Below the pieces are notes generated by a model that was not told the DNA's origin, did no database searches, and worked only from the letters and a program-made list of their open reading frames with translations. A program made the position numbers and the translations under genes. Of a stretch of 64,000 bases of DNA, positions 1-64,000 are shown in pieces. How positions within the stretch are numbered: the first letter of the stretch is position 1; each line of letters opens with the position of its first letter. Origin of the DNA: Chitinophagales bacterium (GTDB lineage Bacteria; Bacteroidota; Bacteroidia; Chitinophagales; JADIYW01); contig JAMLHJ010000002.1 of the NCBI GenBank assembly GCA_023957245.1, positions 1 to 64,000 of the forward strand. The letters are read 5' to 3'.

Positions 1-1177
1 CTCCTTGTTGTCTAAATATTTTAATGATAGCATTCGCATCAACAAGTTGTGGAAGTCCAGGGTTTATACCCGCTTCCAAAGATGCACGAATTACATTACC
101 TTCAAAAAACACTTTGTAAACTGCTGAAGCAAAAAATATTGATAGATAAAAAGCAAAAATAGCTAACCCTACCGTAGCGCAAATAGTCCCGAAAGTCCAA
201 AACTTCTTTACAACGAATGATTGCTCCAATGTTCGTCTTTCAAGTTTGTTTTTTTCGATTTCTTTATTAATTTGCCAAAGTCCTTTTTCGCCCGAATTTT
301 GGTTGCCTGATTCTAAAATTGATTTCTCTTGTTTAAGAGCATCAATTTTGTCAGTGACTTGTCGTTTCTCTAAATCACAATTTCTTTTTTCAATGTTTAT
401 TTTTTCTTGTTTTTCTGTTTCTAAGTTTGTTTTTGTGCTTTCGTAAGCATTAGAAACATTAGAAGTTAAAACATTTCTCATATTGCCCAATCCTTCGTCT
501 GTAGCGTAAGTCCTAATTCTTTCTTTTATATTTTCATACTCAGTTCTGAAAATATTTAGAGAACCGTGACTTTCTTTTGAATTATCATATCCTTGTTGTC
601 GATATTTTTCGGTGTCTATTTGTGCAGCCGAATAAACAAGGTCGTGCAAAAGTTTAGAGAAGGTGCCAATAATATTGACAGGTTGCACTTCAGTGACATT
701 CTGTTCGGGTCTAGTTGCTGGTGTTGTTTCGTTCACGGCTATACGGTTGTCAATGTTATATTTTAAGCGGTCAAATTCTGATAACATTTGAGAATAAGTA
801 GCATTGTCGTCTGAAACTGTAATGTTTTCAACATTGTTTGTGCTTGCGTTAAATGAATAATTGTAAGAGCCGTTAATTGAAATTCTGTTATCAATTAGAC
901 AAAACTTATGGTGCATTATTCCCCTTGCGTCTCCTGTCTCAAAAGCGTGAACGCTAATGTTCGCACCTTTCAATATTAACTTTACGGTTTCATTTTGAAG
1001 ATTTGAGGAAAGTATAATATCTACAGTAACATTTCGGTTTTTGGCTTCAACGATCGCCATTGCAATGTCTCTGTCTGTAAAATATGCCATAGCAACATAA
1101 ACACATTGCTTTGCGTTAGTTATCTCGGAAATAATTCGTTGTTTTATTTCTGCTCCATTTGTTATAAACTCGTTCAT
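1..1177 (-). CDS. PLD-like nuclease/phospholipase-domain membrane protein (3' end beyond window)
   Basis: An open frame of 392 codons starts at the ATG complementary to 1175-1177 and runs off the left edge with no stop. Residues 1-115 form one phospholipase D-like domain with the HxKxxxxD signature H89, K91, D96 (MHHKFCLID), followed by the usual NGSYNYS. A linker follows, then a charged helical, coiled-coil-like stretch (about 230-320) and a hydrophobic membrane segment at about 328-352. Single-HKD proteins normally dimerise to make one active site and act as nucleases or phospholipases; which applies here cannot be told. The coiled coil and membrane anchor behind the catalytic domain are unusual for housekeeping PLD enzymes and recall membrane-linked defence effectors, which is inference. 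The family call is firm and the function is open. Confidence 0.85.
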   Translation of the reverse strand, partial: MNEFITNGAEIKQRIISEITNAKQCVYVAMAYFTDRDIAMAIVEAKNRNVTVDIILSSNLQNETVKLILKGANISVHAFETGDARGIMHHKFCLIDNRISINGSYNYSFNASTNNVENITVSDDNATYSQMLSEFDRLKYNIDNRIAVNETTPATRPEQNVTEVQPVNIIGTFSKLLHDLVYSAAQIDTEKYRQQGYDNSKESHGSLNIFRTEYENIKERIRTYATDEGLGNMRNVLTSNVSNAYESTKTNLETEKQEKINIEKRNCDLEKRQVTDKIDALKQEKSILESGNQNSGEKGLWQINKEIEKNKLERRTLEQSFVVKKFWTFGTICATVGLAIFAFYLSIFFASAVYKVFFEGNVIRASLEAGINPGLPQLVDANAIIKIFRQQG

Positions 1178-1277
1178 GTTTATTTGTTTTAGCTAAACTT
1201 GTTCCTGTTTATTTAAGAAAACTTGCATTGTATTACAGCAAATTGTAGTCAAAGCATACCTCTTTCTCAAAAGCCTA

Positions 1278-1285
1278 CAAATATA
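1278..1285 (-). promoter_or_regulatory. Bacteroidota -7 box upstream of the PLD-like gene
   Basis: On the minus strand this reads TATATTTG, an exact match to the TAnnTTTG -7 consensus of Bacteroidota. It would leave a leader of about 95 nt before the PLD-like start codon. No convincing TTG -33 element was found at the usual distance. Confidence 0.45.
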
Positions 1286-1402
1286 AATATTGTTTGCATA
1301 TAAAAATAAAAAAAACTAAGAATGGTCTTTATAATTGGGTATTATCTACTATCAGAGATTAGTTTCTTGTATTAATTTCTTATTGAAAAACATGGTGAAT
1401 AG

Positions 1403-1606
1403 TTGTATTTACAACTTGAATGTTGCTTTTCTGAAAAAGGATTTAATGCCATAATAGATATTAATATAAAAAATAAATTTAAAAATTTAATCTTATTTGT
1501 CAAAACGAATGTCTTTAAAGGGTTTGAAATTGGACAAAGTTTAAAACAATTGGATGAATTACTATCTCTTCTGAAAGATAAAGGATGGGTTTGCTATAAA
1601 GTGTAA
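1403..1606 (+). CDS. Small hypothetical ORF, possibly a remnant
   Basis: A 67-codon frame opens at a TTG, with no in-frame ATG near the start, and ends at a TAA. The product is lysine- and leucine-rich and ends in an amphipathic stretch (QLDELLSLLKDKGW); I recognise no family. It sits alone in the 540 bp between the PLD-like gene and the EthA-like gene and is followed by a long inverted repeat. It may be the broken end of a lost gene or chance coding. Nothing else that I recognise lies in 1178-1718 apart from the promoter and the inverted repeat listed separately. Confidence 0.2.
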   Translation: MYLQLECCFSEKGFNAIIDINIKNKFKNLILFVKTNVFKGFEIGQSLKQLDELLSLLKDKGWVCYKV

Positions 1607-1621
1607 TTTGTATAAAAAAAT

Positions 1622-1691
1622 CACCCTTTAACAATTCCTTTCTGATGAATATGAGGCTGTAGAATTTCTCAAAAAGGTCTGCTAAAGGGTG
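1622..1691. repeat. Inverted repeat with 9-bp perfect arms
   Basis: CACCCTTTA at 1622-1630 is the exact reverse complement of TAAAGGGTG at 1683-1691. The arms enclose about 52 bp containing GAGGCTGTAGAATTTCTC, which resembles the terminal sequences of some Bacteroidota insertion sequences. It could be a solo remnant of a small non-autonomous element or a long-loop terminator; no target-site duplication is evident. Confidence 0.35.
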
Positions 1692-1718
1692 TCTGTAAAA
1701 AACAGAAGGGCTTATTTT

Positions 1719-3167
1719 TTATGCATACTCTAGATGTTTGTCTGAAGGAGGACTCATTTTGAGTGTAACTAAATCATAAACATAGTTTTGATATACCTTC
1801 CATGGTGCTTTCGAACCTTGTTTTGGAAGGTTTTTGGCTGCTCTCTTCACATATCCTGCATCAAAATCCAATAATGGTGAAGATTCATATTTTGAAACAT
1901 CAAATTTAGGTACAACTTTTTTGTATCCTTCACTGTCCATGTATTTTAATATCCTAGTCACAAATCCACTTACTAAATCACATTTAAGTGTCCATGAAGA
2001 ATTGGTATAACCTACGGTTACAGCAAAATTAGGCACATCGCTTATCATCGTTCCTCTATAAACATGACCTTCACTGGTTTGAATTTCTTTGCCATTGACA
2101 TGAACAGTCATTCCTCCCAAAAATTGAAGTTTAAGTCCAGTTGCAGTAACTATAATATCGGCTTTTAATTCTTTGCCAGACTTCAATAAGATGCCATCTT
2201 TGGTGAATGTTTGGATATGATCTGTTACAATTTCCATTTTCTGCTTCTTTATCGCTTTGAAAAAATCAGAATCAGGAACTGCACACAATCTTTGATCCCA
2301 AGGATTGTATGGCGGGTTAAAATCTTCTTCTTTATAATGCTTACCTAATTGAAGTTCTACGGTCTTCATCAAAAATTTGCGGATAGGAACTGGAAAAGAT
2401 TGGGCAGCATTATAAAAACCCATATTTGTCAATATGTTTTTCCAGCGAATTACTTCATAAGCAGTATTTTCTGGTAATGCTTTTCTAATTCCTAAAGCTA
2501 TTTTATCCTCACTTGGCAAAGTAATCATGTAGGTAGGTGTTCTTTGAAGCATGACCACATTCTTAGCCTTTTTTGACATTTCAGGAGCCAATGTTACAGC
2601 AGTTGCACCACTTCCTATGATGACAACATTTTTATCCTTATAGTCAAGGTCTTCGTCCCAAAATTGAGGATGGACAATCTTCCCTTTGAAATCATTGTAC
2701 CCAGGGAACTCAGGGAGATATCCTTCGCTATAACTATAATATCCACTGCACATAAATAAAAATGCACATTCCATCTGTACGGCTTTCCCTCCAGAATCTA
2801 CAGTAAGTGTCCATTTGCTAGTTTGGTCAGACCAAGAAGCATCTTTTACCATACTGCTGTACTGGATTTTCTTGTCCAAACCAAATTTTGTAGCAGTATC
2901 CTTAATATATTGCAAAATCGTTGAACCATCAGCGATAGACTTTGAACTCAGCCATGGGTTAAAAGAAAACCCCAAGGTGTACATATCTGAGTCTGAACGA
3001 ATACCTGGATATTTAAATAAATCCCAAGTGCCTCCCATAGTTTCACGACCTTCTAAAATCGTGAAAGATTTGTTGGGGCATTTGTCTTGAAGGTGATAAG
3101 CTGCTCCGATACCCGAAATACCCGCTCCCACAATAATTACATCATAATATGGATTTGAAACGCCCAT
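1719..3167 (-). CDS. EthA-like FAD-dependent Baeyer-Villiger monooxygenase
   Basis: The 482-residue product is a two-Rossmann flavoprotein monooxygenase. The FAD site is G14-x-G16-x-x-G19. The type I Baeyer-Villiger fingerprint FxGxxxHxxxWD is intact at F160, G162, H166, W170, D171, and the NADPH Rossmann motif GSGATA is at 185-190. Long stretches (GGTWDLFKYPGIRSDSDMYT, YNPWDQRLC, TVGYTNSSWTLK) match the mycobacterial EthA/MymA type, and the length fits. Such enzymes insert oxygen next to ketones or oxidise sulfur using NADPH and O2; the natural substrate is unknown. The gene is monocistronic, with non-coding DNA on both sides. The family call is strong and the substrate is not predictable. 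Confidence 0.9.
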   Translation of the reverse strand: MGVSNPYYDVIIVGAGISGIGAAYHLQDKCPNKSFTILEGRETMGGTWDLFKYPGIRSDSDMYTLGFSFNPWLSSKSIADGSTILQYIKDTATKFGLDKKIQYSSMVKDASWSDQTSKWTLTVDSGGKAVQMECAFLFMCSGYYSYSEGYLPEFPGYNDFKGKIVHPQFWDEDLDYKDKNVVIIGSGATAVTLAPEMSKKAKNVVMLQRTPTYMITLPSEDKIALGIRKALPENTAYEVIRWKNILTNMGFYNAAQSFPVPIRKFLMKTVELQLGKHYKEEDFNPPYNPWDQRLCAVPDSDFFKAIKKQKMEIVTDHIQTFTKDGILLKSGKELKADIIVTATGLKLQFLGGMTVHVNGKEIQTSEGHVYRGTMISDVPNFAVTVGYTNSSWTLKCDLVSGFVTRILKYMDSEGYKKVVPKFDVSKYESSPLLDFDAGYVKRAAKNLPKQGSKAPWKVYQNYVYDLVTLKMSPPSDKHLEYA

Positions 3168-3481
3168 AACTTTTCGTTTTAATTAATACTAAACTAATAT
3201 TTTTATCAATTGGATTTTTATGATTTCAATCACAAAATATTTCTTTTGCTTAAAGGGAAAGAGCTTTATTTCTCATTAAAAAACGCTTAAATCATTGAAA
3301 TGCAATGCTTGCATAGGTTTTTAGTAAGTAAAAATGATGTAAAAAAACTGACTCAAAAGTCAAATGCTTAAAGATTTATTAACATTAAAAGACCTGCTTT
3401 ATAAATTTATATCGACTATTCGTCTTTCATAACATCTCCACAATTTCACATTTCCACATATTTTCATTATTTTAAAGGGTA

Positions 3482-3543
3482 GCTCCTACGGAGCAAGAAT
3501 GGGTTGATTATTTATTCTTACCAAGTGGTAGCCTCTACGAGGC
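3482..3543. repeat. Pair of REP-like palindromes with identical loops
   Basis: GCTCC-TAC-GGAGC at 3482-3494 and GCCTC-TAC-GAGGC at 3531-3543 are two perfect 5-bp hairpins with the same TAC loop and different but self-complementary stems. Both are preceded by GGTA and followed by A-rich sequence. The compensatory stem changes suggest selection for the hairpin itself. Confidence 0.6.
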
Positions 3544-3832
3544 AAATCCTTGAATCGTCACCCTGAATTCATTTCAGTGTCTATTTTATTACTTTGTTCT
3601 AAAGATGCGGAATCAGGTTCAGTATGATAATACCACTGTTCTGAAAGAATCTCATTGCGTAGCAGTATTACTTATAGATGCTTCGCAAGCTCTGCATGAC
3701 AATGTTCATCTTACCTTCCACCTCTCACATTTCCACATTTTTACATTTTCACATCTTCACAATATTTCATTGCTTCGTGAACTTTGCGTATAACTTTGTA
3801 TCCTTTGCGGTTAAATTTTATTATTCTTTGCA

Positions 3833-4020
3833 GTTAGTTTCGAGATCCTCAATCACCAGCATTTTTACATCTTCAAATTTCCACATCTCCTCATTACTTC
3901 ATTAAACTTCGTGACCTTTGCGTAAGACTTAGCGTTCTTTGCGGTTAATTTTTAGCATCCTTTGCGGTTAGTTTCGAGAACCTCAATCACCAGCATTTTT
4001 ACATCTTCAAATTTCCACAT
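3833..4020. repeat. Two copies of a 54-bp direct repeat, period 134 bp
   Basis: Positions 3833-3886 and 3967-4020 are identical except for one base (GATCCTC versus GAACCTC). The intervening DNA also repeats CTTTGCG-containing words seen before the first copy, so a unit of about 134 bp was tandemly duplicated. No coding function is apparent. Confidence 0.8.
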
Positions 4021-4029
4021 TCCCACATT

Positions 4030-4857
4030 TTAAGAAACGTGATCTTTAAGGATATAAATAGGAATATCAAATTCAGTCGCTAATGTTGCGCTAATATTTC
4101 CAGAAATTAATCTTTTCCAAAAGGTTTTTTTATTGGAAGAGGTAACCAACAAATCTGTATGATGATCTTTTAAAAAATTATACAAACCATTAATTACTGA
4201 ATCGTCATTGACAAAATGAAAATTAATTGTTCTTGAAGGAAATTGTTCTTTAATTTTATCAACAACATTTGTGTCAGCTTGATATACATCTTGCTCTTGA
4301 CTATAGATATGGACTATATTCAATTGTTCAATTTTAAAAAAGTCTAATATTTTAAACGTTTCTGCAAGATGCTCTAGCTTCGGAGATTCCAATTGATGGG
4401 CAAAGGTGATATTTTTGACTTGGTGAAACTTGTATTTATAAGGAATGACAATAGTCGGTACGTCCATTTGAGTGATAACTTGTGCTGCAGAGCTTCCTAT
4501 CATTTTATCCAATATCCCAGTCTTGCCATGAGTGCCCATGATAATCAAATTGGCTTCTTTGGAGTCAATAATATTTTGTGCTTCATCTAATAAATTACCT
4601 GAGCGGATTGTATATGAGACTTTTATTCCATCTGCTTTAAAATCTTCTTCTATTTCAATCATTGATTGTTGTGCAACATCATATAATACAGAATTCAGCT
4701 CAACTGTAAATCCCATCTGAGTGATTGAGCCAACTACAGGAGAGATAGTATGCATCACAACTACTTCGCTATTGCTTGTTTTTGCCAATAACTTCGTAAA
4801 TGTTCTTGCATTTTGAGAGTATTCAGAAAAGTCTGTTAAGAATAAGATTTTATACAT
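4030..4857 (-). CDS. Universal stress protein (UspA family), tandem-domain form
   Basis: The 275 residues comprise two Usp domains of about 140 residues each. Domain 1 carries the nucleotide-binding loop G-x2-G-x9-G-S (GTHGKTG...GSSAAQV, about residues 109-127), so it is probably of the ATP-binding type. Domain 2 (from about residue 150) keeps the fold pattern but ends TSSNKKTFWKRLISGNISA without the glycine loop, so it is likely non-binding. Usp proteins are cytosolic and associated with starvation, redox and envelope stress; the target here is unknown. It is divergent from the pyrophosphatase gene, with about 170 AT-rich bases between them. Confidence 0.9.
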   Translation of the reverse strand: MYKILFLTDFSEYSQNARTFTKLLAKTSNSEVVVMHTISPVVGSITQMGFTVELNSVLYDVAQQSMIEIEEDFKADGIKVSYTIRSGNLLDEAQNIIDSKEANLIIMGTHGKTGILDKMIGSSAAQVITQMDVPTIVIPYKYKFHQVKNITFAHQLESPKLEHLAETFKILDFFKIEQLNIVHIYSQEQDVYQADTNVVDKIKEQFPSRTINFHFVNDDSVINGLYNFLKDHHTDLLVTSSNKKTFWKRLISGNISATLATEFDIPIYILKDHVS

Positions 4858-5026
4858 AGGCTTACACTCTATTCTACAATATATGTGTCAATTTGTTGAA
4901 AAAAAAGATATTTTGCTTGATTTTACACAAATAAATTTTTTCTAATTCAATATTATTTAACAGATAGTATTTTTTCATTTTATTAATTGATATATTTCAG
5001 TTATGTAAATTAAATTTTTTAAAACA

Positions 5027-7231
5027 ATGAAAGAATCAATCGTGTATTTAGTTCCTTTATTAGGACTTTTAGGATTGTTGGTAATGTTTATCAAGTACCA
5101 ATGGGTTTCAAAACAAGATGCAGGTGAAGCAAAGATGCAGGAGCTTGCAGGTTATATCGCCGATGGAGCGATAGCGTTTTTAAAAGCAGAATGGAGAGTC
5201 CTTTCGTATTTTGTAGTTATTGTAGGTTTATTGTTAGCTTATTCGGGTACATTAACAGAGCATTCTAGTCCATTAATTGCCGTTGCATTTGTCATAGGGG
5301 CTGTTTCCTCTGCAGTAGCCGGTTATATCGGGATGAAAATTGCTACCAAAGCTAATGTGCGTACAACTCAAGCTGCAAGAACGTCTTTGGCTAGTGCATT
5401 GAATGTGTCATTTACTGGGGGAACAGTGATGGGATTAGGTGTTGCTGGATTAGCTGTATTTGGACTAGGAGGGCTATTTATCGTCCTTTTAAAAATATTT
5501 GATGTAGCATTGGTAGATAGTGGCGAAATGAAAACTGCCATTGAAGTGCTTACAGGTTTTTCTTTAGGAGCTGAATCTATTGCTCTTTTTGCAAGAGTAG
5601 GTGGAGGTATCTATACCAAAGCAGCTGACGTAGGTGCAGACTTAGTTGGGAAAGTGGAAGCTGGAATTCCAGAAGATGATGTGAGAAACCCAGCTACTAT
5701 TGCAGATAACGTAGGAGATAATGTTGGAGACGTTGCAGGTATGGGTGCTGACTTATTTGGTTCTTATGTAGCAACTATCCTAGCAACTATTGTATTGGGA
5801 CAAGAAATCAAGGCCGTAGATAATTTTGATGGATTTTCTCCAATTTTATTACCAATGTTGATTGCAGGAATAGGCATTTTATTCTCTATAGTCGGTACAT
5901 GGTTTGTAAGAGTAAAGAATGAAACAGATAGCGTTCAGACTGCACTTAATATTGGCAACTGGACTTCTGTGTTATTGACAGCTATTGCAGCTATTGGGCT
6001 AGCAAAATGGATGCTTCCTGAAACATTATCATGGGTAAATCCTGAAAGAGGTGCAGATTTTACTCAAAATGGAGTGATTGGAGCAATCGTATTAGGATTG
6101 ATTGTCGGTATGTTGATGAGTATCATTACTGAATATTATACTGCCATGGGCAAAAGACCAGTGATGAGTATTGTACGTCAATCATCAACTGGCCATGCTA
6201 CTAATATTATAGGTGGTTTATCTGTAGGAATGGAAAGTACAGTATTGTCAATATTGATTTTAGCAGTAGGGATTTATGGTTCTTATCAATTTGCAGGATT
6301 GTATGGAGTGGCGATTGCTGCTACTGGAATGATGGCAACTACTGCCATGCAATTGGCGATTGATGCATTTGGCCCTATCGCTGATAATGCAGGAGGTATT
6401 GCTGAGATGAGCCATTTGCCTGAAGAAGTGAGAGGAAGAACAGATAATTTAGATGCAGTAGGAAATACTACAGCGGCAACAGGTAAAGGATTTGCTATTG
6501 CATCAGCAGCATTGACCTCTTTGGCTTTATTTGCTGCATTTGTAGGTATTTCTGGTATTAAATCAATAGATATTTATAAAGCAGACGTCCTAGCTGGATT
6601 ATTTGTTGGAGGCATGATACCTTTTATTTTCTCATCATTAGCGATTGCTGCTGTGGGAAGAGCTGCTATGGCGATGGTTGAAGAAGTCCGAAGACAATTC
6701 AGAGAAATCCCTGGCATTATGGAATATAAAGCTAAACCAGAATATGAAAAATGTGTAGCGATTTCTACTCAAGCATCTATCAGAGAAATGGTGGCTCCAG
6801 GATTGATTGCTTTGATTACACCTGTTGTAATAGGATTTATTTTTGGCCCAGAAGTATTAGGAGGCTTATTGGCTGGTGTTACTGTGTCAGGAGTATTGAT
6901 GGGTATCTTCCAAAGCAATGCAGGTGGAGCTTGGGATAATGCAAAAAAATCTTTTGAAAAAGGTGTAGATATCAATGGCAAAACATACTTTAAAGGTTCT
7001 GAGCCTCATAAAGCTGCTGTTACTGGAGATACTGTTGGTGACCCATTCAAAGACACCTCTGGCCCTTCTATGAATATTTTGATTAAATTGATGTCAATTG
7101 TAGCGTTAATCATCGCTCCACATATTGCACAAACTCAAATCCCTGAAGAACCAGCTCCTTCCAATAATATTGAAACAGTTGATGCTTCTAGTGTTCAAAC
7201 TCCAGTTCAAGATATTATTACAGAAGAATAA
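5027..7231 (+). CDS. hppA: Membrane-integral K+-dependent ion-translocating pyrophosphatase
   Basis: The 734-residue product has about 16 membrane spans. It hydrolyses cytosolic pyrophosphate and uses the energy to pump H+ and/or Na+ across the inner membrane. The catalytic loops are intact: [18 protein letters not shown] near residue 187, then [15 protein letters not shown], and the C-terminal [14 protein letters not shown]. In [12 protein letters not shown], Ala occupies the position that is Lys in K+-independent enzymes, which places it in the K+-dependent class. Whether it pumps Na+, H+ or both cannot be settled here. A hydrophilic tail of about 35 residues ([14 protein letters not shown]...) follows the last helix. 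An intrinsic terminator lies 27 bp after the stop. Confidence 0.95.
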
Positions 7232-7257
7232 ATAGATTAGTTCATTTTATATTTTAA

Positions 7258-7290
7258 ATGCTCAAGTCATAGGATTTGGGCATTTTTCGT
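7258..7290 (+). terminator. Rho-independent terminator of hppA
   Basis: An 11-bp stem (with two G-U pairs) runs from ATGCTCAAGTC to GATTTGGGCAT around a 4-nt loop and is followed directly by TTTTTCGTT. It is correctly placed downstream of hppA. Confidence 0.75.
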
Positions 7291-7349
7291 TATATATTTT
7301 CTTCCCTCTAAAAATGAATAAGAATTCTTCTTATTGATGAAATTGGCTT

Positions 7350-7357
7350 TATCTTTG
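7350..7357 (+). promoter_or_regulatory. Bacteroidota -7 box of the DUF1015 gene
   Basis: TATCTTTG matches TAnnTTTG exactly and sits 16 bp before the ATG at 7374, giving a very short leader of roughly 10 nt. Confidence 0.55.
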
Positions 7358-7373
7358 AGCAACTATCAAAATC

Positions 7374-8624
7374 ATGGTAAAAATACGTCCCTTCAAAGGT
7401 CTTAGGCCTCAATTAGAACTTACTTCAAGAATTGCTTCAAAACCTTATGATGTCCTCAATTCTGAGGAGGCAAGAGTAGAGGTGCAAAAAGAACCATTAT
7501 CTTTTTTACAAATCTCAAAACCTGAAGTGAATTTTGACAGTTCTATTAGCCCTTATGCTGATGAAGTTTATGAGAAAGGAAATGAAATCTTTAAAAAATT
7601 TATTCAAGAAGGATATTTAGTAAGAGATGAAGAACCTTCTATGTATGTCTATTCTCAAGTAATGAATGGTAGAAGACAGACAGGATTGGTGGCTGGTTCA
7701 TCAATAGATGATTATTTTATTAATGTCATCAAAAAACATGAGCTGACTTTAACAGCTAAAGAGAACGACCGTATCCGCCACATGAAAACCAAAATGGCTC
7801 AGCCGGGGATGGTCTTTTTAACGTATAGGAATGTTGATGAAATTAGCAATATGATTAATGAAGTGATTGCAGAATCTCCATTAGTTGATTTTGTTGATGA
7901 GCTCAATGTTATCCATCAACTTTGGAAAATTAGTGATAGTGAAGTTCTTCAAAAATTACAAGATTTATTTGCTACTCGTGTAGAAGCAAGCTATATCGCT
8001 GATGGTCATCATCGTTCTGCAGCATCTGCAAAAGTCGGAGCAGCTATTAGAGAGGCAAAGGGTGATTATTCTGGAGAAGAGCCTTTTAATTATTTTTTAT
8101 CATGTCTTTTCCCATCTGATCAACTGCAAATTATTGATTATAATAGAGTTGTGATAGATTTAAACGGCTTATCTGTTTCTGAAATTATCAATAAAATTCA
8201 AGAGCATTTTTTGCTTGAACAGCAACAAGATTTATATACTCCACAATCTTTACATGAATTCAGTATGTACCTTGATGGTAAATGGTATTCAATGAAAGCT
8301 AAACCTCACACTTTTGACGATAATGATCCTATCAAAGGGCTTGATGTTACAGTATTGAGCCAATATCTTTTAGATCCGATATTGGGAATTAAAGACCAAA
8401 GAACCGACAAGAGAATAGATTTTGTTGGAGGAATTAGAGGGCTGAAGGAATTGAGTAAGAGAGTAGATAGTGGAGAAATGGCGATTGCATTTGCTTTTTA
8501 TCCAGTTACTTTAGATCAATTAATGTCTATTGCAGATAATGGAATGATTATGCCTCCCAAATCTACTTGGTTTGAACCTAAATTAAAATCTGGATTAGTC
8601 ATCAACCTTTTAGAGGATAAATAG
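7374..8624 (+). CDS. DUF1015 family protein
   Basis: The 416-residue soluble protein starts with the family hallmark IRPFKGLRPQ...SRIASKPYDVLNSEEA and carries the conserved YIADGHHRSAA block near residue 205, which resembles a ligand- or metal-binding His pair. In many Bacteroidota the gene lies beside serine/PLP biosynthesis genes (serA, serC), but those are not neighbours here. The biochemical role of the family is not established. It has its own promoter after the hppA terminator and is followed by repeat DNA. Confidence 0.88.
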   Translation: MVKIRPFKGLRPQLELTSRIASKPYDVLNSEEARVEVQKEPLSFLQISKPEVNFDSSISPYADEVYEKGNEIFKKFIQEGYLVRDEEPSMYVYSQVMNGRRQTGLVAGSSIDDYFINVIKKHELTLTAKENDRIRHMKTKMAQPGMVFLTYRNVDEISNMINEVIAESPLVDFVDELNVIHQLWKISDSEVLQKLQDLFATRVEASYIADGHHRSAASAKVGAAIREAKGDYSGEEPFNYFLSCLFPSDQLQIIDYNRVVIDLNGLSVSEIINKIQEHFLLEQQQDLYTPQSLHEFSMYLDGKWYSMKAKPHTFDDNDPIKGLDVTVLSQYLLDPILGIKDQRTDKRIDFVGGIRGLKELSKRVDSGEMAIAFAFYPVTLDQLMSIADNGMIMPPKSTWFEPKLKSGLVINLLEDK

Positions 8625-8699
8625 ATTTTTATTTTAATAGATTGTAGGGAATCGAAATAAAGGTTCTTGTTGCTTTTTGCAATAGGATTTGTTTCTCTT

Positions 8700-8850
8700 T
8701 CATTAAACTTAGTGTGCTTTGCGAAAGACTTAGTGTGCTTTGCGGTTAGTATCAAAGCACTCAACCTCCAGCATTTTTCATTTGTAACTCGTACTTCGTA
8801 CATTTTCATATTTCCACATTCCCAAATCTTCACATTATTTCATTGCTTCA
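8700..8850. repeat. Second copy of the CTTTGCG / CCACATT intergenic repeat family
   Basis: CTTAGTGTGCTTTGCG occurs at 8708-8723 and 8729-8744 (period 21 bp). It is followed by CCTCCAGCATTTTTCA and CACATT-rich text that parallels 3830-4020, including CAGCATTTTT and TTTCCACATTCC. It lies between two converging genes. Confidence 0.65.
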
Positions 8851-8853
8851 TTA

Positions 8854-10164
8854 TCAAATGTACTCTATAAAAAAATCATTTTGAGGTTCTCGGACATGAT
8901 GAGTATCTGAACGGATAATCTGATTGCCGATTTGGCAAGATAGACATCGTTTCAAATCACAATACTCCTTTTTTAATTGTAGAATTGCTTGACTGTGCAA
9001 CGCATTGTGATTGGGCAAGCCCCATTCTGTATATGCTTTTGTAATATTATTATGTTCTTCTGGTAGAGATTCTAGTATTTCTACGGCTTGTTCAATAAGT
9101 TTATTGTCTCCAATGTGTCTTCCATAAGCAATCATTAAAGGGACAGTCACATTAGCAATTAATTTATTAGCAAATTCAATAGAAAGTCCTTTACTCTTAT
9201 TGACAGATGGTTTTTGTAAATGATAATGATTTTCCCAAAATGGATGAAGAGAAATTTCAGAAAGAGCTCTTTTTAATACAGTGATATCTAAAACAAGATT
9301 GAAGATGGAGTGGGTATTATTCAATAATTGTGCAAGCTGTGCAATCTTTAGGCTAGGGAAGCTAGCTGGTCTCCCTAATTTCCATTTCCACCATTGAGCA
9401 TTTAAAGGAGTTATCTGCCATTTGTGGCGATAATGTTCAAATTGATAACTTAGAGATTTAATGTAATCATCTTTATTTGAGAGGTGTTCTAAAAATCCTG
9501 AACTTCCTAACAATAGAGACTCTGTTCCCATTGAGTCTTGTCTTATTTTGGATAACCATGATGAAGAAATAGTGCTTGCTAATTGCTCAAATGCATCACT
9601 ATTTGCACCTGTACCAAAATATCTACTGAGCCAAATAAATGCAACTTGCTCAAAATCAAATTGAAATTTTTCAAGTAGAGTTTCAATTTTACTTACTTTA
9701 GATTCTAATCTTTCTATTGCCAATCGTTGGAAATACATTTCAATTACATTTTCTTCAATCTCGGAAATCAGGTGATGACAAGGTAAAACAGCTGTTGACT
9801 CCATCAAATGCATGTATCGATTATAGGTAGATTTTGGAATTAGCCCCTGAAGCTCAAGTGTAGGAATAGACAGGCTTTGAAGTGGTTTGTCGTCTATATA
9901 TACAACATGCAAAATTACATTTTTGTAGTTGTTGTCATCAGAATGCTTATGCTTGTCCCAATCGGAAGAATTTGTATGAATTTCGACATGTCCTACCCAT
10001 AAAACCTCTCCAATTAATACTTTTGCGAATAAAAAGTCAGGGCCATCATTAAGATTGGCTTTCCCGTAATCTATAATAGTAATGGATTGTCCTTGAGTAC
10101 TTTGTAAATTGTTATGATTAAAACGATGACTCTGCCAGATAAAATGTAAAAACTGCTCTCTCAC
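8854..10164 (-). CDS. DUF2851 family protein
   Basis: The 436-residue soluble protein has the family N-terminus (MREQFLHFIWQ...) and the block GPDFLFAKVLIGEVLWVGHVEIHTNSSDWD, with conserved Glu/His/Asp residues near 55-75. The C-terminal Cys pair CLSCQIG near residue 415 is typical of the family. DUF2851 is confined largely to Bacteroidota and has no assigned function. The gene lies 85 bp downstream of the TPR gene on the same strand and could be the distal gene of that transcript. Confidence 0.88.
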   Translation of the reverse strand: MREQFLHFIWQSHRFNHNNLQSTQGQSITIIDYGKANLNDGPDFLFAKVLIGEVLWVGHVEIHTNSSDWDKHKHSDDNNYKNVILHVVYIDDKPLQSLSIPTLELQGLIPKSTYNRYMHLMESTAVLPCHHLISEIEENVIEMYFQRLAIERLESKVSKIETLLEKFQFDFEQVAFIWLSRYFGTGANSDAFEQLASTISSSWLSKIRQDSMGTESLLLGSSGFLEHLSNKDDYIKSLSYQFEHYRHKWQITPLNAQWWKWKLGRPASFPSLKIAQLAQLLNNTHSIFNLVLDITVLKRALSEISLHPFWENHYHLQKPSVNKSKGLSIEFANKLIANVTVPLMIAYGRHIGDNKLIEQAVEILESLPEEHNNITKAYTEWGLPNHNALHSQAILQLKKEYCDLKRCLSCQIGNQIIRSDTHHVREPQNDFFIEYI

Positions 10165-10249
10165 GATAATAAATTATATCTATAAGAGTAATTTTTCTCA
10201 AATTTCCATAAATAAAAAGCAAGAATTGAAAGTAGAAGAAAACGACAGA

Positions 10250-12004
10250 TTAATCTTTTTTATATTTTGCTATTTTCTCTAAGAGACCATCTTGTTTGTT
10301 TTCTAGCTTTAGTGACTGTTCCCAATAATAAACAGCCTTCTCATTTTTTCCTAACTTCAATAAGACATCTCCCATGTGATGAAGCATATCATAGCTTGGA
10401 TTATCTCCAGCAGATTTCAACGCTTTTTCCATCCAATTTAAAGCTTCATTATAATCCCCTTTTTGATAAAATATCCAAGCGTAAGTATCTTGATAAGCAG
10501 CGTTATCTGGTTCGATAAGGTTAGATTTCTTGCTCATTTTTTCAGCATAATCCAACTCAATATTTCTAATACTTAGGAAATATGCATAATTATTTAAAAC
10601 TAATGCATTATTGGGGTCGATTTCTAATGCGCTTTCATAGGATTTATCTGCCAATTCAAAGTCTTTAAGCTCAGAAGATGCATCTCCAAGCCCAATTAGC
10701 ATCTGCATTTTAAGATCTTGGTTTACGATATTTTTCTGAAGACCAGCTTGATAAGATTTTATGGTTTGTTCGTAGTTCTTTAATAAAAATGAAGTAATTC
10801 CTTCTAAATAATCAAAGACAGGGTTTTCAGGATATTTTTTTGAAAAGATGGAAGCTTGTTGAGCGATATATTCGTTTTTGTTCAATTTTAATAACAATGA
10901 GAAATAGTCTATAGCATCATCTTCGGAGGTGAGGGTATCTGCAAGTCCCTTTTCGATAATAGCTAGCGCCTTATCTTCCTTTTTTACATTATAATACAAA
11001 TCAGCTGCAAATAGTAAAACGTCTGAGTTGTTGGGATGAGCATCTATCATCTCCTTGATGATTTTCTCTGTCAAATCTTCATTGACGATTACTTCTCCAA
11101 AAATATTATCTTGAATTGTCGGTATTATTAATTTTAATTTGTCATTGACATCTATATCTTTTGATTGGATGATTTCAAATAAGACACTTTCCTTCTTGTT
11201 ATCATCTTTTATTTTGTTATAAATATTTATAATAGAATAATAAGCTGAAGCATTGCCAGGAGACATTTGCAAGACTTTTCTATAGGTTTCTATAGCTTTG
11301 TCATTAAGTCCCTTTTCTTCATAAGCATCTCCTAAATAACCATAATATCTAAATTGGCTGGGGTCTGTCTGAATCAGTTTTTGAGCTTCTTCAATATTTT
11401 TATCAAATAAGCCCATTTTTGATAAAAGTAAAATTTTTTCTAGGACAATATCTTCTTTGATGCCAAACTTCTTTTCCATCAAATCATATACTTCTACAGC
11501 TTCCTTTTCCTGCTTATTTTCTATCAGTAAGGAAGCTAGGTCTAAATAGATAGATACATCATCAGTTTTTATTTGAGATAATTTTTTATAGGTTTCAACT
11601 GCTTTACTTATCTCTCCTTTTTCATATTGTACTTGACCTAAATAGATTAAAACCCATTCATTATTAGGACTTTTTGCCAATGCTTTTTCACAAGCATTTT
11701 CGGCTTTATCATACAGTCCCATGTCATAATAAAGTTGTGCAAGCTGAAAAAATGCCTCATAATTATTGGGGTCATCTTTCACTATAGCAGAAAATCTAAG
11801 AATAGCCTCATTGTAATTTCCCAATACTTTTGATTGCATTGCATTGATAAACAAAGCTTCACGTGTCAGCGATTTTACAGTATTTCCTTCTACGGTTGTA
11901 CTGACTTCTTTCTTATCTTTCCCTTTCTTTTTAGCAAAAGCATTTCCTCCTAACATTATAAATGCGAGGATAAAGAGCCCTATTCCTTTATTATTTATTC
12001 TCAT
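10250..12004 (-). CDS. Exported TPR-repeat protein
   Basis: The 584-residue product begins with a Sec signal peptide (MRINNKG...LAFIMLGGNAFA, cleavage near residue 24) and a Lys-rich linker. The rest is about a dozen tetratricopeptide repeats, for example ANNEAFFQLAQLYYDMGLYDKAEN-like units from residue 60 onward and NALVLNNYAYFLSIRN near 460. It is probably a periplasmic scaffold for protein assembly. Its start overlaps the stop of the nucleotidyltransferase gene by 4 bp, indicating translational coupling. The partner cannot be named from sequence. Confidence 0.85.
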   Translation of the reverse strand: MRINNKGIGLFILAFIMLGGNAFAKKKGKDKKEVSTTVEGNTVKSLTREALFINAMQSKVLGNYNEAILRFSAIVKDDPNNYEAFFQLAQLYYDMGLYDKAENACEKALAKSPNNEWVLIYLGQVQYEKGEISKAVETYKKLSQIKTDDVSIYLDLASLLIENKQEKEAVEVYDLMEKKFGIKEDIVLEKILLLSKMGLFDKNIEEAQKLIQTDPSQFRYYGYLGDAYEEKGLNDKAIETYRKVLQMSPGNASAYYSIINIYNKIKDDNKKESVLFEIIQSKDIDVNDKLKLIIPTIQDNIFGEVIVNEDLTEKIIKEMIDAHPNNSDVLLFAADLYYNVKKEDKALAIIEKGLADTLTSEDDAIDYFSLLLKLNKNEYIAQQASIFSKKYPENPVFDYLEGITSFLLKNYEQTIKSYQAGLQKNIVNQDLKMQMLIGLGDASSELKDFELADKSYESALEIDPNNALVLNNYAYFLSIRNIELDYAEKMSKKSNLIEPDNAAYQDTYAWIFYQKGDYNEALNWMEKALKSAGDNPSYDMLHHMGDVLLKLGKNEKAVYYWEQSLKLENKQDGLLEKIAKYKKD

Positions 12005-13005
12005 TCCTGAATTTTAGTATAATCTCCAATACTCAAATCTTTTATACGGCCTTTATACTCGACCGAATTGCCAATCATAGAGTTTGTCGCAATTACACCA
12101 TGAATATGAGAGTTTTTTTGAATAATAGTATTTGAAATAACACTATTTAATATTGTACTTCCATCGCCTACTGAAACATGAGGACCTATTACTGTATTCT
12201 TTATAGACACATTCTCTCCAAGATAACAAGGATGAATAATAGTAGCATTCTCAATTTTGGCTGATGCCGCAATTTGTCCATTTGGAGTTTTTATTTCCAA
12301 TATTCGTTGATTGGTATTAACTGTTGCATCTTTATTGCCACAATCCAACCATTCTTCGACCTCTCCTGGACGATATTGAGCTCCTTCTTTTCTCAAAGTT
12401 TCCATTACATTGGTCAATTGGAACTCGCCTTTTATTTTCTGACCACTTTTGATTAAATTTTTTATCGCTTGATTTAATCTATCTCCATCTTTAAAATAAT
12501 AGATTCCTATAATTGCCAAATCAGATACAAAAGTGTCTGGTTTTTCTACAAAGTCAGTAATAATTCCATCACTGGATAATTTTATAACTCCAAATGCTGA
12601 AGGATCTTCTACTTTTTGAACAAAGATTACGCCCTCGTCTTGGGTATTAATAGTGTAATTTGTTTTAAATAAAGTGTCTGCAAAAGCGACAATTGTTGGT
12701 CCAGTCAATATTTCACTTGCACAATCAATAGCATGAGCAGTCCCCAAAGCTTCATTTTGATAAAAGATTCTACCTTCTGCGCCTAATCTTTCAGCTACAG
12801 CAATCAAACTTTGTTCTACTTCTGTGCCAAAATCACCAATGACAAATCCTATTGACTTGATTTTTTCAGGACTTAAAGCTATTAAATCTGCTACTAACCA
12901 TTCTACAATGGGTTTGCCAGCTACAGGGACTAATGGTTTTGGGGTTGTAAGTGTATGTGGTCTAAGACGAGAACCTCTTCCCGCCATTGGAATAATAATA
13001 TTCAT
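12001..13005 (-). CDS. Sugar-phosphate nucleotidyltransferase with C-terminal left-handed beta-helix repeats
   Basis: Residues 1-230 form a nucleotidyltransferase domain with the signature MAGRGSRLRPHTLTTPKPL, in which the GxGxRLxP..PK loop binds NTP. Residues 250-320 contain hexapeptide-like repeats (IENATIIHPCYLGENVSI, VIGPHVSVGDGSTILN). This architecture is used to make NDP-sugars (glucose-1-phosphate thymidylyl-, GlcNAc-1-P uridylyl- or mannose-1-P guanylyltransferases), and the exact substrate is uncertain. Its neighbours, a flippase and dUTPase upstream and a TPR protein overlapping by 4 bp downstream, suggest cell-surface polysaccharide synthesis. Confidence 0.85.
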   Translation of the reverse strand: MNIIIPMAGRGSRLRPHTLTTPKPLVPVAGKPIVEWLVADLIALSPEKIKSIGFVIGDFGTEVEQSLIAVAERLGAEGRIFYQNEALGTAHAIDCASEILTGPTIVAFADTLFKTNYTINTQDEGVIFVQKVEDPSAFGVIKLSSDGIITDFVEKPDTFVSDLAIIGIYYFKDGDRLNQAIKNLIKSGQKIKGEFQLTNVMETLRKEGAQYRPGEVEEWLDCGNKDATVNTNQRILEIKTPNGQIAASAKIENATIIHPCYLGENVSIKNTVIGPHVSVGDGSTILNSVISNTIIQKNSHIHGVIATNSMIGNSVEYKGRIKDLSIGDYTKIQE

Positions 13006-13059
13006 TAAAAAAATTTAGTTTAAACAATTTACAATTAAAAAAATATATGAAGGGTGTTT

Positions 13060-13503
13060 TTATTTTTCTCCAGTATGTCCAAATCCTCCAGCACCTCTAT
13101 TGGTAGAAGATAGTTCATCCACTTCTTCAAATCTTGCTTTCTCATATTTGGAGATGACCATTTGAGCGATTCTTTCAGCAGTATTGATGATTATACTTTC
13201 ATTGGAAAGATTTATTAATATCACTTTTATCTCTCCTCTATAATCTGAGTCAATAGTTCCAGGGGAATTTAATACAGTGATACCTTTTTTTGCAGCCAGT
13301 CCACTTCTTGGACGAATCTGTGCTTCAAAACCTTCTGGTAATTCAATAAAAATCCCTGTAGGAATTAATGCTCTTTGTAAGGGCTTTATCAGAACTGGCT
13401 CGGACAAGGACGCTCTTAAATCCATGCCAGCAGAGCCTGTTGTCTCATATTCAGGTAAGGGGTTACTAGAAAGATTTACTATCTTAATTTCTACATTAGA
13501 CAT
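13060..13503 (-). CDS. dut: dUTP diphosphatase
   Basis: The 147-residue enzyme hydrolyses dUTP to dUMP and PPi, keeping uracil out of DNA and feeding dTMP synthesis. All five trimeric dUTPase motifs are present: AGMDLRA (about 26), [10 protein letters not shown] (about 66), [13 protein letters not shown] (about 83), RIAQMVI (about 113) and the C-terminal [10 protein letters not shown]. The length is standard. It sits 10 bp after the flippase gene and 54 bp before the nucleotidyltransferase gene on the same strand, probably in one operon. This order is common in Bacteroidota and does not imply a shared pathway. Confidence 0.97.
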
Positions 13504-13513
13504 GTCTAACTCT

Positions 13514-15019
13514 TTATCTTGTTTTCAATTTTATTTTTCTTCTTTCACTAATATAAGCAACAGAAATGTAAAACAACAATATCACGATAGATATTGAAGT
13601 CAACCAACCTATGTGTAAAGCAAAGTTATGATTTATCCAATCAAATCCTTTCCATAAGATAAATGATAATAGGATATAGGATATTCCTCCTTTCATATTA
13701 TATGGGATAGGGTAGTATTTTAGTTCGGCAATATATCCAACTATAACCATAGAAAGATAGCATAATAGCGTAGAAGTCGCAGCTCCTGTATAGCCATATT
13801 TGGGAATCATTATCCAATTGAGTAGGAAGGTCATAAATGCACCAAAAATAGCAATCATAGCTCCTATATGTGTTTTGTCTGTGACTTTATACCAAGTAGA
13901 TAAATTAAAATAAATACCCAATAATAAATTGGCTGCTAATAAAATAGGAACTACATTTTGCCCTTCAAAATATTCAATATACTTGGGATCAAAGGAAACT
14001 AAAACACTTTGAATAAAAGGAATCATCACCATTACCCCTAAAAAGATAAAACATCCTGCAATAATAAAATAATGCATACTCTTGGAATAAACTGATTTGG
14101 CATTTGAGTTTTCTGCATTAGCAAAAAAGAAAGGCTCAGCAGCGTATCTATAAGCTTGTAAAAACAATGTAATCAGCATAGCAAACTTATAGTTGAAACC
14201 AAATACCCCTAAGATTTCCTTATTAGTATAATCGTCATAAGGAAGTAAATATTCCATCATGACCCGACTGAGCATTTCGTTAATCATTCCTGCAAATCCT
14301 ACTAACATAATAGGTAATGCATAAGGAAGCATCTTTTTGTAGAGAGAAATATCTACACCAAATTTGAGTTGTCTTAGTTCTCCGAATAGCAAAATGAAAG
14401 TGACAACACTTGCTATCAGATTGGCAATAAATACATACCCGATTCCGTAGTCAGGATTGTAATATCTTGTCCATAAATCTCCAGATAATACTCCTTGATC
14501 ATAAATCTTTGGCAACCAAAAGAGAAGAATTAAAATGAAAATGATAAAGACTACAATATTAATGACTCTAAAAACTGCAAATTTTATCGCTTTATTATTG
14601 GCTCTCAGACTTGCAAAAGGTAAGGCAGCAAATGTGTCAAATGCCATTATCCATGCAAATAACAGAACAAACTCTGGATTACCTGCTACTCTTGCTAATT
14701 CTGCTATCTTCAACTGAAAGATATAGCTCAATATAATAAATGCAAGAGATAAGACAACCATCGACAAAAAGCCTGTGGCAAAAGCTTTGGGTTGCTTCCC
14801 TCCTTTAGAATTAAATCGGAAGTATGCAGTTTCCATGCCATGGGTCAATACTACTTGCAAAAACCCAGCATAAGCATAAAACTTTGTATAGTCGCCATAT
14901 TCTGCAGTTGTAACAGCCTTGACGATAATAAAAGAAAATATATAATTTATTAATCTTGCTAAGATGCTGCTTAAACCATAAGCTGCTGTGTCTGATGCGA
15001 GTTTCTTTAATAGGCTCAC
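13514..15019 (-). CDS. Polysaccharide flippase (Wzx / MATE-like)
   Basis: The 501-residue integral membrane protein has about 14 predicted helices, an N-terminal [20 protein letters not shown] motif and no soluble domain. This matches polysaccharide-biosynthesis flippases of the MVF/PST group, which move lipid-linked sugars across the inner membrane. It is first in the minus-strand group flippase-dut-nucleotidyltransferase-TPR, consistent with surface-glycan assembly. The transported substrate is unknown. Confidence 0.88.
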
Positions 15020-15249
15020 TTTGTATTCATATTGGGTTACAATATTACAAAATATCTATTGTACAATACACTATGATATTTATAGTATGAAAATTATGCT
15101 ATTCTCAATAATCTCTTTTTTCAACGATTTCTAACTTTTCTGTCTTGTTTTTTAGATTAATCTTCCTTTATCTCTATTCTATTGTACCAAAATGAAATAT
15201 AAAAGCATATTTTTAAGCTTAATAACATTATAGATTAATATTGTCCAAT

Positions 15250-15843
15250 ATGATAGCATATTTAAAAGGGTTAATTACTTATAAATCACCAACAAAAATA
15301 TATATTGAATGTGCCGGAGTTGGCTATCATGTTAATATTTCTTTGCAGACTTATGCCAAAATTGAGGAACTAAAAGAAGCTAAAGTTTATGCATATACAC
15401 ATATTAATGAACAAGCCCACACGCTATATGGATTTGCCGATGAGATGGAAAGAGATGTCTTTCTGTTATTAATATCTGTAAATGGCGTAGGTCCCAATAC
15501 CGCTAGACTTATCTTATCTTCTTTGAGTCCAAATGAGTTGAAAAAAGCAATAATTTACCAAGAAGTCAGTTTAATACAGAAAATAAAAGGTATTGGCCCC
15601 AAAACTGCACAAAGAATGGTATTAGAATTAAAAGACAAAATGGAAAAAATCCAAACAGATGATTATTCAATTGATATTACATCCAGACCGAAAGCATTAG
15701 AAAGTGATGAAGCCATTGCAGCTTTGGTAATGCTAGGATTTCCCAAAAATCATGCAGAAAAAGTGGTGCAAAAAGTATCTAAAGAACATCCTTCTACATC
15801 AAGCGTAGAAGAACTAATAAAATTGAGTCTAAAAAATTTATAA
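15250..15843 (+). CDS. ruvA: Holliday junction branch-migration protein RuvA
   Basis: The 197-residue protein is the four-way-junction-binding subunit of RuvAB. An upstream in-frame TTG at 15241 exists, but the ATG at 15250 gives the canonical start MIAYLKG. Domain I is an OB fold (1-65), domain II has two helix-hairpin-helix motifs (LLISVNGVGPNTARLIL near 80 and KIKGIGPKTAQRMVLELK near 115), and domain III (about 150-197) ends EELIKLSLKNL and contacts RuvB. sprA follows after 16 bp, so the two are probably co-transcribed. Confidence 0.97.
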   Translation: MIAYLKGLITYKSPTKIYIECAGVGYHVNISLQTYAKIEELKEAKVYAYTHINEQAHTLYGFADEMERDVFLLLISVNGVGPNTARLILSSLSPNELKKAIIYQEVSLIQKIKGIGPKTAQRMVLELKDKMEKIQTDDYSIDITSRPKALESDEAIAALVMLGFPKNHAEKVVQKVSKEHPSTSSVEELIKLSLKNL

Positions 15844-15859
15844 TTTAGCTCCTTAATTT

Positions 15860-18800
15860 GTGTTAAAGCTCAGATACATTATCATTTTTCTGCTTTTGAT
15901 CAAAGCCTCCTTGACTTCCATGCAAGCTCAAGTTGCATTTCCTTTGACATTGGTCATGGCAAGTGCTACTGCGCTGGAGCAAGATACAGCTTCTAAAGAC
16001 ACAACAGATATTTCTCTACGATATCCGATTTCAGACAGGAGATCCGATTTTGTTACAGAGCAAGTTCCTTCTTCTATTGATTTTAAAGACCCTAAGTCTA
16101 TTCAGAAAAAAGTTGAATATGACCCTAAAACCAATCAATATGTTATTTATGAGAAGATTGGAAATAATTATTACAGAACTCCCCAAACAATGACTTTTGA
16201 TGAGTATGTCAATTTTAAAAATAAACAACTCGAACAACAATACTTTGAAATGAGGTCAAAAGCGAGAGATCTTGCTGAAAGAAAATCTGCTCTTCCCCCG
16301 CTCTATGATGGTCCAGAATTATATGATAAAGGATTTGGACAAAAACCTAAGATTGAAATCAAACCTCAAGGAAATGTCGAAGTTACTTTAGGAGCAATTT
16401 CTCAAAAAATAGACAATCCCGTACTTCCACTTCCTCAAAGAAAACAAACCAATTTTGATTTCGATATGAATATCAATATGAGTTTGACAGGTCAGATTGG
16501 AGATTATATGAAATTGAATACCAATTTCAATACTAAAGCCACTTTTAACTTTGAAAACCAAGTAAAATTGGGATATAAAGGCAAAGAAGATAATATTATA
16601 CAAGAAGTCAGCGCAGGAAATGTGTCATTGCCTTTGAGAAGTAGTTTAATAAGAGGAAATCAAAGCTTATTTGGGATAAAAACACAATTGAAATTTGGAA
16701 GATTATTGGTAACTAATATCTTATCTCAACAAAAATCTAAATCCGAATCTATAAGAATTGAGGGTGGCTCACAAACTAAGAATTTTGAAATCAAAGCGGA
16801 TGAATATGAAGAAAATAAACACTTTTTCTTTGCTCATAGCTTTAGAGATAATTATGAACCCTCTTTATCCCGATTGCCTGTTGTAACATCTATTGCAAAT
16901 ATTAATAGAATAGAAGTTTGGGTAACAAATACCAATCGGCAAACAATAGATGTCAGAGAGGTGGTAGCATTGGCTGACCTCGGAGAGAAGCACAAACTCA
17001 ACAAGCCTGAATTTTTCAATCCTTCTGGTCCAGAAAATGCATCTAATAATTCAAATACTTTATACAAAACACTTACCGCAACTGGAAATAATGCCCTATT
17101 AAGAAACCCTGCTACGGCAATTACATTATTAGAAAACCAATTAAAACTCAGAGCTGTTGAAGATTATGAACGGACAAGTGCTAGAAAATTATCTCCATCA
17201 GAATACTCTTTTAACCCACAACTAGGATATATATCTCTTAACCAATCATTGAAACCCAATGAAGTTCTGGGAGTAGCTATTGAATATACTATCAATGGAG
17301 AATTGTTTCAAGTAGGAGAATTTGCTGATGGGGTTACGCCCAATACTGATACTTCAGATGTAAGAGATAAAGTGTTGATTTTAAAAATGCTTAAAGCAAC
17401 ATCTATCCGTACAAGCATGCCGATTTGGGATTTGATGATGAAAAATATTTATCCATTGAATGCTTTTCAAGTCAGCTCTGAGAACTTCATGTTGGATGTT
17501 TATTATAGAGACCCAGGCGGAGGAATGAAAAGATATCTGCCAGAAGGAGGAGATATCTCTGGTCAGCAACTACTGAAAGTATTAGAATTGGATAATACCA
17601 ATAGTCAGTTGGATCCACAGCCAGATGGAAGATTTGACTTTATAGAAAATATCACGATTAACTCTAGGACGGGAAAGATAATATTTCCAGTTTTAGAGCC
17701 TTTTGGAGATTTTTTAAGAAAGAAAATTAATAATGAGAAAGTAGCCCAAAAGTATGTTTATGACATCTTATACGATTCTACTAAGTTCAAAGCGCAACAA
17801 TTTCCTGAGTATAATAGATTTGTATTAAAAGGGAGTTACAAATCCAGCAATTCTAGTGAGATAAAATTGGGAGGATTCAATCTACCTCAAGGTTCAGTTA
17901 TTGTGTCTTCTGGAGGTTATACCCTTAGAGAAAATATTGATTATGAAATCAACTATAGTCTAGGTACTGTAAGAATTATCAATGATGGAGTGATGAATTC
18001 GGGTGTGCCCATTGATATAAAATTTGAGAATAATATTCTTTTTGGGGTTGTCAATAGGTCATTGGTGGGTACTCGACTGGACTATGAAGTCAATAAGAAT
18101 TTTACGCTCGGAGCAACGCACATGCGCTTATCCGAAAAACCTTTTACCCAAAAAGTAAATTTAGGAGATGATCCTATCAAGAATAATATTATTGGTTTTG
18201 ATTTGAATTATTATACAGAATCAAAAGGCTTGACACGATTCTTTAATAAAATTACAGCTCAAGATATTCAATCACCATCCAAAATATCTGTAAGCGGTGA
18301 ATTTGCCAAATTTATCCCAGGAAGTGCCAAAGGTATCAATTTAGGGAAAGAACCGACAATTTATATTGATGATTTTGAAGGAACAAGTGTCAATTATGAT
18401 TTGAAATTTCCATTCAATGCATGGCAATTATCAAGTGCACCTAGAGGAATGGTCAACTCATTTGGAGCTGAATTATTTCCAGAAGCTGCATTGAACAACG
18501 ATTTGAAATATGGATATAATAGGGCAAAATTATCTTGGTATCAAATTGACAACGTGTTTTATAATTCACGAAACAATCCTTTAAGTGGCAATAAGCAAGA
18601 GCAGGAAGGGATTTATACTAGGCTGTATTATGAAAAGCAAGTTTTCCCTAATCGTCAAAATGAAAACCTTCAAAATGCTCCTCTTTATACATTTGACCTG
18701 ACATTTAATCCCAAAGAAAGAGGTCCTTATAATTATGAAACAACAGGAGAACCAGGCATTTCTGCAGGTTTGGATTTTTCTGGAAGATTGAAAGAGCCTC

Positions 18801-21800
18801 GTACAAGATGGGGAGGAATCATGCGTACTATTGAAACGGCTAATGATTTTGAAGCTGCCAATATTGAATTTATACAGTTTTGGTTTTTAGATCCATTTCT
18901 CAAAACTCCAAATGCACAGTCAGGAAGTCTATTTATTCATCTTGGAACTATCTCAGAAGACATCCTTAAAGATTCTCGTAAACAGTATGAAAATGGTCTG
19001 CCTAGACCAGGAGTAGATACTAAATTGGACACTTCAGTTTGGGGTGTAACTCCTAGAATTTCTAATGCTATTACCAATGCTTTTGATGCCAATCCAGAAG
19101 TGATTAAAAATCAAGATGTCGGTATGGACGGTTTAAATGATGATGCAGAAAGATCTTTTTACCAAAATTATTTGAATCAACTCAGAGGTATTCTCTCGCC
19201 AGAAGCTTTTGCCGCTTTTGAAAATGACCCATCAAATGACAATTACAGATATGCATTAGATAAGAGTTTTTCTTCTAATGATGGTATTTTGACTCGTTAT
19301 GAGAATTTCAATGGAACTCAAGGCAACTCATCCAACAATGCTGATGATGCCAATAGAACGACTGGTAATGCCAAAAATACACCAGATGATGAAGACCTTA
19401 ATAGAGATAATACGCTGAATGAAACAGAAGAGTATTTTCAATATAGATTAGACGTAGATCCTATTTCCCTAGCTAATTCTGAATTTATTACCGATAGGGT
19501 AGTTGTTCCAATTTCTGTCAATGGCGTTCCAGATAGTGCAGTGTGGTATCAAGCACAAATTCCTATTACGGCATATAGTAAGAAAGTGGGAAACATTGCA
19601 GATTTCAGATCTATAAGATATATCCGTATGGTGATGACGGATTTTGAAGACCCTATCACTCTGAGGATGGCAGAATTTTCATTAGTGAGAAATCAATGGA
19701 GAAGATATGCTCAAAATATTGGCACACCTGGAGAAAATCTTCCTTCTGATCACGGAGACAATACTACTTTCAACGTATCTTCAATCAGTATCGAAGAAAA
19801 CTCCAACAGATATCCAATTCCTTATGCGATACCTCCTGGAATCAGTAGAGAGCAGACGATTAATGGATATTACAATGCATTGCAAAATGAACAGTCATTA
19901 AAAGTGCAAGTTTGTGACCTTCAAGATGGACAAGCTCGTGCAGTTTATAAATTATCCAATATTGATTTAAGACTCTTTAAAAGATTAAAATTATTTACTC
20001 ATGCTGAAAGCCTTTATACTGATAGAGGGCAACTCATATCTCTCAATGATGGAGATCTTACTGCATTTGTCAGAATAGGTTCGGATTTTACTGAGAATTT
20101 TTATGAATATGAAATTCCATTAAAGGTAACTCCTCAAGGCACATACAATTCAAATATTGATGCAGACAGAAGAATAATTTGGCCTGAAGAAAATGAATTT
20201 AATATTAAAATAGATTCATTGACACTTGTCAAACAACTTAGAAACAACCAAAATATTTCTCTTACAAAAGCATTTACAATCACTGACGAAAAGGGACGAA
20301 AAATCAGTGTGAGAGGAAATCCCGATATTGGGCAAGCAGCTATCATCATGCTAGGAATAAGAAATCCAAAACGTATTATCGGACTCAATGATAATGTTGA
20401 TGATGGACTGTCCAAGTGTGGAGAAATTTGGTTCAATGAGTTGAGAGTTGGAGGGCTAGATGAACAAGGAGGCTATGCGGCATTGGGAAGGGTAGATGTC
20501 CAGCTAGGAAACTTAGGGAATGTTACTCTTTCTGGGAATATGCATACCATCGGATTTGGCGATATTGAACAAAAATTAGCTGAAAGAAGTAGAGATGATT
20601 ATTACCAAATAGATGTTGCAGCCAATGTCAATCTAGGGAAAATGCTTCCAGAGAAAGTTGGATTGGAAATACCTGTTTATGCCAATTATTCTACCGCAGT
20701 AAGTACTCCTCAATATGACCCTTATGAGTATGACATAAAAGTAAAAGATAAACTTGCTGCTATAGATGCCGATCCTCATCTTACACCAAGTGATAAAAAG
20801 ATAAAAAAGGAAGAAGTCAAAGAGATGTCACAAAATGTGGATCAAATAAAGAGTGTCAATATTAGTAATATGAGAAAAGTTCGAACCAATGTTGAACGAC
20901 CAGCTCGTGTTTATGATGTTGAGAATTTTGATCTTACTTACGCTTATTCGGAAGTCACAAGACATTCTCCAATCATTGAAGATGAAGTTATCAAAAAGCA
21001 CAAATTTGCTTTGGGATATAATTATTCACCTAAAACTACTTATTGGCAGCCGTTTAAAGATATCAAGAATAACCATAGGATGTTGAAGCCTATCAAAGAA
21101 TTCAATCTTAATTACAAGCCCAATAATATCTCTTTTAGAACGGATATCAATAGGCAGTTTGGAACAACATTGATTAGAGATATTGGAAATGATGGATTGG
21201 TGATAGATCCTACTTTTGATAAGTATTTTACTTGGGATAGATATTATACTTACAAACACAATCTGACAAAGAACATCAATTTTGAAATAATAGCCACCAA
21301 TCGTGCGAGAATTGATGAGCCTTTTGGATATATTAATACCGCAGAGAAGAAAGATTCATTGAGAAGAATTTTTTGGAGCTTCGGTCGTGCAACAACATAT
21401 AATCACAGCTTTAACCTCAATTACAATCTACCTACACAGTATATTTATTATTTGGATTGGATGACTGTAAAAGCAAGATATAACTCTACTTTGGGCTTTA
21501 CAGCTTCATCTTTAGCTGTTCCAGAATGGGGAAATATTTTGGATAATAGCATGAATCTGCAAGTCAATGGAGAGGTGAATTTTAAATCTTTATATCAGAA
21601 GATTCCAGGACTAAAACCTTATACAACTTCTGAAAAAAGAAAAACAAAAGAAGAATATGGACAAGTCGTGTCTAAATTCAATGATAATTATGATAGATAT
21701 ACTAAGCGTATCAATGAACAGATTATTAAAATAGAAAAGAAAGAAGAGGAAATTCAAAAAGCAGAAAAAGATACTTCACTCACAAAAGAAGATGTCAAAT

Positions 21801-23305
21801 TGTTGATTTCCCAGAAGAAGGAATTGAAAAACCAATTGCGAAAAATCAAAGAAGATCGTTCAAAAATCAGCAGACCTCAAAATCCAGTATTAGATGCTGT
21901 TGTTCGACCTTTACTTTTATTGCAGAGAGGTTCTATTACTTATGACGACAAACGAAGCACAGTATTGCCTGGCTATATGCCTACAACTAAAATATTTGGC
22001 CAAGACCTGAATTACAATGCTCCAGGTTTAGGGTTTTTGTTTGGTCAGCAGAAAGACACTTCATGGTTGTCGAGTATTTCTAATAAAGGTTGGATTACAA
22101 AAGATACTGTATTCAATTATCAGTTTCAACAACAAAGAACTAAAAATCTTAACGCTAGATTGGTATTAGAGCCGTTTAGAGATTTCAGGGTAGATGTCAA
22201 TCTCACCAAACAATCCAATGAGATATATACAGAGTTTTTCAAAAGAACTTCAGATACTGGACCCTATCAACATTTGGCAGCACAGACAGGAGGAAGTTAT
22301 ACAATCTCATTTTTGATGTTGCGTACGATATTTGACAAGGTAGATAAAAATAATTTTAGTAGCTCATTCAGAAATTTTGAATCTATAAGAGCAGAATTTT
22401 CAAAGATGCTTTCTGAAAGCAACCCCAATTCTAATGGCCAATTTATCAATCAAGATAGTATAATGGTAGAAGGCTTTTATCAAGGTTATGGCCCATACTC
22501 TACAGATGTATTGGTGCCAGCATTGATAGCAGCATATACTGGAAAAGATGTCAATAAGGTGAGATTAAATCCATTGAAAACTATTCCTCTTCCCAACTGG
22601 CGATTGACTTATAATGGTATTGCTAAGACCAACTGGGGAAAGAAACTTTTTACTAGTTTCAATATAAATCATGCTTATAATTCTACTTTTACTGTCAGTA
22701 GTTTCTCTTCAGATTTGAATTTCTTGGGAACTCCAGGATTTGATAAAGATGCTCAATATTTTGTTCCTAGTGCTTTAGATACTTTGTCAGGCAATTTCTA
22801 TACGTTATATTATATTCCGCAAATACAGATTTCAGAGCAATTTGTACCATTTATAGGAGTAGATATAACATGGAAAAATCGTTTGCAAACTAGTTTTGAA
22901 TTTAAAAAATCTCGAACACTTGGATTGAGTTTACTGGATTTCCAACTTGCTGAGACACGTTCATCAGAGTTTACTGGAGGCTTAGGCTATGCTTTAGCTA
23001 AATTCAAATTGCCATTTAAAATCAGAGGAGAAAGAGTTGTTTTGGAAAATGACATTAACTTGCGTTTTGATATCTCTGTACGAAACGATAGAACTGTCAA
23101 TTATCGACTCAATCAAAACATTGCTGAACCTACAAGCGGAGCGAAGACAATCACCTTTTCGCCGACAATAGATTATGTTGTCAATAAGCGTCTCAATTTG
23201 AGAATTTTCTTTGATTACAGAAAAACTACTCCTGCTACTTTGGCTTCATATCCTATCAGAAATTCAAGAGGTGGAATCACTTTAAGATTTTCATTGGCAC
23301 CATAA
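15860..23305 (+). CDS. sprA: SprA, outer-membrane translocon of the type IX secretion system
   Basis: The 2481-residue product begins at GTG with a Sec signal peptide (LKLRYIIIFLLLIKASLTSMQA). SprA forms the giant 36-strand outer-membrane barrel through which type IX substrates leave the periplasm and is also needed for gliding in motile species. Supporting features are its size, the N-terminal segment ending in repeated FNFENQVKLGYKGKEDNI-type strands, the family block SAGNVSLPLRSSLIRGNQSLFGIK, two YGYNRAKLSWYQID-type regions and a C-terminal beta strand ending in RFSLAP. A Lys/Glu-rich helical insertion lies at about 1930-2010. It follows ruvA by 16 bp. No other secretion component is in the window. 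Confidence 0.96.
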   Translation: MLKLRYIIIFLLLIKASLTSMQAQVAFPLTLVMASATALEQDTASKDTTDISLRYPISDRRSDFVTEQVPSSIDFKDPKSIQKKVEYDPKTNQYVIYEKIGNNYYRTPQTMTFDEYVNFKNKQLEQQYFEMRSKARDLAERKSALPPLYDGPELYDKGFGQKPKIEIKPQGNVEVTLGAISQKIDNPVLPLPQRKQTNFDFDMNINMSLTGQIGDYMKLNTNFNTKATFNFENQVKLGYKGKEDNIIQEVSAGNVSLPLRSSLIRGNQSLFGIKTQLKFGRLLVTNILSQQKSKSESIRIEGGSQTKNFEIKADEYEENKHFFFAHSFRDNYEPSLSRLPVVTSIANINRIEVWVTNTNRQTIDVREVVALADLGEKHKLNKPEFFNPSGPENASNNSNTLYKTLTATGNNALLRNPATAITLLENQLKLRAVEDYERTSARKLSPSEYSFNPQLGYISLNQSLKPNEVLGVAIEYTINGELFQVGEFADGVTPNTDTSDVRDKVLILKMLKATSIRTSMPIWDLMMKNIYPLNAFQVSSENFMLDVYYRDPGGGMKRYLPEGGDISGQQLLKVLELDNTNSQLDPQPDGRFDFIENITINSRTGKIIFPVLEPFGDFLRKKINNEKVAQKYVYDILYDSTKFKAQQFPEYNRFVLKGSYKSSNSSEIKLGGFNLPQGSVIVSSGGYTLRENIDYEINYSLGTVRIINDGVMNSGVPIDIKFENNILFGVVNRSLVGTRLDYEVNKNFTLGATHMRLSEKPFTQKVNLGDDPIKNNIIGFDLNYYTESKGLTRFFNKITAQDIQSPSKISVSGEFAKFIPGSAKGINLGKEPTIYIDDFEGTSVNYDLKFPFNAWQLSSAPRGMVNSFGAELFPEAALNNDLKYGYNRAKLSWYQIDNVFYNSRNNPLSGNKQEQEGIYTRLYYEKQVFPNRQNENLQNAPLYTFDLTFNPKERGPYNYETTGEPGISAGLDFSGRLKEPRTRWGGIMRTIETANDFEAANIEFIQFWFLDPFLKTPNAQSGSLFIHLGTISEDILKDSRKQYENGLPRPGVDTKLDTSVWGVTPRISNAITNAFDANPEVIKNQDVGMDGLNDDAERSFYQNYLNQLRGILSPEAFAAFENDPSNDNYRYALDKSFSSNDGILTRYENFNGTQGNSSNNADDANRTTGNAKNTPDDEDLNRDNTLNETEEYFQYRLDVDPISLANSEFITDRVVVPISVNGVPDSAVWYQAQIPITAYSKKVGNIADFRSIRYIRMVMTDFEDPITLRMAEFSLVRNQWRRYAQNIGTPGENLPSDHGDNTTFNVSSISIEENSNRYPIPYAIPPGISREQTINGYYNALQNEQSLKVQVCDLQDGQARAVYKLSNIDLRLFKRLKLFTHAESLYTDRGQLISLNDGDLTAFVRIGSDFTENFYEYEIPLKVTPQGTYNSNIDADRRIIWPEENEFNIKIDSLTLVKQLRNNQNISLTKAFTITDEKGRKISVRGNPDIGQAAIIMLGIRNPKRIIGLNDNVDDGLSKCGEIWFNELRVGGLDEQGGYAALGRVDVQLGNLGNVTLSGNMHTIGFGDIEQKLAERSRDDYYQIDVAANVNLGKMLPEKVGLEIPVYANYSTAVSTPQYDPYEYDIKVKDKLAAIDADPHLTPSDKKIKKEEVKEMSQNVDQIKSVNISNMRKVRTNVERPARVYDVENFDLTYAYSEVTRHSPIIEDEVIKKHKFALGYNYSPKTTYWQPFKDIKNNHRMLKPIKEFNLNYKPNNISFRTDINRQFGTTLIRDIGNDGLVIDPTFDKYFTWDRYYTYKHNLTKNINFEIIATNRARIDEPFGYINTAEKKDSLRRIFWSFGRATTYNHSFNLNYNLPTQYIYYLDWMTVKARYNSTLGFTASSLAVPEWGNILDNSMNLQVNGEVNFKSLYQKIPGLKPYTTSEKRKTKEEYGQVVSKFNDNYDRYTKRINEQIIKIEKKEEEIQKAEKDTSLTKEDVKLLISQKKELKNQLRKIKEDRSKISRPQNPVLDAVVRPLLLLQRGSITYDDKRSTVLPGYMPTTKIFGQDLNYNAPGLGFLFGQQKDTSWLSSISNKGWITKDTVFNYQFQQQRTKNLNARLVLEPFRDFRVDVNLTKQSNEIYTEFFKRTSDTGPYQHLAAQTGGSYTISFLMLRTIFDKVDKNNFSSSFRNFESIRAEFSKMLSESNPNSNGQFINQDSIMVEGFYQGYGPYSTDVLVPALIAAYTGKDVNKVRLNPLKTIPLPNWRLTYNGIAKTNWGKKLFTSFNINHAYNSTFTVSSFSSDLNFLGTPGFDKDAQYFVPSALDTLSGNFYTLYYIPQIQISEQFVPFIGVDITWKNRLQTSFEFKKSRTLGLSLLDFQLAETRSSEFTGGLGYALAKFKLPFKIRGERVVLENDINLRFDISVRNDRTVNYRLNQNIAEPTSGAKTITFSPTIDYVVNKRLNLRIFFDYRKTTPATLASYPIRNSRGGITLRFSLAP

Positions 23306-23469
23306 AGTACTTTGACAAAAAGGGGATGTATAGTGGAGATATGAGTGAATAAGAGAAAGTTATTAGGCAAACTGTCTCATCCTGAAAAGCAATCTTCAAA
23401 AGGAAGTAGAATTAGTGATTAGTTTTTAGTGGTTAGTAAGAGAATCCTGAAGCAGACAAAAAATAGAAA

Positions 23470-24348
23470 ATGGAAAACGAAATTATATTATCCCAAAATC
23501 AAATTGAAAATCGAATTTTTACAATTCGTAATAATCAAGTAATGCTTGATCGAGATTTAGCGGAAATCTATCAAGTGGAAACTAAAGTTCTAAACCAAGC
23601 AGTTAAAAGAAATTTAGATAGGTTTCCTGAACAATTTCGTTTTCAACTTACTAATGATGAAAAAAATGAACTGGTCACAATTTGTGACCAGTTCGAATCT
23701 TTAAAGCATTCTTCAACGAATCCATACGCGTTTACTGAACAAGGAGTAGCAATGCTTTCGGCTGTTTTGCGTAGTGAGATAGCAGTAAAAGTAAGCATTC
23801 AAATTATAAATGCTTTTATAGAAATGCGAAAACTTATCACCTCGCACAGCGGACTATTACAACGTATGGAAGGGATGGAGCGTAAGCAAATAGAATCAGA
23901 CCAAAAATTCGAAAAAGTATTTAAAGCACTTGAGAATAAGAGTGCTATTCCCACCCAAGGCGTATTTTTTGATGGACAAATTTTTGATGCTTACGAGCTG
24001 ACTTCCAAAATTATTCGCTCGGCAAAGAAAGGTATTGTATTAATTGATAACTATATCGACGAAAACACGCTGACGCATCTATGCAAGAAAAACAAAGGTG
24101 TGAATGTACTCTTATTGACAAAATCAATTTCTAAAGCATTGGAATTAGACCTCAAAAAAGCCAATGAGCAATACGGCAATTTTGAGATTAAAGCTTTTAC
24201 CAAAAGTCACGACCGTTTTCTGATAATTGACCATTCGGAAGTGTATCATCTGGGTGCTTCGCTAAAAGATTTGGGTAAGAAATGGTTTGCCTTTTCTAAA
24301 ATGGATAAATATTCGGTGGATGGTATTTTGAAGGAGATTAGTTTTTAG
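23470..24348 (+). CDS. ORF6N-domain protein with C-terminal degenerate PLD-like domain
   Basis: Residues 8-95 form an ORF6N (KilA-N-related) putative DNA-binding domain (IENRIFTIRNNQVMLDRDLA, YAFTEQGVAMLSAVLRS), as found in phage and mobile-element proteins. A helical linker (125-155) follows. Residues 160-292 include SHDRFLIID, an H-x-R-x4-D variant of the PLD HKD motif, followed by VYHLGASLKDLGKKWFAFSKM. The combination recurs in Bacteroidota accessory regions; its role is not established and could be regulatory or nucleolytic. A decayed tandem copy follows immediately, with a similar upstream sequence. Confidence 0.85.
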   Translation: MENEIILSQNQIENRIFTIRNNQVMLDRDLAEIYQVETKVLNQAVKRNLDRFPEQFRFQLTNDEKNELVTICDQFESLKHSSTNPYAFTEQGVAMLSAVLRSEIAVKVSIQIINAFIEMRKLITSHSGLLQRMEGMERKQIESDQKFEKVFKALENKSAIPTQGVFFDGQIFDAYELTSKIIRSAKKGIVLIDNYIDENTLTHLCKKNKGVNVLLLTKSISKALELDLKKANEQYGNFEIKAFTKSHDRFLIIDHSEVYHLGASLKDLGKKWFAFSKMDKYSVDGILKEISF

Positions 24349-24386
24349 TAAGAAAATCTAAATATAGACAATATAAAAGAAGCAAA

Positions 24387-24727
24387 ATGAAAGTTGATAT
24401 TTTGTTATTATAAAAAGAGATAGAAAATCGAATTTTTACAATTTGAGGTGTTCAGGTGATGTTCTATAAAGATTTGGCTAAAATGTACCAAGTTGAGACT
24501 TTCGTTTTAAATCAAGCTGTAAAAGGAATGGCGAGCGTTTTCCTGATGATTTTATGTTTCAACTTACCCAATAGTAGTAAGAAAATTTGAAAGTACAAAA
24601 TGTGATGTCAAGTGAATATGGAGGACGCAGAACACTTCCTTTCGTTTATACTGAACAAGGTGTTTCAGGTTTGTCAGCCGTATTAAAAATTGAAACGGCA
24701 ACCAAAATGCAAGGGGTAATTATGTAA
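24387..24727 (+). pseudogene. Decayed tandem copy of the ORF6N gene
   Basis: Translated pieces in shifting frames match the intact gene upstream: IENRIFTI then a stop, MFYKDLAKMYQVETFVLNQAVK, a frameshifted FQLTQ, and TLPFVYTEQGVSGLSAVLK ending at a TAA (24725-24727). At least two frameshifts and one early stop disrupt it, and the C-terminal half is missing. The DNA before its ATG (GATTAGTTTTTAGT...AGACAA) also resembles that before the intact gene, so a gene plus its upstream region was duplicated. Confidence 0.8.
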
Positions 24728-24742
24728 ACTTTTTTAGGGAGA

Positions 24743-24770
24743 GTCAGAAGGTTTTATTCACAGACTGGGT
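24743..24770 (+). repeat. Right-hand end of an attC-like repeat (copy A)
   Basis: GTCAGAAGG...CACAGACTGGGT, followed by TTGGCAG, matches the right end of the 186-bp repeats further on (TGCAGACTGGCG followed by TTGGCAG). Only the right end is recognisable. It marks the left boundary of the cassette-like module carrying the first ADP-ribosylglycohydrolase. Confidence 0.5.
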
Positions 24771-24872
24771 TTGGCAGATTATTATTCTCCAGCAGATTTT
24801 TGGAAAACGTCAGAAAATAAAGAAATAAAAACATTGCCAAACAATTAGAATTATTATTTTTAGTAGCACAGG

Positions 24873-25853
24873 ATGAAAAGAGTAACAACAATAATAGAAA
24901 TAAAATCAGCACTTTTCGGAGTTGCAGTTGGAGATGCAGTAGGCGTCCCTTATGAATTTTCATCTCGACAAGAAATGATTGAAAATCCAGCAACCGATAT
25001 GAAAGGATATGGAACATATCACCTACCACCAGGAACTTGGTCAGATGATAGTTCTTTGACTTTCTGTTTAGCAGAGTCAATTGCTTCAGGTTTTAATCTT
25101 GTTACTACTGCTGAAAATTTTATAAAATGGAGGGATGAAGCTTATTGGACTGCAGATAATTGTGTTTTTGATATAGGTAATACTACAAACAATGCAATTA
25201 GCCAACTAAAATCAATTCTTTCAAAAGAAAATGCAGAAATAGAACTTGAGCAGCTAAAAATAAATGCAGAAGAATATGATAATGGAAACGGTTCTTTAAT
25301 GCGAATTATACCACTTTTGTTTTATATCTACGGCAAAAATATACACGAGCAATTTGACTTAATATGGAAAGTTTCAGCTTTAACCCACAAACACATTAGA
25401 GCTGCAATGAGTTGTCTTATTTATTTGAAATGCGCTGAGTATATTCTGAACGGAATTGAAAAAGAAACTGCCTACTTGAAGACTAAGGAAGATATCCTAA
25501 ACTTTTGGAACGAAATTAACTTTCCCAACTCTGAACGAAAACATTTTGAAAAAATAATACAGAACGATATAAGGGATACAAGTAAAGAAGATTTAAAATC
25601 TGGTGGATATGTTATTGAGGTATTAGAATCATCTTTCTGGTTTTTTCTCGAAGAGGATTCTTATGAAAATACAATATTGTCAATAATAAATTTAGGACAC
25701 GACACTGATACTTCTGCTGCTATCGTGGGAGGCTTAGCTGGATTATATTACGGAATTGACAAAATACCGATTAATTGGATAAAACAAATTACAAGAAAAA
25801 ATGACATTGAAAACTTGGCTGAACGTCTTACCGACAAGCTCACTTGTCATTAA
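24873..25853 (+). CDS. ADP-ribosylglycohydrolase family protein (first of two)
   Basis: The 326-residue all-helical hydrolase has the binuclear Mg site signatures of the DraG/ARH family: GVAVGDAVGVPYEF (13-26), TWSDDSSLTFCLA (about 50-62), YDNGNGSLMRIIP (about 132) and LGHDTDTSAAIVGGLAG (about 277). These enzymes remove ADP-ribose from protein side chains (Arg or Ser) or related substrates. Its substrate is unknown, and no ADP-ribosyltransferase partner is in the window. It lies between attC-like copies A and B, in the same orientation as all the following modules. Confidence 0.92.
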   Translation: MKRVTTIIEIKSALFGVAVGDAVGVPYEFSSRQEMIENPATDMKGYGTYHLPPGTWSDDSSLTFCLAESIASGFNLVTTAENFIKWRDEAYWTADNCVFDIGNTTNNAISQLKSILSKENAEIELEQLKINAEEYDNGNGSLMRIIPLLFYIYGKNIHEQFDLIWKVSALTHKHIRAAMSCLIYLKCAEYILNGIEKETAYLKTKEDILNFWNEINFPNSERKHFEKIIQNDIRDTSKEDLKSGGYVIEVLESSFWFFLEEDSYENTILSIINLGHDTDTSAAIVGGLAGLYYGIDKIPINWIKQITRKNDIENLAERLTDKLTCH

Positions 25854-25968
25854 CATACAAATTGGCAATAGATCAAGTGAAGTACTTCTATTGAACTTTT
25901 GTGAAAGGTTGAACACTGATAATTATCTTTAACATTTGTGCTAAAAGCTTGCTCCATCGCCAATTATG
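25854..25968 (-). repeat. attC-like hairpin, second family, inverted (copy B)
   Basis: Read on the minus strand, this element shares the exact 15-mer CTTTTAGCACAAATG, the flanking GGAGC and the right-arm word GAAGNACTTNAC with the element at 63741-63867. It ends at G before TTAATG. Its termini, ATTGGCAAT and ATCGCCAAT on the plus strand, are imperfect inverted repeats. The stop codon of the upstream glycohydrolase lies inside the terminal box. Confidence 0.55.
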
Positions 25969-26059
25969 ATTTAGGAAGCCTTTTACATGGAGCTTTGAAG
26001 ATTATAACTCCAAACCACATAAAACCATTTTTTTTACTTCAAATACTTCAAAAAAAACT

Positions 26060-26854
26060 ATGATTTCAAATTCAAATGCAATAATTGGTGCTGTTATTGG
26101 TGACGTAATTGGTTCTGTCTTTGAATGGAACAATATAAAATCAACCGACTTTGATTTTTTCAAACCAAAGTGTGATTTTACTGACGATACAGTATTAACA
26201 ATTGCCGTTGCTGACTGCATATTGAACAAGAAAGATTTTGCCAAGACAATTTGGGAATATGGCAGAAAATATCGTGAACGTGGCTACGGTGGTAGTTTTA
26301 GAAATTGGTTAAAAGAAGATAATTTAAAACCTTACGGAAGTTTTGGTAATGGTTCGGCAATGAGAGTAAGTGCTGTGGGTTTGGCATTTAATGACATTGA
26401 AACCGTTATGGAAGTGGCTAAAGAATCAGCAGAAGTAACACATAACCACCCTGAAGGAGTTAAAGGTGCACAAGCAACTGCGACTGCAATATTTCTTGCA
26501 AGACGAGGTAAATCAAAGCAAGAGATAAAAGATTACATAACTCAGACTTTCGACTATAATCTTGACTTTACACTTGACGAAATACGACCAAATTATAAAT
26601 TTGACGTAACTTGTCAGGGTTCAGTTCCACAAGCAATTGTAGCTTTTTTTGAAAGTTCAGACTTTGAAAATGCTATTAGACTTGCAATTTCAATAGGTGG
26701 CGACAGCGACACAATTGCATGTATTACTGGAGGAATTGCTTCGGCATTTTACCGACATATTCCAAATGAAATTATTGACTTTGTAGTTGACAAACTCCCG
26801 AGTGAATACATTGAAATAATGAACAAATTTGACCAACAATATATCAGAAATTAA
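26060..26854 (+). CDS. ADP-ribosylglycohydrolase family protein (second of two)
   Basis: The 264-residue compact member carries all expected motifs: IIGAVIGDVIGSVFEW (8-23), FTDDTVLTIAVADCIL (about 42), GSFGNGSAMRVSAVGLAF (about 93) and IGGDSDTIACITGGIASAFY (about 213), with the Asp pairs that bind two metal ions. It is only distantly similar to the first copy and shorter, so the two were probably acquired separately rather than by duplication. It is followed by attC-like copy C. The substrate is unknown. Confidence 0.92.
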   Translation: MISNSNAIIGAVIGDVIGSVFEWNNIKSTDFDFFKPKCDFTDDTVLTIAVADCILNKKDFAKTIWEYGRKYRERGYGGSFRNWLKEDNLKPYGSFGNGSAMRVSAVGLAFNDIETVMEVAKESAEVTHNHPEGVKGAQATATAIFLARRGKSKQEIKDYITQTFDYNLDFTLDEIRPNYKFDVTCQGSVPQAIVAFFESSDFENAIRLAISIGGDSDTIACITGGIASAFYRHIPNEIIDFVVDKLPSEYIEIMNKFDQQYIRN

Positions 26855-26869
26855 GAATGGCAAACCCAC

Positions 26870-27071
26870 AACATCATTACGAAAAGTAAAAAGCCATGAA
26901 TACAGCAATCCAATACTGAAACTGTGAGGCATTTTGATATTTGTAGCATTTCGAAAGACTCAGAAGCAATACCAATTATTGAAGGGATTATGCATCTTGC
27001 CTTTATGTTCTTAAGTGCAAAATATTAACTATATTTGAAAGATTCAGTTAGTGTTTTTTCAAAGATTGAGA
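26870..27071 (+). repeat. attC-like intergenic repeat, copy C
   Basis: This matches copies D1, D2, E and F over its whole length, for example ATTACGAAAAGTAAAA (shared with F), AATACAGCAA, CCAATACTGA, GTGAGGC, CCAATTATT and GCAAAATATTAA. Similarity ends near 27071, before TTTTGTGG, a poorer junction than the other copies have. Confidence 0.75.
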
Positions 27072-27143
27072 TTTTGTGGTCAGACAATGAAGAGTACACA
27101 AACGGACAGACAACGAATAGAATTAACATTGAAGCAATAAATA

Positions 27144-30100
27144 TTGACAGGAGAAAGGGAAAATACCGACTACTCTATTGCGTTCATAGATACAGAGATT
27201 GAACCTAAGAACGGGAAGGTTCTTGATATAGGAAGTGTCAAGGATAACGGTGCTTTTTTCCATAAAACTTCGATAACTGACTTCATGCAGTTTCTTAAAG
27301 GAACTCAATTCATCTGCGGACATAATATTTTCAATCACGACATCAAATACATTGGGAAAACTCTCAATGATGCAGGAATCAATTCAGCTAACATTATTGA
27401 TACATTGTTCCTTTCTCCTTTGCTTTTTCCGACAAAGCCCTATCATTCTTTACTTAAAGACGACAAACTTCAATCCGAAGATACAAACAATCCGTTGAAC
27501 GATTCAATCAAAGCGAAAGATTTATTGTATGACGAAATTGCTACTTTTAAACAAACAGACGAAGCGCTCAAACAAATTTTTTATTTGCTATTAAACGACA
27601 AAAAAGAGTTCCACTCTTTTTTCTGTTACATAGCATATAGCAGTTCCTGCACAGACATTGAAAGACTTATTCGTGAAAAATTTAAAAATGAAATTTGTGA
27701 AAATGTTGATTTAGCAAATATTATTTCAGAAAAACCAATAGAACTTGCTTACTGTTTATCATTGATAAATTCTTTCATTCAACACAAGAAAATACATTCC
27801 ATAACACCTCCTTGGGTTTTGAAAACTTACCCCGAAGTGGAACAGATAATGTTTCGTTTAAGAAACAAACCTTGCATAAGTGGTTGCGAATATTGCAACA
27901 ACATTTTAGATGCACACAAAGGACTTAAAAGATTTTTTGATTTTGATTCTTACAGAAGTTACGGTGGTGAATCATTGCAAGAAAAAGCAGTTAAAGCTGC
28001 GATTGACAATAAATCAATACTTGCCGTCTTCCCAACAGGTGGCGGAAAGTCAATCACATTTCAAGTTCCTGCATTGATTTGCGGAGAAACTTCAAAAGGA
28101 TTAACAATAGTGATTTCGCCTTTACAATCACTAATGAAAGACCAAGTTGACAACCTAGAAAAAATTGGGATTACCGATGCCGTTACAATAAACGGGTTAC
28201 TTGACCCAATTGAAAGAGCAAAATCTTTTGAAAGAGTTGAAGACGGTTCAGCATCTATGCTCTACATTTCACCGGAATCGCTACGCTCAAAGACAATTGA
28301 ACGTTTAGTGTTAGGAAGAAAAATTGCCCGTTTTGTAATTGATGAAGCTCACTGTTTTTCTTCGTGGGGACAAGATTTTAGAGTTGATTATTTATATATC
28401 GGAGATTTTATCAAATCAATTCAAGAAAAGAAAAATCTTGAAGATGGCATTCCTATTTCCTGTTTCACAGCAACGGCAAAACAAAAGGTAATTGAAGACA
28501 TACGAGATTATTTTAAAGAGAAACTCTCGTTAAACCTTGAATTGTTCACGTCAAAAGCATCACGGACAAACTTGCAATACAAAGTCTTTGAAAAAGGAGA
28601 CGAAGAAGAAAAATATCAACAAGTTCGAGATTTGATTGAAGATAAAAATTGTCCGACTATCATTTATGTTTCTCGAACACGAAAAGCCTACACTCTTGCA
28701 GAACGCTTGACCGAAGACGGTTTCACTGCAAAACCGTATCACGGCAAAATGGACGCAAAAGAAAAAACAGCAAATCAAAATGCTTTCATAGCAGGCGAAG
28801 TGCCAATTATGGTAGCAACTTCTGCTTTCGGAATGGGCGTTGATAAAAAAGATGTAGGAATGGTCATTCACTATGAGGTTTCCGATTCGCTTGAAAACTA
28901 CATTCAGGAAGCAGGGCGAGCAGGACGTGATGAAAATATTACAGCTGATTGTTTCGTTTTATTTAACGAAGAAGATTTAAGTAAGCATTTCATTCTATTA
29001 AATCAAACAAAACTTTCTATCAAAGAAATTCAACAAGTTTGGAAAGCGATTAAAGAAATTACAAGATTTCGTTCAACTGTTTCAAATTCGGCTTTGGAGA
29101 TTGCACGAAAAGCAGGCTGGGATGATAATGTTATTGAAATTGAAACACGGGTAACAACAGCCATTGCAGCGTTGGAAGATGCAGGATATTTGAAACGTGG
29201 ACAAAATATGCCACGCGTTTTTGCAAACAGTATTCTTTCAAAAAATGTAAAAGAAGCCATTGATAAAATCAATGCTTCGGAAAGATTTATTGGAAATCAA
29301 AAAGAAAAAGGCGTCAGAATTATAAAGAAACTTTTCTCTAGTAAAAGTAGAAAACAAACCACTGATGAAAGTGCAGAATCAAGAATTGATTACATCAGCG
29401 ACCATTTAGGAATTGTAAAAGAAGAAGTGATAAATATTGTCAATCTGTTACGTGAAGAAAAAATTTTAGCCGATGCAAAAGATTTGACAGCATTTATCAA
29501 AAAAGGAGAAAACAAAAATCGTTCGTTCAACATAGTTGACACATTCAGTAAAATTGAGACCTTTTTGCTTCCATTTTTTGAAGAGCAAGAAAAAATATTT
29601 CACATAAAAGAACTTAACGAACAAGCCGAAGAAAAAGGACTTAACGATATCAGCACCAATAAGATTAAAACTATTCTCAATTTTTGGGCAATCAAAAACT
29701 GGATTAAACGACAAAGTTTAGAATCAAAAAACCATGTAACTGTTCTTGCACTGTTCCCGAAAGAATTATTGAAATATAAATTAGAGAAACGACATGCTTT
29801 AGCAAAATTCATTGTTGAATTTCTTTATGAAAAAAGTAATATGAACGTTTCTGAAGAAGATTCAGCAAAAGAAGAAGTGTTGGTTGAGTTTTCGGTTCAA
29901 GAACTAAAATCTGCTTACGAGGGAAGCTCAAGTTTATTTAAAGTAAACATCAATCTTGATGATATTGAAGACACGCTTTTTTACTTATCAAGAATTGAAG
30001 CAATAAAAATTGAAGGTGGTTTCCTTGTTGTGTATAATCGTTTGACCATTGAACGAACAGAGCAAAACAATAAGAAACAATACACGAAAGACGATTATCA

Positions 30101-31988
30101 AAAACTAAATCAGTTTTACGAAAACAAAGTTCAGCAAATTCATATTGTTGGCGAATACGCAAAAAAAATGATAACTGACTACAAAAATGCTTTACAGTTT
30201 GTAGAAGATTATTTTCAATTAAATTATTCTTCGTTTCTCAATAAATATTTTAAAGGCAGTCGTCAAAATGAAATTAAAAGAAATATAACACCTGCCAAAT
30301 TCAAGCAACTTTTCGGAGACCTTTCTCCAACACAATTAAAAATTATAAATGACAACGAAACAAAGCATATTGTTGTTGCTGCTGGCCCAGGAAGCGGGAA
30401 AACAAGGGTTTTAGTTCACAAACTTGCTTCTTTGCTTTTAATGGAAGATGTGAAGCACGAACAGTTGCTTATGATTACTTTTTCAAGAGCAGCAGCAACC
30501 GAATTTAAAAAGCGTTTACTTAAACTTATTGGAAATGCAGCAAACTACATTGAAATAAAAACTTTTCATTCATACTGTTTTGATTTGTTGGGCAAAGTGG
30601 GCAGTTTGGAAAAATCAGACGAAATTATAAAAAAGACGATTCAGAAAATACAAAACAATGACGTTGAAGCAAGCCGAATAACAAAAACTGTTTTAGTAAT
30701 TGATGAAGCACAAGATATGGACAAAGATGAGTATGGGTTGATAAGTGCTTTGATGAAACAAAACGAAGAAATGAGAGTTATTGCGGTTGGTGATGACGAC
30801 CAAAATATTTATGAATTTCGTGGAGCAAGTTCTAAACACCTTGAACAATTCATTCATGAAAACGAAGCAATCAAACACGAATTAGTTGAGAATTACAGAA
30901 GTAAAAGCAACCTTGTTGATTTTGCAAATCAATTTGTAAAACGAATTTCTCACAGACTAAAACAAACTCCAATCATTGCAAATCAAAGCGATAACGGGAA
31001 AATTAAAATTGTTCGTTATCAAAGCGGAAACCTCATTAACCCGCTTGTTCAAGACATTCTTACAACAGGACTTTCGGGAACAACTTGCATATTGACAAAA
31101 ACAAATGAAGAAGCACTTCAAATTACAGGGTTAATTTTGAAAAATAACATTCAGGCAAAATTGATTCAGTCAAATGATGGTTTCAGTTTATACAATCTTA
31201 ATGAGGTTCGCTATTTTTTAAGCCATTTGAACTTGGCTGATGATATTTATACAATCAACGATGATGTTTGGTTGAACGCAAAGCGTAAAGTGGTAAACAA
31301 ATATCGTCATAGTAATAAATTGGAGATTTTAGGGAACATCATCAGAGAATTTGAAGCATCAAATCCCAAAAAGAAATACAAATCTGACTTAGAAGTTTTC
31401 ATTCGTGAATCTAAACTTGAAGATTTCTTCAACGAAAATGGTGAGACTATTTTCGTTTCAACAATTCACAAAGCAAAAGGAAAAGAATTTGACAATGTTT
31501 TTATAATGCTTGAGAACTTCAATCCAACGACAGACGAAGCAAAACGGCTTTTATATGTTGCAATGACAAGAGCAAAAACAAATTTGACTATCCATCTCAA
31601 CTCAAACTTTCTTGATAACCTCACAGTAGACAATATAGAACGAATTGGAAACAAAGAAATTCATTTGCAACCAAAAGAATTAGCGATGCACTTGTCATTA
31701 AAAGATGTTTGGCTTGACTATTTCATATCCCGACAAATTTTCATTTCAGAACTTAAAAGTGGAGACATGCTTACAGTAAACGGAGATGAATGTTTAGATA
31801 CCCATGGGAAATCCGTATTAAAATTTTCAAAGCATTTTGTTGATCAAATTGAAAGTATGAAAGCAAAAAATTATGAATTGAAAAGTGCAAAAGTGAATTT
31901 TATTGTTTATTGGGAAAAAGAAGAAACAGAGCAAGAAGTGAAAATTGTTTTACCTGAACTACGCTTTGAAAGAACAATTGAAACATAG
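27144..31988 (+). CDS. DEDDh exonuclease - RecQ helicase - UvrD-like helicase fusion
   Basis: One 1614-residue protein holds three nucleic-acid modules. Residues 10-150 are a DnaQ-like exonuclease (motif I D16-T-E18; GHNIFNHDIKYI with D66; NNPLNDSIKAKDLL). Residues 270-640 are a RecQ core (FPTGGGKS with K302, DEAH 400-403, AGRAGRDE); winged-helix-like regions follow to about 1000. Residues 1060-1560 are a UvrD/Rep-type SF1 helicase (GPGSGKT with K1086, DEAQ near 1187, GDDDQNIYEFRG, TIHKAKG, YVAMTRAK). The TTG start is favoured because motif I precedes the first internal Met (residue 48). It probably processes DNA ends or replication forks, and a phage-defence role is possible. It is flanked by attC-like copies C and D1. 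Confidence 0.93.
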   Translation: MTGERENTDYSIAFIDTEIEPKNGKVLDIGSVKDNGAFFHKTSITDFMQFLKGTQFICGHNIFNHDIKYIGKTLNDAGINSANIIDTLFLSPLLFPTKPYHSLLKDDKLQSEDTNNPLNDSIKAKDLLYDEIATFKQTDEALKQIFYLLLNDKKEFHSFFCYIAYSSSCTDIERLIREKFKNEICENVDLANIISEKPIELAYCLSLINSFIQHKKIHSITPPWVLKTYPEVEQIMFRLRNKPCISGCEYCNNILDAHKGLKRFFDFDSYRSYGGESLQEKAVKAAIDNKSILAVFPTGGGKSITFQVPALICGETSKGLTIVISPLQSLMKDQVDNLEKIGITDAVTINGLLDPIERAKSFERVEDGSASMLYISPESLRSKTIERLVLGRKIARFVIDEAHCFSSWGQDFRVDYLYIGDFIKSIQEKKNLEDGIPISCFTATAKQKVIEDIRDYFKEKLSLNLELFTSKASRTNLQYKVFEKGDEEEKYQQVRDLIEDKNCPTIIYVSRTRKAYTLAERLTEDGFTAKPYHGKMDAKEKTANQNAFIAGEVPIMVATSAFGMGVDKKDVGMVIHYEVSDSLENYIQEAGRAGRDENITADCFVLFNEEDLSKHFILLNQTKLSIKEIQQVWKAIKEITRFRSTVSNSALEIARKAGWDDNVIEIETRVTTAIAALEDAGYLKRGQNMPRVFANSILSKNVKEAIDKINASERFIGNQKEKGVRIIKKLFSSKSRKQTTDESAESRIDYISDHLGIVKEEVINIVNLLREEKILADAKDLTAFIKKGENKNRSFNIVDTFSKIETFLLPFFEEQEKIFHIKELNEQAEEKGLNDISTNKIKTILNFWAIKNWIKRQSLESKNHVTVLALFPKELLKYKLEKRHALAKFIVEFLYEKSNMNVSEEDSAKEEVLVEFSVQELKSAYEGSSSLFKVNINLDDIEDTLFYLSRIEAIKIEGGFLVVYNRLTIERTEQNNKKQYTKDDYQKLNQFYENKVQQIHIVGEYAKKMITDYKNALQFVEDYFQLNYSSFLNKYFKGSRQNEIKRNITPAKFKQLFGDLSPTQLKIINDNETKHIVVAAGPGSGKTRVLVHKLASLLLMEDVKHEQLLMITFSRAAATEFKKRLLKLIGNAANYIEIKTFHSYCFDLLGKVGSLEKSDEIIKKTIQKIQNNDVEASRITKTVLVIDEAQDMDKDEYGLISALMKQNEEMRVIAVGDDDQNIYEFRGASSKHLEQFIHENEAIKHELVENYRSKSNLVDFANQFVKRISHRLKQTPIIANQSDNGKIKIVRYQSGNLINPLVQDILTTGLSGTTCILTKTNEEALQITGLILKNNIQAKLIQSNDGFSLYNLNEVRYFLSHLNLADDIYTINDDVWLNAKRKVVNKYRHSNKLEILGNIIREFEASNPKKKYKSDLEVFIRESKLEDFFNENGETIFVSTIHKAKGKEFDNVFIMLENFNPTTDEAKRLLYVAMTRAKTNLTIHLNSNFLDNLTVDNIERIGNKEIHLQPKELAMHLSLKDVWLDYFISRQIFISELKSGDMLTVNGDECLDTHGKSVLKFSKHFVDQIESMKAKNYELKSAKVNFIVYWEKEETEQEVKIVLPELRFERTIET

Positions 31989-31996
31989 AAATGAAA

Positions 31997-32183
31997 ATCA
32001 AGCCTAAAATAAAAAGCCTAAAATACAGCAAACCAATACTGATGATGTGAAGATTTTTGCTATTTATCACAAGCAGTTAATTCCAATTATTATAGGCATT
32101 ATTCATCTTGCTTTTTTGTCCTTAAATGCAAAATATTAATTATGTGTGAAAGAGTTTGCGAATGATTTTTTTGCAGACTGACT
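31997..32183 (+). repeat. attC-like intergenic repeat, copy D1 (187 bp)
   Basis: This copy is nearly identical to D2, with one inserted base and a few substitutions. It begins 9 bp after the helicase stop and ends in TTTGCAGACTGACT, immediately before TTAGGC, which matches the integron R-box pattern (G/T)TTRRRY. Confidence 0.85.
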
Positions 32184-32267
32184 TTAGGCAACATTCTACA
32201 AAAATCCAAAATAAAATTTAAGATTTCCGAAAAAGTACTTATCTTTTGCGTTAGTAACGTTAAAAGT

Positions 32268-32550
32268 GTGATCGTAAATTTTGGAAATAAGGAAACTGAG
32301 AAAATCTGGAACGGAATTGTTTCTAAAAAAACTTCCGAGAGAAATTCAAGAAGTTGCAAGGCGAAAATTGAGAATGATAAATAATTCGATTGATGAAACT
32401 GACTTAAGAATCCCGCCAGCAAATCGTCTTGAAAAATTAAAAGGAGATTTAAAAGAGTTCTATAGCATAAGAATTAACAATCAATGGAGAATTGTTTTCA
32501 AATGGGAAAATGGCAATGCTTTTGAGGTAGAAATTATGGATTATCATTAA
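32268..32550 (+). pseudogene. higB: HigB-type toxin (RelE superfamily), frameshifted at an A7 run
   Basis: Two frames together give a full-length HigB. From the GTG at 32268, VIVNFGNKETEKIWNGIVSKK matches the family N-terminus. After the seven A residues at 32325-32331 the frame must shift to continue LPREIQEVARRKLRMINN...NRLEKLKG...YSIRINNQWRIVFKW...VEIMDYH. A run of six A would restore one frame. The toxin is therefore either inactivated by slippage, made only by ribosomal or transcriptional slippage on the A run, or misassembled. Reading the downstream frame alone from the TTG at 32281 gives a wrong N-terminus. The antitoxin HigA follows by 10 bp. HigB toxins cleave mRNA on ribosomes. Confidence 0.82.
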
Positions 32551-32560
32551 AATCGAAATT

Positions 32561-32872
32561 ATGGGAAAATTAAGAAACATATCGCCTGGAGAAGTTTTAT
32601 TAGAAGAATTTTTAATTCCTCTTGAAATTTCACAATATAGATTGTCAAAAGATTTAGACATTCCACAAACAAGAGTTTCGGAAATCATTAAAGGTAACAG
32701 AAGGATTTCCGCAGATACAGCTGTAAGACTTAGTGCTTGTTTTGGCAATTCCGCAAAATTTTGGCTTGGACTTCAAGATGATTATGATATTGAAAATGAA
32801 ATGTCGGAAAAATCTAATGAGGTAAAAAGAATTAAAAGAATCAGAAAGGATAAAGAGAAAACCCTCTACTAA
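32561..32872 (+). CDS. higA: HigA-type XRE-family antitoxin
   Basis: The 103-residue protein has a helix-turn-helix of the HigA type: ISPGEVLLEEFLIPLEISQYRLSKDL followed by PQTRVSEIIKGNRRISADTAVRL (about 8-60) and the characteristic FWLGLQDDYDIE. It would neutralise HigB and repress the operon. The C-terminus is basic (KRIKRIRKDKEK). The toxin-first order is the norm for higBA. It ends just before attC-like copy D2, whose left end starts 2 bp after the stop. Confidence 0.93.
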   Translation: MGKLRNISPGEVLLEEFLIPLEISQYRLSKDLDIPQTRVSEIIKGNRRISADTAVRLSACFGNSAKFWLGLQDDYDIENEMSEKSNEVKRIKRIRKDKEKTLY

Positions 32873-32873
32873 C

Positions 32874-33059
32874 ATCAAGCCTAAAATAAAAAGCCAAAAA
32901 TACAGCAAACCAATACTGATGATGTGAAGCTTTTGCTATTTATCACAAGCAGTTAATTCCAATTATTATAGGCATTATTCATCTTGCTTTTTTGTCCTTA
33001 AATGCAAAATATTAATTATGTGTGAAAGAGTTTGCGAATGATTTTTTTGCAGACTGGCG
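32874..33059 (+). repeat. attC-like intergenic repeat, copy D2 (186 bp)
   Basis: This is the reference copy. Its left end has GCCTAA and AAGCCAAAAATACAGCAAA; its right end is TTTGCAGACTGGCG followed by TTGGCAG. GCCAA at the left pairs with TTGGC at the right junction, and GCAAA further in pairs with TTTGC, matching the R''-L''...L'-R' order of attC sites. The inner part does not form one long stem. Confidence 0.85.
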
Positions 33060-33134
33060 TTGGCAGAAAGGATTGCAAAATGCTGCACAACAATAATTTA
33101 GACTGTGAAAGGAGGGCTTTTTCTACTAGACAAA

Positions 33135-33165
33135 TTGATTTTCAATTCGAAAAACTATATCTTTG
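33135..33165 (+). promoter_or_regulatory. Complete -33/-7 promoter of the PemK module
   Basis: TTG at 33135-33137 and TATCTTTG at 33158-33165 are separated by 20 bp, the classic Bacteroidota spacing. The ATG follows only 4 bp after the -7 box, so the transcript would start at or next to the start codon. Confidence 0.65.
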
Positions 33166-33169
33166 CAAC

Positions 33170-33601
33170 ATGGTTTACAACCTGACATATTCGACAAGTA
33201 TTTTGGAATCTCTTGGAGTTCTATCATGTTTCAATATTGCTGAAACTATTTGGGAGAAATATGAGAAATTCGCTATTCCTAAAATCAAGGAATCGACTAT
33301 TAAGATAAGAGGATCTTTGTATTACCTCAAAGACTTAACACCAAGTCAAGCGGCTAAGGAGGTAAATTCAATTAGTTCATTTATTCTAGTTTTGACTAAA
33401 CTCAGAACTGTAATAGAACCTATTGACGACAGAGAGTTTAAAGAGTTCAAAATTGCCGCTTTGGACTTTTTCGACGCGGTTGACTTTCTATGCTCTAATC
33501 TTCAAGACATAGCAGACATTCATAGCTCTTACGAAATTTCTAAGCCAGTTTTAGCAACTGACTGGGACAGTAACGAAGACGAACATTGGAATAATTACTA
33601 A
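33170..33601 (+). CDS. Unrecognised 143-residue protein, putative antitoxin partner of PemK
   Basis: The start is placed at the ATG at 33170 because the longer frame from 33032 would run through repeat copy D2 and the promoter. The product is helical and acidic toward its end, with PSQAAKEVNSISSFILVLTKL and a C-terminal WDSNEDEHWNNY. I recognise no named family. It ends 5 bp before the PemK/MazF-like gene, which suggests translational coupling, and an acidic tail is usual for antitoxins that block PemK toxins. The antitoxin role is inferred from position only. It lacks an obvious ribbon-helix-helix or AbrB DNA-binding motif. Confidence 0.65.
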   Translation: MVYNLTYSTSILESLGVLSCFNIAETIWEKYEKFAIPKIKESTIKIRGSLYYLKDLTPSQAAKEVNSISSFILVLTKLRTVIEPIDDREFKEFKIAALDFFDAVDFLCSNLQDIADIHSSYEISKPVLATDWDSNEDEHWNNY

Positions 33602-33606
33602 GAGAT

Positions 33607-33942
33607 ATGAAATATAACCAAGGTGACATCATTCTACTTCCATATCCATATACTGACTTATCAAACACTAAGCAACGACCAGCTGTTATTATCTCGAAAG
33701 ACTTCGTAAACAAACAGAATTACATTGTAGCAAAAATTACATCAGTGATAAGAGGAGATAAGTTTTCATTCCCAATTGCAGCAACGGACATTGACAGAGA
33801 ACTTAAATATGAGAGTGAAGTTCGCACAAATGAAGTGTTTACAGTGAGCCCAACTATCATAATCAAGAAGTTTGCATCCTTCAAGAAAGAGCCACTAATA
33901 CGATTGACCGAGAATATCAAGAACAACATTTCTGTAGAGTGA
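33607..33942 (+). CDS. PemK/MazF-family mRNA interferase toxin
   Basis: The 111-residue protein begins with the family motif YNQGDIILLPYPYTDLSNTKQRPAVII, in which the G-D-I-v-l-v-p-f-P-f and kxRPavv blocks form the SH3-like core. It continues with NYIVAKITSV and a Thr/Ser-containing third strand (VRTNEVFTVSPTII). MazF/PemK proteins are sequence-specific endoribonucleases. It is the second gene of a two-gene module with the 143-residue protein, between attC-like copies D2 and E. Confidence 0.9.
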   Translation: MKYNQGDIILLPYPYTDLSNTKQRPAVIISKDFVNKQNYIVAKITSVIRGDKFSFPIAATDIDRELKYESEVRTNEVFTVSPTIIIKKFASFKKEPLIRLTENIKNNISVE

Positions 33943-33979
33943 CGGACAGTAGCCCATTCACTAACATTATGACAAATAG

Positions 33980-34151
33980 AAAAATGCCATAAATACAGCA
34001 AGCCAATACTGATGATGTGAAGCTTTTGCTATTTATCACAAGTAGCCTATACCAATTATTATAGGCATTATTCATCTTGCTTTTGTGTCCTTAAATGCAA
34101 AATATTAATTATGTGTGAAAGAGTTTGCGAATGATTTTTTGCAGACTGACG
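33980..34151 (+). repeat. attC-like intergenic repeat, copy E
   Basis: From AAAATGCCATAAATACAGCA to TTTGCAGACTGACG this copy is nearly identical to D1 and D2, with local differences (GTAGCCTATACC for GCAGTTAATTCC). Similarity stops exactly before TTGGAAG. Its left box, ATGCCA, is close to the complement of the TTGGCAG that begins the same module at 33060. Confidence 0.85.
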
Positions 34152-34232
34152 TTGGAAGAATATTTTTTGAGCAAAGCAAGAGCCTATCGAAGAAAATAAT
34201 TAACTTTGAATTGGAGTTAAAATGAATTAGAA

Positions 34233-34463
34233 ATGGATATTCAAACAAGAAAAATAGAATTTATTCAATCTTTTTTAAAACTACAAAGTGAAGAGGTAAT
34301 TTCTAAACTTGAAAAAATTTTAAAGAAAAACCAAGTAGATGAAACCTCGGAAGATTTAAAACCATTTTCAATTGAAGAACTGAATAACAGAATTGCACAA
34401 TCTGAAAAGGATTTTGACAATGGAAAATTCAAAACAACTTCCGAACTTTTAGCAAAATACTAA
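34233..34463 (+). CDS. Small antitoxin of a ParE/RelE-type module
   Basis: The 76-residue acidic, helical protein (IEFIQSFLKLQSEEVISKLEKILKK; PFSIEELNNRIAQSEKDFDNGKF) resembles the short antitoxins that precede RelE/ParE toxins in Bacteroidota. In these the C-terminal segment wraps the toxin. It has no visible DNA-binding fold beyond the N-terminal helices. The stop is 4 bp before the toxin start. Confidence 0.8.
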   Translation: MDIQTRKIEFIQSFLKLQSEEVISKLEKILKKNQVDETSEDLKPFSIEELNNRIAQSEKDFDNGKFKTTSELLAKY

Positions 34464-34467
34464 ACTA

Positions 34468-34788
34468 TTGGACTACAAAATTATTTGGTCTCAGTTTTCA
34501 GAAATTGAAATTGACAATATCTATGATTATTACAAAAACAAGGCAAACTCAAAGCTTGCATCAAAAATTGTCAAAAACATTCTTGTTGCTCCAAATATCC
34601 TAATAAAAAACACAAAAATTGGAGTTCCAGAGCTAAATTTAAAAGATAGGGAAATAGAATATCGTTATATAGTTTCGACAAACTACAAAATTATCTATTC
34701 AATAAATGATGCAGATAAGACTATTCGTATAGCAGATGTTTTTGACACAAGACAAAATCCTGCAAGAATAGAAAAACGTATAAAATAA
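34468..34788 (+). CDS. RelE/ParE-superfamily toxin
   Basis: The 106-residue protein starts at TTG (DYKIIWSQFSEIEIDNIYDYYK) directly behind the antitoxin. It has the superfamily pattern of an N-terminal helical hairpin and a C-terminal beta sheet (EIEYRYIVSTNYKIIYSINDADKTIRIADVFDTRQNP). The DVFDTRQNP end is the typical catalytic or interaction strand of this toxin group. It may inhibit gyrase (ParE type) or cleave mRNA (RelE type); the sequence does not decide. It is followed by attC-like copy F. Confidence 0.88.
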   Translation: MDYKIIWSQFSEIEIDNIYDYYKNKANSKLASKIVKNILVAPNILIKNTKIGVPELNLKDREIEYRYIVSTNYKIIYSINDADKTIRIADVFDTRQNPARIEKRIK

Positions 34789-34798
34789 AAAGTCTTCA

Positions 34799-34991
34799 CA
34801 TAACTTCATTACGAAAAGTAAAAGTGATAAATACTGGAGTTCAATACTATGACAGTGAGGCTTTTGGCTATTCGTATTATTTCGCCAGATTCAGTAGCAA
34901 TTCAATTATTGAGGGCATTATTTATTGTTTTAAAACAAGAAATATTAATTATATTTGGAAGGCTTGGTGAAGATGTTTTCGCTGACTGAGG
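34799..34991 (+). repeat. attC-like intergenic repeat, copy F
   Basis: This is a more divergent copy, closest to C (both share ATTACGAAAAGTAAAA at the left and AATATTAANTATATTTG at the right). It ends CGCTGACTGAGG before TTAGTTGC, at the same junction position as copies D1, D2 and E. Confidence 0.75.
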
Positions 34992-35033
34992 TTAGTTGCA
35001 AAATTAGTTGCCGACACATAAAGAAACATTTGT

Positions 35034-35090
35034 ATGAAATGGGAAACCAAGCTATACGATATTATAGAAAAATTAAATAAAATCAAATAA
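35034..35090 (+). CDS. 18-codon ORF overlapping the next start codon
   Basis: The frame MKWETKLYDIIEKLNKIK ends in TAA, whose last A is the first base of the next ATG (TAATG). Such an overlap suggests translational coupling, so this could be a leader peptide or the residue of a longer partner protein. There is no further evidence that it is translated. Confidence 0.25.
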   Translation: MKWETKLYDIIEKLNKIK

Positions 35091-35338
35091 TGCAAAAGAA
35101 ATGTCCAACGTGTGGTAAAAAATCTCACAATTTTGAATTGGAAGAGGCGTTAAATTGTGTTCCTCCCAAGAATGTATTGAAATTTGGCGAGTATGTAATT
35201 GACAAAAAATACAGAAATGCCCTTTATAAAAAACATCCATATTATAATGCCGAAGAAATTGTAGGCTCTTTTTTAGGGCATAATCCATATTTTCCTAGCC
35301 AAGAAATATGGGAAAACTCTAAAGATGAAATGAATTAA
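35090..35338 (+). CDS. Small Cys-motif hypothetical protein
   Basis: The 82-residue protein begins MQKKCPTCGKKSHNF, a single CPxCG knuckle, with one further Cys at about residue 23. A half zinc ribbon is possible, needing another ligand or a partner. The rest (FGEYVIDKKYRNALYKKHPYYNAEEIVGSFLGHNPYFP) is aromatic-rich and I do not recognise it. It is the last module of the cassette-like array, between copy F and the terminal copy G. Confidence 0.6.
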   Translation: MQKKCPTCGKKSHNFELEEALNCVPPKNVLKFGEYVIDKKYRNALYKKHPYYNAEEIVGSFLGHNPYFPSQEIWENSKDEMN

Positions 35339-35439
35339 ATACATATCTTCGCAAATATGAATTACACAAAAAATATTTGAAAAATGTTTTTTTACTACTA
35401 ACAAAATATCAAAAAATGACCTACTCTGCTACTATACTT

Positions 35440-35530
35440 TATAACAAATAAAAAAACTATCAACACAGCAACCCTATACTGATGCTTTAAGACTTATTAC
35501 TATTTCTTGTTCTTCGTCTAGTTCAGCACC
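35440..35530 (+). repeat. Degenerate terminal attC-like repeat, copy G
   Basis: CACAGCAACCCTATACTGATG, GCTTTAAGACTTATTACTATTTCTTG and CAGCACCAATATTGTA align with the left and middle parts of copies D-F. The right end is missing, and ordinary chromosomal sequence follows. It marks the right end of the array. Confidence 0.55.
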
Positions 35531-35550
35531 AATATTGTAAAATCCCCCTT

Positions 35551-37002
35551 TTAAACAAAATGTCTTTCGTAAAAATCCATAGCATTTTTGCGCATAATCT
35601 TATCGACTATTTCTTCAGGAGATTGTTGATACCACAATGTTTTTCCGTATCGAGTTCTTTCCAAAAACGAAACCATATCTTGGTACAATTGAGGATAAGT
35701 AGAACATTGGTCATAAGGTTCAATATGTTCAATAGCTCCATCTAAATCGGACCCAATTGCTATACTATTCCAACCTGTTTCGTTTCCGACAGCCTTGACA
35801 ATTTGAAGTGCATTGTCAAAAAACACTCTTAGATTGGCTTCTTTAATCTTATCCTTGTCAGTAACACCATTGATATGATTTTTGAAAAACTCTCCTCCTC
35901 CCAATTTGTGTTTGTCCAACATAATACCTATCAATCCAGTGGAATTATGAATGAGATTAATTTCTTCGTCAGAAATATTTAAACTCCAACTATTGAAATG
36001 TTTGGATTCATATTTTGCAGGACTGTCAGGAGTTCTCACGCTACCAGTCATAGTTTTAAATCCATTGACACCTGTATGGCTACTTATCACAGGGATTTTG
36101 TCGTTGGGAGAGATATAATTATAACTTTTTATCCAATTGTAGTATTCAATTCGACCTTTTACACTCATGTGTTTGGTATCCACAATAATACGTTTGCCAT
36201 TATTGACACTTGCATATTCTTTGAGGACTTTAATACCTAAGCCTGTTAAGCCAGTATCTATACCTTTGTTTTGATTTAATAAATTTCTTGAACCACCTGC
36301 AAAACTTCTTGAATGGCCGCACAATTGGTTGTAAAAATGATGGCTAAGATTGACCGTCAATGGAGGAGTTTCCCAAGATTTGATGATGCCAATATGCTCT
36401 TCCAGCTTTCTTTTCATTTGGGCTGTAGTGAGTTTTGTAGTCAGCATTTCTTCGTCAAATAATACATGCGAACCTTCAATCGCAACGATAACAGCTAAGG
36501 TCGTTTCGTCTTTCTCTAAAACATTTTTTAGCTCAGCATAATTATTGACAATTTTATAAGCACTTTGTCCATCTGGGGATTTTCCTTGTCCTTCTTTCAA
36601 ATATCTGTATTCATCTAGTAAATCACCAAAATAATTTTGAGACTCTCTCATATATTTGATACTATCGACAGTATATCCACTGAGTATTTGCAATACTTCA
36701 TCTTGAGCCTTTTTGTTTACAATCAGATTGGGAAGGTTTCTCATATTCATAAAACCTTTTTCCATTGGGTATAAAGAGGCTGTCGCAACACGTAATTTGC
36801 CTTCTGAAAGATTGTAAAAATTAGTTTGAGTATATTTTGCCAGACCTTCTGTATTACTCATTACAAATTTTGCTGGATTGGTTTTGCCAATGTCATGAGA
36901 ATAGCTATCCCAAATATTTTTTCTTGGATAGGGACGACCTGAGTTAAAAGATTTTAAAGTAGGGTGAATATGAATATCGGCAAAATATTTTCCAGAGGAC
37001 AT
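35551..37002 (-). CDS. Peptidase M19 (membrane dipeptidase)-like metalloenzyme
   Basis: The 483-residue protein has the amidohydrolase-fold hallmarks of family M19. These are an N-terminal HxH-type motif (ADIHIHPTLK, residues 9-18), VNLSHHFYNQLCGH near 230, IVDTKHMS near 275, VISSHTG near 310 and IAIGSDLDG near 425. M19 enzymes are zinc dipeptidases or related hydrolases. The family normally carries HxD in the first motif; here it reads HIH, so metal binding and specificity may differ. No signal peptide is seen. It is monocistronic on the minus strand at the right border of the accessory array. Confidence 0.82.
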   Translation of the reverse strand: MSSGKYFADIHIHPTLKSFNSGRPYPRKNIWDSYSHDIGKTNPAKFVMSNTEGLAKYTQTNFYNLSEGKLRVATASLYPMEKGFMNMRNLPNLIVNKKAQDEVLQILSGYTVDSIKYMRESQNYFGDLLDEYRYLKEGQGKSPDGQSAYKIVNNYAELKNVLEKDETTLAVIVAIEGSHVLFDEEMLTTKLTTAQMKRKLEEHIGIIKSWETPPLTVNLSHHFYNQLCGHSRSFAGGSRNLLNQNKGIDTGLTGLGIKVLKEYASVNNGKRIIVDTKHMSVKGRIEYYNWIKSYNYISPNDKIPVISSHTGVNGFKTMTGSVRTPDSPAKYESKHFNSWSLNISDEEINLIHNSTGLIGIMLDKHKLGGGEFFKNHINGVTDKDKIKEANLRVFFDNALQIVKAVGNETGWNSIAIGSDLDGAIEHIEPYDQCSTYPQLYQDMVSFLERTRYGKTLWYQQSPEEIVDKIMRKNAMDFYERHFV

Positions 37003-37160
37003 TGTATTTAATTTATTTTAAAACGAAACACAATCTAACTGTTTATGGTGATATTTAGTAGTAGTTTATTGGTATTTGCAAGATTTTAACACAATTCAAG
37101 AAAAATGGAGATGCTACATTGATAATTAAGTACAAAAAGAGACTTAATGCTTGGTAAAAG

Positions 37161-40151
37161 CTATTCAAATTTTTTAATAATTACTATAGATAAAAGAAAC
37201 AAAGCTAAAGCTAGCCACCATTTGTATCTACTCCAAATTGAAGGCACCAAATCTAATTCTTCAATATTTCCTTGTAGAATGAATCCAGACCAATAAAAAG
37301 GTTGAGATTTATATTTATCTGAATGTTCGATATAATTGATTTTTGCTTTTTGTATGGCTTTCTCTTTTGAAAATCCTTGAGATAAATATTTGTAAAAATC
37401 AATAAGTATCTGTTGAGCCACTTTGTCTTCAACTTTCCATAATGAGAATAAGATATTTCTACAACCATTATAATTGAAAGCATCAACAATACTGCCCATT
37501 TCTTGAAATTTTTGTTGATCCTTCTTTGAATCACAGACACTTAAAGTTACTAATTGTATTCTCATAGGAATGCCAAAAATATCGTGAACATAAACTTTCC
37601 CATTGTCAGAAGAATCTTTGGAAGCAAAATGTAATGTACTTTTCAGTGGATTAATAGGGTCATAAGAGTAGTGAGTAGAAAGGTGCAATCCTCCATAAGA
37701 CATTAAGTTTTTTAATAAATTTTCTTTAGTTGCATCTTCTCTAATAAAACTTTGGACGTTAAAATATTTGCTCATTTCCTGAATCTCGTTCTCGGAATAT
37801 TTGAGTGTAGATAAATTTTTATCTTTAAAAAAGATAGGAGCAAAAGCAACTATTTTTTTATTGACCAATGCATTGCTCTTTGCTGTCTGAAAAAATTTTG
37901 TTGCGGAAGTATTGTAAATAAATTGATTGGATTCGATAAGATATTTTCCAAGAAATCGATGGGCTTCGAGATTGACCCAAGTAGAAGAGTAATCAGGTAT
38001 GACTATCCAATTGCTGACTTTGGATTTTAATAAATTTTCAATGATAGGAGAATAGTTGCGCTCATTGAGAATATAGCCCTCAATTTTTGTATTTCTGATA
38101 ATCAAAAGATATTCCTTATTGTCAATGAATGTAGATTGCCACAATACTTGATCAGATTGGAGACGTTCTTGAATCTTTTTTATTTTGATTGGAAGAAATT
38201 GATATTTAGCATAATAGTAAGTTGGATGAAACTTTTTCAAATTGGTATAAAATCGCTCCTCTTCATCATATAGCTTTTTTAGTTTGATATTATATACATC
38301 TTTTGTACTATCATCAGCCTCACGAAAAACAGTTTCATAGTATAAAATATCTTTTTTCAATTGATATTCTCGCCTTATTGTAGTCAAAGGGATATTGGAT
38401 GAGGCATAAGCATCTATTCCGTGGAATAAATCTGACGTGTGTGTATTTTTAATCCGTTCGGAAAATTCAAATGCTTGAAAGAAAAATTGCTCTTCTTCTG
38501 TCAATTTCCACAATTGAAAAGAAATTTTTAACCCCATTTCAAATAAAGATTGATCTATACGAGAAAAGTGCTTTTTAACATCATCAGAAGACCTTCTTTT
38601 TTGATGAAATTCTATCATTTTTACAGCTTCTACAATCTCTTTCAAATCTGTCTTAAGTTGAGCTGAAGTAGCATTTTCAAAATCTAATTGTGTTTTGTAA
38701 ATCAAGATTTGCAAGTAGTCTGGAATGTTTTCAATATCTGTGACTTCTAATAATTTATCATTCGACCTGCTAATGTTTTCATGAAGACATTGTGTAATGG
38801 CTTTTTGAATATAATATTGTGCTTGGCTATCTAACCTACGTGCAGCATAGATTTTTGCGCCTAATAAATATGTTTTTACAAATAGAGGATGATTTTGATG
38901 AGGAAATAATTTTTGTCCTCTTTTTAAGGCATGAATCATCTCTGTTTCTGCTTTCTTGTAATTTTTAGTTTTTAGATATTGCTCTATTAAATGGTTGGAG
39001 ATATTCCATTTTCCAATTGTCGGTTTCTCAGTGATAGCATTTTCTATTTTTAAGGCTTGTTGAGCCAATAGGATTGAATGTTGAGGATTTTTTTCAATTT
39101 CAGCAAGGGAGAGATACAAATTTGCAATTGAAATATGCTTGCCTTTATAGGCCTCATTACGGATTTTCAAAGCTTTGTCAAACATCTTGTGCGCCAGGCT
39201 ATCATTGCCTTCTTCCTGATACAATCGCCCCATATTTTCATAGCCCCAAGTGGATTCCACATGATTATCTCCATATAAATAAGTCGATACTTCTAAGTCT
39301 TTTTGAAAATAATATCTTGCTCTCTGCAACTCATATCGTGTAAGGTAAATATTGCCTAAACTGCCATATACTTCAGCAATATGATGATGATAACCATTAT
39401 AGTTATGAAGATATATTTTCAAGGCTTTTTCATATAAAACAGTTGCGTCTATTAGAAAACCTTTTTCTTCTTTGACCAATCCCATATTGTACAATGCTCT
39501 ACCCACTTGGATGTCTTGACCTGTCCCTGCCATGGTTGCGATTGTTCTAGATAAATCATAATATTGAAAAGCTTCATCCAATTCTCCTTGGTAGAAATGT
39601 ATCACTCCCATATTGTTGTAAAACACACTCAATAACATAGAGTCAATCTGAGAGGGATGAGAATTTTTTACTTGTTTGAAAATCTCGTCATATATCTCTT
39701 TTGCTTTTTCTAATTCATTGGTGGCTATCCATGCTCGACCAATATTGTTTTTATATTCTAAAATTGCCCATTGGGTCTCACCTGTTTTAGATACTTCCGC
39801 TTCCCGAATTGCGAGATTATTGTAATTGATGGCTTGTGAATATAGCTCTCTTTCATAGGCGATTAAACCTTTTACTTCATAGTATAATGCTTTGTTGTGG
39901 GAACGTGTAAGGCTTAATTTGTCAATCAATCTTTTATAGTAAATAGAAGAATCTAAATTGCCTTCCTTTAAGTGTGTTTTTGCCAATAATAATTGTATTT
40001 CAGTACTATCTTCTTTCTTTTGTTGTTTAGCTAATTTTTGATGAAGAGTAGAAATTGTCAATTGGGGAGCAGCAAAAGAAGACTCTACTCCTATAAATAG
40101 CAGTATGAGAGTGTATAATATTATCAAATATCTTTTGCCGATAACTATCAT
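37161..40151 (-). CDS. Exported TPR-CHAT protease-like protein with C-terminal membrane anchor
   Basis: The 996-residue product has a signal peptide (about 1-28, ending VESSFAAP). Tetratricopeptide repeats span about 50-450 (GVIHFYQGELDEAFQYYDLS, GNIYLTRYELQRARYYFQKD). A helical linker follows, and a CHAT (caspase HetF-associated) domain covers about 700-960. The likely catalytic pair is His in GGLHLSTHYSY and Cys in TLSVCDS, with FSLWKVED as a conserved later block. A single hydrophobic helix (WWLALALFLLSIVIIKKF) ends the protein. CHAT enzymes are clan CD cysteine peptidases. The topology predicts a periplasmic, membrane-tethered peptidase; the substrate is unknown. Confidence 0.88.
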   Translation of the reverse strand: MIVIGKRYLIILYTLILLFIGVESSFAAPQLTISTLHQKLAKQQKKEDSTEIQLLLAKTHLKEGNLDSSIYYKRLIDKLSLTRSHNKALYYEVKGLIAYERELYSQAINYNNLAIREAEVSKTGETQWAILEYKNNIGRAWIATNELEKAKEIYDEIFKQVKNSHPSQIDSMLLSVFYNNMGVIHFYQGELDEAFQYYDLSRTIATMAGTGQDIQVGRALYNMGLVKEEKGFLIDATVLYEKALKIYLHNYNGYHHHIAEVYGSLGNIYLTRYELQRARYYFQKDLEVSTYLYGDNHVESTWGYENMGRLYQEEGNDSLAHKMFDKALKIRNEAYKGKHISIANLYLSLAEIEKNPQHSILLAQQALKIENAITEKPTIGKWNISNHLIEQYLKTKNYKKAETEMIHALKRGQKLFPHQNHPLFVKTYLLGAKIYAARRLDSQAQYYIQKAITQCLHENISRSNDKLLEVTDIENIPDYLQILIYKTQLDFENATSAQLKTDLKEIVEAVKMIEFHQKRRSSDDVKKHFSRIDQSLFEMGLKISFQLWKLTEEEQFFFQAFEFSERIKNTHTSDLFHGIDAYASSNIPLTTIRREYQLKKDILYYETVFREADDSTKDVYNIKLKKLYDEEERFYTNLKKFHPTYYYAKYQFLPIKIKKIQERLQSDQVLWQSTFIDNKEYLLIIRNTKIEGYILNERNYSPIIENLLKSKVSNWIVIPDYSSTWVNLEAHRFLGKYLIESNQFIYNTSATKFFQTAKSNALVNKKIVAFAPIFFKDKNLSTLKYSENEIQEMSKYFNVQSFIREDATKENLLKNLMSYGGLHLSTHYSYDPINPLKSTLHFASKDSSDNGKVYVHDIFGIPMRIQLVTLSVCDSKKDQQKFQEMGSIVDAFNYNGCRNILFSLWKVEDKVAQQILIDFYKYLSQGFSKEKAIQKAKINYIEHSDKYKSQPFYWSGFILQGNIEELDLVPSIWSRYKWWLALALFLLSIVIIKKFE

Positions 40152-40176
40152 AAAAGAGTTCTATCCTTCAAATATT

Positions 40177-40206
40177 GTCATTTTTAAAATTGCTTTCGTA
40201 AATTCG
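40177..40206 (+). promoter_or_regulatory. Probable promoter of leuB
   Basis: TAAATTCG at 40199-40206 differs from TAnnTTTG at one base, and a TTG lies about 21 bp upstream (40175-40177). It sits 28 bp before the leuB ATG. Confidence 0.4.
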
Positions 40207-40234
40207 CAACTCTAATAAGTTGAATTTAATAAAT

Positions 40235-41299
40235 ATGAATAAGAAAATCGCTATTCTTCCAGGAGATGGTATCGGTCCAGAGGTTGTCAGAGAGGCTGTA
40301 AAGGCATTAGATGCTATTGCAAAACGATTTGGACATGTTTTTGAATATAAAGAAGGATTGGTAGGTGCAGCGGCAATAGATGCTACTGGCAACCCATATC
40401 CACAAGAAACTCATGAGTTATGTCTTTGGGGAGATGCTATCCTTTTTGGAGCAATCGGCGATCCGAAATACGATAATAATCCCAATGCTAAAATACGTCC
40501 TGAGCAAGGCTTGTTGGCAATGAGAAATGCTTTAGGTCTATATGCAAATATTCGCCCTGTAAAAAGTTATGAAAGCCTGATTGATGCTTCTCCATTGAAA
40601 GCAGATATCGTTAGAGGAGTTGATTTTGTCGTAGTGAGAGAATTAATTAGTGGAATTTATTTTGGTAAACCTAGAGGAAGAAGTGAAGATGGCAAACACG
40701 CTTTCGATACTTGTGAATATACTGCTGATGAAATTTTGCGCATTACTGAAAAAGCATTTCAATATGCCAAAAATCGTAAAAAGAAAGTGACGTTGTTAGA
40801 TAAGGCCAATGTTCTAGCAACATCTAGACTTTGGAGAGAAGTAGTAGGTAAATATGCTGAACAACATCCAGATATTGAGTTTGAAACTTCTTTTATTGAT
40901 GCAGCAGCAATGTATATGATTCAAAGACCTAGAACTTATGATGTTATTTTGACAGAAAACATGTTTGGAGATATTATTTCGGATGAAGCATCTGTTATTA
41001 CAGGAACTTTAGGCTTGTTACCATCTGCTTCTATCGGAGAAACTTCAGCATTATATGAACCTATTCACGGTTCGTATCCTCAAGCTAAAGGAAAAAATAT
41101 TGCTAATCCTATGGCGACTATATTATCAGCAGCAATGTTGCTGGAATATTCTTTTGGATGGTTAGATGAAGCTCGTGCTATAGAAGCTGCTGTAGAGAAA
41201 GCTTTAGAAGAAGGTATTGTTACTGAAGATATTAACAAAGGAAAATATAGCACAAGTGAAGTTGGAGATGCAATCGCTGCCAATATTATTGCTGGATAA
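40235..41299 (+). CDS. leuB: 3-isopropylmalate dehydrogenase
   Basis: The 354-residue enzyme oxidises and decarboxylates 3-isopropylmalate with NAD+ in leucine biosynthesis. The ATG at 40235 gives the canonical start MNKKIAILPGDGIGPEVV; an in-frame TTG at 40220 is upstream but not needed. The signatures are PEQGLLAMRNALGLYANIRP (substrate Arg residues), VVVRELISGIYFGKPRG, KANVLATSRLWREV, and MFGDIISDEASVITGTLGLLPSAS with EPIHGSYPQAKGKNIANP for cofactor binding. The other leu genes are not in the window, so the pathway is split. A terminator-like hairpin follows. Confidence 0.96.
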   Translation: MNKKIAILPGDGIGPEVVREAVKALDAIAKRFGHVFEYKEGLVGAAAIDATGNPYPQETHELCLWGDAILFGAIGDPKYDNNPNAKIRPEQGLLAMRNALGLYANIRPVKSYESLIDASPLKADIVRGVDFVVVRELISGIYFGKPRGRSEDGKHAFDTCEYTADEILRITEKAFQYAKNRKKKVTLLDKANVLATSRLWREVVGKYAEQHPDIEFETSFIDAAAMYMIQRPRTYDVILTENMFGDIISDEASVITGTLGLLPSASIGETSALYEPIHGSYPQAKGKNIANPMATILSAAMLLEYSFGWLDEARAIEAAVEKALEEGIVTEDINKGKYSTSEVGDAIAANIIAG

Positions 41300-41324
41300 A
41301 ATCATAAAAATATAAATCATTTCG

Positions 41325-41352
41325 AAGGGTATGACTCTAGGTTGTACCCTTT
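41325..41352 (+). terminator. Probable terminator of leuB
   Basis: AAGGGTA (41325-41331) and TACCCTT (41346-41352) form a 7-bp stem with a 14-nt loop, followed by TGTTATTTAT. The T tract is weak. A second inverted repeat, TAGTAAAAA/TTTTTTACTA (41361-41382), lies just beyond and may add to termination. Confidence 0.55.
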
Positions 41353-41406
41353 GTTATTTATAGTAAAAATATTTTTTTACTATCTTGATTTCATAAACAA
41401 GGTAGT

Positions 41407-42582
41407 ATGTCACGAAAAATTCAACGCTTTTTAAAAATAGATATTGATAAACTAAGGAAATCTAGACAAGGATTGCCATTATTTGTTGACCTGATTATGG
41501 TCGTATTGGTACTTGTCAATCTAGGTTTAATATTTTTTGACTGGTCATATACTTACTTGTCATTCAAAGATTTACTTGCACTTATTTCTCCAACTTTCAA
41601 TCAATTCTATGCAGAAAAGATTCACCCCAATACTTCCTACTTAGATTTAATTTTTGTCAGCATTTTTATTTTAGAACTACTCATTAGATGGGGGTTATCT
41701 ATATATAGAAAGGTGTATGACAAATGGTTTTTTTATCCTTTTATTCATTGGTATGATGTATTGGGTTGTATTCCGATGAACGGTACATTTAAGTTGTTCA
41801 GATTATTCAGAATATTAGGGATGATTTTAAGGTTGAATACACTGGGAATTATTGATATTAAAAGTACTTATTTATACAAAAAAGGTTCAAAATATCTAAA
41901 AATTGGGGTAGAAGAACTTTCTGATAAAGTGGTAATTAATGTTTTGAATGGAGTACAAGAAGAAATACATAAAAATAGCCCACTCATTCAACAGATTGCA
42001 ATACAGATTATTGAACCACAGAAAGAGCAAATTAATACATTTATCAATCACAAACTTTCTGAAATTGTGAGTATTACCTATTACAGACATAGAAATGACC
42101 TATATAAATACCTGCAAAATATCGTTCATAAATCTATTGAAGAAAATCCTGAAATTCAGCGTATTTCTTTAATTCCAGGAGTGGGCAAGTTGATAGCCGA
42201 AGCATTGGATAGCTCTATCAGCAATATTACTTTTAATGTAATTGATAATTCGCTGGAAGATATTTCTAAATCAAAGAAAATTCCTGCTGTCGAAGATATT
42301 ACTCAGCAGATTATAGAGAGTTTTACACATCAAAAGTCAGAACAAGATCTTGTTTTACAGGATATTATGAAAGGAATGACACACGAAACCATTGGCATGA
42401 TAATCAAACACATTGAAGTCAAACAATGGAAAATCAATGAGTTGAATGCAGACAAAGCTCGTCTATTGAAGAAATTAGATCTAGGTCGGGGAAATACTGC
42501 TGCCATTAAAGCAAGAATTGAAATTATTGAAAATCAAATCAGTGACCTGCAAAAGATCAGTTTGAAGTCGCTTGATGAATAA
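41407..42582 (+). CDS. Voltage-sensor-like membrane protein with long cytosolic domain
   Basis: The 391-residue protein has about four membrane segments in the first 145 residues. It resembles an ion-channel S1-S4 module: S1 LPLFVDLIMVVLVLVNLGLIFF; a segment YLDLIFVSIFILELLIRWGL; an S3-like WYDVLGCIP; and an S4-like KLFRLFRILGMILRL with basic residues at three-residue spacing. No pore helix or selectivity filter follows. Residues 150-391 are soluble and helical, with a repeated SKSKKIPAVEDI-type pattern and a C-terminal coiled coil (NADKARLLKKLDLGRG...ISDLQKISLKSL). It could be a voltage-sensing regulator. The family call is moderate and the function unknown. Confidence 0.65.
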   Translation: MSRKIQRFLKIDIDKLRKSRQGLPLFVDLIMVVLVLVNLGLIFFDWSYTYLSFKDLLALISPTFNQFYAEKIHPNTSYLDLIFVSIFILELLIRWGLSIYRKVYDKWFFYPFIHWYDVLGCIPMNGTFKLFRLFRILGMILRLNTLGIIDIKSTYLYKKGSKYLKIGVEELSDKVVINVLNGVQEEIHKNSPLIQQIAIQIIEPQKEQINTFINHKLSEIVSITYYRHRNDLYKYLQNIVHKSIEENPEIQRISLIPGVGKLIAEALDSSISNITFNVIDNSLEDISKSKKIPAVEDITQQIIESFTHQKSEQDLVLQDIMKGMTHETIGMIIKHIEVKQWKINELNADKARLLKKLDLGRGNTAAIKARIEIIENQISDLQKISLKSLDE

Positions 42583-42701
42583 TATCGTCAATTGAGAAAA
42601 GAGATTTTTATGCCATATTCATTTTCCTAAAAGAGTTCTTCTGCTATTCTAAAAGAGTACATTTTTGTACAAAGTCTATTGGTAATCATTAACTTTACAT
42701 T

Positions 42702-45700
42702 ATGCAAAAAGAACCTGCTCCATATCAATTAAAAAATAAAATACGAGTTGTCACTGCTGGCTCACTATTCGATGGTCATGATGTATCTATTAATATCATG
42801 CGAAGAATTATCCAAGCATCTGGTGCGGAGGTGATACATTTGGGACACAATCGCTCTGTTCGTGAGATAGTAGAATGTGCAATAGAAGAAGATGCCAATG
42901 CAATTGCGATTACCTCCTACCAAGGTGGTCACGTTGAGTACTTGAAGTATATGTATGACTTGCTAAATGAAAAGAAGGCTGGTCATATCAAGATATTTGC
43001 TGGAGGTGGAGGTACAATTTTGCCTGAAGAGGCTCAAGATTTGGAAGATTATGGTATCGCTAGAGTTTACTCTCCTGATGATGGTCGTGAAATGGGGTTG
43101 CAAGGCATGATAAATGATTTATTGGAGCAATCGGATTATTCGACATTGAGAGATATTCAGTTAGACAAAACAAAAATTAGGAGTAAAGAAGCTCAATATA
43201 TCGCACAGTTAATTACTTCAGCAGAGAATGACCCTGATTTTTATCCAAATAATAAAAGACTTATTGAGGAAATTATTAAAGACAATCCTTTTGTGCCAGT
43301 GTTGGGAATTACAGGTACTGGTGGTGCAGGAAAATCCTCATTAGTAGATGAATTGGTAAGAAGATTTTTAATCGATTTCCCTTATAAAAATATTGCGATT
43401 ATCTCTGTTGACCCTTCTAGAAGAAAGACAGGAGGCGCACTATTAGGCGATAGAATACGCATGAACAGTATCTCCAATGCTAGAGTATTTATGAGGTCAA
43501 TGGCAACTAGACAGACTAATGCTAGTATCTCTCAAACGCTCCATGATGCAAAAGATATCTTAAAAGCAGCAGGATTTGATTTAATCTTATTAGAAACTTC
43601 AGGTATTGGACAGTCAGGGACTGAGGTCGTGGATTTAGCAGATGTGGCTCTTTATGTAATGACACCAGAATATGGTGCAGCATCACAATTGGAGAAAATT
43701 GATATGCTAGACTATGCAGATGTTGTTGCTATCAATAAGTTCGATAAAAGAGGCGCACAAGATGCATTGAGAGATGTGAAAAAACAGTTTCAAAGAAATC
43801 GAAATTTGTGGAATATTGACCCTTCTGAAATGCCAGTTTTTGGTAGTATTGCGTCCCAATTCAATGACCCAGGTACTACTCAATTATATAAAGCTGTAAT
43901 TGATACAATCGCTGAAAAAACTAAAAGCCCGTTGATAAGCAAAGTGGATTTGCATAGTGGAATGTCTGAAAAGATATTTATTATTCCACCATCAAGGGTC
44001 AGATATCTTTCTGAAATTGCTCAGAAAAATAGAGATTATGATAAATGGGTTGAAGAGCAAAGACATATTGCCCAAGATTTATTTGCTTTGGAAAGGACTT
44101 CTTCTATTTCTAATACAGAAGTAAAAGCAGCCTTAAAGCCTTTATTGCAACAGAAAAGAGATTTATTACATGTTGATTCTAAAAACATTCTTGACAGCTG
44201 GGAGGATTTGAAAGCAGCCTATTCAGGTGAATATTTTATTTATAAAGTAAGAGATAAGGAAATAAAAATTAAAACCCATACAGAAACACTCTCTCATACT
44301 CAAGTACCCAAAGTGATTCTTCCTCAATATGAAGCGTGGGGAGATATTTTAAAATGGTCATTACGAGAAAATGTTCCTGGTAGTTTCCCATATACTTCTG
44401 GAGTTTTTCCTTTCAAAAGAGAGGGGGAAGATCCTACGAGAATGTTTGCTGGAGAAGGTGGCCCAGAACGTACCAATAAAAGATTTCATTATGTATCGCT
44501 AGGATTAAAAGCTAAAAGACTTTCAACAGCTTTTGACAGTGTAACATTATACGGTGAAGATCCTGCGATAAGACCAGATATCTATGGTAAAATAGGTAAT
44601 AGCGGAGTTTCTATTTGCTCTTTAAATGATGCTAAGAAATTATACAGTGGCTTTGATTTGTGTGATCCCAATACTTCTGTATCTATGACTATTAATGGTC
44701 CTGCTGCAACAATATGTGCTTTTTTCATGAATGTTGCCATCGACCAGCAATGTGAAAAATATATTATTGAGAATGGGTTAGAAAAAGATGTCAACGAAAA
44801 AATCAATCATATCTATTCACAAAAAGGTCAAGAGAGACCACGATATCATGGAGAATTGCCAGAGGGGAATAATGGTCTAGGATTGATGCTTTTGGGTGTT
44901 ACTGGTGATATGGTATTGCCTAGGGATGTTTATGAGAAAATAAAATCTTTTGCTCTTTCTCAAGTAAGAGGAACAGTTCAGGCAGATATATTGAAAGAAG
45001 ACCAAGCGCAGAATACTTGTATTTTTAGTACTGAGTTCTCATTGAAGATGATGGGAGATGTCCAAGCTTATTTCATTGATAAAAAAGTAAGAAATTTTTA
45101 TTCGGTTTCGATTTCTGGTTATCACATTGCAGAAGCAGGAGCCAATCCAATTTCTCAATTGGCATTTACTTTATCCAATGGGTTTTCATTTGTTGAGTAT
45201 TATTTGAGTAGAGGAATGAATATTGATGATTTTGCTCCCAATCTTTCCTTTTTCTTCTCCAATGGTATTGATGCAGAATATGCTGTAATAGGTAGAGTTG
45301 CTAGACGAATTTGGGCGAAAGCCATGAAATATATCTATCACGGCAATGATCGTTCACAGAAATTGAAATATCATATTCAAACATCTGGAAGAAGTCTTCA
45401 CGCTCAAGAGATAGATTTTAATGATATAAGAACAACATTACAAGCACTTTATGCCATCTATGACAATTGTAACTCTCTGCATACCAATGCTTATGACGAA
45501 GCCATTACCACTCCTACAGAAGAGAGTGTCCGTAGAGCAATGGCTATTCAATTGATTATTAATCACGAATTGGGGCTTGCCAAAAATGAAAATCCACTTC
45601 AAGGCTCATTTATTATCGAAGAATTGACAGATTTGGTAGAAGAAGCCGTGTATGTAGAATTTGATAGACTGACTGAAAGAGGGGGAGTTCTCGGTGCAAT

Positions 45701-46067
45701 GGAAACAATGTATCAAAGAGGAAAAATTCAAGAGGAAAGTATGTATTATGAACAGAAAAAACACTCTGGAGAATTGCCTATTATGGGAGTCAATACCTTT
45801 TTATCTTCCAAAGGTTCGCCAACTATCATTCCTAATGAAGTGATTCGTGCTACTCAAGAGGAAAAACAAAGACAAATTAGTAATCTTGAAAATCTATTTC
45901 AATTTCACCAATCCTCTTCTGATACAGCACTTAAAAAATTACAAGATGCTGCATTAGCCAATAAAAATATGTTTGAAGAATTGATTGAGACGGTCAAATA
46001 TTGTTCCTTAGGGCAGATTACTCATGCTTTGTTTGAAGTTGGGGGCCAGTACCGAAGAAATATGTAA
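42702..46067 (+). CDS. icmF: Fused acyl-CoA mutase IcmF (B12 domain - MeaB-type GTPase - mutase)
   Basis: The 1121-residue product is a natural fusion. Residues 12-145 bind adenosylcobalamin, with the His base in [10 protein letters not shown]. Residues 195-420 are a G-protein chaperone (P-loop [13 protein letters not shown]). Residues 520-1121 are the radical mutase barrel ([40 protein letters not shown]). The order and the [12 protein letters not shown] motif are those of IcmF, which interconverts isobutyryl-CoA and butyryl-CoA (some members use pivalyl- or isovaleryl-CoA), rather than methylmalonyl-CoA mutase. The built-in GTPase guards cofactor loading. The next gene follows after 13 bp. 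Confidence 0.95.
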
Positions 46068-46080
46068 ATAGATTATTTTT

Positions 46081-48039
46081 ATGAAATTAAGAATTTTAAT
46101 CGTTTCATTTTTCATCTGTATAGGTCATGCCTTATGGGCAAATGGCATAGAAAAGGATACAATCTCTGCTGTTGCTAGATTATGGAAAGCAATTGAAGCA
46201 GATACGCTTACACCTGAAATCCCTAAAAATTACATCAATTGGAAAGATTTTGATTTGAGGAAAAAAAAGAAATTGAATACGATAGTACAAGATTCTGCAA
46301 AAAGAAAGGTGTTAAACGATTATATTGAAAATTTATATCTTGGCAACAATGAAATATTAAACTCATTAGAGCAAAAGTATGTCCATCAAGATTTGTCAAA
46401 TGATTTTTCTGGATATAGAGGGTTAAAAGATTTTCTATCTTGTATTCAAGAACCATCAGATGCCTGCAATTTGAAAATGCCTTCTGTTATTAGCAAAATT
46501 GATCAAGCGTCCAATCACTCCATTTATTCATCTCAATCGCAATGGTATTGGCTTTCTCAGTTCATTAAAGGCTCTCTTCCTTATGAAAAAATAGATGATA
46601 GAATAAAAATATCTTATTTGGATGCTCCTCTACTCAATAAATCTGGTTCTGGTGCAATAGTATCCTTTAGCAGAAAGACAGGAACAAGAAATTTGTTGGT
46701 TTCAGATAATTCAAAATCGCCACTCAGAATATTAGAATGGAATAATGCCTATCAGAAATGGGAGGATATAACAAGTGTTTCAGGATTGGAAAATTTTCCA
46801 GGAGGGAATAAATATTATATCACAGATTTGAATAATGACAAATTTGATGATATTATTATCCTTAGAAAAGGAGTTTCTTCCAATAATTCCTTCCCTCTAT
46901 TTCCAAGTGTTTTGAAAAATAATGGAGATGGAACTTTTAAAGATATTACATTATTTATTGGTATAGATAGAATAGGAGAAGCCATAGCCTTTTGTAGTGG
47001 TGATATAAATAAGGATGTTAAGTTAGATTTGATTTTTGCTGATAATCAGGGAGTTATTAGCCTTATTATTCAACAAGAAGATGCTTCATTTTTAGAATTT
47101 TCTAATATTTTGCAACAAAAAGCTGTTCATTCTACTATTCAGAATATTGAACTATTTGACCATAATAAAGATGGGAATATTGATATTTTGACAAGTACAG
47201 TAGATAACAAAATCAATATTTTGGAACAAAAATTAGATAGTCAAACTCATCAAGTAAATTTTATTCCGATTAAAGGAGAACATAATATTCATCTTCGCTT
47301 ATTGGAAATTTCAGATCGGTTTTCAGATTTCTCTACTTTTCCTAAAGAATTAAATCTGATGAATTCAGGAGTATGGGTGAGCACTTTTGATGATGCAAAA
47401 CTATTGTTTTCTGGTGGTGCAAATATTGAACATCTTTTCCCTTTATTTGAATATTCTGCCAAGGGCAATAGTATAAAAACCGTTCAAGGGAAAGAGATTC
47501 CCTTATACATTCATAGTATTGCTGTGATTGAGAAAAAGAAGCAACCTTATCTTTTACTGAAGGGAGGAACAGATTTTTTTACACCCAACCAACATCTAAT
47601 TCTTTTAGAATATCGTCCTGAAAAAGAAGGTAAATATCATCGAATTTTTGACTTAAATAAAGAGCAAGTAGGGGCAAGGATTCCATATAAGATTATTGAT
47701 AATCAAAACGTTGAGCATAGTCGATCTGTTACTGTCCAACCGATAAGTAGTAGTGGTGATTATGCTATGCAAGAGTGGATATGGTTACCAGAAGGATTTT
47801 CTCTTGTAGGTTCATCAAAAACTTCTTCTTCCAAATCTTTTACTTCCTCTAGTAAAACTGAGAGCAAAGGAGATTTTCAGCCATCTTCATCTTCTCCAAC
47901 AAATGGTTCACGAGATAATGGAAAGTTTTCACCTTATCAGGAAAAGATGCAAAAATCTCAAGAACCTTTACCCGTATATCCGAAGAAGACTAGAAGCCAT
48001 CAGCAATCCAATACTCCTAGAAGTAAAAAAGGCAATTAA
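46081..48039 (+). CDS. Exported FG-GAP/VCBS-repeat protein of unknown role
   Basis: The 652-residue product has a signal peptide (about 1-20, ending ALWA). It contains several FG-GAP/VCBS-like repeats with Ca-binding-type loops: DLNNDKFDDIIIL (about 256), GDINKDVKLDLIF (about 308) and DHNKDGNIDILTS (about 360). The first 150 residues resemble the leader region often found before CRTAC1-like beta-propeller domains. The C-terminal 60 residues are Ser/Lys-rich and low-complexity, with no clear type IX sorting domain. It follows icmF by 13 bp, probably as an operon, with no obvious functional link. Confidence 0.75.
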   Translation: MKLRILIVSFFICIGHALWANGIEKDTISAVARLWKAIEADTLTPEIPKNYINWKDFDLRKKKKLNTIVQDSAKRKVLNDYIENLYLGNNEILNSLEQKYVHQDLSNDFSGYRGLKDFLSCIQEPSDACNLKMPSVISKIDQASNHSIYSSQSQWYWLSQFIKGSLPYEKIDDRIKISYLDAPLLNKSGSGAIVSFSRKTGTRNLLVSDNSKSPLRILEWNNAYQKWEDITSVSGLENFPGGNKYYITDLNNDKFDDIIILRKGVSSNNSFPLFPSVLKNNGDGTFKDITLFIGIDRIGEAIAFCSGDINKDVKLDLIFADNQGVISLIIQQEDASFLEFSNILQQKAVHSTIQNIELFDHNKDGNIDILTSTVDNKINILEQKLDSQTHQVNFIPIKGEHNIHLRLLEISDRFSDFSTFPKELNLMNSGVWVSTFDDAKLLFSGGANIEHLFPLFEYSAKGNSIKTVQGKEIPLYIHSIAVIEKKKQPYLLLKGGTDFFTPNQHLILLEYRPEKEGKYHRIFDLNKEQVGARIPYKIIDNQNVEHSRSVTVQPISSSGDYAMQEWIWLPEGFSLVGSSKTSSSKSFTSSSKTESKGDFQPSSSSPTNGSRDNGKFSPYQEKMQKSQEPLPVYPKKTRSHQQSNTPRSKKGN

Positions 48040-48069
48040 AATATCTTCTTTACAGATAAAAAATAAACG

Positions 48070-48077
48070 TATCTTTG
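48070..48077 (+). promoter_or_regulatory. Bacteroidota -7 box of ssrA
   Basis: TATCTTTG matches TAnnTTTG exactly. It lies about 45 bp before the mature tmRNA 5' end, consistent with a short precursor leader trimmed by RNase P. Confidence 0.6.
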
Positions 48078-48122
48078 TGGCTTGAAAATTGTTATTGAAT
48101 AACAAATGTTCATTGAAATTTA

Positions 48123-48489
48123 GGGGCTGACAGGAATTGACGGGAAGTCGGCAGATGTGTAAGCATGTCGGGCATTGTGCATTTGGCCCGTTATAAGTTA
48201 AGGCATGAAACTTTTTTATATGGCGATAATAATTACGCCCTTGCAGCTTAGTCAAGAAGACTAACCTCAAGTGTCCACCCTTGGTTTTCCTCGTAGCTAC
48301 GGATGTGGGCATCATACATACAGGATCGTTTTTGAGAAGTGGTTATACTCAGAAATTAAACACCAACCTAAGTGGAGGTATTAGGTAAGTAAAAACACCT
48401 AGCTTTCATCGAAAATCAAGTTTTTGCTAAACATGTAGAAAGCCCATAGGCACCTTAGCCGGACGAGGGTTCAAATCCCTCCAGCTCCA
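48123..48489 (+). ncRNA. ssrA: tmRNA
   Basis: The 5' end GGGGCTGACAGGAATTGACG pairs with the 3' CAGCTCC to form the Ala-type acceptor stem, including the G3-U pair recognised by alanyl-tRNA synthetase. The T arm is GAGGG-TTCAAAT-CCCTC at 48465-48482. The tag frame at 48222-48251 reads GDNNYALAA followed by TAG. The 3' CCA is not encoded (the genome reads ACAA after the stem). tmRNA with SmpB frees stalled ribosomes and tags the unfinished protein for proteolysis. The length of about 367 nt is normal. Confidence 0.96.
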
Positions 48490-48689
48490 CAACATATAGC
48501 ACAAGAAGTTGAAATACAATTTTTTGTGTAGTTGTAAAAAAATAGAATAACCTGCAACTTTCAATCATTTTCTAGACTTCGAAAGAAGATTCGCCTTTTT
48601 TCACCTCATTTATCCAGATACTATAGAGATTTCTCGTATGAGACTTTCTTGCTGTGAAGAAAATTGAAGATATTTTTGATAAAATGGAA

Positions 48690-48736
48690 AGATACTTCAT
48701 ACTCTTTCTAAAACGATAGAAAGAATATGAAGGTAT
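48690..48736. terminator. Long hairpin between ssrA and the HIT gene
   Basis: GATACTTCATACTCTTTCTA and the facing TAGAAAGAATATGAAGGTATC are reverse complements apart from one bulge and one mismatch, giving a stem of about 20 bp with a 6-nt loop. It lies between converging transcripts, and AT-rich DNA on both sides would let it act in both directions. The rest of 48490-48767 shows nothing recognisable. Confidence 0.6.
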
Positions 48737-48767
48737 CTACATATTCCGATAAAAAAATAAAAGGAAA

Positions 48768-49160
48768 TTATTTAAAATTAGCTTGGATAGCTGATGCTAT
48801 TTCCTGCATCTTCTCTGCAGGGATTTGTTTGGGTTTGGAAAAATCCAAATCGTAAATAGAATTGATTGGAGATAGGTGTACATGGCAATGTGGCACCTCT
48901 AATCCTATCACTGCAACGCCAATTCTTTTACAAGGAATAGCAGCTTCAATTGCTTTTGCTACTCTTTTTGAAAATAATATAAGACCAGCGAGGGTGTCAT
49001 CATCTAAATCAAAAATATAATCAACTTCTATTTTAGGCACTACTAATACATGTCCAGCTTGAAGAGGTCTGATGTCTAAAAATGCATAATAGCGTTCGTC
49101 CTCAGCCACTTTATAGCTAGGAATTTCTTTGTTGATTATTTTTGAAAAGATACTTGACAT
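48768..49160 (-). CDS. HIT-family nucleotide hydrolase (HINT-like)
   Basis: The 130-residue protein has the histidine triad HCHVHLS (about residues 98-104) and the HINT-type N-terminus SIFSKIINKEIPSYKVAEDERYYAFLDI, followed by GHVLVVPK. HIT proteins hydrolyse purine nucleoside phosphoramidates or related dinucleotides; the physiological substrate is uncertain. It starts 12 bp after greA and is likely transcribed from the greA promoter. Confidence 0.93.
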   Translation of the reverse strand: MSSIFSKIINKEIPSYKVAEDERYYAFLDIRPLQAGHVLVVPKIEVDYIFDLDDDTLAGLILFSKRVAKAIEAAIPCKRIGVAVIGLEVPHCHVHLSPINSIYDLDFSKPKQIPAEKMQEIASAIQANFK

Positions 49161-49172
49161 CCGATTTCAAAA

Positions 49173-49646
49173 TTAAATAGAAATATCCAAAACTTCAAAA
49201 GGAATGATTCCTCCTGGGGTTTCAACATCTACCTTATCTCCTTTTCTTTTACCTAATAAAGATTTACCAATAGGAGATTGTACTGAAATTTTCATTTGTT
49301 TCAAATCTGCTTCTTTTTCAGAAACAAGAGTATATTCAAATTCTCTTTTCAATTTAATATTTCTCACTTTTACTTTTGACAATACAGAAACTTTAGAAGT
49401 ATCTAATTGCGTAGGGTCTATCACTCTGGCTTTGCCAATGGTATCTTGAAGTTTGGAGATACGCAGTTCTAATAAACCTTGAGCTTCTTTGGCTGCATCA
49501 TATTCTGCATTTTCTGAAAGGTCACCTTTTTCTCTTGCCTCAGCAATTGCTTGAGAAGCTTTTGGTCTTTCTTCATTAATGAGCCAATTCAACTCTTCCT
49601 TCAACTTGTCCATCCCTTCTTGGGTTACATAAACAATCTCTGCCAT
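49173..49646 (-). CDS. greA: Transcription elongation factor GreA
   Basis: The 157-residue protein has an N-terminal antiparallel coiled coil (1-75) with the acidic tip between helices (EKGDLSENAEYDAAKE, about 40-55; D and E residues coordinate Mg in the RNA polymerase active site) and a C-terminal FKBP-like domain (ISVQSPIGKSLLGKRKGDKVDVETPGG). GreA enters the secondary channel and stimulates cleavage of backtracked RNA. The leader contains a terminator-like hairpin just after the predicted transcription start, listed separately. The HIT gene follows 12 bp downstream. Confidence 0.97.
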   Translation of the reverse strand: MAEIVYVTQEGMDKLKEELNWLINEERPKASQAIAEAREKGDLSENAEYDAAKEAQGLLELRISKLQDTIGKARVIDPTQLDTSKVSVLSKVKVRNIKLKREFEYTLVSEKEADLKQMKISVQSPIGKSLLGKRKGDKVDVETPGGIIPFEVLDISI

Positions 49647-49659
49647 ACCTTATGGTTTT

Positions 49660-49699
49660 TAATAAAAAAAATGACACGTCCTTGTAATAAGGACGTGCC
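49660..49699 (-). terminator. Terminator-like hairpin in the greA leader
   Basis: On the minus strand GGCACGTCCTT-ATTAC-AAGGACGTGTC forms an 11-bp stem (one G-U) with a 5-nt loop, followed at once by ATTTTTTTTATT. It lies between the greA -7 box (49708-49715) and the greA ATG (49646). It can end the upstream murA-moxR transcript and also stop most transcripts that begin at the greA promoter. Confidence 0.75.
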
Positions 49700-49707
49700 G
49701 ACATTTA

Positions 49708-49738
49708 CAAATTTAGAACTTTATTTTAATAAAAGCAA
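49708..49738 (-). promoter_or_regulatory. greA promoter (-7 and -33 boxes)
   Basis: On the minus strand TTG (49736-49738) and TAAATTTG (49708-49715) are 20 bp apart, an ideal Bacteroidota promoter. Transcription should start near 49700-49702, right at the base of the leader hairpin. Confidence 0.65.
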
Positions 49739-49775
49739 TTCTTTTTGAGAATTAGTACTTTTTAAGAATCTTAGA

Positions 49776-50612
49776 TTAATATCTACGCATCCCCATTTTA
49801 GCCATTCTGAGGAGCAATTCGATGTCTTGTTCGTTTTTGAGTAGAGCACCTAAATAAGGCAATTCATCTTTTGGCGTATGCTCTGTGATTTTTTGATCTC
49901 CAAGTTTCAATAAACGTATCCAATCAATAAATTCACTTGTTGAAGGTTTCTTTTTGACACCTTGAGTTTCACGTATTTGATAAAAAGCCTTCATAGCATC
50001 TGCAACAAGTTCCTGATGAATATTAGGGAAATGTACATCTACGATTTGCTGCATCGTTTCTTTATCTGGGAATCTAATATAATGGAAGAAACATCTCCTT
50101 AAAAAGGCATCTGGAAGTTCCTTCTCATTATTGGAAGTAATGATAATAATAGGACGAAATTTGGCTTTGACAGTTTGATGTAATTCATAACAATAAAACT
50201 CCATTTTGTCCAATTCCAAAAGAAGATCATTGGGAAATTCAATATCTGCTTTGTCAATTTCATCAATTAATAAAACAACTTGTTGCTCTGCTTCAAATGC
50301 ATTCCAAAGAGGACCTTTTACAATATAATTTTTGATATCATTTACTTTCTCATCTCCCAATTGAGAGTCTCTCAAACGTGCGACAGCATCATATTCATAT
50401 AGCCCTTGTTGAGCAGAGGTGGTACTCTTGATATTCCATGAATACATAGGCATATTCAGAGCTTTTGAGATTTCAAATGCTAGCAAAGTTTTTCCTGTGC
50501 CTGGCTCTCCTTTGATAAGGAGTGGTTTTTCTAATGTTACTGCTGCATTGACTGCTATTCTCAAGTCTTCAGATGCTATATATTGTTCTGTTCCAGTAAA
50601 ATTCTTTTTCAT
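49776..50612 (-). CDS. MoxR-type AAA+ ATPase
   Basis: The 278-residue protein has a Walker A GEPGTGKT (about 36-43), Walker B VVLLIDEIDKAD (about 113-124), sensor 1 IITSNNEKELPDAFLRR with the arginine finger, and a small helical lid. It fits the MoxR group, chaperone-like ATPases that often act with VWA-domain proteins in metal insertion or complex assembly. No VWA gene is adjacent here, so the partner is unknown. It lies 8 bp after murA, in the DUF4290-murA-moxR transcript. Confidence 0.9.
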   Translation of the reverse strand: MKKNFTGTEQYIASEDLRIAVNAAVTLEKPLLIKGEPGTGKTLLAFEISKALNMPMYSWNIKSTTSAQQGLYEYDAVARLRDSQLGDEKVNDIKNYIVKGPLWNAFEAEQQVVLLIDEIDKADIEFPNDLLLELDKMEFYCYELHQTVKAKFRPIIIITSNNEKELPDAFLRRCFFHYIRFPDKETMQQIVDVHFPNIHQELVADAMKAFYQIRETQGVKKKPSTSEFIDWIRLLKLGDQKITEHTPKDELPYLGALLKNEQDIELLLRMAKMGMRRY

Positions 50613-50620
50613 TGCTTCTC

Positions 50621-51928
50621 TTATATTCGTGTAATTTGTGCACCTAAGGCATTCAATCGCCCGTCTATATTTTGATATCCTCTTTCTATCTGATGTGTAT
50701 TGGAAATAATACTCTTTCCTTCGGCAGATAAAGCTGCAATAAGAAGAGATACTCCTGCTCTGATATCAGGAGAGGTCATATTAATAGCTCTGAGTGGATA
50801 GCTTCTATCTATTCCAATAACTGTTGCACGGTGAGGGTCACACAAAATAATCTTTGCCCCCATATCTATTAGCTTGTCAACAAAAAATAGTCTGCTCTCA
50901 AACATCTTTTGGTGAATCAATACACTTCCTTTGGCTTGACATGCAGTGACTAATAAAACAGAAAGAATATCTGGTGTCAATCCAGGCCAAGGTGCGTCGT
51001 ATATAGTAAGGATAGAGCCATCGATGAAAGTATCTATTTCATAATGTTCTTGTGCTGGAATGAAAATATCATCTCCTTTATATTCAATTTGAATCCCTAA
51101 TTTTCTGAAAGTATTAGGTATTAAACCCAACATGTCAATTCTACAATTTTTAATTGTAATCTCTGATTGAGTCATTGCAGCAAGACCAATAAACGAACCG
51201 ACTTCTATCATGTCTGGAAGCAAAGTATGTTCTGTTCCTGAAAGCTTTTTTACACCTTCAATTTCAAGTTTATTTGAAGCAATTCCAGTGATTTTTGCGC
51301 CCATTCTATTCAACATTAAGCATAATTGCTGGATATATGGTTCGCAAGCAGCATTATAAAGCGTTGTAACTCCTTCAGCTAATACTGCAGCCATGATGAT
51401 ATTGGCTGTTCCTGTAACAGATGGTTCTTCAAGGTGTATGAATTTACCTCTAAGTTGTTCTGCATATAGCGAATAAAAACTATTGATGCTATCATAATGG
51501 AAGACTGCACCCAATTCTGTAAACCCTTGGAAGTGAGTGTCTAATCTTCTTCTTCCGATTTTGTCACCACCAGGCATAGGCATGTGCGCCTTACCAAATC
51601 GAGTTAATAATGGACCTAATATCATTATCGAACCTCGTAGATGTGCTGCCTTTTGCTTGAACTCTGGTGAAAGAACAATATCTGCATCTACAGCACCTGC
51701 ATTGAAAGTGTATGTGTCAGGTGAGTTTTGAGTCACCTTAACACCCATATTGTTGAGCAATTCTATAAGAACATTGACATCTTTAATATTAGGAATGTTT
51801 TTGATGACAACATCTTCATCTGTAAGCAACACAGCTGAAATAACTTGTAAAGCTTCATTTTTAGCCCCTTGAGGAGTAATGTCTCCTTTCAACTTTTGGC
51901 TACCTATCACTTCAAAAGTATCTTTCAT
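50621..51928 (-). CDS. murA: UDP-N-acetylglucosamine 1-carboxyvinyltransferase, Asp-type
   Basis: The 435-residue enzyme catalyses the first committed step of peptidoglycan synthesis, transferring enolpyruvate from PEP to UDP-GlcNAc. It has QGAKNEALQVISAVLL at the N-terminus (the Lys-Asn pair), the hinge loop HLRGSIMILGPLLTRFGKA and PMPGGDKIGRRRLDTH. In this loop Asp122 replaces the Cys found in most bacteria (Cys115 of E. coli), the residue alkylated by fosfomycin. Asp versions are active and fosfomycin-insensitive. The start is 2 bp after the DUF4290 gene, indicating tight coupling. Confidence 0.96.
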   Translation of the reverse strand: MKDTFEVIGSQKLKGDITPQGAKNEALQVISAVLLTDEDVVIKNIPNIKDVNVLIELLNNMGVKVTQNSPDTYTFNAGAVDADIVLSPEFKQKAAHLRGSIMILGPLLTRFGKAHMPMPGGDKIGRRRLDTHFQGFTELGAVFHYDSINSFYSLYAEQLRGKFIHLEEPSVTGTANIIMAAVLAEGVTTLYNAACEPYIQQLCLMLNRMGAKITGIASNKLEIEGVKKLSGTEHTLLPDMIEVGSFIGLAAMTQSEITIKNCRIDMLGLIPNTFRKLGIQIEYKGDDIFIPAQEHYEIDTFIDGSILTIYDAPWPGLTPDILSVLLVTACQAKGSVLIHQKMFESRLFFVDKLIDMGAKIILCDPHRATVIGIDRSYPLRAINMTSPDIRAGVSLLIAALSAEGKSIISNTHQIERGYQNIDGRLNALGAQITRI

Positions 51929-51930
51929 AG

Positions 51931-52590
51931 CTATCTAAAACGCTTGTTGTTATTGTTTTTGTTGTTTCGATTGCGAGAATAAGAAGCATTGCCTTTACCC
52001 TTGTTCTGCGTATTTCTTCTTTTATTATTTTGAGGATTACCTGTTGGAGCAGTAATTTCTATATGCATATCATCACTGATGACAAGTCCTCCCTTAGAAA
52101 TAGTACGTAAATCTTCTCTGATTAAACTATTGTTGACTTCTTCATTACTCCAATTCTTGTATGCCAATTTCATAAAGTTGGCAATAAGATGTACTAATTC
52201 ATCTTTTTGCTCCTCATCTTTAAAATTGACAGCCTTTTTGATAAGTGTTTCTACATTTTTACCATAATGTTTCATTCTAATATTAGAACGAGGATAAGGT
52301 ATTGGACTAGGAGTAATATTGGCTTCTTCAGCACAAGTAGGAACGTCCTCTGGAATGTCAACATCCAATTCAAAATTAGCCATGATAAGCAATTGACTCC
52401 ATAGCTTTTGTTTGTAATCTTGAGTGTGTTTCAACTGAGGATTAAGCGTTAACATCATTTGTATGATACTTTCTGCAGCTATTTGTCTTTGTGCTTTATC
52501 TTGGATATTTTTTGCAAAATCTACATAGCGCTGAATACTGCGACCATATTCTCTCATAGTGATCGCTTCTCTTCTTGTATTATAATTCAT
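51931..52590 (-). CDS. DUF4290 family protein
   Basis: The 219-residue protein has the family N-terminus (MNYNTRREAITMREYGRSIQRYVDFAK) and a largely helical body to about residue 165. It ends in a basic, Asn/Arg-rich low-complexity tail (KRRNTQNKGKGN...NNKNNNNKRFR) that may bind nucleic acid. The family is restricted to Bacteroidota and characteristically precedes murA, as here (2-bp gap). Its function is not known; the pairing suggests a role linked to cell-wall synthesis or its regulation. Confidence 0.9.
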   Translation of the reverse strand: MNYNTRREAITMREYGRSIQRYVDFAKNIQDKAQRQIAAESIIQMMLTLNPQLKHTQDYKQKLWSQLLIMANFELDVDIPEDVPTCAEEANITPSPIPYPRSNIRMKHYGKNVETLIKKAVNFKDEEQKDELVHLIANFMKLAYKNWSNEEVNNSLIREDLRTISKGGLVISDDMHIEITAPTGNPQNNKRRNTQNKGKGNASYSRNRNNKNNNNKRFR

Positions 52591-52636
52591 ATAGAGAATT
52601 CTTTAACCAATAAAATATTGGATGATTTATATTTCG

Positions 52637-52644
52637 CAAAGATA
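52637..52644 (-). promoter_or_regulatory. -7 box of the DUF4290-murA-moxR operon
   Basis: On the minus strand this reads TATCTTTG, an exact consensus match 46 bp before the DUF4290 start codon. The -33 region lies in the end of the upstream uvrD gene and is not convincing. Confidence 0.5.
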
Positions 52645-52662
52645 TAATTTTCCTTTTCCAAA

Positions 52663-54987
52663 TTAACTATTTATAATCTGTAGCTTGGCAAATTTTAACA
52701 TGATTTTCTTTGTTCCATGACCTTCAAAGAAAATAGTCGCCATGATATTATCTCCTTTGCCTTCCAATTCCTTTACTAAACCTTGTTCAAATTTTTCGTG
52801 AAACACAATATCGTTGATTTTAATTTTCCTCAAATCAGAAGATACAAAAGCAGCTTTTCTATTTGCAGAAGATGGTTGTTGTGGTTTATTGATAGGCTCT
52901 TGAGATGGCGAAGTGGATTTCGCTCTTTTTAAATACCAAGGTTTGTTGTCATTGTCTCCTTCTTGCCATTTGTTTGAAAAATTAATAGATTTCTGTTGAA
53001 TAGAAGGGTGGATAGATTTTCCTCCTTGTATATCTAAATTATTCAAGCCAACTTCTTCTATAAATCTACTGATTTCATTATACTGAGTGGAACCAAATTT
53101 GACTCTAGAAGTAGCAAAGGATAAAAATAATCTGTCTTGTGCTCGGGTGATGGCGACATAAAATAATCGTCTTTCTTCTTCCAGCTCATCACGGGTATTT
53201 AAAGAAAGCATTGAAGGGAATAAGTTTTCTTCCAATCCGACAACAAATACGGTTGGGAATTCCAATCCTTTTGATGCATGGATAGTCATCAATTTGACTT
53301 TATTGGGATCTTGGTCTTCCCCATCTTGGTCAGTTAATAGAGAAATCTGTTGAAGATATGCAGCGAGGTCGCTCTCAGGGGCTACTTCATCTTCCTCTAA
53401 TACTTCTTTCTCATTTAAGGTATATGATTTTATACCGTTTAATAACTCTTGAACGTTTTCATATCTGCTTATCCCTTCATTGGATTTATCTAAAAAAAGA
53501 TTTTCTACAAAACCCGTTTGACGACCTATCATATCTGCGATTTCAAATGCATTTTTTGTTTTCAATTGAGCTTGAAAACTTTGAATCATTAATTTGAAAT
53601 TATTTAATATCTGATATGCATTTCTAGTGATTTGAGGAATATTTTCAGGATGTTTGACCATCTCCCAAGTAGAAATATTCATACTAGACGCTCCCACTAT
53701 GACTTTATCTATTGACGTTTGACCAATGCCTTTTGTCAGTCCTAAAACTCGTTTGAGAGCTTCTTCGTCATTGGGATTTATCGTTAATCTGAGATAAGCG
53801 ACAAAGTCTTTGATTTCTTTTCTTTGATAAAATGACATTCCTCCGTAGATTCTATAAGGAATATTCATCCTTCTAAGCGCCTCTTCAAATGCTCTAGATT
53901 GAGAATTGGTACGATATAATATTGCAAAATCTTGATTATTGAGGTGAAATCTCATCTTTTGTTCAAGAATAGACTCTGCAATCATTCTAGCTTCTTCGTT
54001 TTCGTTACCAGCTTTAAATACTTTTATCTTATCGCCTTCTGATTTCTCAGTCCAGATGAGTTTTCTGATTTGATTTTGATTTTTATTAATGACTTCATTG
54101 GCAGCGTGGACAATAAATGGAGTAGAACGGTAATTTTGTTCAAGTTTGAATACTTTCAAATCTGGATAGTCTTTCTCAAAGTTGAGGATATTGGCAATTG
54201 TGGCTCCTCTAAAAGCATAGATACTTTGAGCGTCATCACCTACTACACAAATATTTTCATGTATGGCTGCAAGTTTTCTGACGATAGCATATTGAGCAAA
54301 ATTGGTATCCTGAAACTCATCAATCATCAAATGTGTGAATCTGTTCTGATATTTATAGAGCACTTCTGGAAAAACATCTAAGAGTTCGTAGGTTTTCATC
54401 AGTAAGTCATCAAAGTCCATTGCTCCTGAGGTGAAGAGTCTTCTTTGGTACTTTTCATATAACTTACCAATGAGAGGTCGCCCCATCTGCTCATCTTCTG
54501 TGACTAGGTCTGCATTTGCTTGATAATCTTCAGGCCCAATAAGGCTATTTTTTGCGGAAGATATTCTGAAATAGACATTCGAGGCTTTATATATTTTGTC
54601 ATTTAGCCCTTCTTCTTTAATGATACTTTTCAAAAGACTCTTGGCATCATCTGTATCGTAAATGGTAAAATTGCTAGGATATCCTAACTTATTGGCTTCC
54701 ATTCTTAATATTCTCGCAAAGACTGAATGGAAAGTTCCCATAAAAAGATTTTTAGCCTCGCTTCCTACAATGTGCTGAATTCTTTCACGCATTTCAGCAG
54801 CAGCTTTATTTGTAAAGGTCAGCGAAAGAATCCTGAAAGGATCTATACCTTTCTGAATCAAATAAGCCATTCGATAGGTCAAAACCCTTGTTTTCCCTGA
54901 ACCTGGACCAGCAATAATCATTATGGGTCCATCTATTGTACTTACCGCTTGACCTTGAACATCATTGAGTTCTTTCAGAATATCCAT
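52663..54987 (-). CDS. UvrD/PcrA-type DNA helicase
   Basis: The 774-residue SF1A helicase has all expected motifs: Q motif LNDVQGQAV, motif I AGPGSGKT (about 26-33), Ia TFTNKAAAEMRERI, II DEFQDTN (about 225), III VGDDAQSIYAFRGA, IV QNYRS, V TIHASKGLEFPTVFVVGLEE and VI YVAITRAQDRLFL. A C-terminal Tudor-like segment (SDLRKIKINDIVFHEKFEQGLVKELEGKGDNIMATI) is typical of PcrA and contacts RNA polymerase. It unwinds DNA in nucleotide-excision and mismatch repair and removes RecA. The assignment as uvrD or pcrA is a naming choice. Its promoter leaves almost no leader. Confidence 0.95.
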   Translation of the reverse strand: MDILKELNDVQGQAVSTIDGPIMIIAGPGSGKTRVLTYRMAYLIQKGIDPFRILSLTFTNKAAAEMRERIQHIVGSEAKNLFMGTFHSVFARILRMEANKLGYPSNFTIYDTDDAKSLLKSIIKEEGLNDKIYKASNVYFRISSAKNSLIGPEDYQANADLVTEDEQMGRPLIGKLYEKYQRRLFTSGAMDFDDLLMKTYELLDVFPEVLYKYQNRFTHLMIDEFQDTNFAQYAIVRKLAAIHENICVVGDDAQSIYAFRGATIANILNFEKDYPDLKVFKLEQNYRSTPFIVHAANEVINKNQNQIRKLIWTEKSEGDKIKVFKAGNENEEARMIAESILEQKMRFHLNNQDFAILYRTNSQSRAFEEALRRMNIPYRIYGGMSFYQRKEIKDFVAYLRLTINPNDEEALKRVLGLTKGIGQTSIDKVIVGASSMNISTWEMVKHPENIPQITRNAYQILNNFKLMIQSFQAQLKTKNAFEIADMIGRQTGFVENLFLDKSNEGISRYENVQELLNGIKSYTLNEKEVLEEDEVAPESDLAAYLQQISLLTDQDGEDQDPNKVKLMTIHASKGLEFPTVFVVGLEENLFPSMLSLNTRDELEEERRLFYVAITRAQDRLFLSFATSRVKFGSTQYNEISRFIEEVGLNNLDIQGGKSIHPSIQQKSINFSNKWQEGDNDNKPWYLKRAKSTSPSQEPINKPQQPSSANRKAAFVSSDLRKIKINDIVFHEKFEQGLVKELEGKGDNIMATIFFEGHGTKKIMLKFAKLQIINS

Positions 54988-54991
54988 TTAG

Positions 54992-54999
54992 CAAAGATA
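54992..54999 (-). promoter_or_regulatory. -7 box four bases from the uvrD/pcrA start codon
   Basis: On the minus strand TATCTTTG is followed by CTAA and then the ATG. Transcription would start at or inside the start codon, which implies a leaderless mRNA or a different real start. Confidence 0.5.
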
Positions 55000-55050
55000 C
55001 ATACTATTGAATTTAGTCTATAATCTTTCTTTTTTTTGGATATTTGTAGA

Positions 55051-55698
55051 ATGTTTCAAGAATTAACCAAGGCACTTGAGAAACAACTTTCAAAACCTTT
55101 GCCTGGAGCAATGGCACAGGGCAAAATGCGACCATTTTTGCCAGGATTCCCTAATATTGATATTCCGCCCTCCCCTTTTGCCAAGGAGAGTGCAGTCTTG
55201 GCATTGTTATATCCTATTCAAGACCAACCTCACATTTTGTTGATAGAAAGAAATATATACAAAGGTGCTCATAGTGGTCAGATTAGTTTGCCTGGAGGTA
55301 AATTGGAGAAAAATGAGTCTTATACAGAAGCGGCAGTGAGGGAGACTCTAGAAGAAGTGGGAGTTGACAAAGGTTGTTTTCATGTCATTGGAGAATTGTC
55401 AAAAGTGTTTGTTGCTGCAAGCAATTTTAATATTCAACCGATTGTTGCTATTGCAGATTGTCCGATTATTACTCATCCTGATTCAAGAGAAGTGGCACAA
55501 ATCTTAGAAACACCCTTTCAATTATTTTTTGAACAGAATAGTAGAAAAGAAAAGTTGATTAAAAGTACGATGGGCATGGAGTTAATGGCGCCCTATTTTG
55601 ATGTTCATAATAAAACGCTTTGGGGTGCAACAGCCATGATTCTAAGTGAATTGATAGAAGTTACCCAATTGTCCCCACAAAATATTTTGAAGTATTAA
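55051..55698 (+). CDS. Nudix hydrolase, probable CoA pyrophosphatase
   Basis: The 215-residue protein starts at the ATG at 55051 (an in-frame TTG lies 15 bp upstream). It contains the CoA-pyrophosphatase signature (LLIERN..KGAHSGQISLPGGKLE) overlapping the Nudix box G-x5-E-x7-R-E-T-x-E-E-x-G (GGKLEKNESYTEAAVRETLEEVG, about 88-110), whose Glu residues bind Mg. Such enzymes cleave CoA and acyl-CoA to phosphopantetheine and 3',5'-ADP. It diverges from uvrD/pcrA and converges on the WecA-like gene with only 5 bp between stop codons. Confidence 0.88.
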   Translation: MFQELTKALEKQLSKPLPGAMAQGKMRPFLPGFPNIDIPPSPFAKESAVLALLYPIQDQPHILLIERNIYKGAHSGQISLPGGKLEKNESYTEAAVRETLEEVGVDKGCFHVIGELSKVFVAASNFNIQPIVAIADCPIITHPDSREVAQILETPFQLFFEQNSRKEKLIKSTMGMELMAPYFDVHNKTLWGATAMILSELIEVTQLSPQNILKY

Positions 55699-55703
55699 AC
55701 GCT

Positions 55704-56813
55704 TTAGGATTTAACTAAAGGTTCTTTCTGAGAAGAGATCGTAGAAGATGTTTTCTTTGACGGTTTTATGCTATATAGAGCAAATGATAACAATCCTGCA
55801 GCTATAAATATCAAAGGAATTAATATGGCATTTCGTAGAAATTGTGTGTAATAAACTATAACAACAAATGCAATATTGACTGATACAAGAATTGCACTAG
55901 TTTGTTCATGTGTAAATCCTAAGTCTAATAATTTATGATGATGATGAGTTCTGTCAGCATCGAAAGGAGATCGTCCATTTAATATCCTTACTGTAAATAC
56001 TTTAAGGGTGTCAAAAATCGGAATGATAAGTATTGCTATCGCTAATGCTGGTCCAGATACAACACGAAAAGGTTCGTTCGTATGAACATATAGTACATCT
56101 GCACTTTTTTCAATGAATATTATAATCAGTACTGCTGTTAATAAACCAATAGATAGACTACCTGAGTCTCCAAGAAATATTCTTGCAGGTGTATAGTTAT
56201 ATTTTAGAAAGACTATGATTGAACCAATGATACTTGCTGCCATGATTGCATAATCATAAAATCCATGAATATAAAACCATAAGGCAAAAGTTCCCATAGC
56301 AACAAGTGTAACTCCTCCAGCCAACCAGTTGACTCCATCTATGAGGTTAAAGGCATTGATGATAAACACTATTGTTACAATTGAAAATACAACACTAACA
56401 ATATAAGGCAAGTGAGAAATGCCAAAAATACCATAGAAACTAGTCAGTCTTACTCCTCCAATCAAAACGATTAAACTTGCAGCTAAAAATTGTCCCCCAA
56501 ATTTTTTGTGAGGTGTTAAATCAACAATGTCATCTTTCGCTCCAATCATAAAGATGAAACAAAGAGCCGCAATGATATACTTGACTTCTTTTTCAGAAAA
56601 ATCTCCAGCGATACAATATGAAATGACAAATGCTCCAAAAACTGCAAACCCTCCTAGATTGGGGACTTTCCCTTTATGTGATTTTCTAGGATTGGTTTCA
56701 TCATATAAGTCGATGTATTCTGCTATTCCTAGTAAACTAGGTATTGCTATTATTGTAAATGCTATAGATAATATAGCTGCTAAAACGATATAAAATAAAG
56801 GTTGTTCAAACAT
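55704..56813 (-). CDS. WecA/MraY-like polyprenyl-phosphate sugar-1-phosphate transferase
   Basis: The 369-residue integral membrane protein has about 11 helices and family motifs: DLYDETNPRKSHKGKVPNLGG (cytosolic loop 1), DDIVDLTPHKKF (Asp pair for Mg), NAFNLIDGVNWLAGG, IFLGDSGSLSIG and the C-terminal loop SPFDADRTHHHHKLLDLGF. It attaches a sugar-1-phosphate (GlcNAc or a related sugar) to undecaprenyl phosphate, starting O-antigen or capsule units. The NLIDGVN/HHHHK motifs favour the WecA/TagO type over MraY. A GT4 glycosyltransferase lies 45 bp upstream on the same strand, probably in the same pathway. Confidence 0.92.
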   Translation of the reverse strand: MFEQPLFYIVLAAILSIAFTIIAIPSLLGIAEYIDLYDETNPRKSHKGKVPNLGGFAVFGAFVISYCIAGDFSEKEVKYIIAALCFIFMIGAKDDIVDLTPHKKFGGQFLAASLIVLIGGVRLTSFYGIFGISHLPYIVSVVFSIVTIVFIINAFNLIDGVNWLAGGVTLVAMGTFALWFYIHGFYDYAIMAASIIGSIIVFLKYNYTPARIFLGDSGSLSIGLLTAVLIIIFIEKSADVLYVHTNEPFRVVSGPALAIAILIIPIFDTLKVFTVRILNGRSPFDADRTHHHHKLLDLGFTHEQTSAILVSVNIAFVVIVYYTQFLRNAILIPLIFIAAGLLSFALYSIKPSKKTSSTISSQKEPLVKS

Positions 56814-56858
56814 ATAACCTTTGGGTTACTATTGTAAAAGTAAAAATTATAACAATAT

Positions 56859-57977
56859 TTACAAACTATCTAATAAAGTAAGATATTCTTTAGCGATAAA
56901 GTCTATTGAATAGGTATTAAGGGCTTTGTATCTTGCATTTTCGCCCATCTTCCTTTTTTCTTCTACATTCATCAAAATAAACTCCTCAATTTTGTTTTCA
57001 AGGTCTTTAGCATCTGCAACCTTACAGATAAGTCCATTGATGGTATGGTCAACTGTGTGTCTGCAACCTGGAGCATCAGTAGTAATGCATGGTTTGCCCA
57101 TAGCAAATGCTTCCAAAATTACCCTTGGGATACCTTCTCGATATGAGGGTAAAACTACGGCATCAGCTTGACAGATATAATAGCGGGTGTTTTTCTTAAA
57201 GCCAAGTATTTCAATAATATTTTCTTCTTTCCATAACTCAATGTCTTTTTCAGGTACAGCTGCAGGATTACCTATGTCTGTGTCTCCAAGAAGAATAAAT
57301 CGAGTATCAGAATATTTGATAGCAATGTTTTTGGCCGCTGTAATATATTCATAAACGCCTTTGTCTTTTAGTAATCTAGCTATCATTAAAAAGGTCGTCA
57401 CTCCACTATTTTTTGGAATAGAATCACAATAATTGGGATGATAAAAATCTGTATCTATCCCAGAACCATTAACTAATCGACTCTTTCGAATGGAAACTAA
57501 GCCTGATTGTTCAAAAAGAGCTTTGTCATCTGCATTTTGAAAATAGACAAGATGTGAAAATTTAAAAGCAATTTTGTATAAAATCTTAGCTATCGAAGAA
57601 CTCAAGCCATTGTTAAGGAATACATATCCCAACCCAGTCACTGTGCTAATAGTCTTTATGCGAGTCAAAAAACCTGCAATACTGCCATAAATATTGGGCT
57701 TTATTGTATATTGAAGAACAATGTCAAGCTTAGATTGTCTATATATTTTTGCAAGTTCAAAAATTAATAATAAGTCTATCAATGGATTGGTACCTTTTCT
57801 AGAAAGGCCTTTGACATATTGAATATTAAAACCAAGTCGATCCAATTCGGCACTATGTTCATCATTTGGGGCAATTATGATGATTTGATGACCTGCTTGC
57901 TTCAAAGCATGAATAAGCCCTAGTCTAAAATTCAATATATTCCATGAGGTATTTGCAATTATCCCTATTTTTTTCAC
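56859..57977 (-). CDS. GT4-family glycosyltransferase
   Basis: The 372-residue GT-B enzyme has an N-terminal acceptor domain (IIANTSWNILNFRLGLIHALKQAGHQIIIIAP) and a C-terminal nucleotide-sugar domain with TFLMIARLLKDKGVYEYI (about 195) and the E-x7-E motif in PSYREGIPRVILEAFAMGKP (about 278-297). It probably adds the second sugar to the lipid carrier loaded by the neighbouring WecA-like transferase. The sugars cannot be predicted. It reads toward the WecA-like gene and diverges from mvaD. Confidence 0.9.
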   Translation of the reverse strand: MKKIGIIANTSWNILNFRLGLIHALKQAGHQIIIIAPNDEHSAELDRLGFNIQYVKGLSRKGTNPLIDLLLIFELAKIYRQSKLDIVLQYTIKPNIYGSIAGFLTRIKTISTVTGLGYVFLNNGLSSSIAKILYKIAFKFSHLVYFQNADDKALFEQSGLVSIRKSRLVNGSGIDTDFYHPNYCDSIPKNSGVTTFLMIARLLKDKGVYEYITAAKNIAIKYSDTRFILLGDTDIGNPAAVPEKDIELWKEENIIEILGFKKNTRYYICQADAVVLPSYREGIPRVILEAFAMGKPCITTDAPGCRHTVDHTINGLICKVADAKDLENKIEEFILMNVEEKRKMGENARYKALNTYSIDFIAKEYLTLLDSL

Positions 57978-58109
57978 AGTAATTCTCTTAGACTTATTCA
58001 GATATTCAAATTAGTTGGCAAAGTAAAATTATATTTTTCAAATTGAAAATTATTATGTGTTTAAAGTATGCATATTTGTATATCTGCTAGTCTGTATGAA
58101 ACTTTACTG

Positions 58110-58117
58110 TACATTTG
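58110..58117 (+). promoter_or_regulatory. -7 box of the mvaD-mvk operon
   Basis: TACATTTG matches TAnnTTTG and lies 18 bp before the ATG at 58136. It overlaps an upstream in-frame TTG (58115), which rules that TTG out as the start. Confidence 0.55.
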
Positions 58118-58135
58118 CACTTGTTATTAAAGATT

Positions 58136-59203
58136 ATGAGTACTCTCCAAGTAAATAAGAATGAAGGTATGGTGGCTTGGAAATCTCCTTCAAATATTGC
58201 ATTAGTTAAATATTGGGGTAAATATGCGAAGCAATATCCTAGAAATGCATCAGTCAGCTTTACTCTTCAAGATGCTTATACTGAAACATCTATTAAGTAT
58301 GTCAGGAAACCAGATAATGTTGAAGGTGTTTCAATGAGTTTTTTGTTTGAAGGAGAGAAAAAGATAAAATTTGAAGAAAAAATAAGAAAATTCTTATCAT
58401 CTATTATCGAATATTTTCCTTTTTTGAATGACTTACACCTTGATATAGAGAGCAAAAATTCATTTCCTCATTCGACAGGAATTGCTTCATCTGCATCTTC
58501 GATGAGCGCATTAGCTCTATGTCTTTGTGATATTGAAAGAGAATTTTTGAATAGATTGAATGATGAAGTTGATTTTTTTCAAAAAGCTTCAGTTATAGCT
58601 CGATTAGGTTCTGGAAGTGCAAGTCGCTCTGTTTTTCCTTATTTGGCAGAATGGGGAGAATTAATCACTGTAGATGGTTCTTCTAATGAGTTTGCAATAC
58701 CTGTAGCAGAAAGAGCACATCCCATATTTCATACGTATAGAGATAGTATATTAATTATTAGTGCTGCAGAAAAATCTGTTTCTAGTCGGGCAGGTCATGC
58801 GCTGATGGAAGGCAATCCGTATGCAGAACAAAGATACCTTCAAGCGAATATTCATGTGAAACAATTGCTAGATGCGATGCAAGAAGGTGATGTTGACACA
58901 TGGGGAAAAATAATAGAAAAGGAAGCGCTAACTCTTCATGCATTGATGATGGCATCTGAACCTCCATTTATTTTGCTGCATCCTAATACATTGATTGCCA
59001 TAGAGAAAATACAACATTTCAGAATAGAAAAAAATCTTCCTATCTATTTTACCTTAGACGCAGGACCTAATATTCATGTCCTTTATCCCGATAATATTAA
59101 AAAAGAAATAATATCGTTTATCGATAAAGAGTTAGTACCTTTGTGTGAGAATCAACGAGTAATTCATGACCTTGTAGGCAAAGGTCCTGAAAAAATAAGT
59201 TAA
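58136..59203 (+). CDS. mvaD: Diphosphomevalonate decarboxylase
   Basis: The 355-residue GHMP-fold enzyme converts mevalonate diphosphate to isopentenyl diphosphate with ATP. The signature WKSPSNIALVKYWGKYAKQYPRNASVSFTL (about 15-44) and the phosphate loop SFPHSTGIASSASSMSALALC (about 113-133) are intact, as is the Asp in the late motif YFTLDAGPNIHVL. The start at 58136 is set by the promoter just upstream. mvk follows after 1 bp. Its presence shows that this organism makes isoprenoids by the mevalonate route. Confidence 0.95.
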   Translation: MSTLQVNKNEGMVAWKSPSNIALVKYWGKYAKQYPRNASVSFTLQDAYTETSIKYVRKPDNVEGVSMSFLFEGEKKIKFEEKIRKFLSSIIEYFPFLNDLHLDIESKNSFPHSTGIASSASSMSALALCLCDIEREFLNRLNDEVDFFQKASVIARLGSGSASRSVFPYLAEWGELITVDGSSNEFAIPVAERAHPIFHTYRDSILIISAAEKSVSSRAGHALMEGNPYAEQRYLQANIHVKQLLDAMQEGDVDTWGKIIEKEALTLHALMMASEPPFILLHPNTLIAIEKIQHFRIEKNLPIYFTLDAGPNIHVLYPDNIKKEIISFIDKELVPLCENQRVIHDLVGKGPEKIS

Positions 59204-59204
59204 A

Positions 59205-60152
59205 ATGTCAAAAAAGGACACCACATTCCATTCTAAAATCCTCCTTTTTGGAGAGTATAGCATTATACAAGATAGTATGGGCTTGACAGTTCCGTATGAA
59301 ATTTTTAAGGGTTTCTTGACCTTTTCAGATGATACCGTTTCTGAAGAATTTAAATTACAATCTAATGCACATTTGAAAAATCTTGGAAATTATATTCAAG
59401 AACAGATGAATTTGGGTCACCTTAATTTCGATTTTGATATTTCAGCATTTCAAAAAGATTTAGCAGAAGGTATTTTCTTTAATTCTACTATCCCTCAGGG
59501 GTTTGGTGTGGGAAGCTCTGGCGCATTGGTGGCAGCTGTTTATGAAAGATATGTAAAAGATAAAATTACATTGGATGAACAGCCTACAAAGGAAACTATT
59601 GCTGAATTGAAATGGGTGCTTGGAATAATGGAGTCATTCTTTCATGGAAAAAGTTCAGGGGTGGATCCATTGATTTGTTATTTGAATCTTCCTTTGTTGA
59701 TAAAAGAAAATCAAGAAATCGAACCTGTCAAGGTTGCTATGAAAAAAGATGGAGAAGGAGCAATCTTCTTAATTGATACGGGAATCTCTAGAAAGACAGA
59801 GCCATTAGTGAAGTATTATATGGAGCAAATGGAAAAACCTTCTTACCGTGAGTTTGTGGATAAGCAACTCAAGCCATTTGCCAATAATTGTATTCAAGCA
59901 TTTTTAGAAGGAGACACTGAAACTTTGTTTGGATATATGAAAAAACTTTCCCATTTCCAGTTTCAACATTTTAAACCTATGATTCCTCAGTTTTTCAATA
60001 AGCATTGGAAAAAAGGGCTAGATAGTGGTGATTATTATTTCAAACTTTGTGGTGCAGGTGGTGGTGGATTTATCTTAGGTTTCACTAAGAATATTAATAA
60101 AACAAGAGAGCAGTTGAAAGGGCAGAAATTAGAAGTATTGAGTTATATCTAA
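59205..60152 (+). CDS. Mevalonate kinase-like GHMP kinase
   Basis: The 315-residue GHMP kinase has the N-terminal substrate motif FHSKILLFGEYSIIQDSMGLTVPY (about 8-31), the ATP loop PQGFGVGSSGALVAAVYERY (about 97-116), FHGKSSGVDPLICYLN with the catalytic Asp (about 147), and the C-terminal KLCGAGGGGFILGF. The position directly after mvaD (1-bp gap) and the motif order support mevalonate kinase; phosphomevalonate kinase is the alternative. The remaining pathway genes are not in the window. It converges on uvrA with a 9-bp gap. Confidence 0.88.
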   Translation: MSKKDTTFHSKILLFGEYSIIQDSMGLTVPYEIFKGFLTFSDDTVSEEFKLQSNAHLKNLGNYIQEQMNLGHLNFDFDISAFQKDLAEGIFFNSTIPQGFGVGSSGALVAAVYERYVKDKITLDEQPTKETIAELKWVLGIMESFFHGKSSGVDPLICYLNLPLLIKENQEIEPVKVAMKKDGEGAIFLIDTGISRKTEPLVKYYMEQMEKPSYREFVDKQLKPFANNCIQAFLEGDTETLFGYMKKLSHFQFQHFKPMIPQFFNKHWKKGLDSGDYYFKLCGAGGGGFILGFTKNINKTREQLKGQKLEVLSYI

Positions 60153-60161
60153 TTGATTTTC

Positions 60162-62942
60162 CTACAATTTATCTTTCAAAAATTTTCCTGTTATAGATTT
60201 CTCTTCTTCAACAATTCCTTCTGGACGTCCTTGATATAATAAATACCCTCCTCCTTTCCCACCAGTAGGTCCCAAATCAATGATATAATCAGCGCATTTT
60301 ATCACTTCTAAATTGTGTTCAACGACAACGATTGTGTGCCCTGACCTGAGTAATGCATAAAAGGCATTCAATAATTTATTGATATCGTGGAAATGAAGTC
60401 CGGTAGTAGGTTCGTCAAATAAAAACAATGTAGGCTGACTACTGAATCCTTTTGAAAGAAAAGATGCAAGTTTGACTCTTTGTGCTTCTCCTCCACTTAA
60501 TGTGCTACTAGATTGCCCTAATTGAATATATCCCAAACCGACATCAGCGAGTGGTTGGAGTTTATTGGCTAATTCTTTTTTATCTTGAAAAAATTGGATA
60601 GCCTCATCTATTGTCATTTGTAATATATCAGAAATGTTTTTCTCCTTATATCTTACTTCTAATATTTCATTCTTAAAACGTTTCCCTTTACAGGTTTCAC
60701 AAGTCAAATGGATGTCTGCTAAAAATTGCATTTCAACAACAGTTTCTCCCTCTCCTAAGCAGGTTTCGCAACGACCTCCATCTACGTTAAATGAAAAATG
60801 TTTTGGTTGGTAACCTCGTATTTTTGATAAAGCTTGAGATGCATATAAATCTCTGATAACATCATAGGCTTTAATATAAGTCACAGGATTGGAGCGAGAG
60901 GAACGACCGATAGGACTTTGGTCCACCATTTCTATTTTTGAGATTAATTTAGCTGGGAAGCTTAACTCTCTATGATGACCAGGTTTTAAAGATGCTGATT
61001 CTAATTTGTTTTTGATAGCTGGATATAAAATTTGTTTGATTAATGTCGATTTTCCCGAACCAGAAACGCCAGTTACTACTGTCAATGCTTGGATAGGAAT
61101 TTTCACATCAATATTTTTCAAATTATGCTCTCTTGCTCCTATAATATTAATATTGTTGGCTGTCAGCACCCTTTTATCAGGTAATGGAATACTCAGTTCT
61201 CCATTTAAGTATTGTGTAGTCAGACTTTTTTCTCCTTTGGTATTGAAAGGGCCTTTAAAGACAACTTCTCCTCCCAATCTGCCGGCACCTGGGCCTATAT
61301 CAATCAAGTAATCTGAACTGCGGATAATATCTTCTTCATGTTCGACAACAATTACTGTGTTTCCTAAATTTCTCAAATGCTTAAGGATTTTTATTAGTTT
61401 ATTGGTGTCTTGAGGGTGTAGTCCAATACTAGGTTCATCTAAAATATAGAGTGAGCCTGTTAAGTTGCTTCCTAATGTACGGGTGAGATTGATACGCTGA
61501 GATTCGCCTCCAGAAAGGGTATTCGAATATCTATTTAAAGTTAAATATTCCAATCCCACGTCTATCATAAATTGTAATCTATTAGAAATCTCTAGGAGTA
61601 TGCGATTGGCAATCTGTCTATCATACTTTGATAAAGAAAGGTTTCCAAACCATTCATGCAATTCTAAAATGGTCATAGATAACAATTCACCGATATTGCA
61701 ATTGTTGATTTTCACATATTGAGCCTCTTTTCTTATCCTTGTTCCTTTACATTCTGGGCACAAAGCTCTTCCTCTATATCTGGAAAGTAGTACTCGGTAT
61801 TGAATTTTATAAGTTTGTGATTCGACATCGTCGAAAAATTGCTTTATCCCTAATGTCCCAGAGGTTCCATTCCATAATAAATTATATTCTTCAGCGGTCA
61901 AATCTTCAATTGGGCAATGAATTCTAAAGCCATTTTTGCTAGAAGATGTGATAAATTGTTGCTTCCACCAGTTCATTGTTTCTCCTTTCCATGGAGCGAC
62001 AGCCCCTTCATAGACGGATAATGATTTATCTGGAATGACCAAATCTTCATCAACACCTAAAATATTGCCATACCCTTCACATGTCGAACATGCACCGTAA
62101 GGTGAATTAAAATTGAAAAGTTGTGCAGAAGGTTGTTCAAAGGAAATGCCATCTAATTCAAATACTGTACTGAAATCATGAGAGGATTCTCCAGGAAAAT
62201 CTATTCTACAATATCCCTCACTCAGTTCAAATGCTTGTTGAACGGAGTCTGCCATCCTATGAATAGAATCTTCATCTTTTTTGATAACAGAACGGTCAAT
62301 AATGGCATAATTGTTTTTTGCTTGTAATAAACGTTCTAAATCGGTATTTTCATTTTGCAAATCAAGTCTAATAATTTTTTCATTAGAAACAATTCTGTTG
62401 ACTCCTTTTGAGATAAGCTCTTCTATTATTGAAGCAGAAAATTGAAGAGGAGCAAGAATTTGATATTTTTTACCTTCTTCATATTGGCAGAGGAAATCAA
62501 CTACATCGGAGACTTCATCTTTTTTCACTAATTGTCCAGAAATTGGAGAATAGGTCTTGCCTATTCTGCTGAATAGTAATCGTAGAAAGTCATAAATCTC
62601 AGTCAGTGTTCCTACTGTAGAGCGAGTTGTTGTGGCTGTTACCTTTTGTTCGATAGCTATAGCTGGTGACAATCCTTTGATATAATCGACATCAGGCTTC
62701 TCCATTCTGTCCAAAAATTGACGGGCATAAGAAGATAAGGATTCTACATAACGGCGCTGACCTTCGGCATAAAGTGTGTCAAATGCTAACGTGGATTTCC
62801 CAGAACCAGATACACCGGTAATGACGACCAATTTATTTCTTGGTATTTCTAAAGAAATATTTTTTAGATTATGAGTGCGTGCTCCTTTAATCAATATATT
62901 CTTGTTATTTATCGTAGAAATAGGTGCTTGAGTATCAGACAT
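60162..62942 (-). CDS. uvrA: Excinuclease ABC subunit UvrA
   Basis: The 926-residue protein has two ABC ATPase halves with Walker [16 protein letters not shown] (about 40-54) and [13 protein letters not shown] (about 630), two LSGGE signatures, and Walker B motifs [11 protein letters not shown] and [11 protein letters not shown]. Cys pairs mark the zinc modules ([25 protein letters not shown] with CETCKGKR), and [13 protein letters not shown] marks the UvrB-binding region. UvrA finds bulky DNA lesions and loads UvrB. The length is normal. It diverges from the sigma-factor gene. Confidence 0.97.
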
Positions 62943-63107
62943 TTTTAAAAAAAGTGTTAAAACAACTAAAATATAAGAGTAAAACTAAAATATAACAGTT
63001 TATAGGGATAAAAGGTTAAATCTATTTTGCATAAATTAGTCTTAATATTCAGTTAACATTAAAATAGCCTATGATAAAATTCTACACATTAATAATTGCT
63101 GTAAAAA

Positions 63108-63698
63108 ATGAAGAGGACTTATTGTGTAGAAAAGACAGACTTAGAGCTTGTCAAAGATTATCAAAAGGGCGAAATAGAGGCTTTAAATATCTTAATTCAG
63201 AGGCATAAGAAGAGAGTTTTTACCTCTATTGTTATTTTGGTGAAGGATAAATATCTCGCTGAAGATATTTTTCAAGAAACCTTTGTCAAGGTGATTGATA
63301 GCCTAAAATCTCGTGCATATAAAGAAGAAGGTAAGTTCCTTCCATGGGTAATGCGTATTTCCCATAATCTATGTATTGACTATTTCAGAAAAGTAAAAAG
63401 AAAACCTATTATCGTCGATAGTGAAGGAAATGATATTTTGGAAGGCATTGGATTTCTAGACAACAATGTTGAAGATGTCTGGATAAAGGAGCAAAATGCT
63501 ATGACTTTGAAGCAGTTAATCAAAATATTGCCAGATGAACAAAGAGAAGTATTGGTTTTGAGGCTTTATGCGGAACTGAGCTTTAAAGAAATTGCAGATA
63601 TGACTGATGTCAGTATAAACACGGCACTTGGAAGGATGCGTTATGCACTCATCAACCTTCGTAAAATGATAGAAGAGCAAAAACTACAATTGTATTAA
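63108..63698 (+). CDS. ECF-type RNA polymerase sigma factor
   Basis: The 196-residue sigma-70-family protein has region 2 (EALNILIQRHKKRVFTSIVILVKD, then LAEDIFQETFVKVIDSL, and WVMRISHNLCIDYFRKVKRK) and region 4 (LPDEQREVLVLRLYAELSFKEIADMTDVSINTALGRMRYAL) and no region 1.1 or 3, as in extracytoplasmic-function sigmas. No anti-sigma gene follows: downstream is an attC-like element and a gene on the opposite strand. The regulon is unknown. Confidence 0.93.
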   Translation: MKRTYCVEKTDLELVKDYQKGEIEALNILIQRHKKRVFTSIVILVKDKYLAEDIFQETFVKVIDSLKSRAYKEEGKFLPWVMRISHNLCIDYFRKVKRKPIIVDSEGNDILEGIGFLDNNVEDVWIKEQNAMTLKQLIKILPDEQREVLVLRLYAELSFKEIADMTDVSINTALGRMRYALINLRKMIEEQKLQLY

Positions 63699-63740
63699 TA
63701 GCCTTTGCTCTTCTTTCTTATAATTCAAGTTGTTCAACTA

Positions 63741-63867
63741 CCAGTTTACGACTTTGCGAGGGAGCGGACTTTTAGCACAAATGCTCAAACGAATAACCGA
63801 ACTTCAAATTTAGCACAAATGTTGATATGAAGCACTTTACGCGCTTTCTTGCAAAACCGAGTTATGG
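63741..63867 (+). repeat. attC-like hairpin, second family (copy H)
   Basis: The two ends are imperfect inverted repeats aligned without gaps. The left arm is CCAGTTTACGACTTTGCGAG and continues GGAGCG; the reverse complement of the right arm is CCATAACTCGGTTTTGCAAG and continues AAAGCG. The right end, TTGCAAAACCGAG followed by TTATGG, has the same box spacing (8 bp from TTGCA to TTR) as the 186-bp repeats. The 15-mer CTTTTAGCACAAATG is shared with copy B at 25854-25968. Confidence 0.65.
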
Positions 63868-63873
63868 GAAGGG

Positions 63874-64000
63874 TTAATCTTCGTCTTGTGGTATTGGCTC
63901 ATTATTCATAAACGCTTCAAATGCACCAATCGGAGCAAAATCAATATTTATTATGGAATAATCATCTTTATTTCGCCAAAGTCTAACGCTGTCAGTTCCT
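63874..64000 (-). CDS. C-terminal end of an unidentified protein (5' part beyond window)
   Basis: An open frame enters from the right edge and ends at the TAA complementary to 63874-63876. The visible 42 residues include SVRLWRNKDDYSIINIDFAP and end EPIPQDED. I recognise no family in this short piece. The frame stays open to the edge and stops 7 bp from the attC-like element H, as expected for a gene module next to such a site. Confidence 0.5.
   Translation of the reverse strand, partial: GTDSVRLWRNKDDYSIINIDFAPIGAFEAFMNNEPIPQDED

Follow-up and report, generated by a model that had tools for sequence, protein, structure and literature searches.

The window analysed here, a 64,000-nucleotide stretch of the genome of a Chitinophagales bacterium, holds a row of gene modules that all lie on the plus strand. 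An earlier sequence-only reading had described this row; by the ORF list and Pfam it comprises two ADP-ribosylglycohydrolase genes (24873..25853 and 26060..26854; both ADP_ribosyl_GH, PF03747), a DEAD-box and UvrD helicase fusion of 1614 aa (27144..31988; Pfam), a HigB-like toxin with its HTH_3 partner (32281..32872; PF05015, PF01381), a 189-aa ORF followed by a PemK/MazF-like toxin (33032..33942; PF02452), a 76-aa ORF followed by a ParE-like toxin (34233..34788; PF05016) and a small 82-aa ORF (35090..35338) that comes from the ORF list and has no Pfam match. The 189-aa ORF has no Pfam match either; its start codon is uncertain and it overlaps the spacer repeat D2. No integrase adjoins the row in the window's ORF list.

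Spacer repeats of the module row

The modules are separated by one plus-strand repeat: five copies are complete, at 190-203 bp, one is a half and one a short fragment. Seven copies had been claimed, of which five stand as full ones: C (26870..27072), D1 (31995..32184), D2 (32871..33061), E (33963..34153) and F (34802..34993), placed by copy alignment and by a repeat profile. The other two are mere pieces. A (24753..24771) is a short right end (CAGACTG) before the first module, found as a pattern match with 2 mismatches (ATTCACAGACTG, reaching 24767) and having no match to the profile at E<=0.01, and G (35437..35533), which closes the row on its 3' side, is a left half that ends without a right boundary. 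The profile matches all five full copies and G (E 3.4e-8 for the latter), but it was built from 12 own-genome copies that include C to F, so that G alone was found independently. Over 160 nt, D1, D2 and E share 82-94% identity, and a search with D2 as query recovers the window copies C, D1 and E together with extra copies elsewhere in the genome.

The proposed right boundary, GACTG-NN-(G/T)|TT, is indeed seen in five boundary sequences (GATTGAGAT|T, GACTGACTT|T, GACTGGCGT|T, GACTGACGT|T and GACTGAGGT|T), and RNAalifold on the 12 copies yields weak structure with almost no covariation, hence no single stem. Outside the window the repeat occurs at 300.6-321 kb of contig C12 and at 0-4.8 kb of C5, and, whole or partial, on C4, C6, C9, C17, C19, C20 and C22.

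The repeat is bipartite: pieces elsewhere cover either profile positions 1 to ~100 only or ~100 to 203 only, and some of them are situated outside arrays. In copy C, an attC-like left half (~26870-26970) is followed by an IS-derived right half (~26971-27068) and then by the boundary. On the other strand, the outer part of the right half reads like the beginning of an outward-facing transposase-like ORF, and it ends in a terminal repeat. The same-genus genome G001 holds an element of this kind, 300 nt long with 15-nt terminal repeats, which sits where attC-model sites end, precisely on their cut point; in three G001 loci both ends are present, flanked by the 4-mers ACGT/ACGT, CCGT/CCGC and CTGT/GCGT. 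Among the PF05598 matches of the own genome, G001, G002 and G013 there are transposase-like fragments only and no full-length parent IS; we take the element to be likely IS1182-like, a label given with no parent element found. G002 has the left half within arrays that hold attC-model sites, so that in G001 and G002 the repeat halves co-occur in arrays with model-found attC sites.

The long spacers of the window appear to be two-part, with an attC-like hairpin on the left and, joined to it, the terminus of an IS-derived element. The element would insert at the attC cut point, and the 190-203-bp spacers would be a decayed attC-like left half fused to its end. The GACTG-NN-(G/T)|TT boundary, put forward as an attC cut, is at least partly an element end (CAGACTG) plus a 4-base target copy (NCGT) at the cut point of an attC site. 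A further idea, that the right half is a second attI, was dropped in view of the transposase-like ORF start, the terminal repeat and the 4-base copy. Both the right half and the attI described below carry the word TAnnTTTG, the Bacteroidota -7 promoter element, and therefore either may drive the module that follows.

The integron reading tested in the window

An attC covariance model, built in this analysis and distinct from IntegronFinder's own, has no match at 24-36 kb; its single match in the window lies elsewhere (63744..63863, minus strand; 46.6 bits, E 1.3e-7). An Rfam scan of 20-40 kb returned nothing but one sub-threshold chance match. None of the genome's recombinases reaches the integron-integrase cut-off. 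The sequence-only reading had named three results that would refute an integron: no attC-model match at any length, no IntI homologue in this or sister genomes, and strain breakpoints away from the TTR junctions. Two of the three hold for the window itself. As to the strain comparison, the matches with G001 break off within the terminal part of sprA and where the M19 gene ends, and do not map to TTR junctions; the sprA-to-M19 interval is wholly different in the two genomes (12.3 kb here, 6.9 kb in G001), with no blastn match between them. The G001 interval has no attC-model match and was rejected as a second array.

Nor do the window modules keep complementary ends, none of the five module pairs being complementary, and copies E and C fold no better than their shuffles (z -0.27 and +1.24). 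Across the repeat-holding arrays of the own genome and its sister G001, in three of 18 scored cassettes (4 further starts had been dropped beforehand) the two ends complement each other at 6 or 7 of the 7 variable positions, a count reached by 301 of 100,000 permutations; the summed score of all 18 pairs is weak, being reached by 947 of 20,000 permutations.

These data bear on the view that the repeat is only a dispersed, MITE-like remnant of a transposable element and that homologous recombination between copies, with ordinary island growth, joined the modules, cassette recombination never having played a part at this locus. The repeat pieces outside arrays, the terminal repeat and outward-reading transposase-like ORF start of the right half, the non-complementary pairs and missing model match at 24-36 kb, and the near likeness of D1, D2 and E, as after unequal crossing-over, all fit it. 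It accords poorly with modules that start with TTR, or near it, at the boundary and in a single orientation, with the three complementary repeat-bounded cassettes elsewhere, and with the position of the G001 element at the ends of attC-model sites and of the G002 left half in arrays with such sites; we regard it as rather unlikely. The integron reading is thus partly supported: at 24-36 kb it finds no support in model matches, complementary ends or folding, while in its wider form it is strengthened by the integron-type platforms elsewhere in the genome and by the related genomes.

A recombinase with attI-like site and cassettes in the genome and its relatives

On contig C3 a tyrosine recombinase has next to it an attI-like site that is conserved (..GCGTATATTTGAGAG|TTA). 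A cassette there has ends that complement each other over nine bases (GTTAGTGGC...GCCACTAAC), and it is accompanied by a palindrome resembling attC that the contig end truncates. The first cassette encodes Cass2, an 'Integron-associated effector binding protein'. The attI-like site has four copies in the genome (C3, C1, C7 and C19), and C1 carries an array of three sites with a 72-aa recombinase remnant; the C1 site that was folded does so only modestly (z -1.48). One-way cassettes, complementary ends and palindromic attC sites are found on C1 and C3. Judged from sequence, a candidate attI lies beside the recombinase in five of the seven clade-A genomes examined (the own one, G004, G011, G012 and G015).

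The catalytic R, K, H-x-x-R, H and Y residues are present: in alignment A3, H302, R305, H328, Y337, K238 and K241 are invariant and R213 nearly so. The enzyme scores 178.5 bits on the TIGR02249 integron-integrase model (cut-off 265), and ~36 residues of IntI4 (2a3v) are unmatched in the alignment, the IntI-specific insertion being absent. Correspondingly, the K-to-H spacing is 62-73 in 70 of 71 measured loci (9 more were not measurable) and 106 only in L187, whose sequence has the insertion. This family without the insertion (patch-less) occurs in 164 of 296 class genomes, a canonical IntI over cut-off in one (G151).

It might be argued that such enzymes are of XerD-like or phage type and stand near palindromic repeats by chance. 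They do score nearly equally on the XerA, XerC, XerD and integron-integrase models, all under cut-off, and their top relatives carry the names XerD or tyrosine recombinase. The C3 enzyme scores 170.3 and 161.6 bits, below the XerC and XerD equivalog cut-offs of 335.15 and 329.6. Against this view, the same genome encodes separate XerD-type and XerC-type genes, whose regions give 0 attC-model matches at E<=0.01. Complementary ends, moreover, occur only near the recombinase. In many other Bacteroidota, too, such recombinases adjoin cassettes with ends pairing over 10 nt and attC-like hairpins: 10-nt pairing is found in 25 of 80 loci, against 4/80 and 6/80 in reversed and complemented controls and 7/70, 3/64 and 2/63 with the origin moved, and 11-nt pairing in 3 of 80. 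In 20 separately drawn loci the figures are 11 (controls 2, 6, 3 and 2 of 20) at 10 nt and 17 at 9 nt, where the controls are noisy (7 to 12 of 20).

The attC model has matches in 16 of these 20 loci at E<=0.1 and in 15 at E<=0.01, four being without a match, and all 32 of the 32 matches lie on the recombinase strand and 3' of the recombinase, a regularity that speaks against chance proximity. At E<=0.01 it matches 21 of 43 Bacteroidota loci (11 of them sources of sequences for the model, 10 new to it) and none of 37 others; some of the 22 negative Bacteroidota loci stop at a contig edge adjoining the recombinase gene. A simple arm-matching score for attC discriminates in part, 7 of 16 sites standing above every shuffle and 9 not, the site of locus L120 not being located. 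An early supposition that the array usually lies upstream of the recombinase proved wrong for most relatives, in which it lies 3' of the gene. On this evidence XerD-like or phage-type enzymes near palindromes by chance appear improbable.

A canonical IntI integron or CALIN with its IntI gene on unassembled sequence is more improbable still, to the point of being very doubtful. Contigs do break inside arrays, and therefore the gene could be missing; one class genome, G151, does carry a canonical IntI. Yet a recombinase of the own genome already stands beside attI and cassette, the genome is listed as 100% complete, and a canonical IntI is seldom met with in this class.

Interpretation and comparison with known systems

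The window row is thus fairly likely to be a decayed, integrase-less array of integron type, the predicted integrase being the recombinase without the IntI insertion on another contig. By analogy with IntI, the C3-type recombinase would insert cassettes at attI and would use the attC G|TT to excise or shuffle them. More broadly, it is likely that Bacteroidota own a widespread integron lineage with a patch-less recombinase, 10-nt paired ends, attC hairpins with a fixed A.C, an attI that carries the cassette promoter and an IS1182-like element homing to the attC cut point; within that reading, the lineage would have been missed because integron surveys pick integrases by the insertion.

Bacteroidetes integrons are described as very few in a passage of PMC9024848, at first In0 alone, to which Salinibacter ruber later added one complete integron; the insertion is presented in a passage of PMC8138268 as essential for integron function, yet incompletely conserved in its subgroup. 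A search of the open-licence PMC literature found no account of patch-less integron integrases. If a patch-less family does work in many Bacteroidota, both views change, that of scarcity in Bacteroidetes and that of an essential insertion; a large unread cassette pool would open, and the origin of cassette capture from Xer-type recombinases would become testable.

Like the sedentary chromosomal integrons of IntI, the present system has a tyrosine recombinase by an attI-like site, one-way cassettes and the G|TT cut rule, and its palindromic attC sites (79-125 nt in those measured) are similar in length to the 57-142 nt given for IntI integrons in a passage of PMC2727003. It differs in that the recombinase is without the IntI insertion and often reads toward the array, that the cassette ends pair over 10 nt, as against the heptanucleotide R boxes described in PMC2727003, and that in 10 of the 11 sites compared by eye the attC arms bear, close to the inner stem, a mismatch read as A.C. 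The Salinibacter ruber integron, set beside ours by description, is a complete one reported from Bacteroidetes (a passage of PMC9024848), and it was found by a tool seeking canonical integron integrases. Clusters of attC sites without an integrase go under the name CALIN (PMC9024848, PMC7923331). The window array resembles these in having no adjoining integrase, and differs from them in spacers that are composite and go unrecognised by the attC model. Mobile elements that settle in attC sites include IS1111-attC elements and group IIC introns; the IS-derived element would likewise settle in attC sites, but differs in being a 300-nt, likely IS1182-like element with 15-nt terminal repeats that lies exactly at the cut point.

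A tyrosine recombinase lacking the IntI-specific insertion

The genome that holds the window (3.09 Mb, 23 contigs) contains three Phage_integrase genes, namely a XerD (334.4 bits against a cut-off of 329.6), a XerC-like gene and, on contig C3, a gene for a 364-aa protein. The genome-wide search for an IntI-type recombinase that the sequence-only reading proposed came out negative: the C3 protein reaches 178.5 of the 265 bits of the integron-integrase cut-off, and stays under every model cut-off (XerA-type, 209.6 of 220; XerC, 170.3 of 335; XerD, 161.6 of 330). Aligned with IntI4 (2a3v), it leaves about 36 IntI4 residues unpaired, its residues 284-289 flanking the gap. This patch-less recombinase points away from the site ..CTGCGTATATTTGAGAG|TTAGTGGC, past which lie a cassette (two ORFs, one of pentapeptide and one of Cass2/GyrI-like type), the cassette end ..GCCACTAAC, a long palindrome and the contig end. 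Four copies of the attI-like site's 18-nt core exist genome-wide (C1, C3, C7 and C19), each on the same strand of its contig; the reversed pattern has two matches. On C1, a 72-aa recombinase remnant adjoins the attI-like site. Of the cassettes after the C1 core, the first has ends GTTAGCGGT..ACCGCTAAC; the second, with ends GTTATGTGT..ACACATAAC, carries a further ADP-ribosylglycohydrolase gene, whose product shares 24% identity with that of the window.

Relatives of the recombinase occur in 14 of 20 genomes, the present one counted (E<=1e-40). Among seven clade-A genomes, an attI-like site adjoins the gene in the present genome, G004, G011, G012 and G015, and was not found beside it in G019; in G007 and G012 no more than 170 bp of contig remain 3' of the gene. 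A scan of named genomes gave more loci than the 80 that were kept. Of these, 71 allow measurement of the K-to-H spacing, a distance that an IntI insertion would extend; it is 62-73 in 70 of them, and the exception (106, Allochromatium) shows the insertion. The recombinases of Bacteroidota form one group in an 84-row tree (support 93/96, just under the tool's star), and both canonical IntI rows fall outside it, amid other patch-less rows, with modest support. A protein search scored 7799 of 8000 candidates at E<=1e-30; among the 120 matches listed none is integron-named and most are without any name. In an even draw of the class, the family is present (E<=1e-60) in 164 of 296 genomes, and canonical IntI scores above its cut-off in one.

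attC-like sites and complementary cassette ends

An attC covariance model was built from 13 aligned sites of 13 genomes (79-125 nt; stem of 3, 8 and 3 pairs). At E<=0.1 it finds 32 sites across 16 of 20 separate loci, seven of them consecutive in one locus (L304), and all 32 lie 3' of the recombinase and on its strand. At E<=0.01, the named-genome scan yields 51 sites, spread over 21 of its 43 Bacteroidota loci (L128 being assigned there by tree position), 11 of these 21 having supplied model sequences, and none in the other 37 loci or in the genome's own XerC- and XerD-type regions; a single hit (L113) lies on the opposite side of its gene. Within 356 kb of the genome's own stretches there are seven hits, all at E<=1.3e-7: three on C1, and one each on C3, C12 (288.4 kb), C22 and the window (63744-63863, minus strand). 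The last is isolated (46.6 bits), beside an ORF end and outside the 24-36 kb array. Comparing arms by eye, an A stands opposite a C ahead of the innermost 5-6 pairs in 10 of 11 sites and the fifth pair is mismatched in 8 of 11, these sites being not all distinct (G004 and L140 are near copies).

Cassette ends were paired by requiring a start at GTT[AG] <=500 nt from the gene and, 150-9000 nt onward, its exact reverse complement over 10 nt. Such ends are found in 25 of 80 loci, against 4/80 and 6/80 in controls and 7/70, 3/64 and 2/63 with the origin moved. The pairing stops at 10 nt, since 11-nt pairs drop to 3/80. Among the 20 separate loci scanned above with the attC model, which were picked from the 296-genome draw for their position inside long contigs, 11 have paired ends (letter controls, 2 and 6; moved origin, 3 and 2), although on inspection L293 and L309, both among the 11, seem to be chance pairings.

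G009 (L066, 13770-14720) and G017 (L068, 9380-10602) likewise have short attC-like sites and cassettes whose ends are complementary, one cassette start being present twice in the latter, a pattern expected of a duplicated cassette. In a Spirochaetota MAG (L157), a patch-less recombinase adjoins a palindrome and a cassette whose ends pair over 10 nt, though the attC model does not reach it.

The window array and its repeats

The sequence-only reading was right that repeats separate one-way modules; they are confirmed between plus-direction modules at 24.7-35.5 kb, and the contents it named match those found here. Its seven copies reduce to five full ones, one left half and one short piece, and its attC sites are not borne out by the model, which has zero hits within 24-36 kb. 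Ahead of the array lies the gene of an intact ORF6N protein (23470-24348, plus strand; it matches PADLOC candidate PDC-S05), after which comes a second, degenerate copy of that gene (24375-24750). The module at 27144-31988 (plus strand) encodes a 1614-aa protein in which a RecQ-like DEAD helicase is fused to a UvrD helicase; separate parts of it score to the defence models DpdF and GajB.

Further copies of the repeat occupy the terminal part of C12 (300.6 kb onward) and the start of C5, with whole or partial copies on C4, C6, C9, C17, C19, C20 and C22; contig ends cut off several of the arrays. Profile matches divide it into two parts: several arrays end, on their 3' side, in copies with positions 1 to about 100 only, and copies with positions about 100 to 203 only lie ahead of modules, mostly in the same-genus genome G001. 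The left part is a hairpin following ..AAC, which forms a good fold in the copies from C5, C22 and G001 (z -3.7 to -4.8), whereas copies E and C of the window do not fold well by the same test. The right part terminates in TTTTTTCACAGACTG, four bases and T. At three G001 loci an attC-model site directly abuts CAGGCTGT[GA]AAAAA, followed in turn by about 300 nt, the repeat right part and the module after it. Flanking this element on its two sides are the 4-mers ACGT/ACGT, CCGT/CCGC and CTGT/GCGT. On the opposite strand it gives MPIIIGIDREQINF.. and ..DNEVRFIDVFVYKLDLKQLG.., probably the beginning of an IS1182-type transposase; among the PF05598 hits of the present genome, G001, G002 and G013 there is no parent element. 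The element end has 39 matches (two mismatches allowed, copies not independent), followed by NCGTT in 17 and by NNNTT in 27. I read the window spacers as putative attC-like sites with the end of such an element at the cut point, the left half of which would have shed the element's other end.

A G001 array region that also contains the repeat right half has a transposase-like gene (L237, 7778-8884), presumably IS91-type, and in G002 a CRISPR-array-like direct repeat (TTTCAATTCCAATATGGTACGATTA repeated) lies past a left half (L247, after 4532).

Eighteen repeat-bounded pairs from the present genome and G001 were scored, four starts being dropped with another start intervening. Three pairs have complementary bases at 6 or 7 of the 7 positions that vary in their ends; three such pairs are reached in 301 of 100,000 permutations, a score of 6 in 4 of 306 mismatched pairs, and the sum of the scores gives a weak signal (reached in 947 of 20,000). 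Because none of the window's five pairs is among the three, the array looks old and inactive. As to the proposed strain comparison, the genes of the sprA-M19 interval, which holds the array, are all different in G001 (SprA 94% identical), showing turnover and not its mechanism; in G002, sprA and M19 are on separate contigs.

Relation to integrons

What the sequences show is the anatomy described so far. On the proposed mechanism, the patch-less recombinase would join attI to a folded attC at G|TT, and cassettes would circulate; a TAnnTTTG word may act as a promoter. The window array would have been built by this system and would have lost its working sites afterwards, if its repeat type is indeed served by this recombinase.

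The open PMC literature yielded no account of the patch-less lineage. Bacteroidetes are reported to have one complete integron, in Salinibacter ruber (PMC9024848), attC sites measure 57-142 nt with heptanucleotide R boxes (PMC2727003), and the additional domain is the feature by which IntI is recognised (PMC9668308, PMC2426708), an insertion essential for function though incompletely conserved in an integron-like subgroup (PMC8138268). Under the IntI definition the patch-less lineage is outside the integrons; judged from its anatomy, it is predicted to behave like one.
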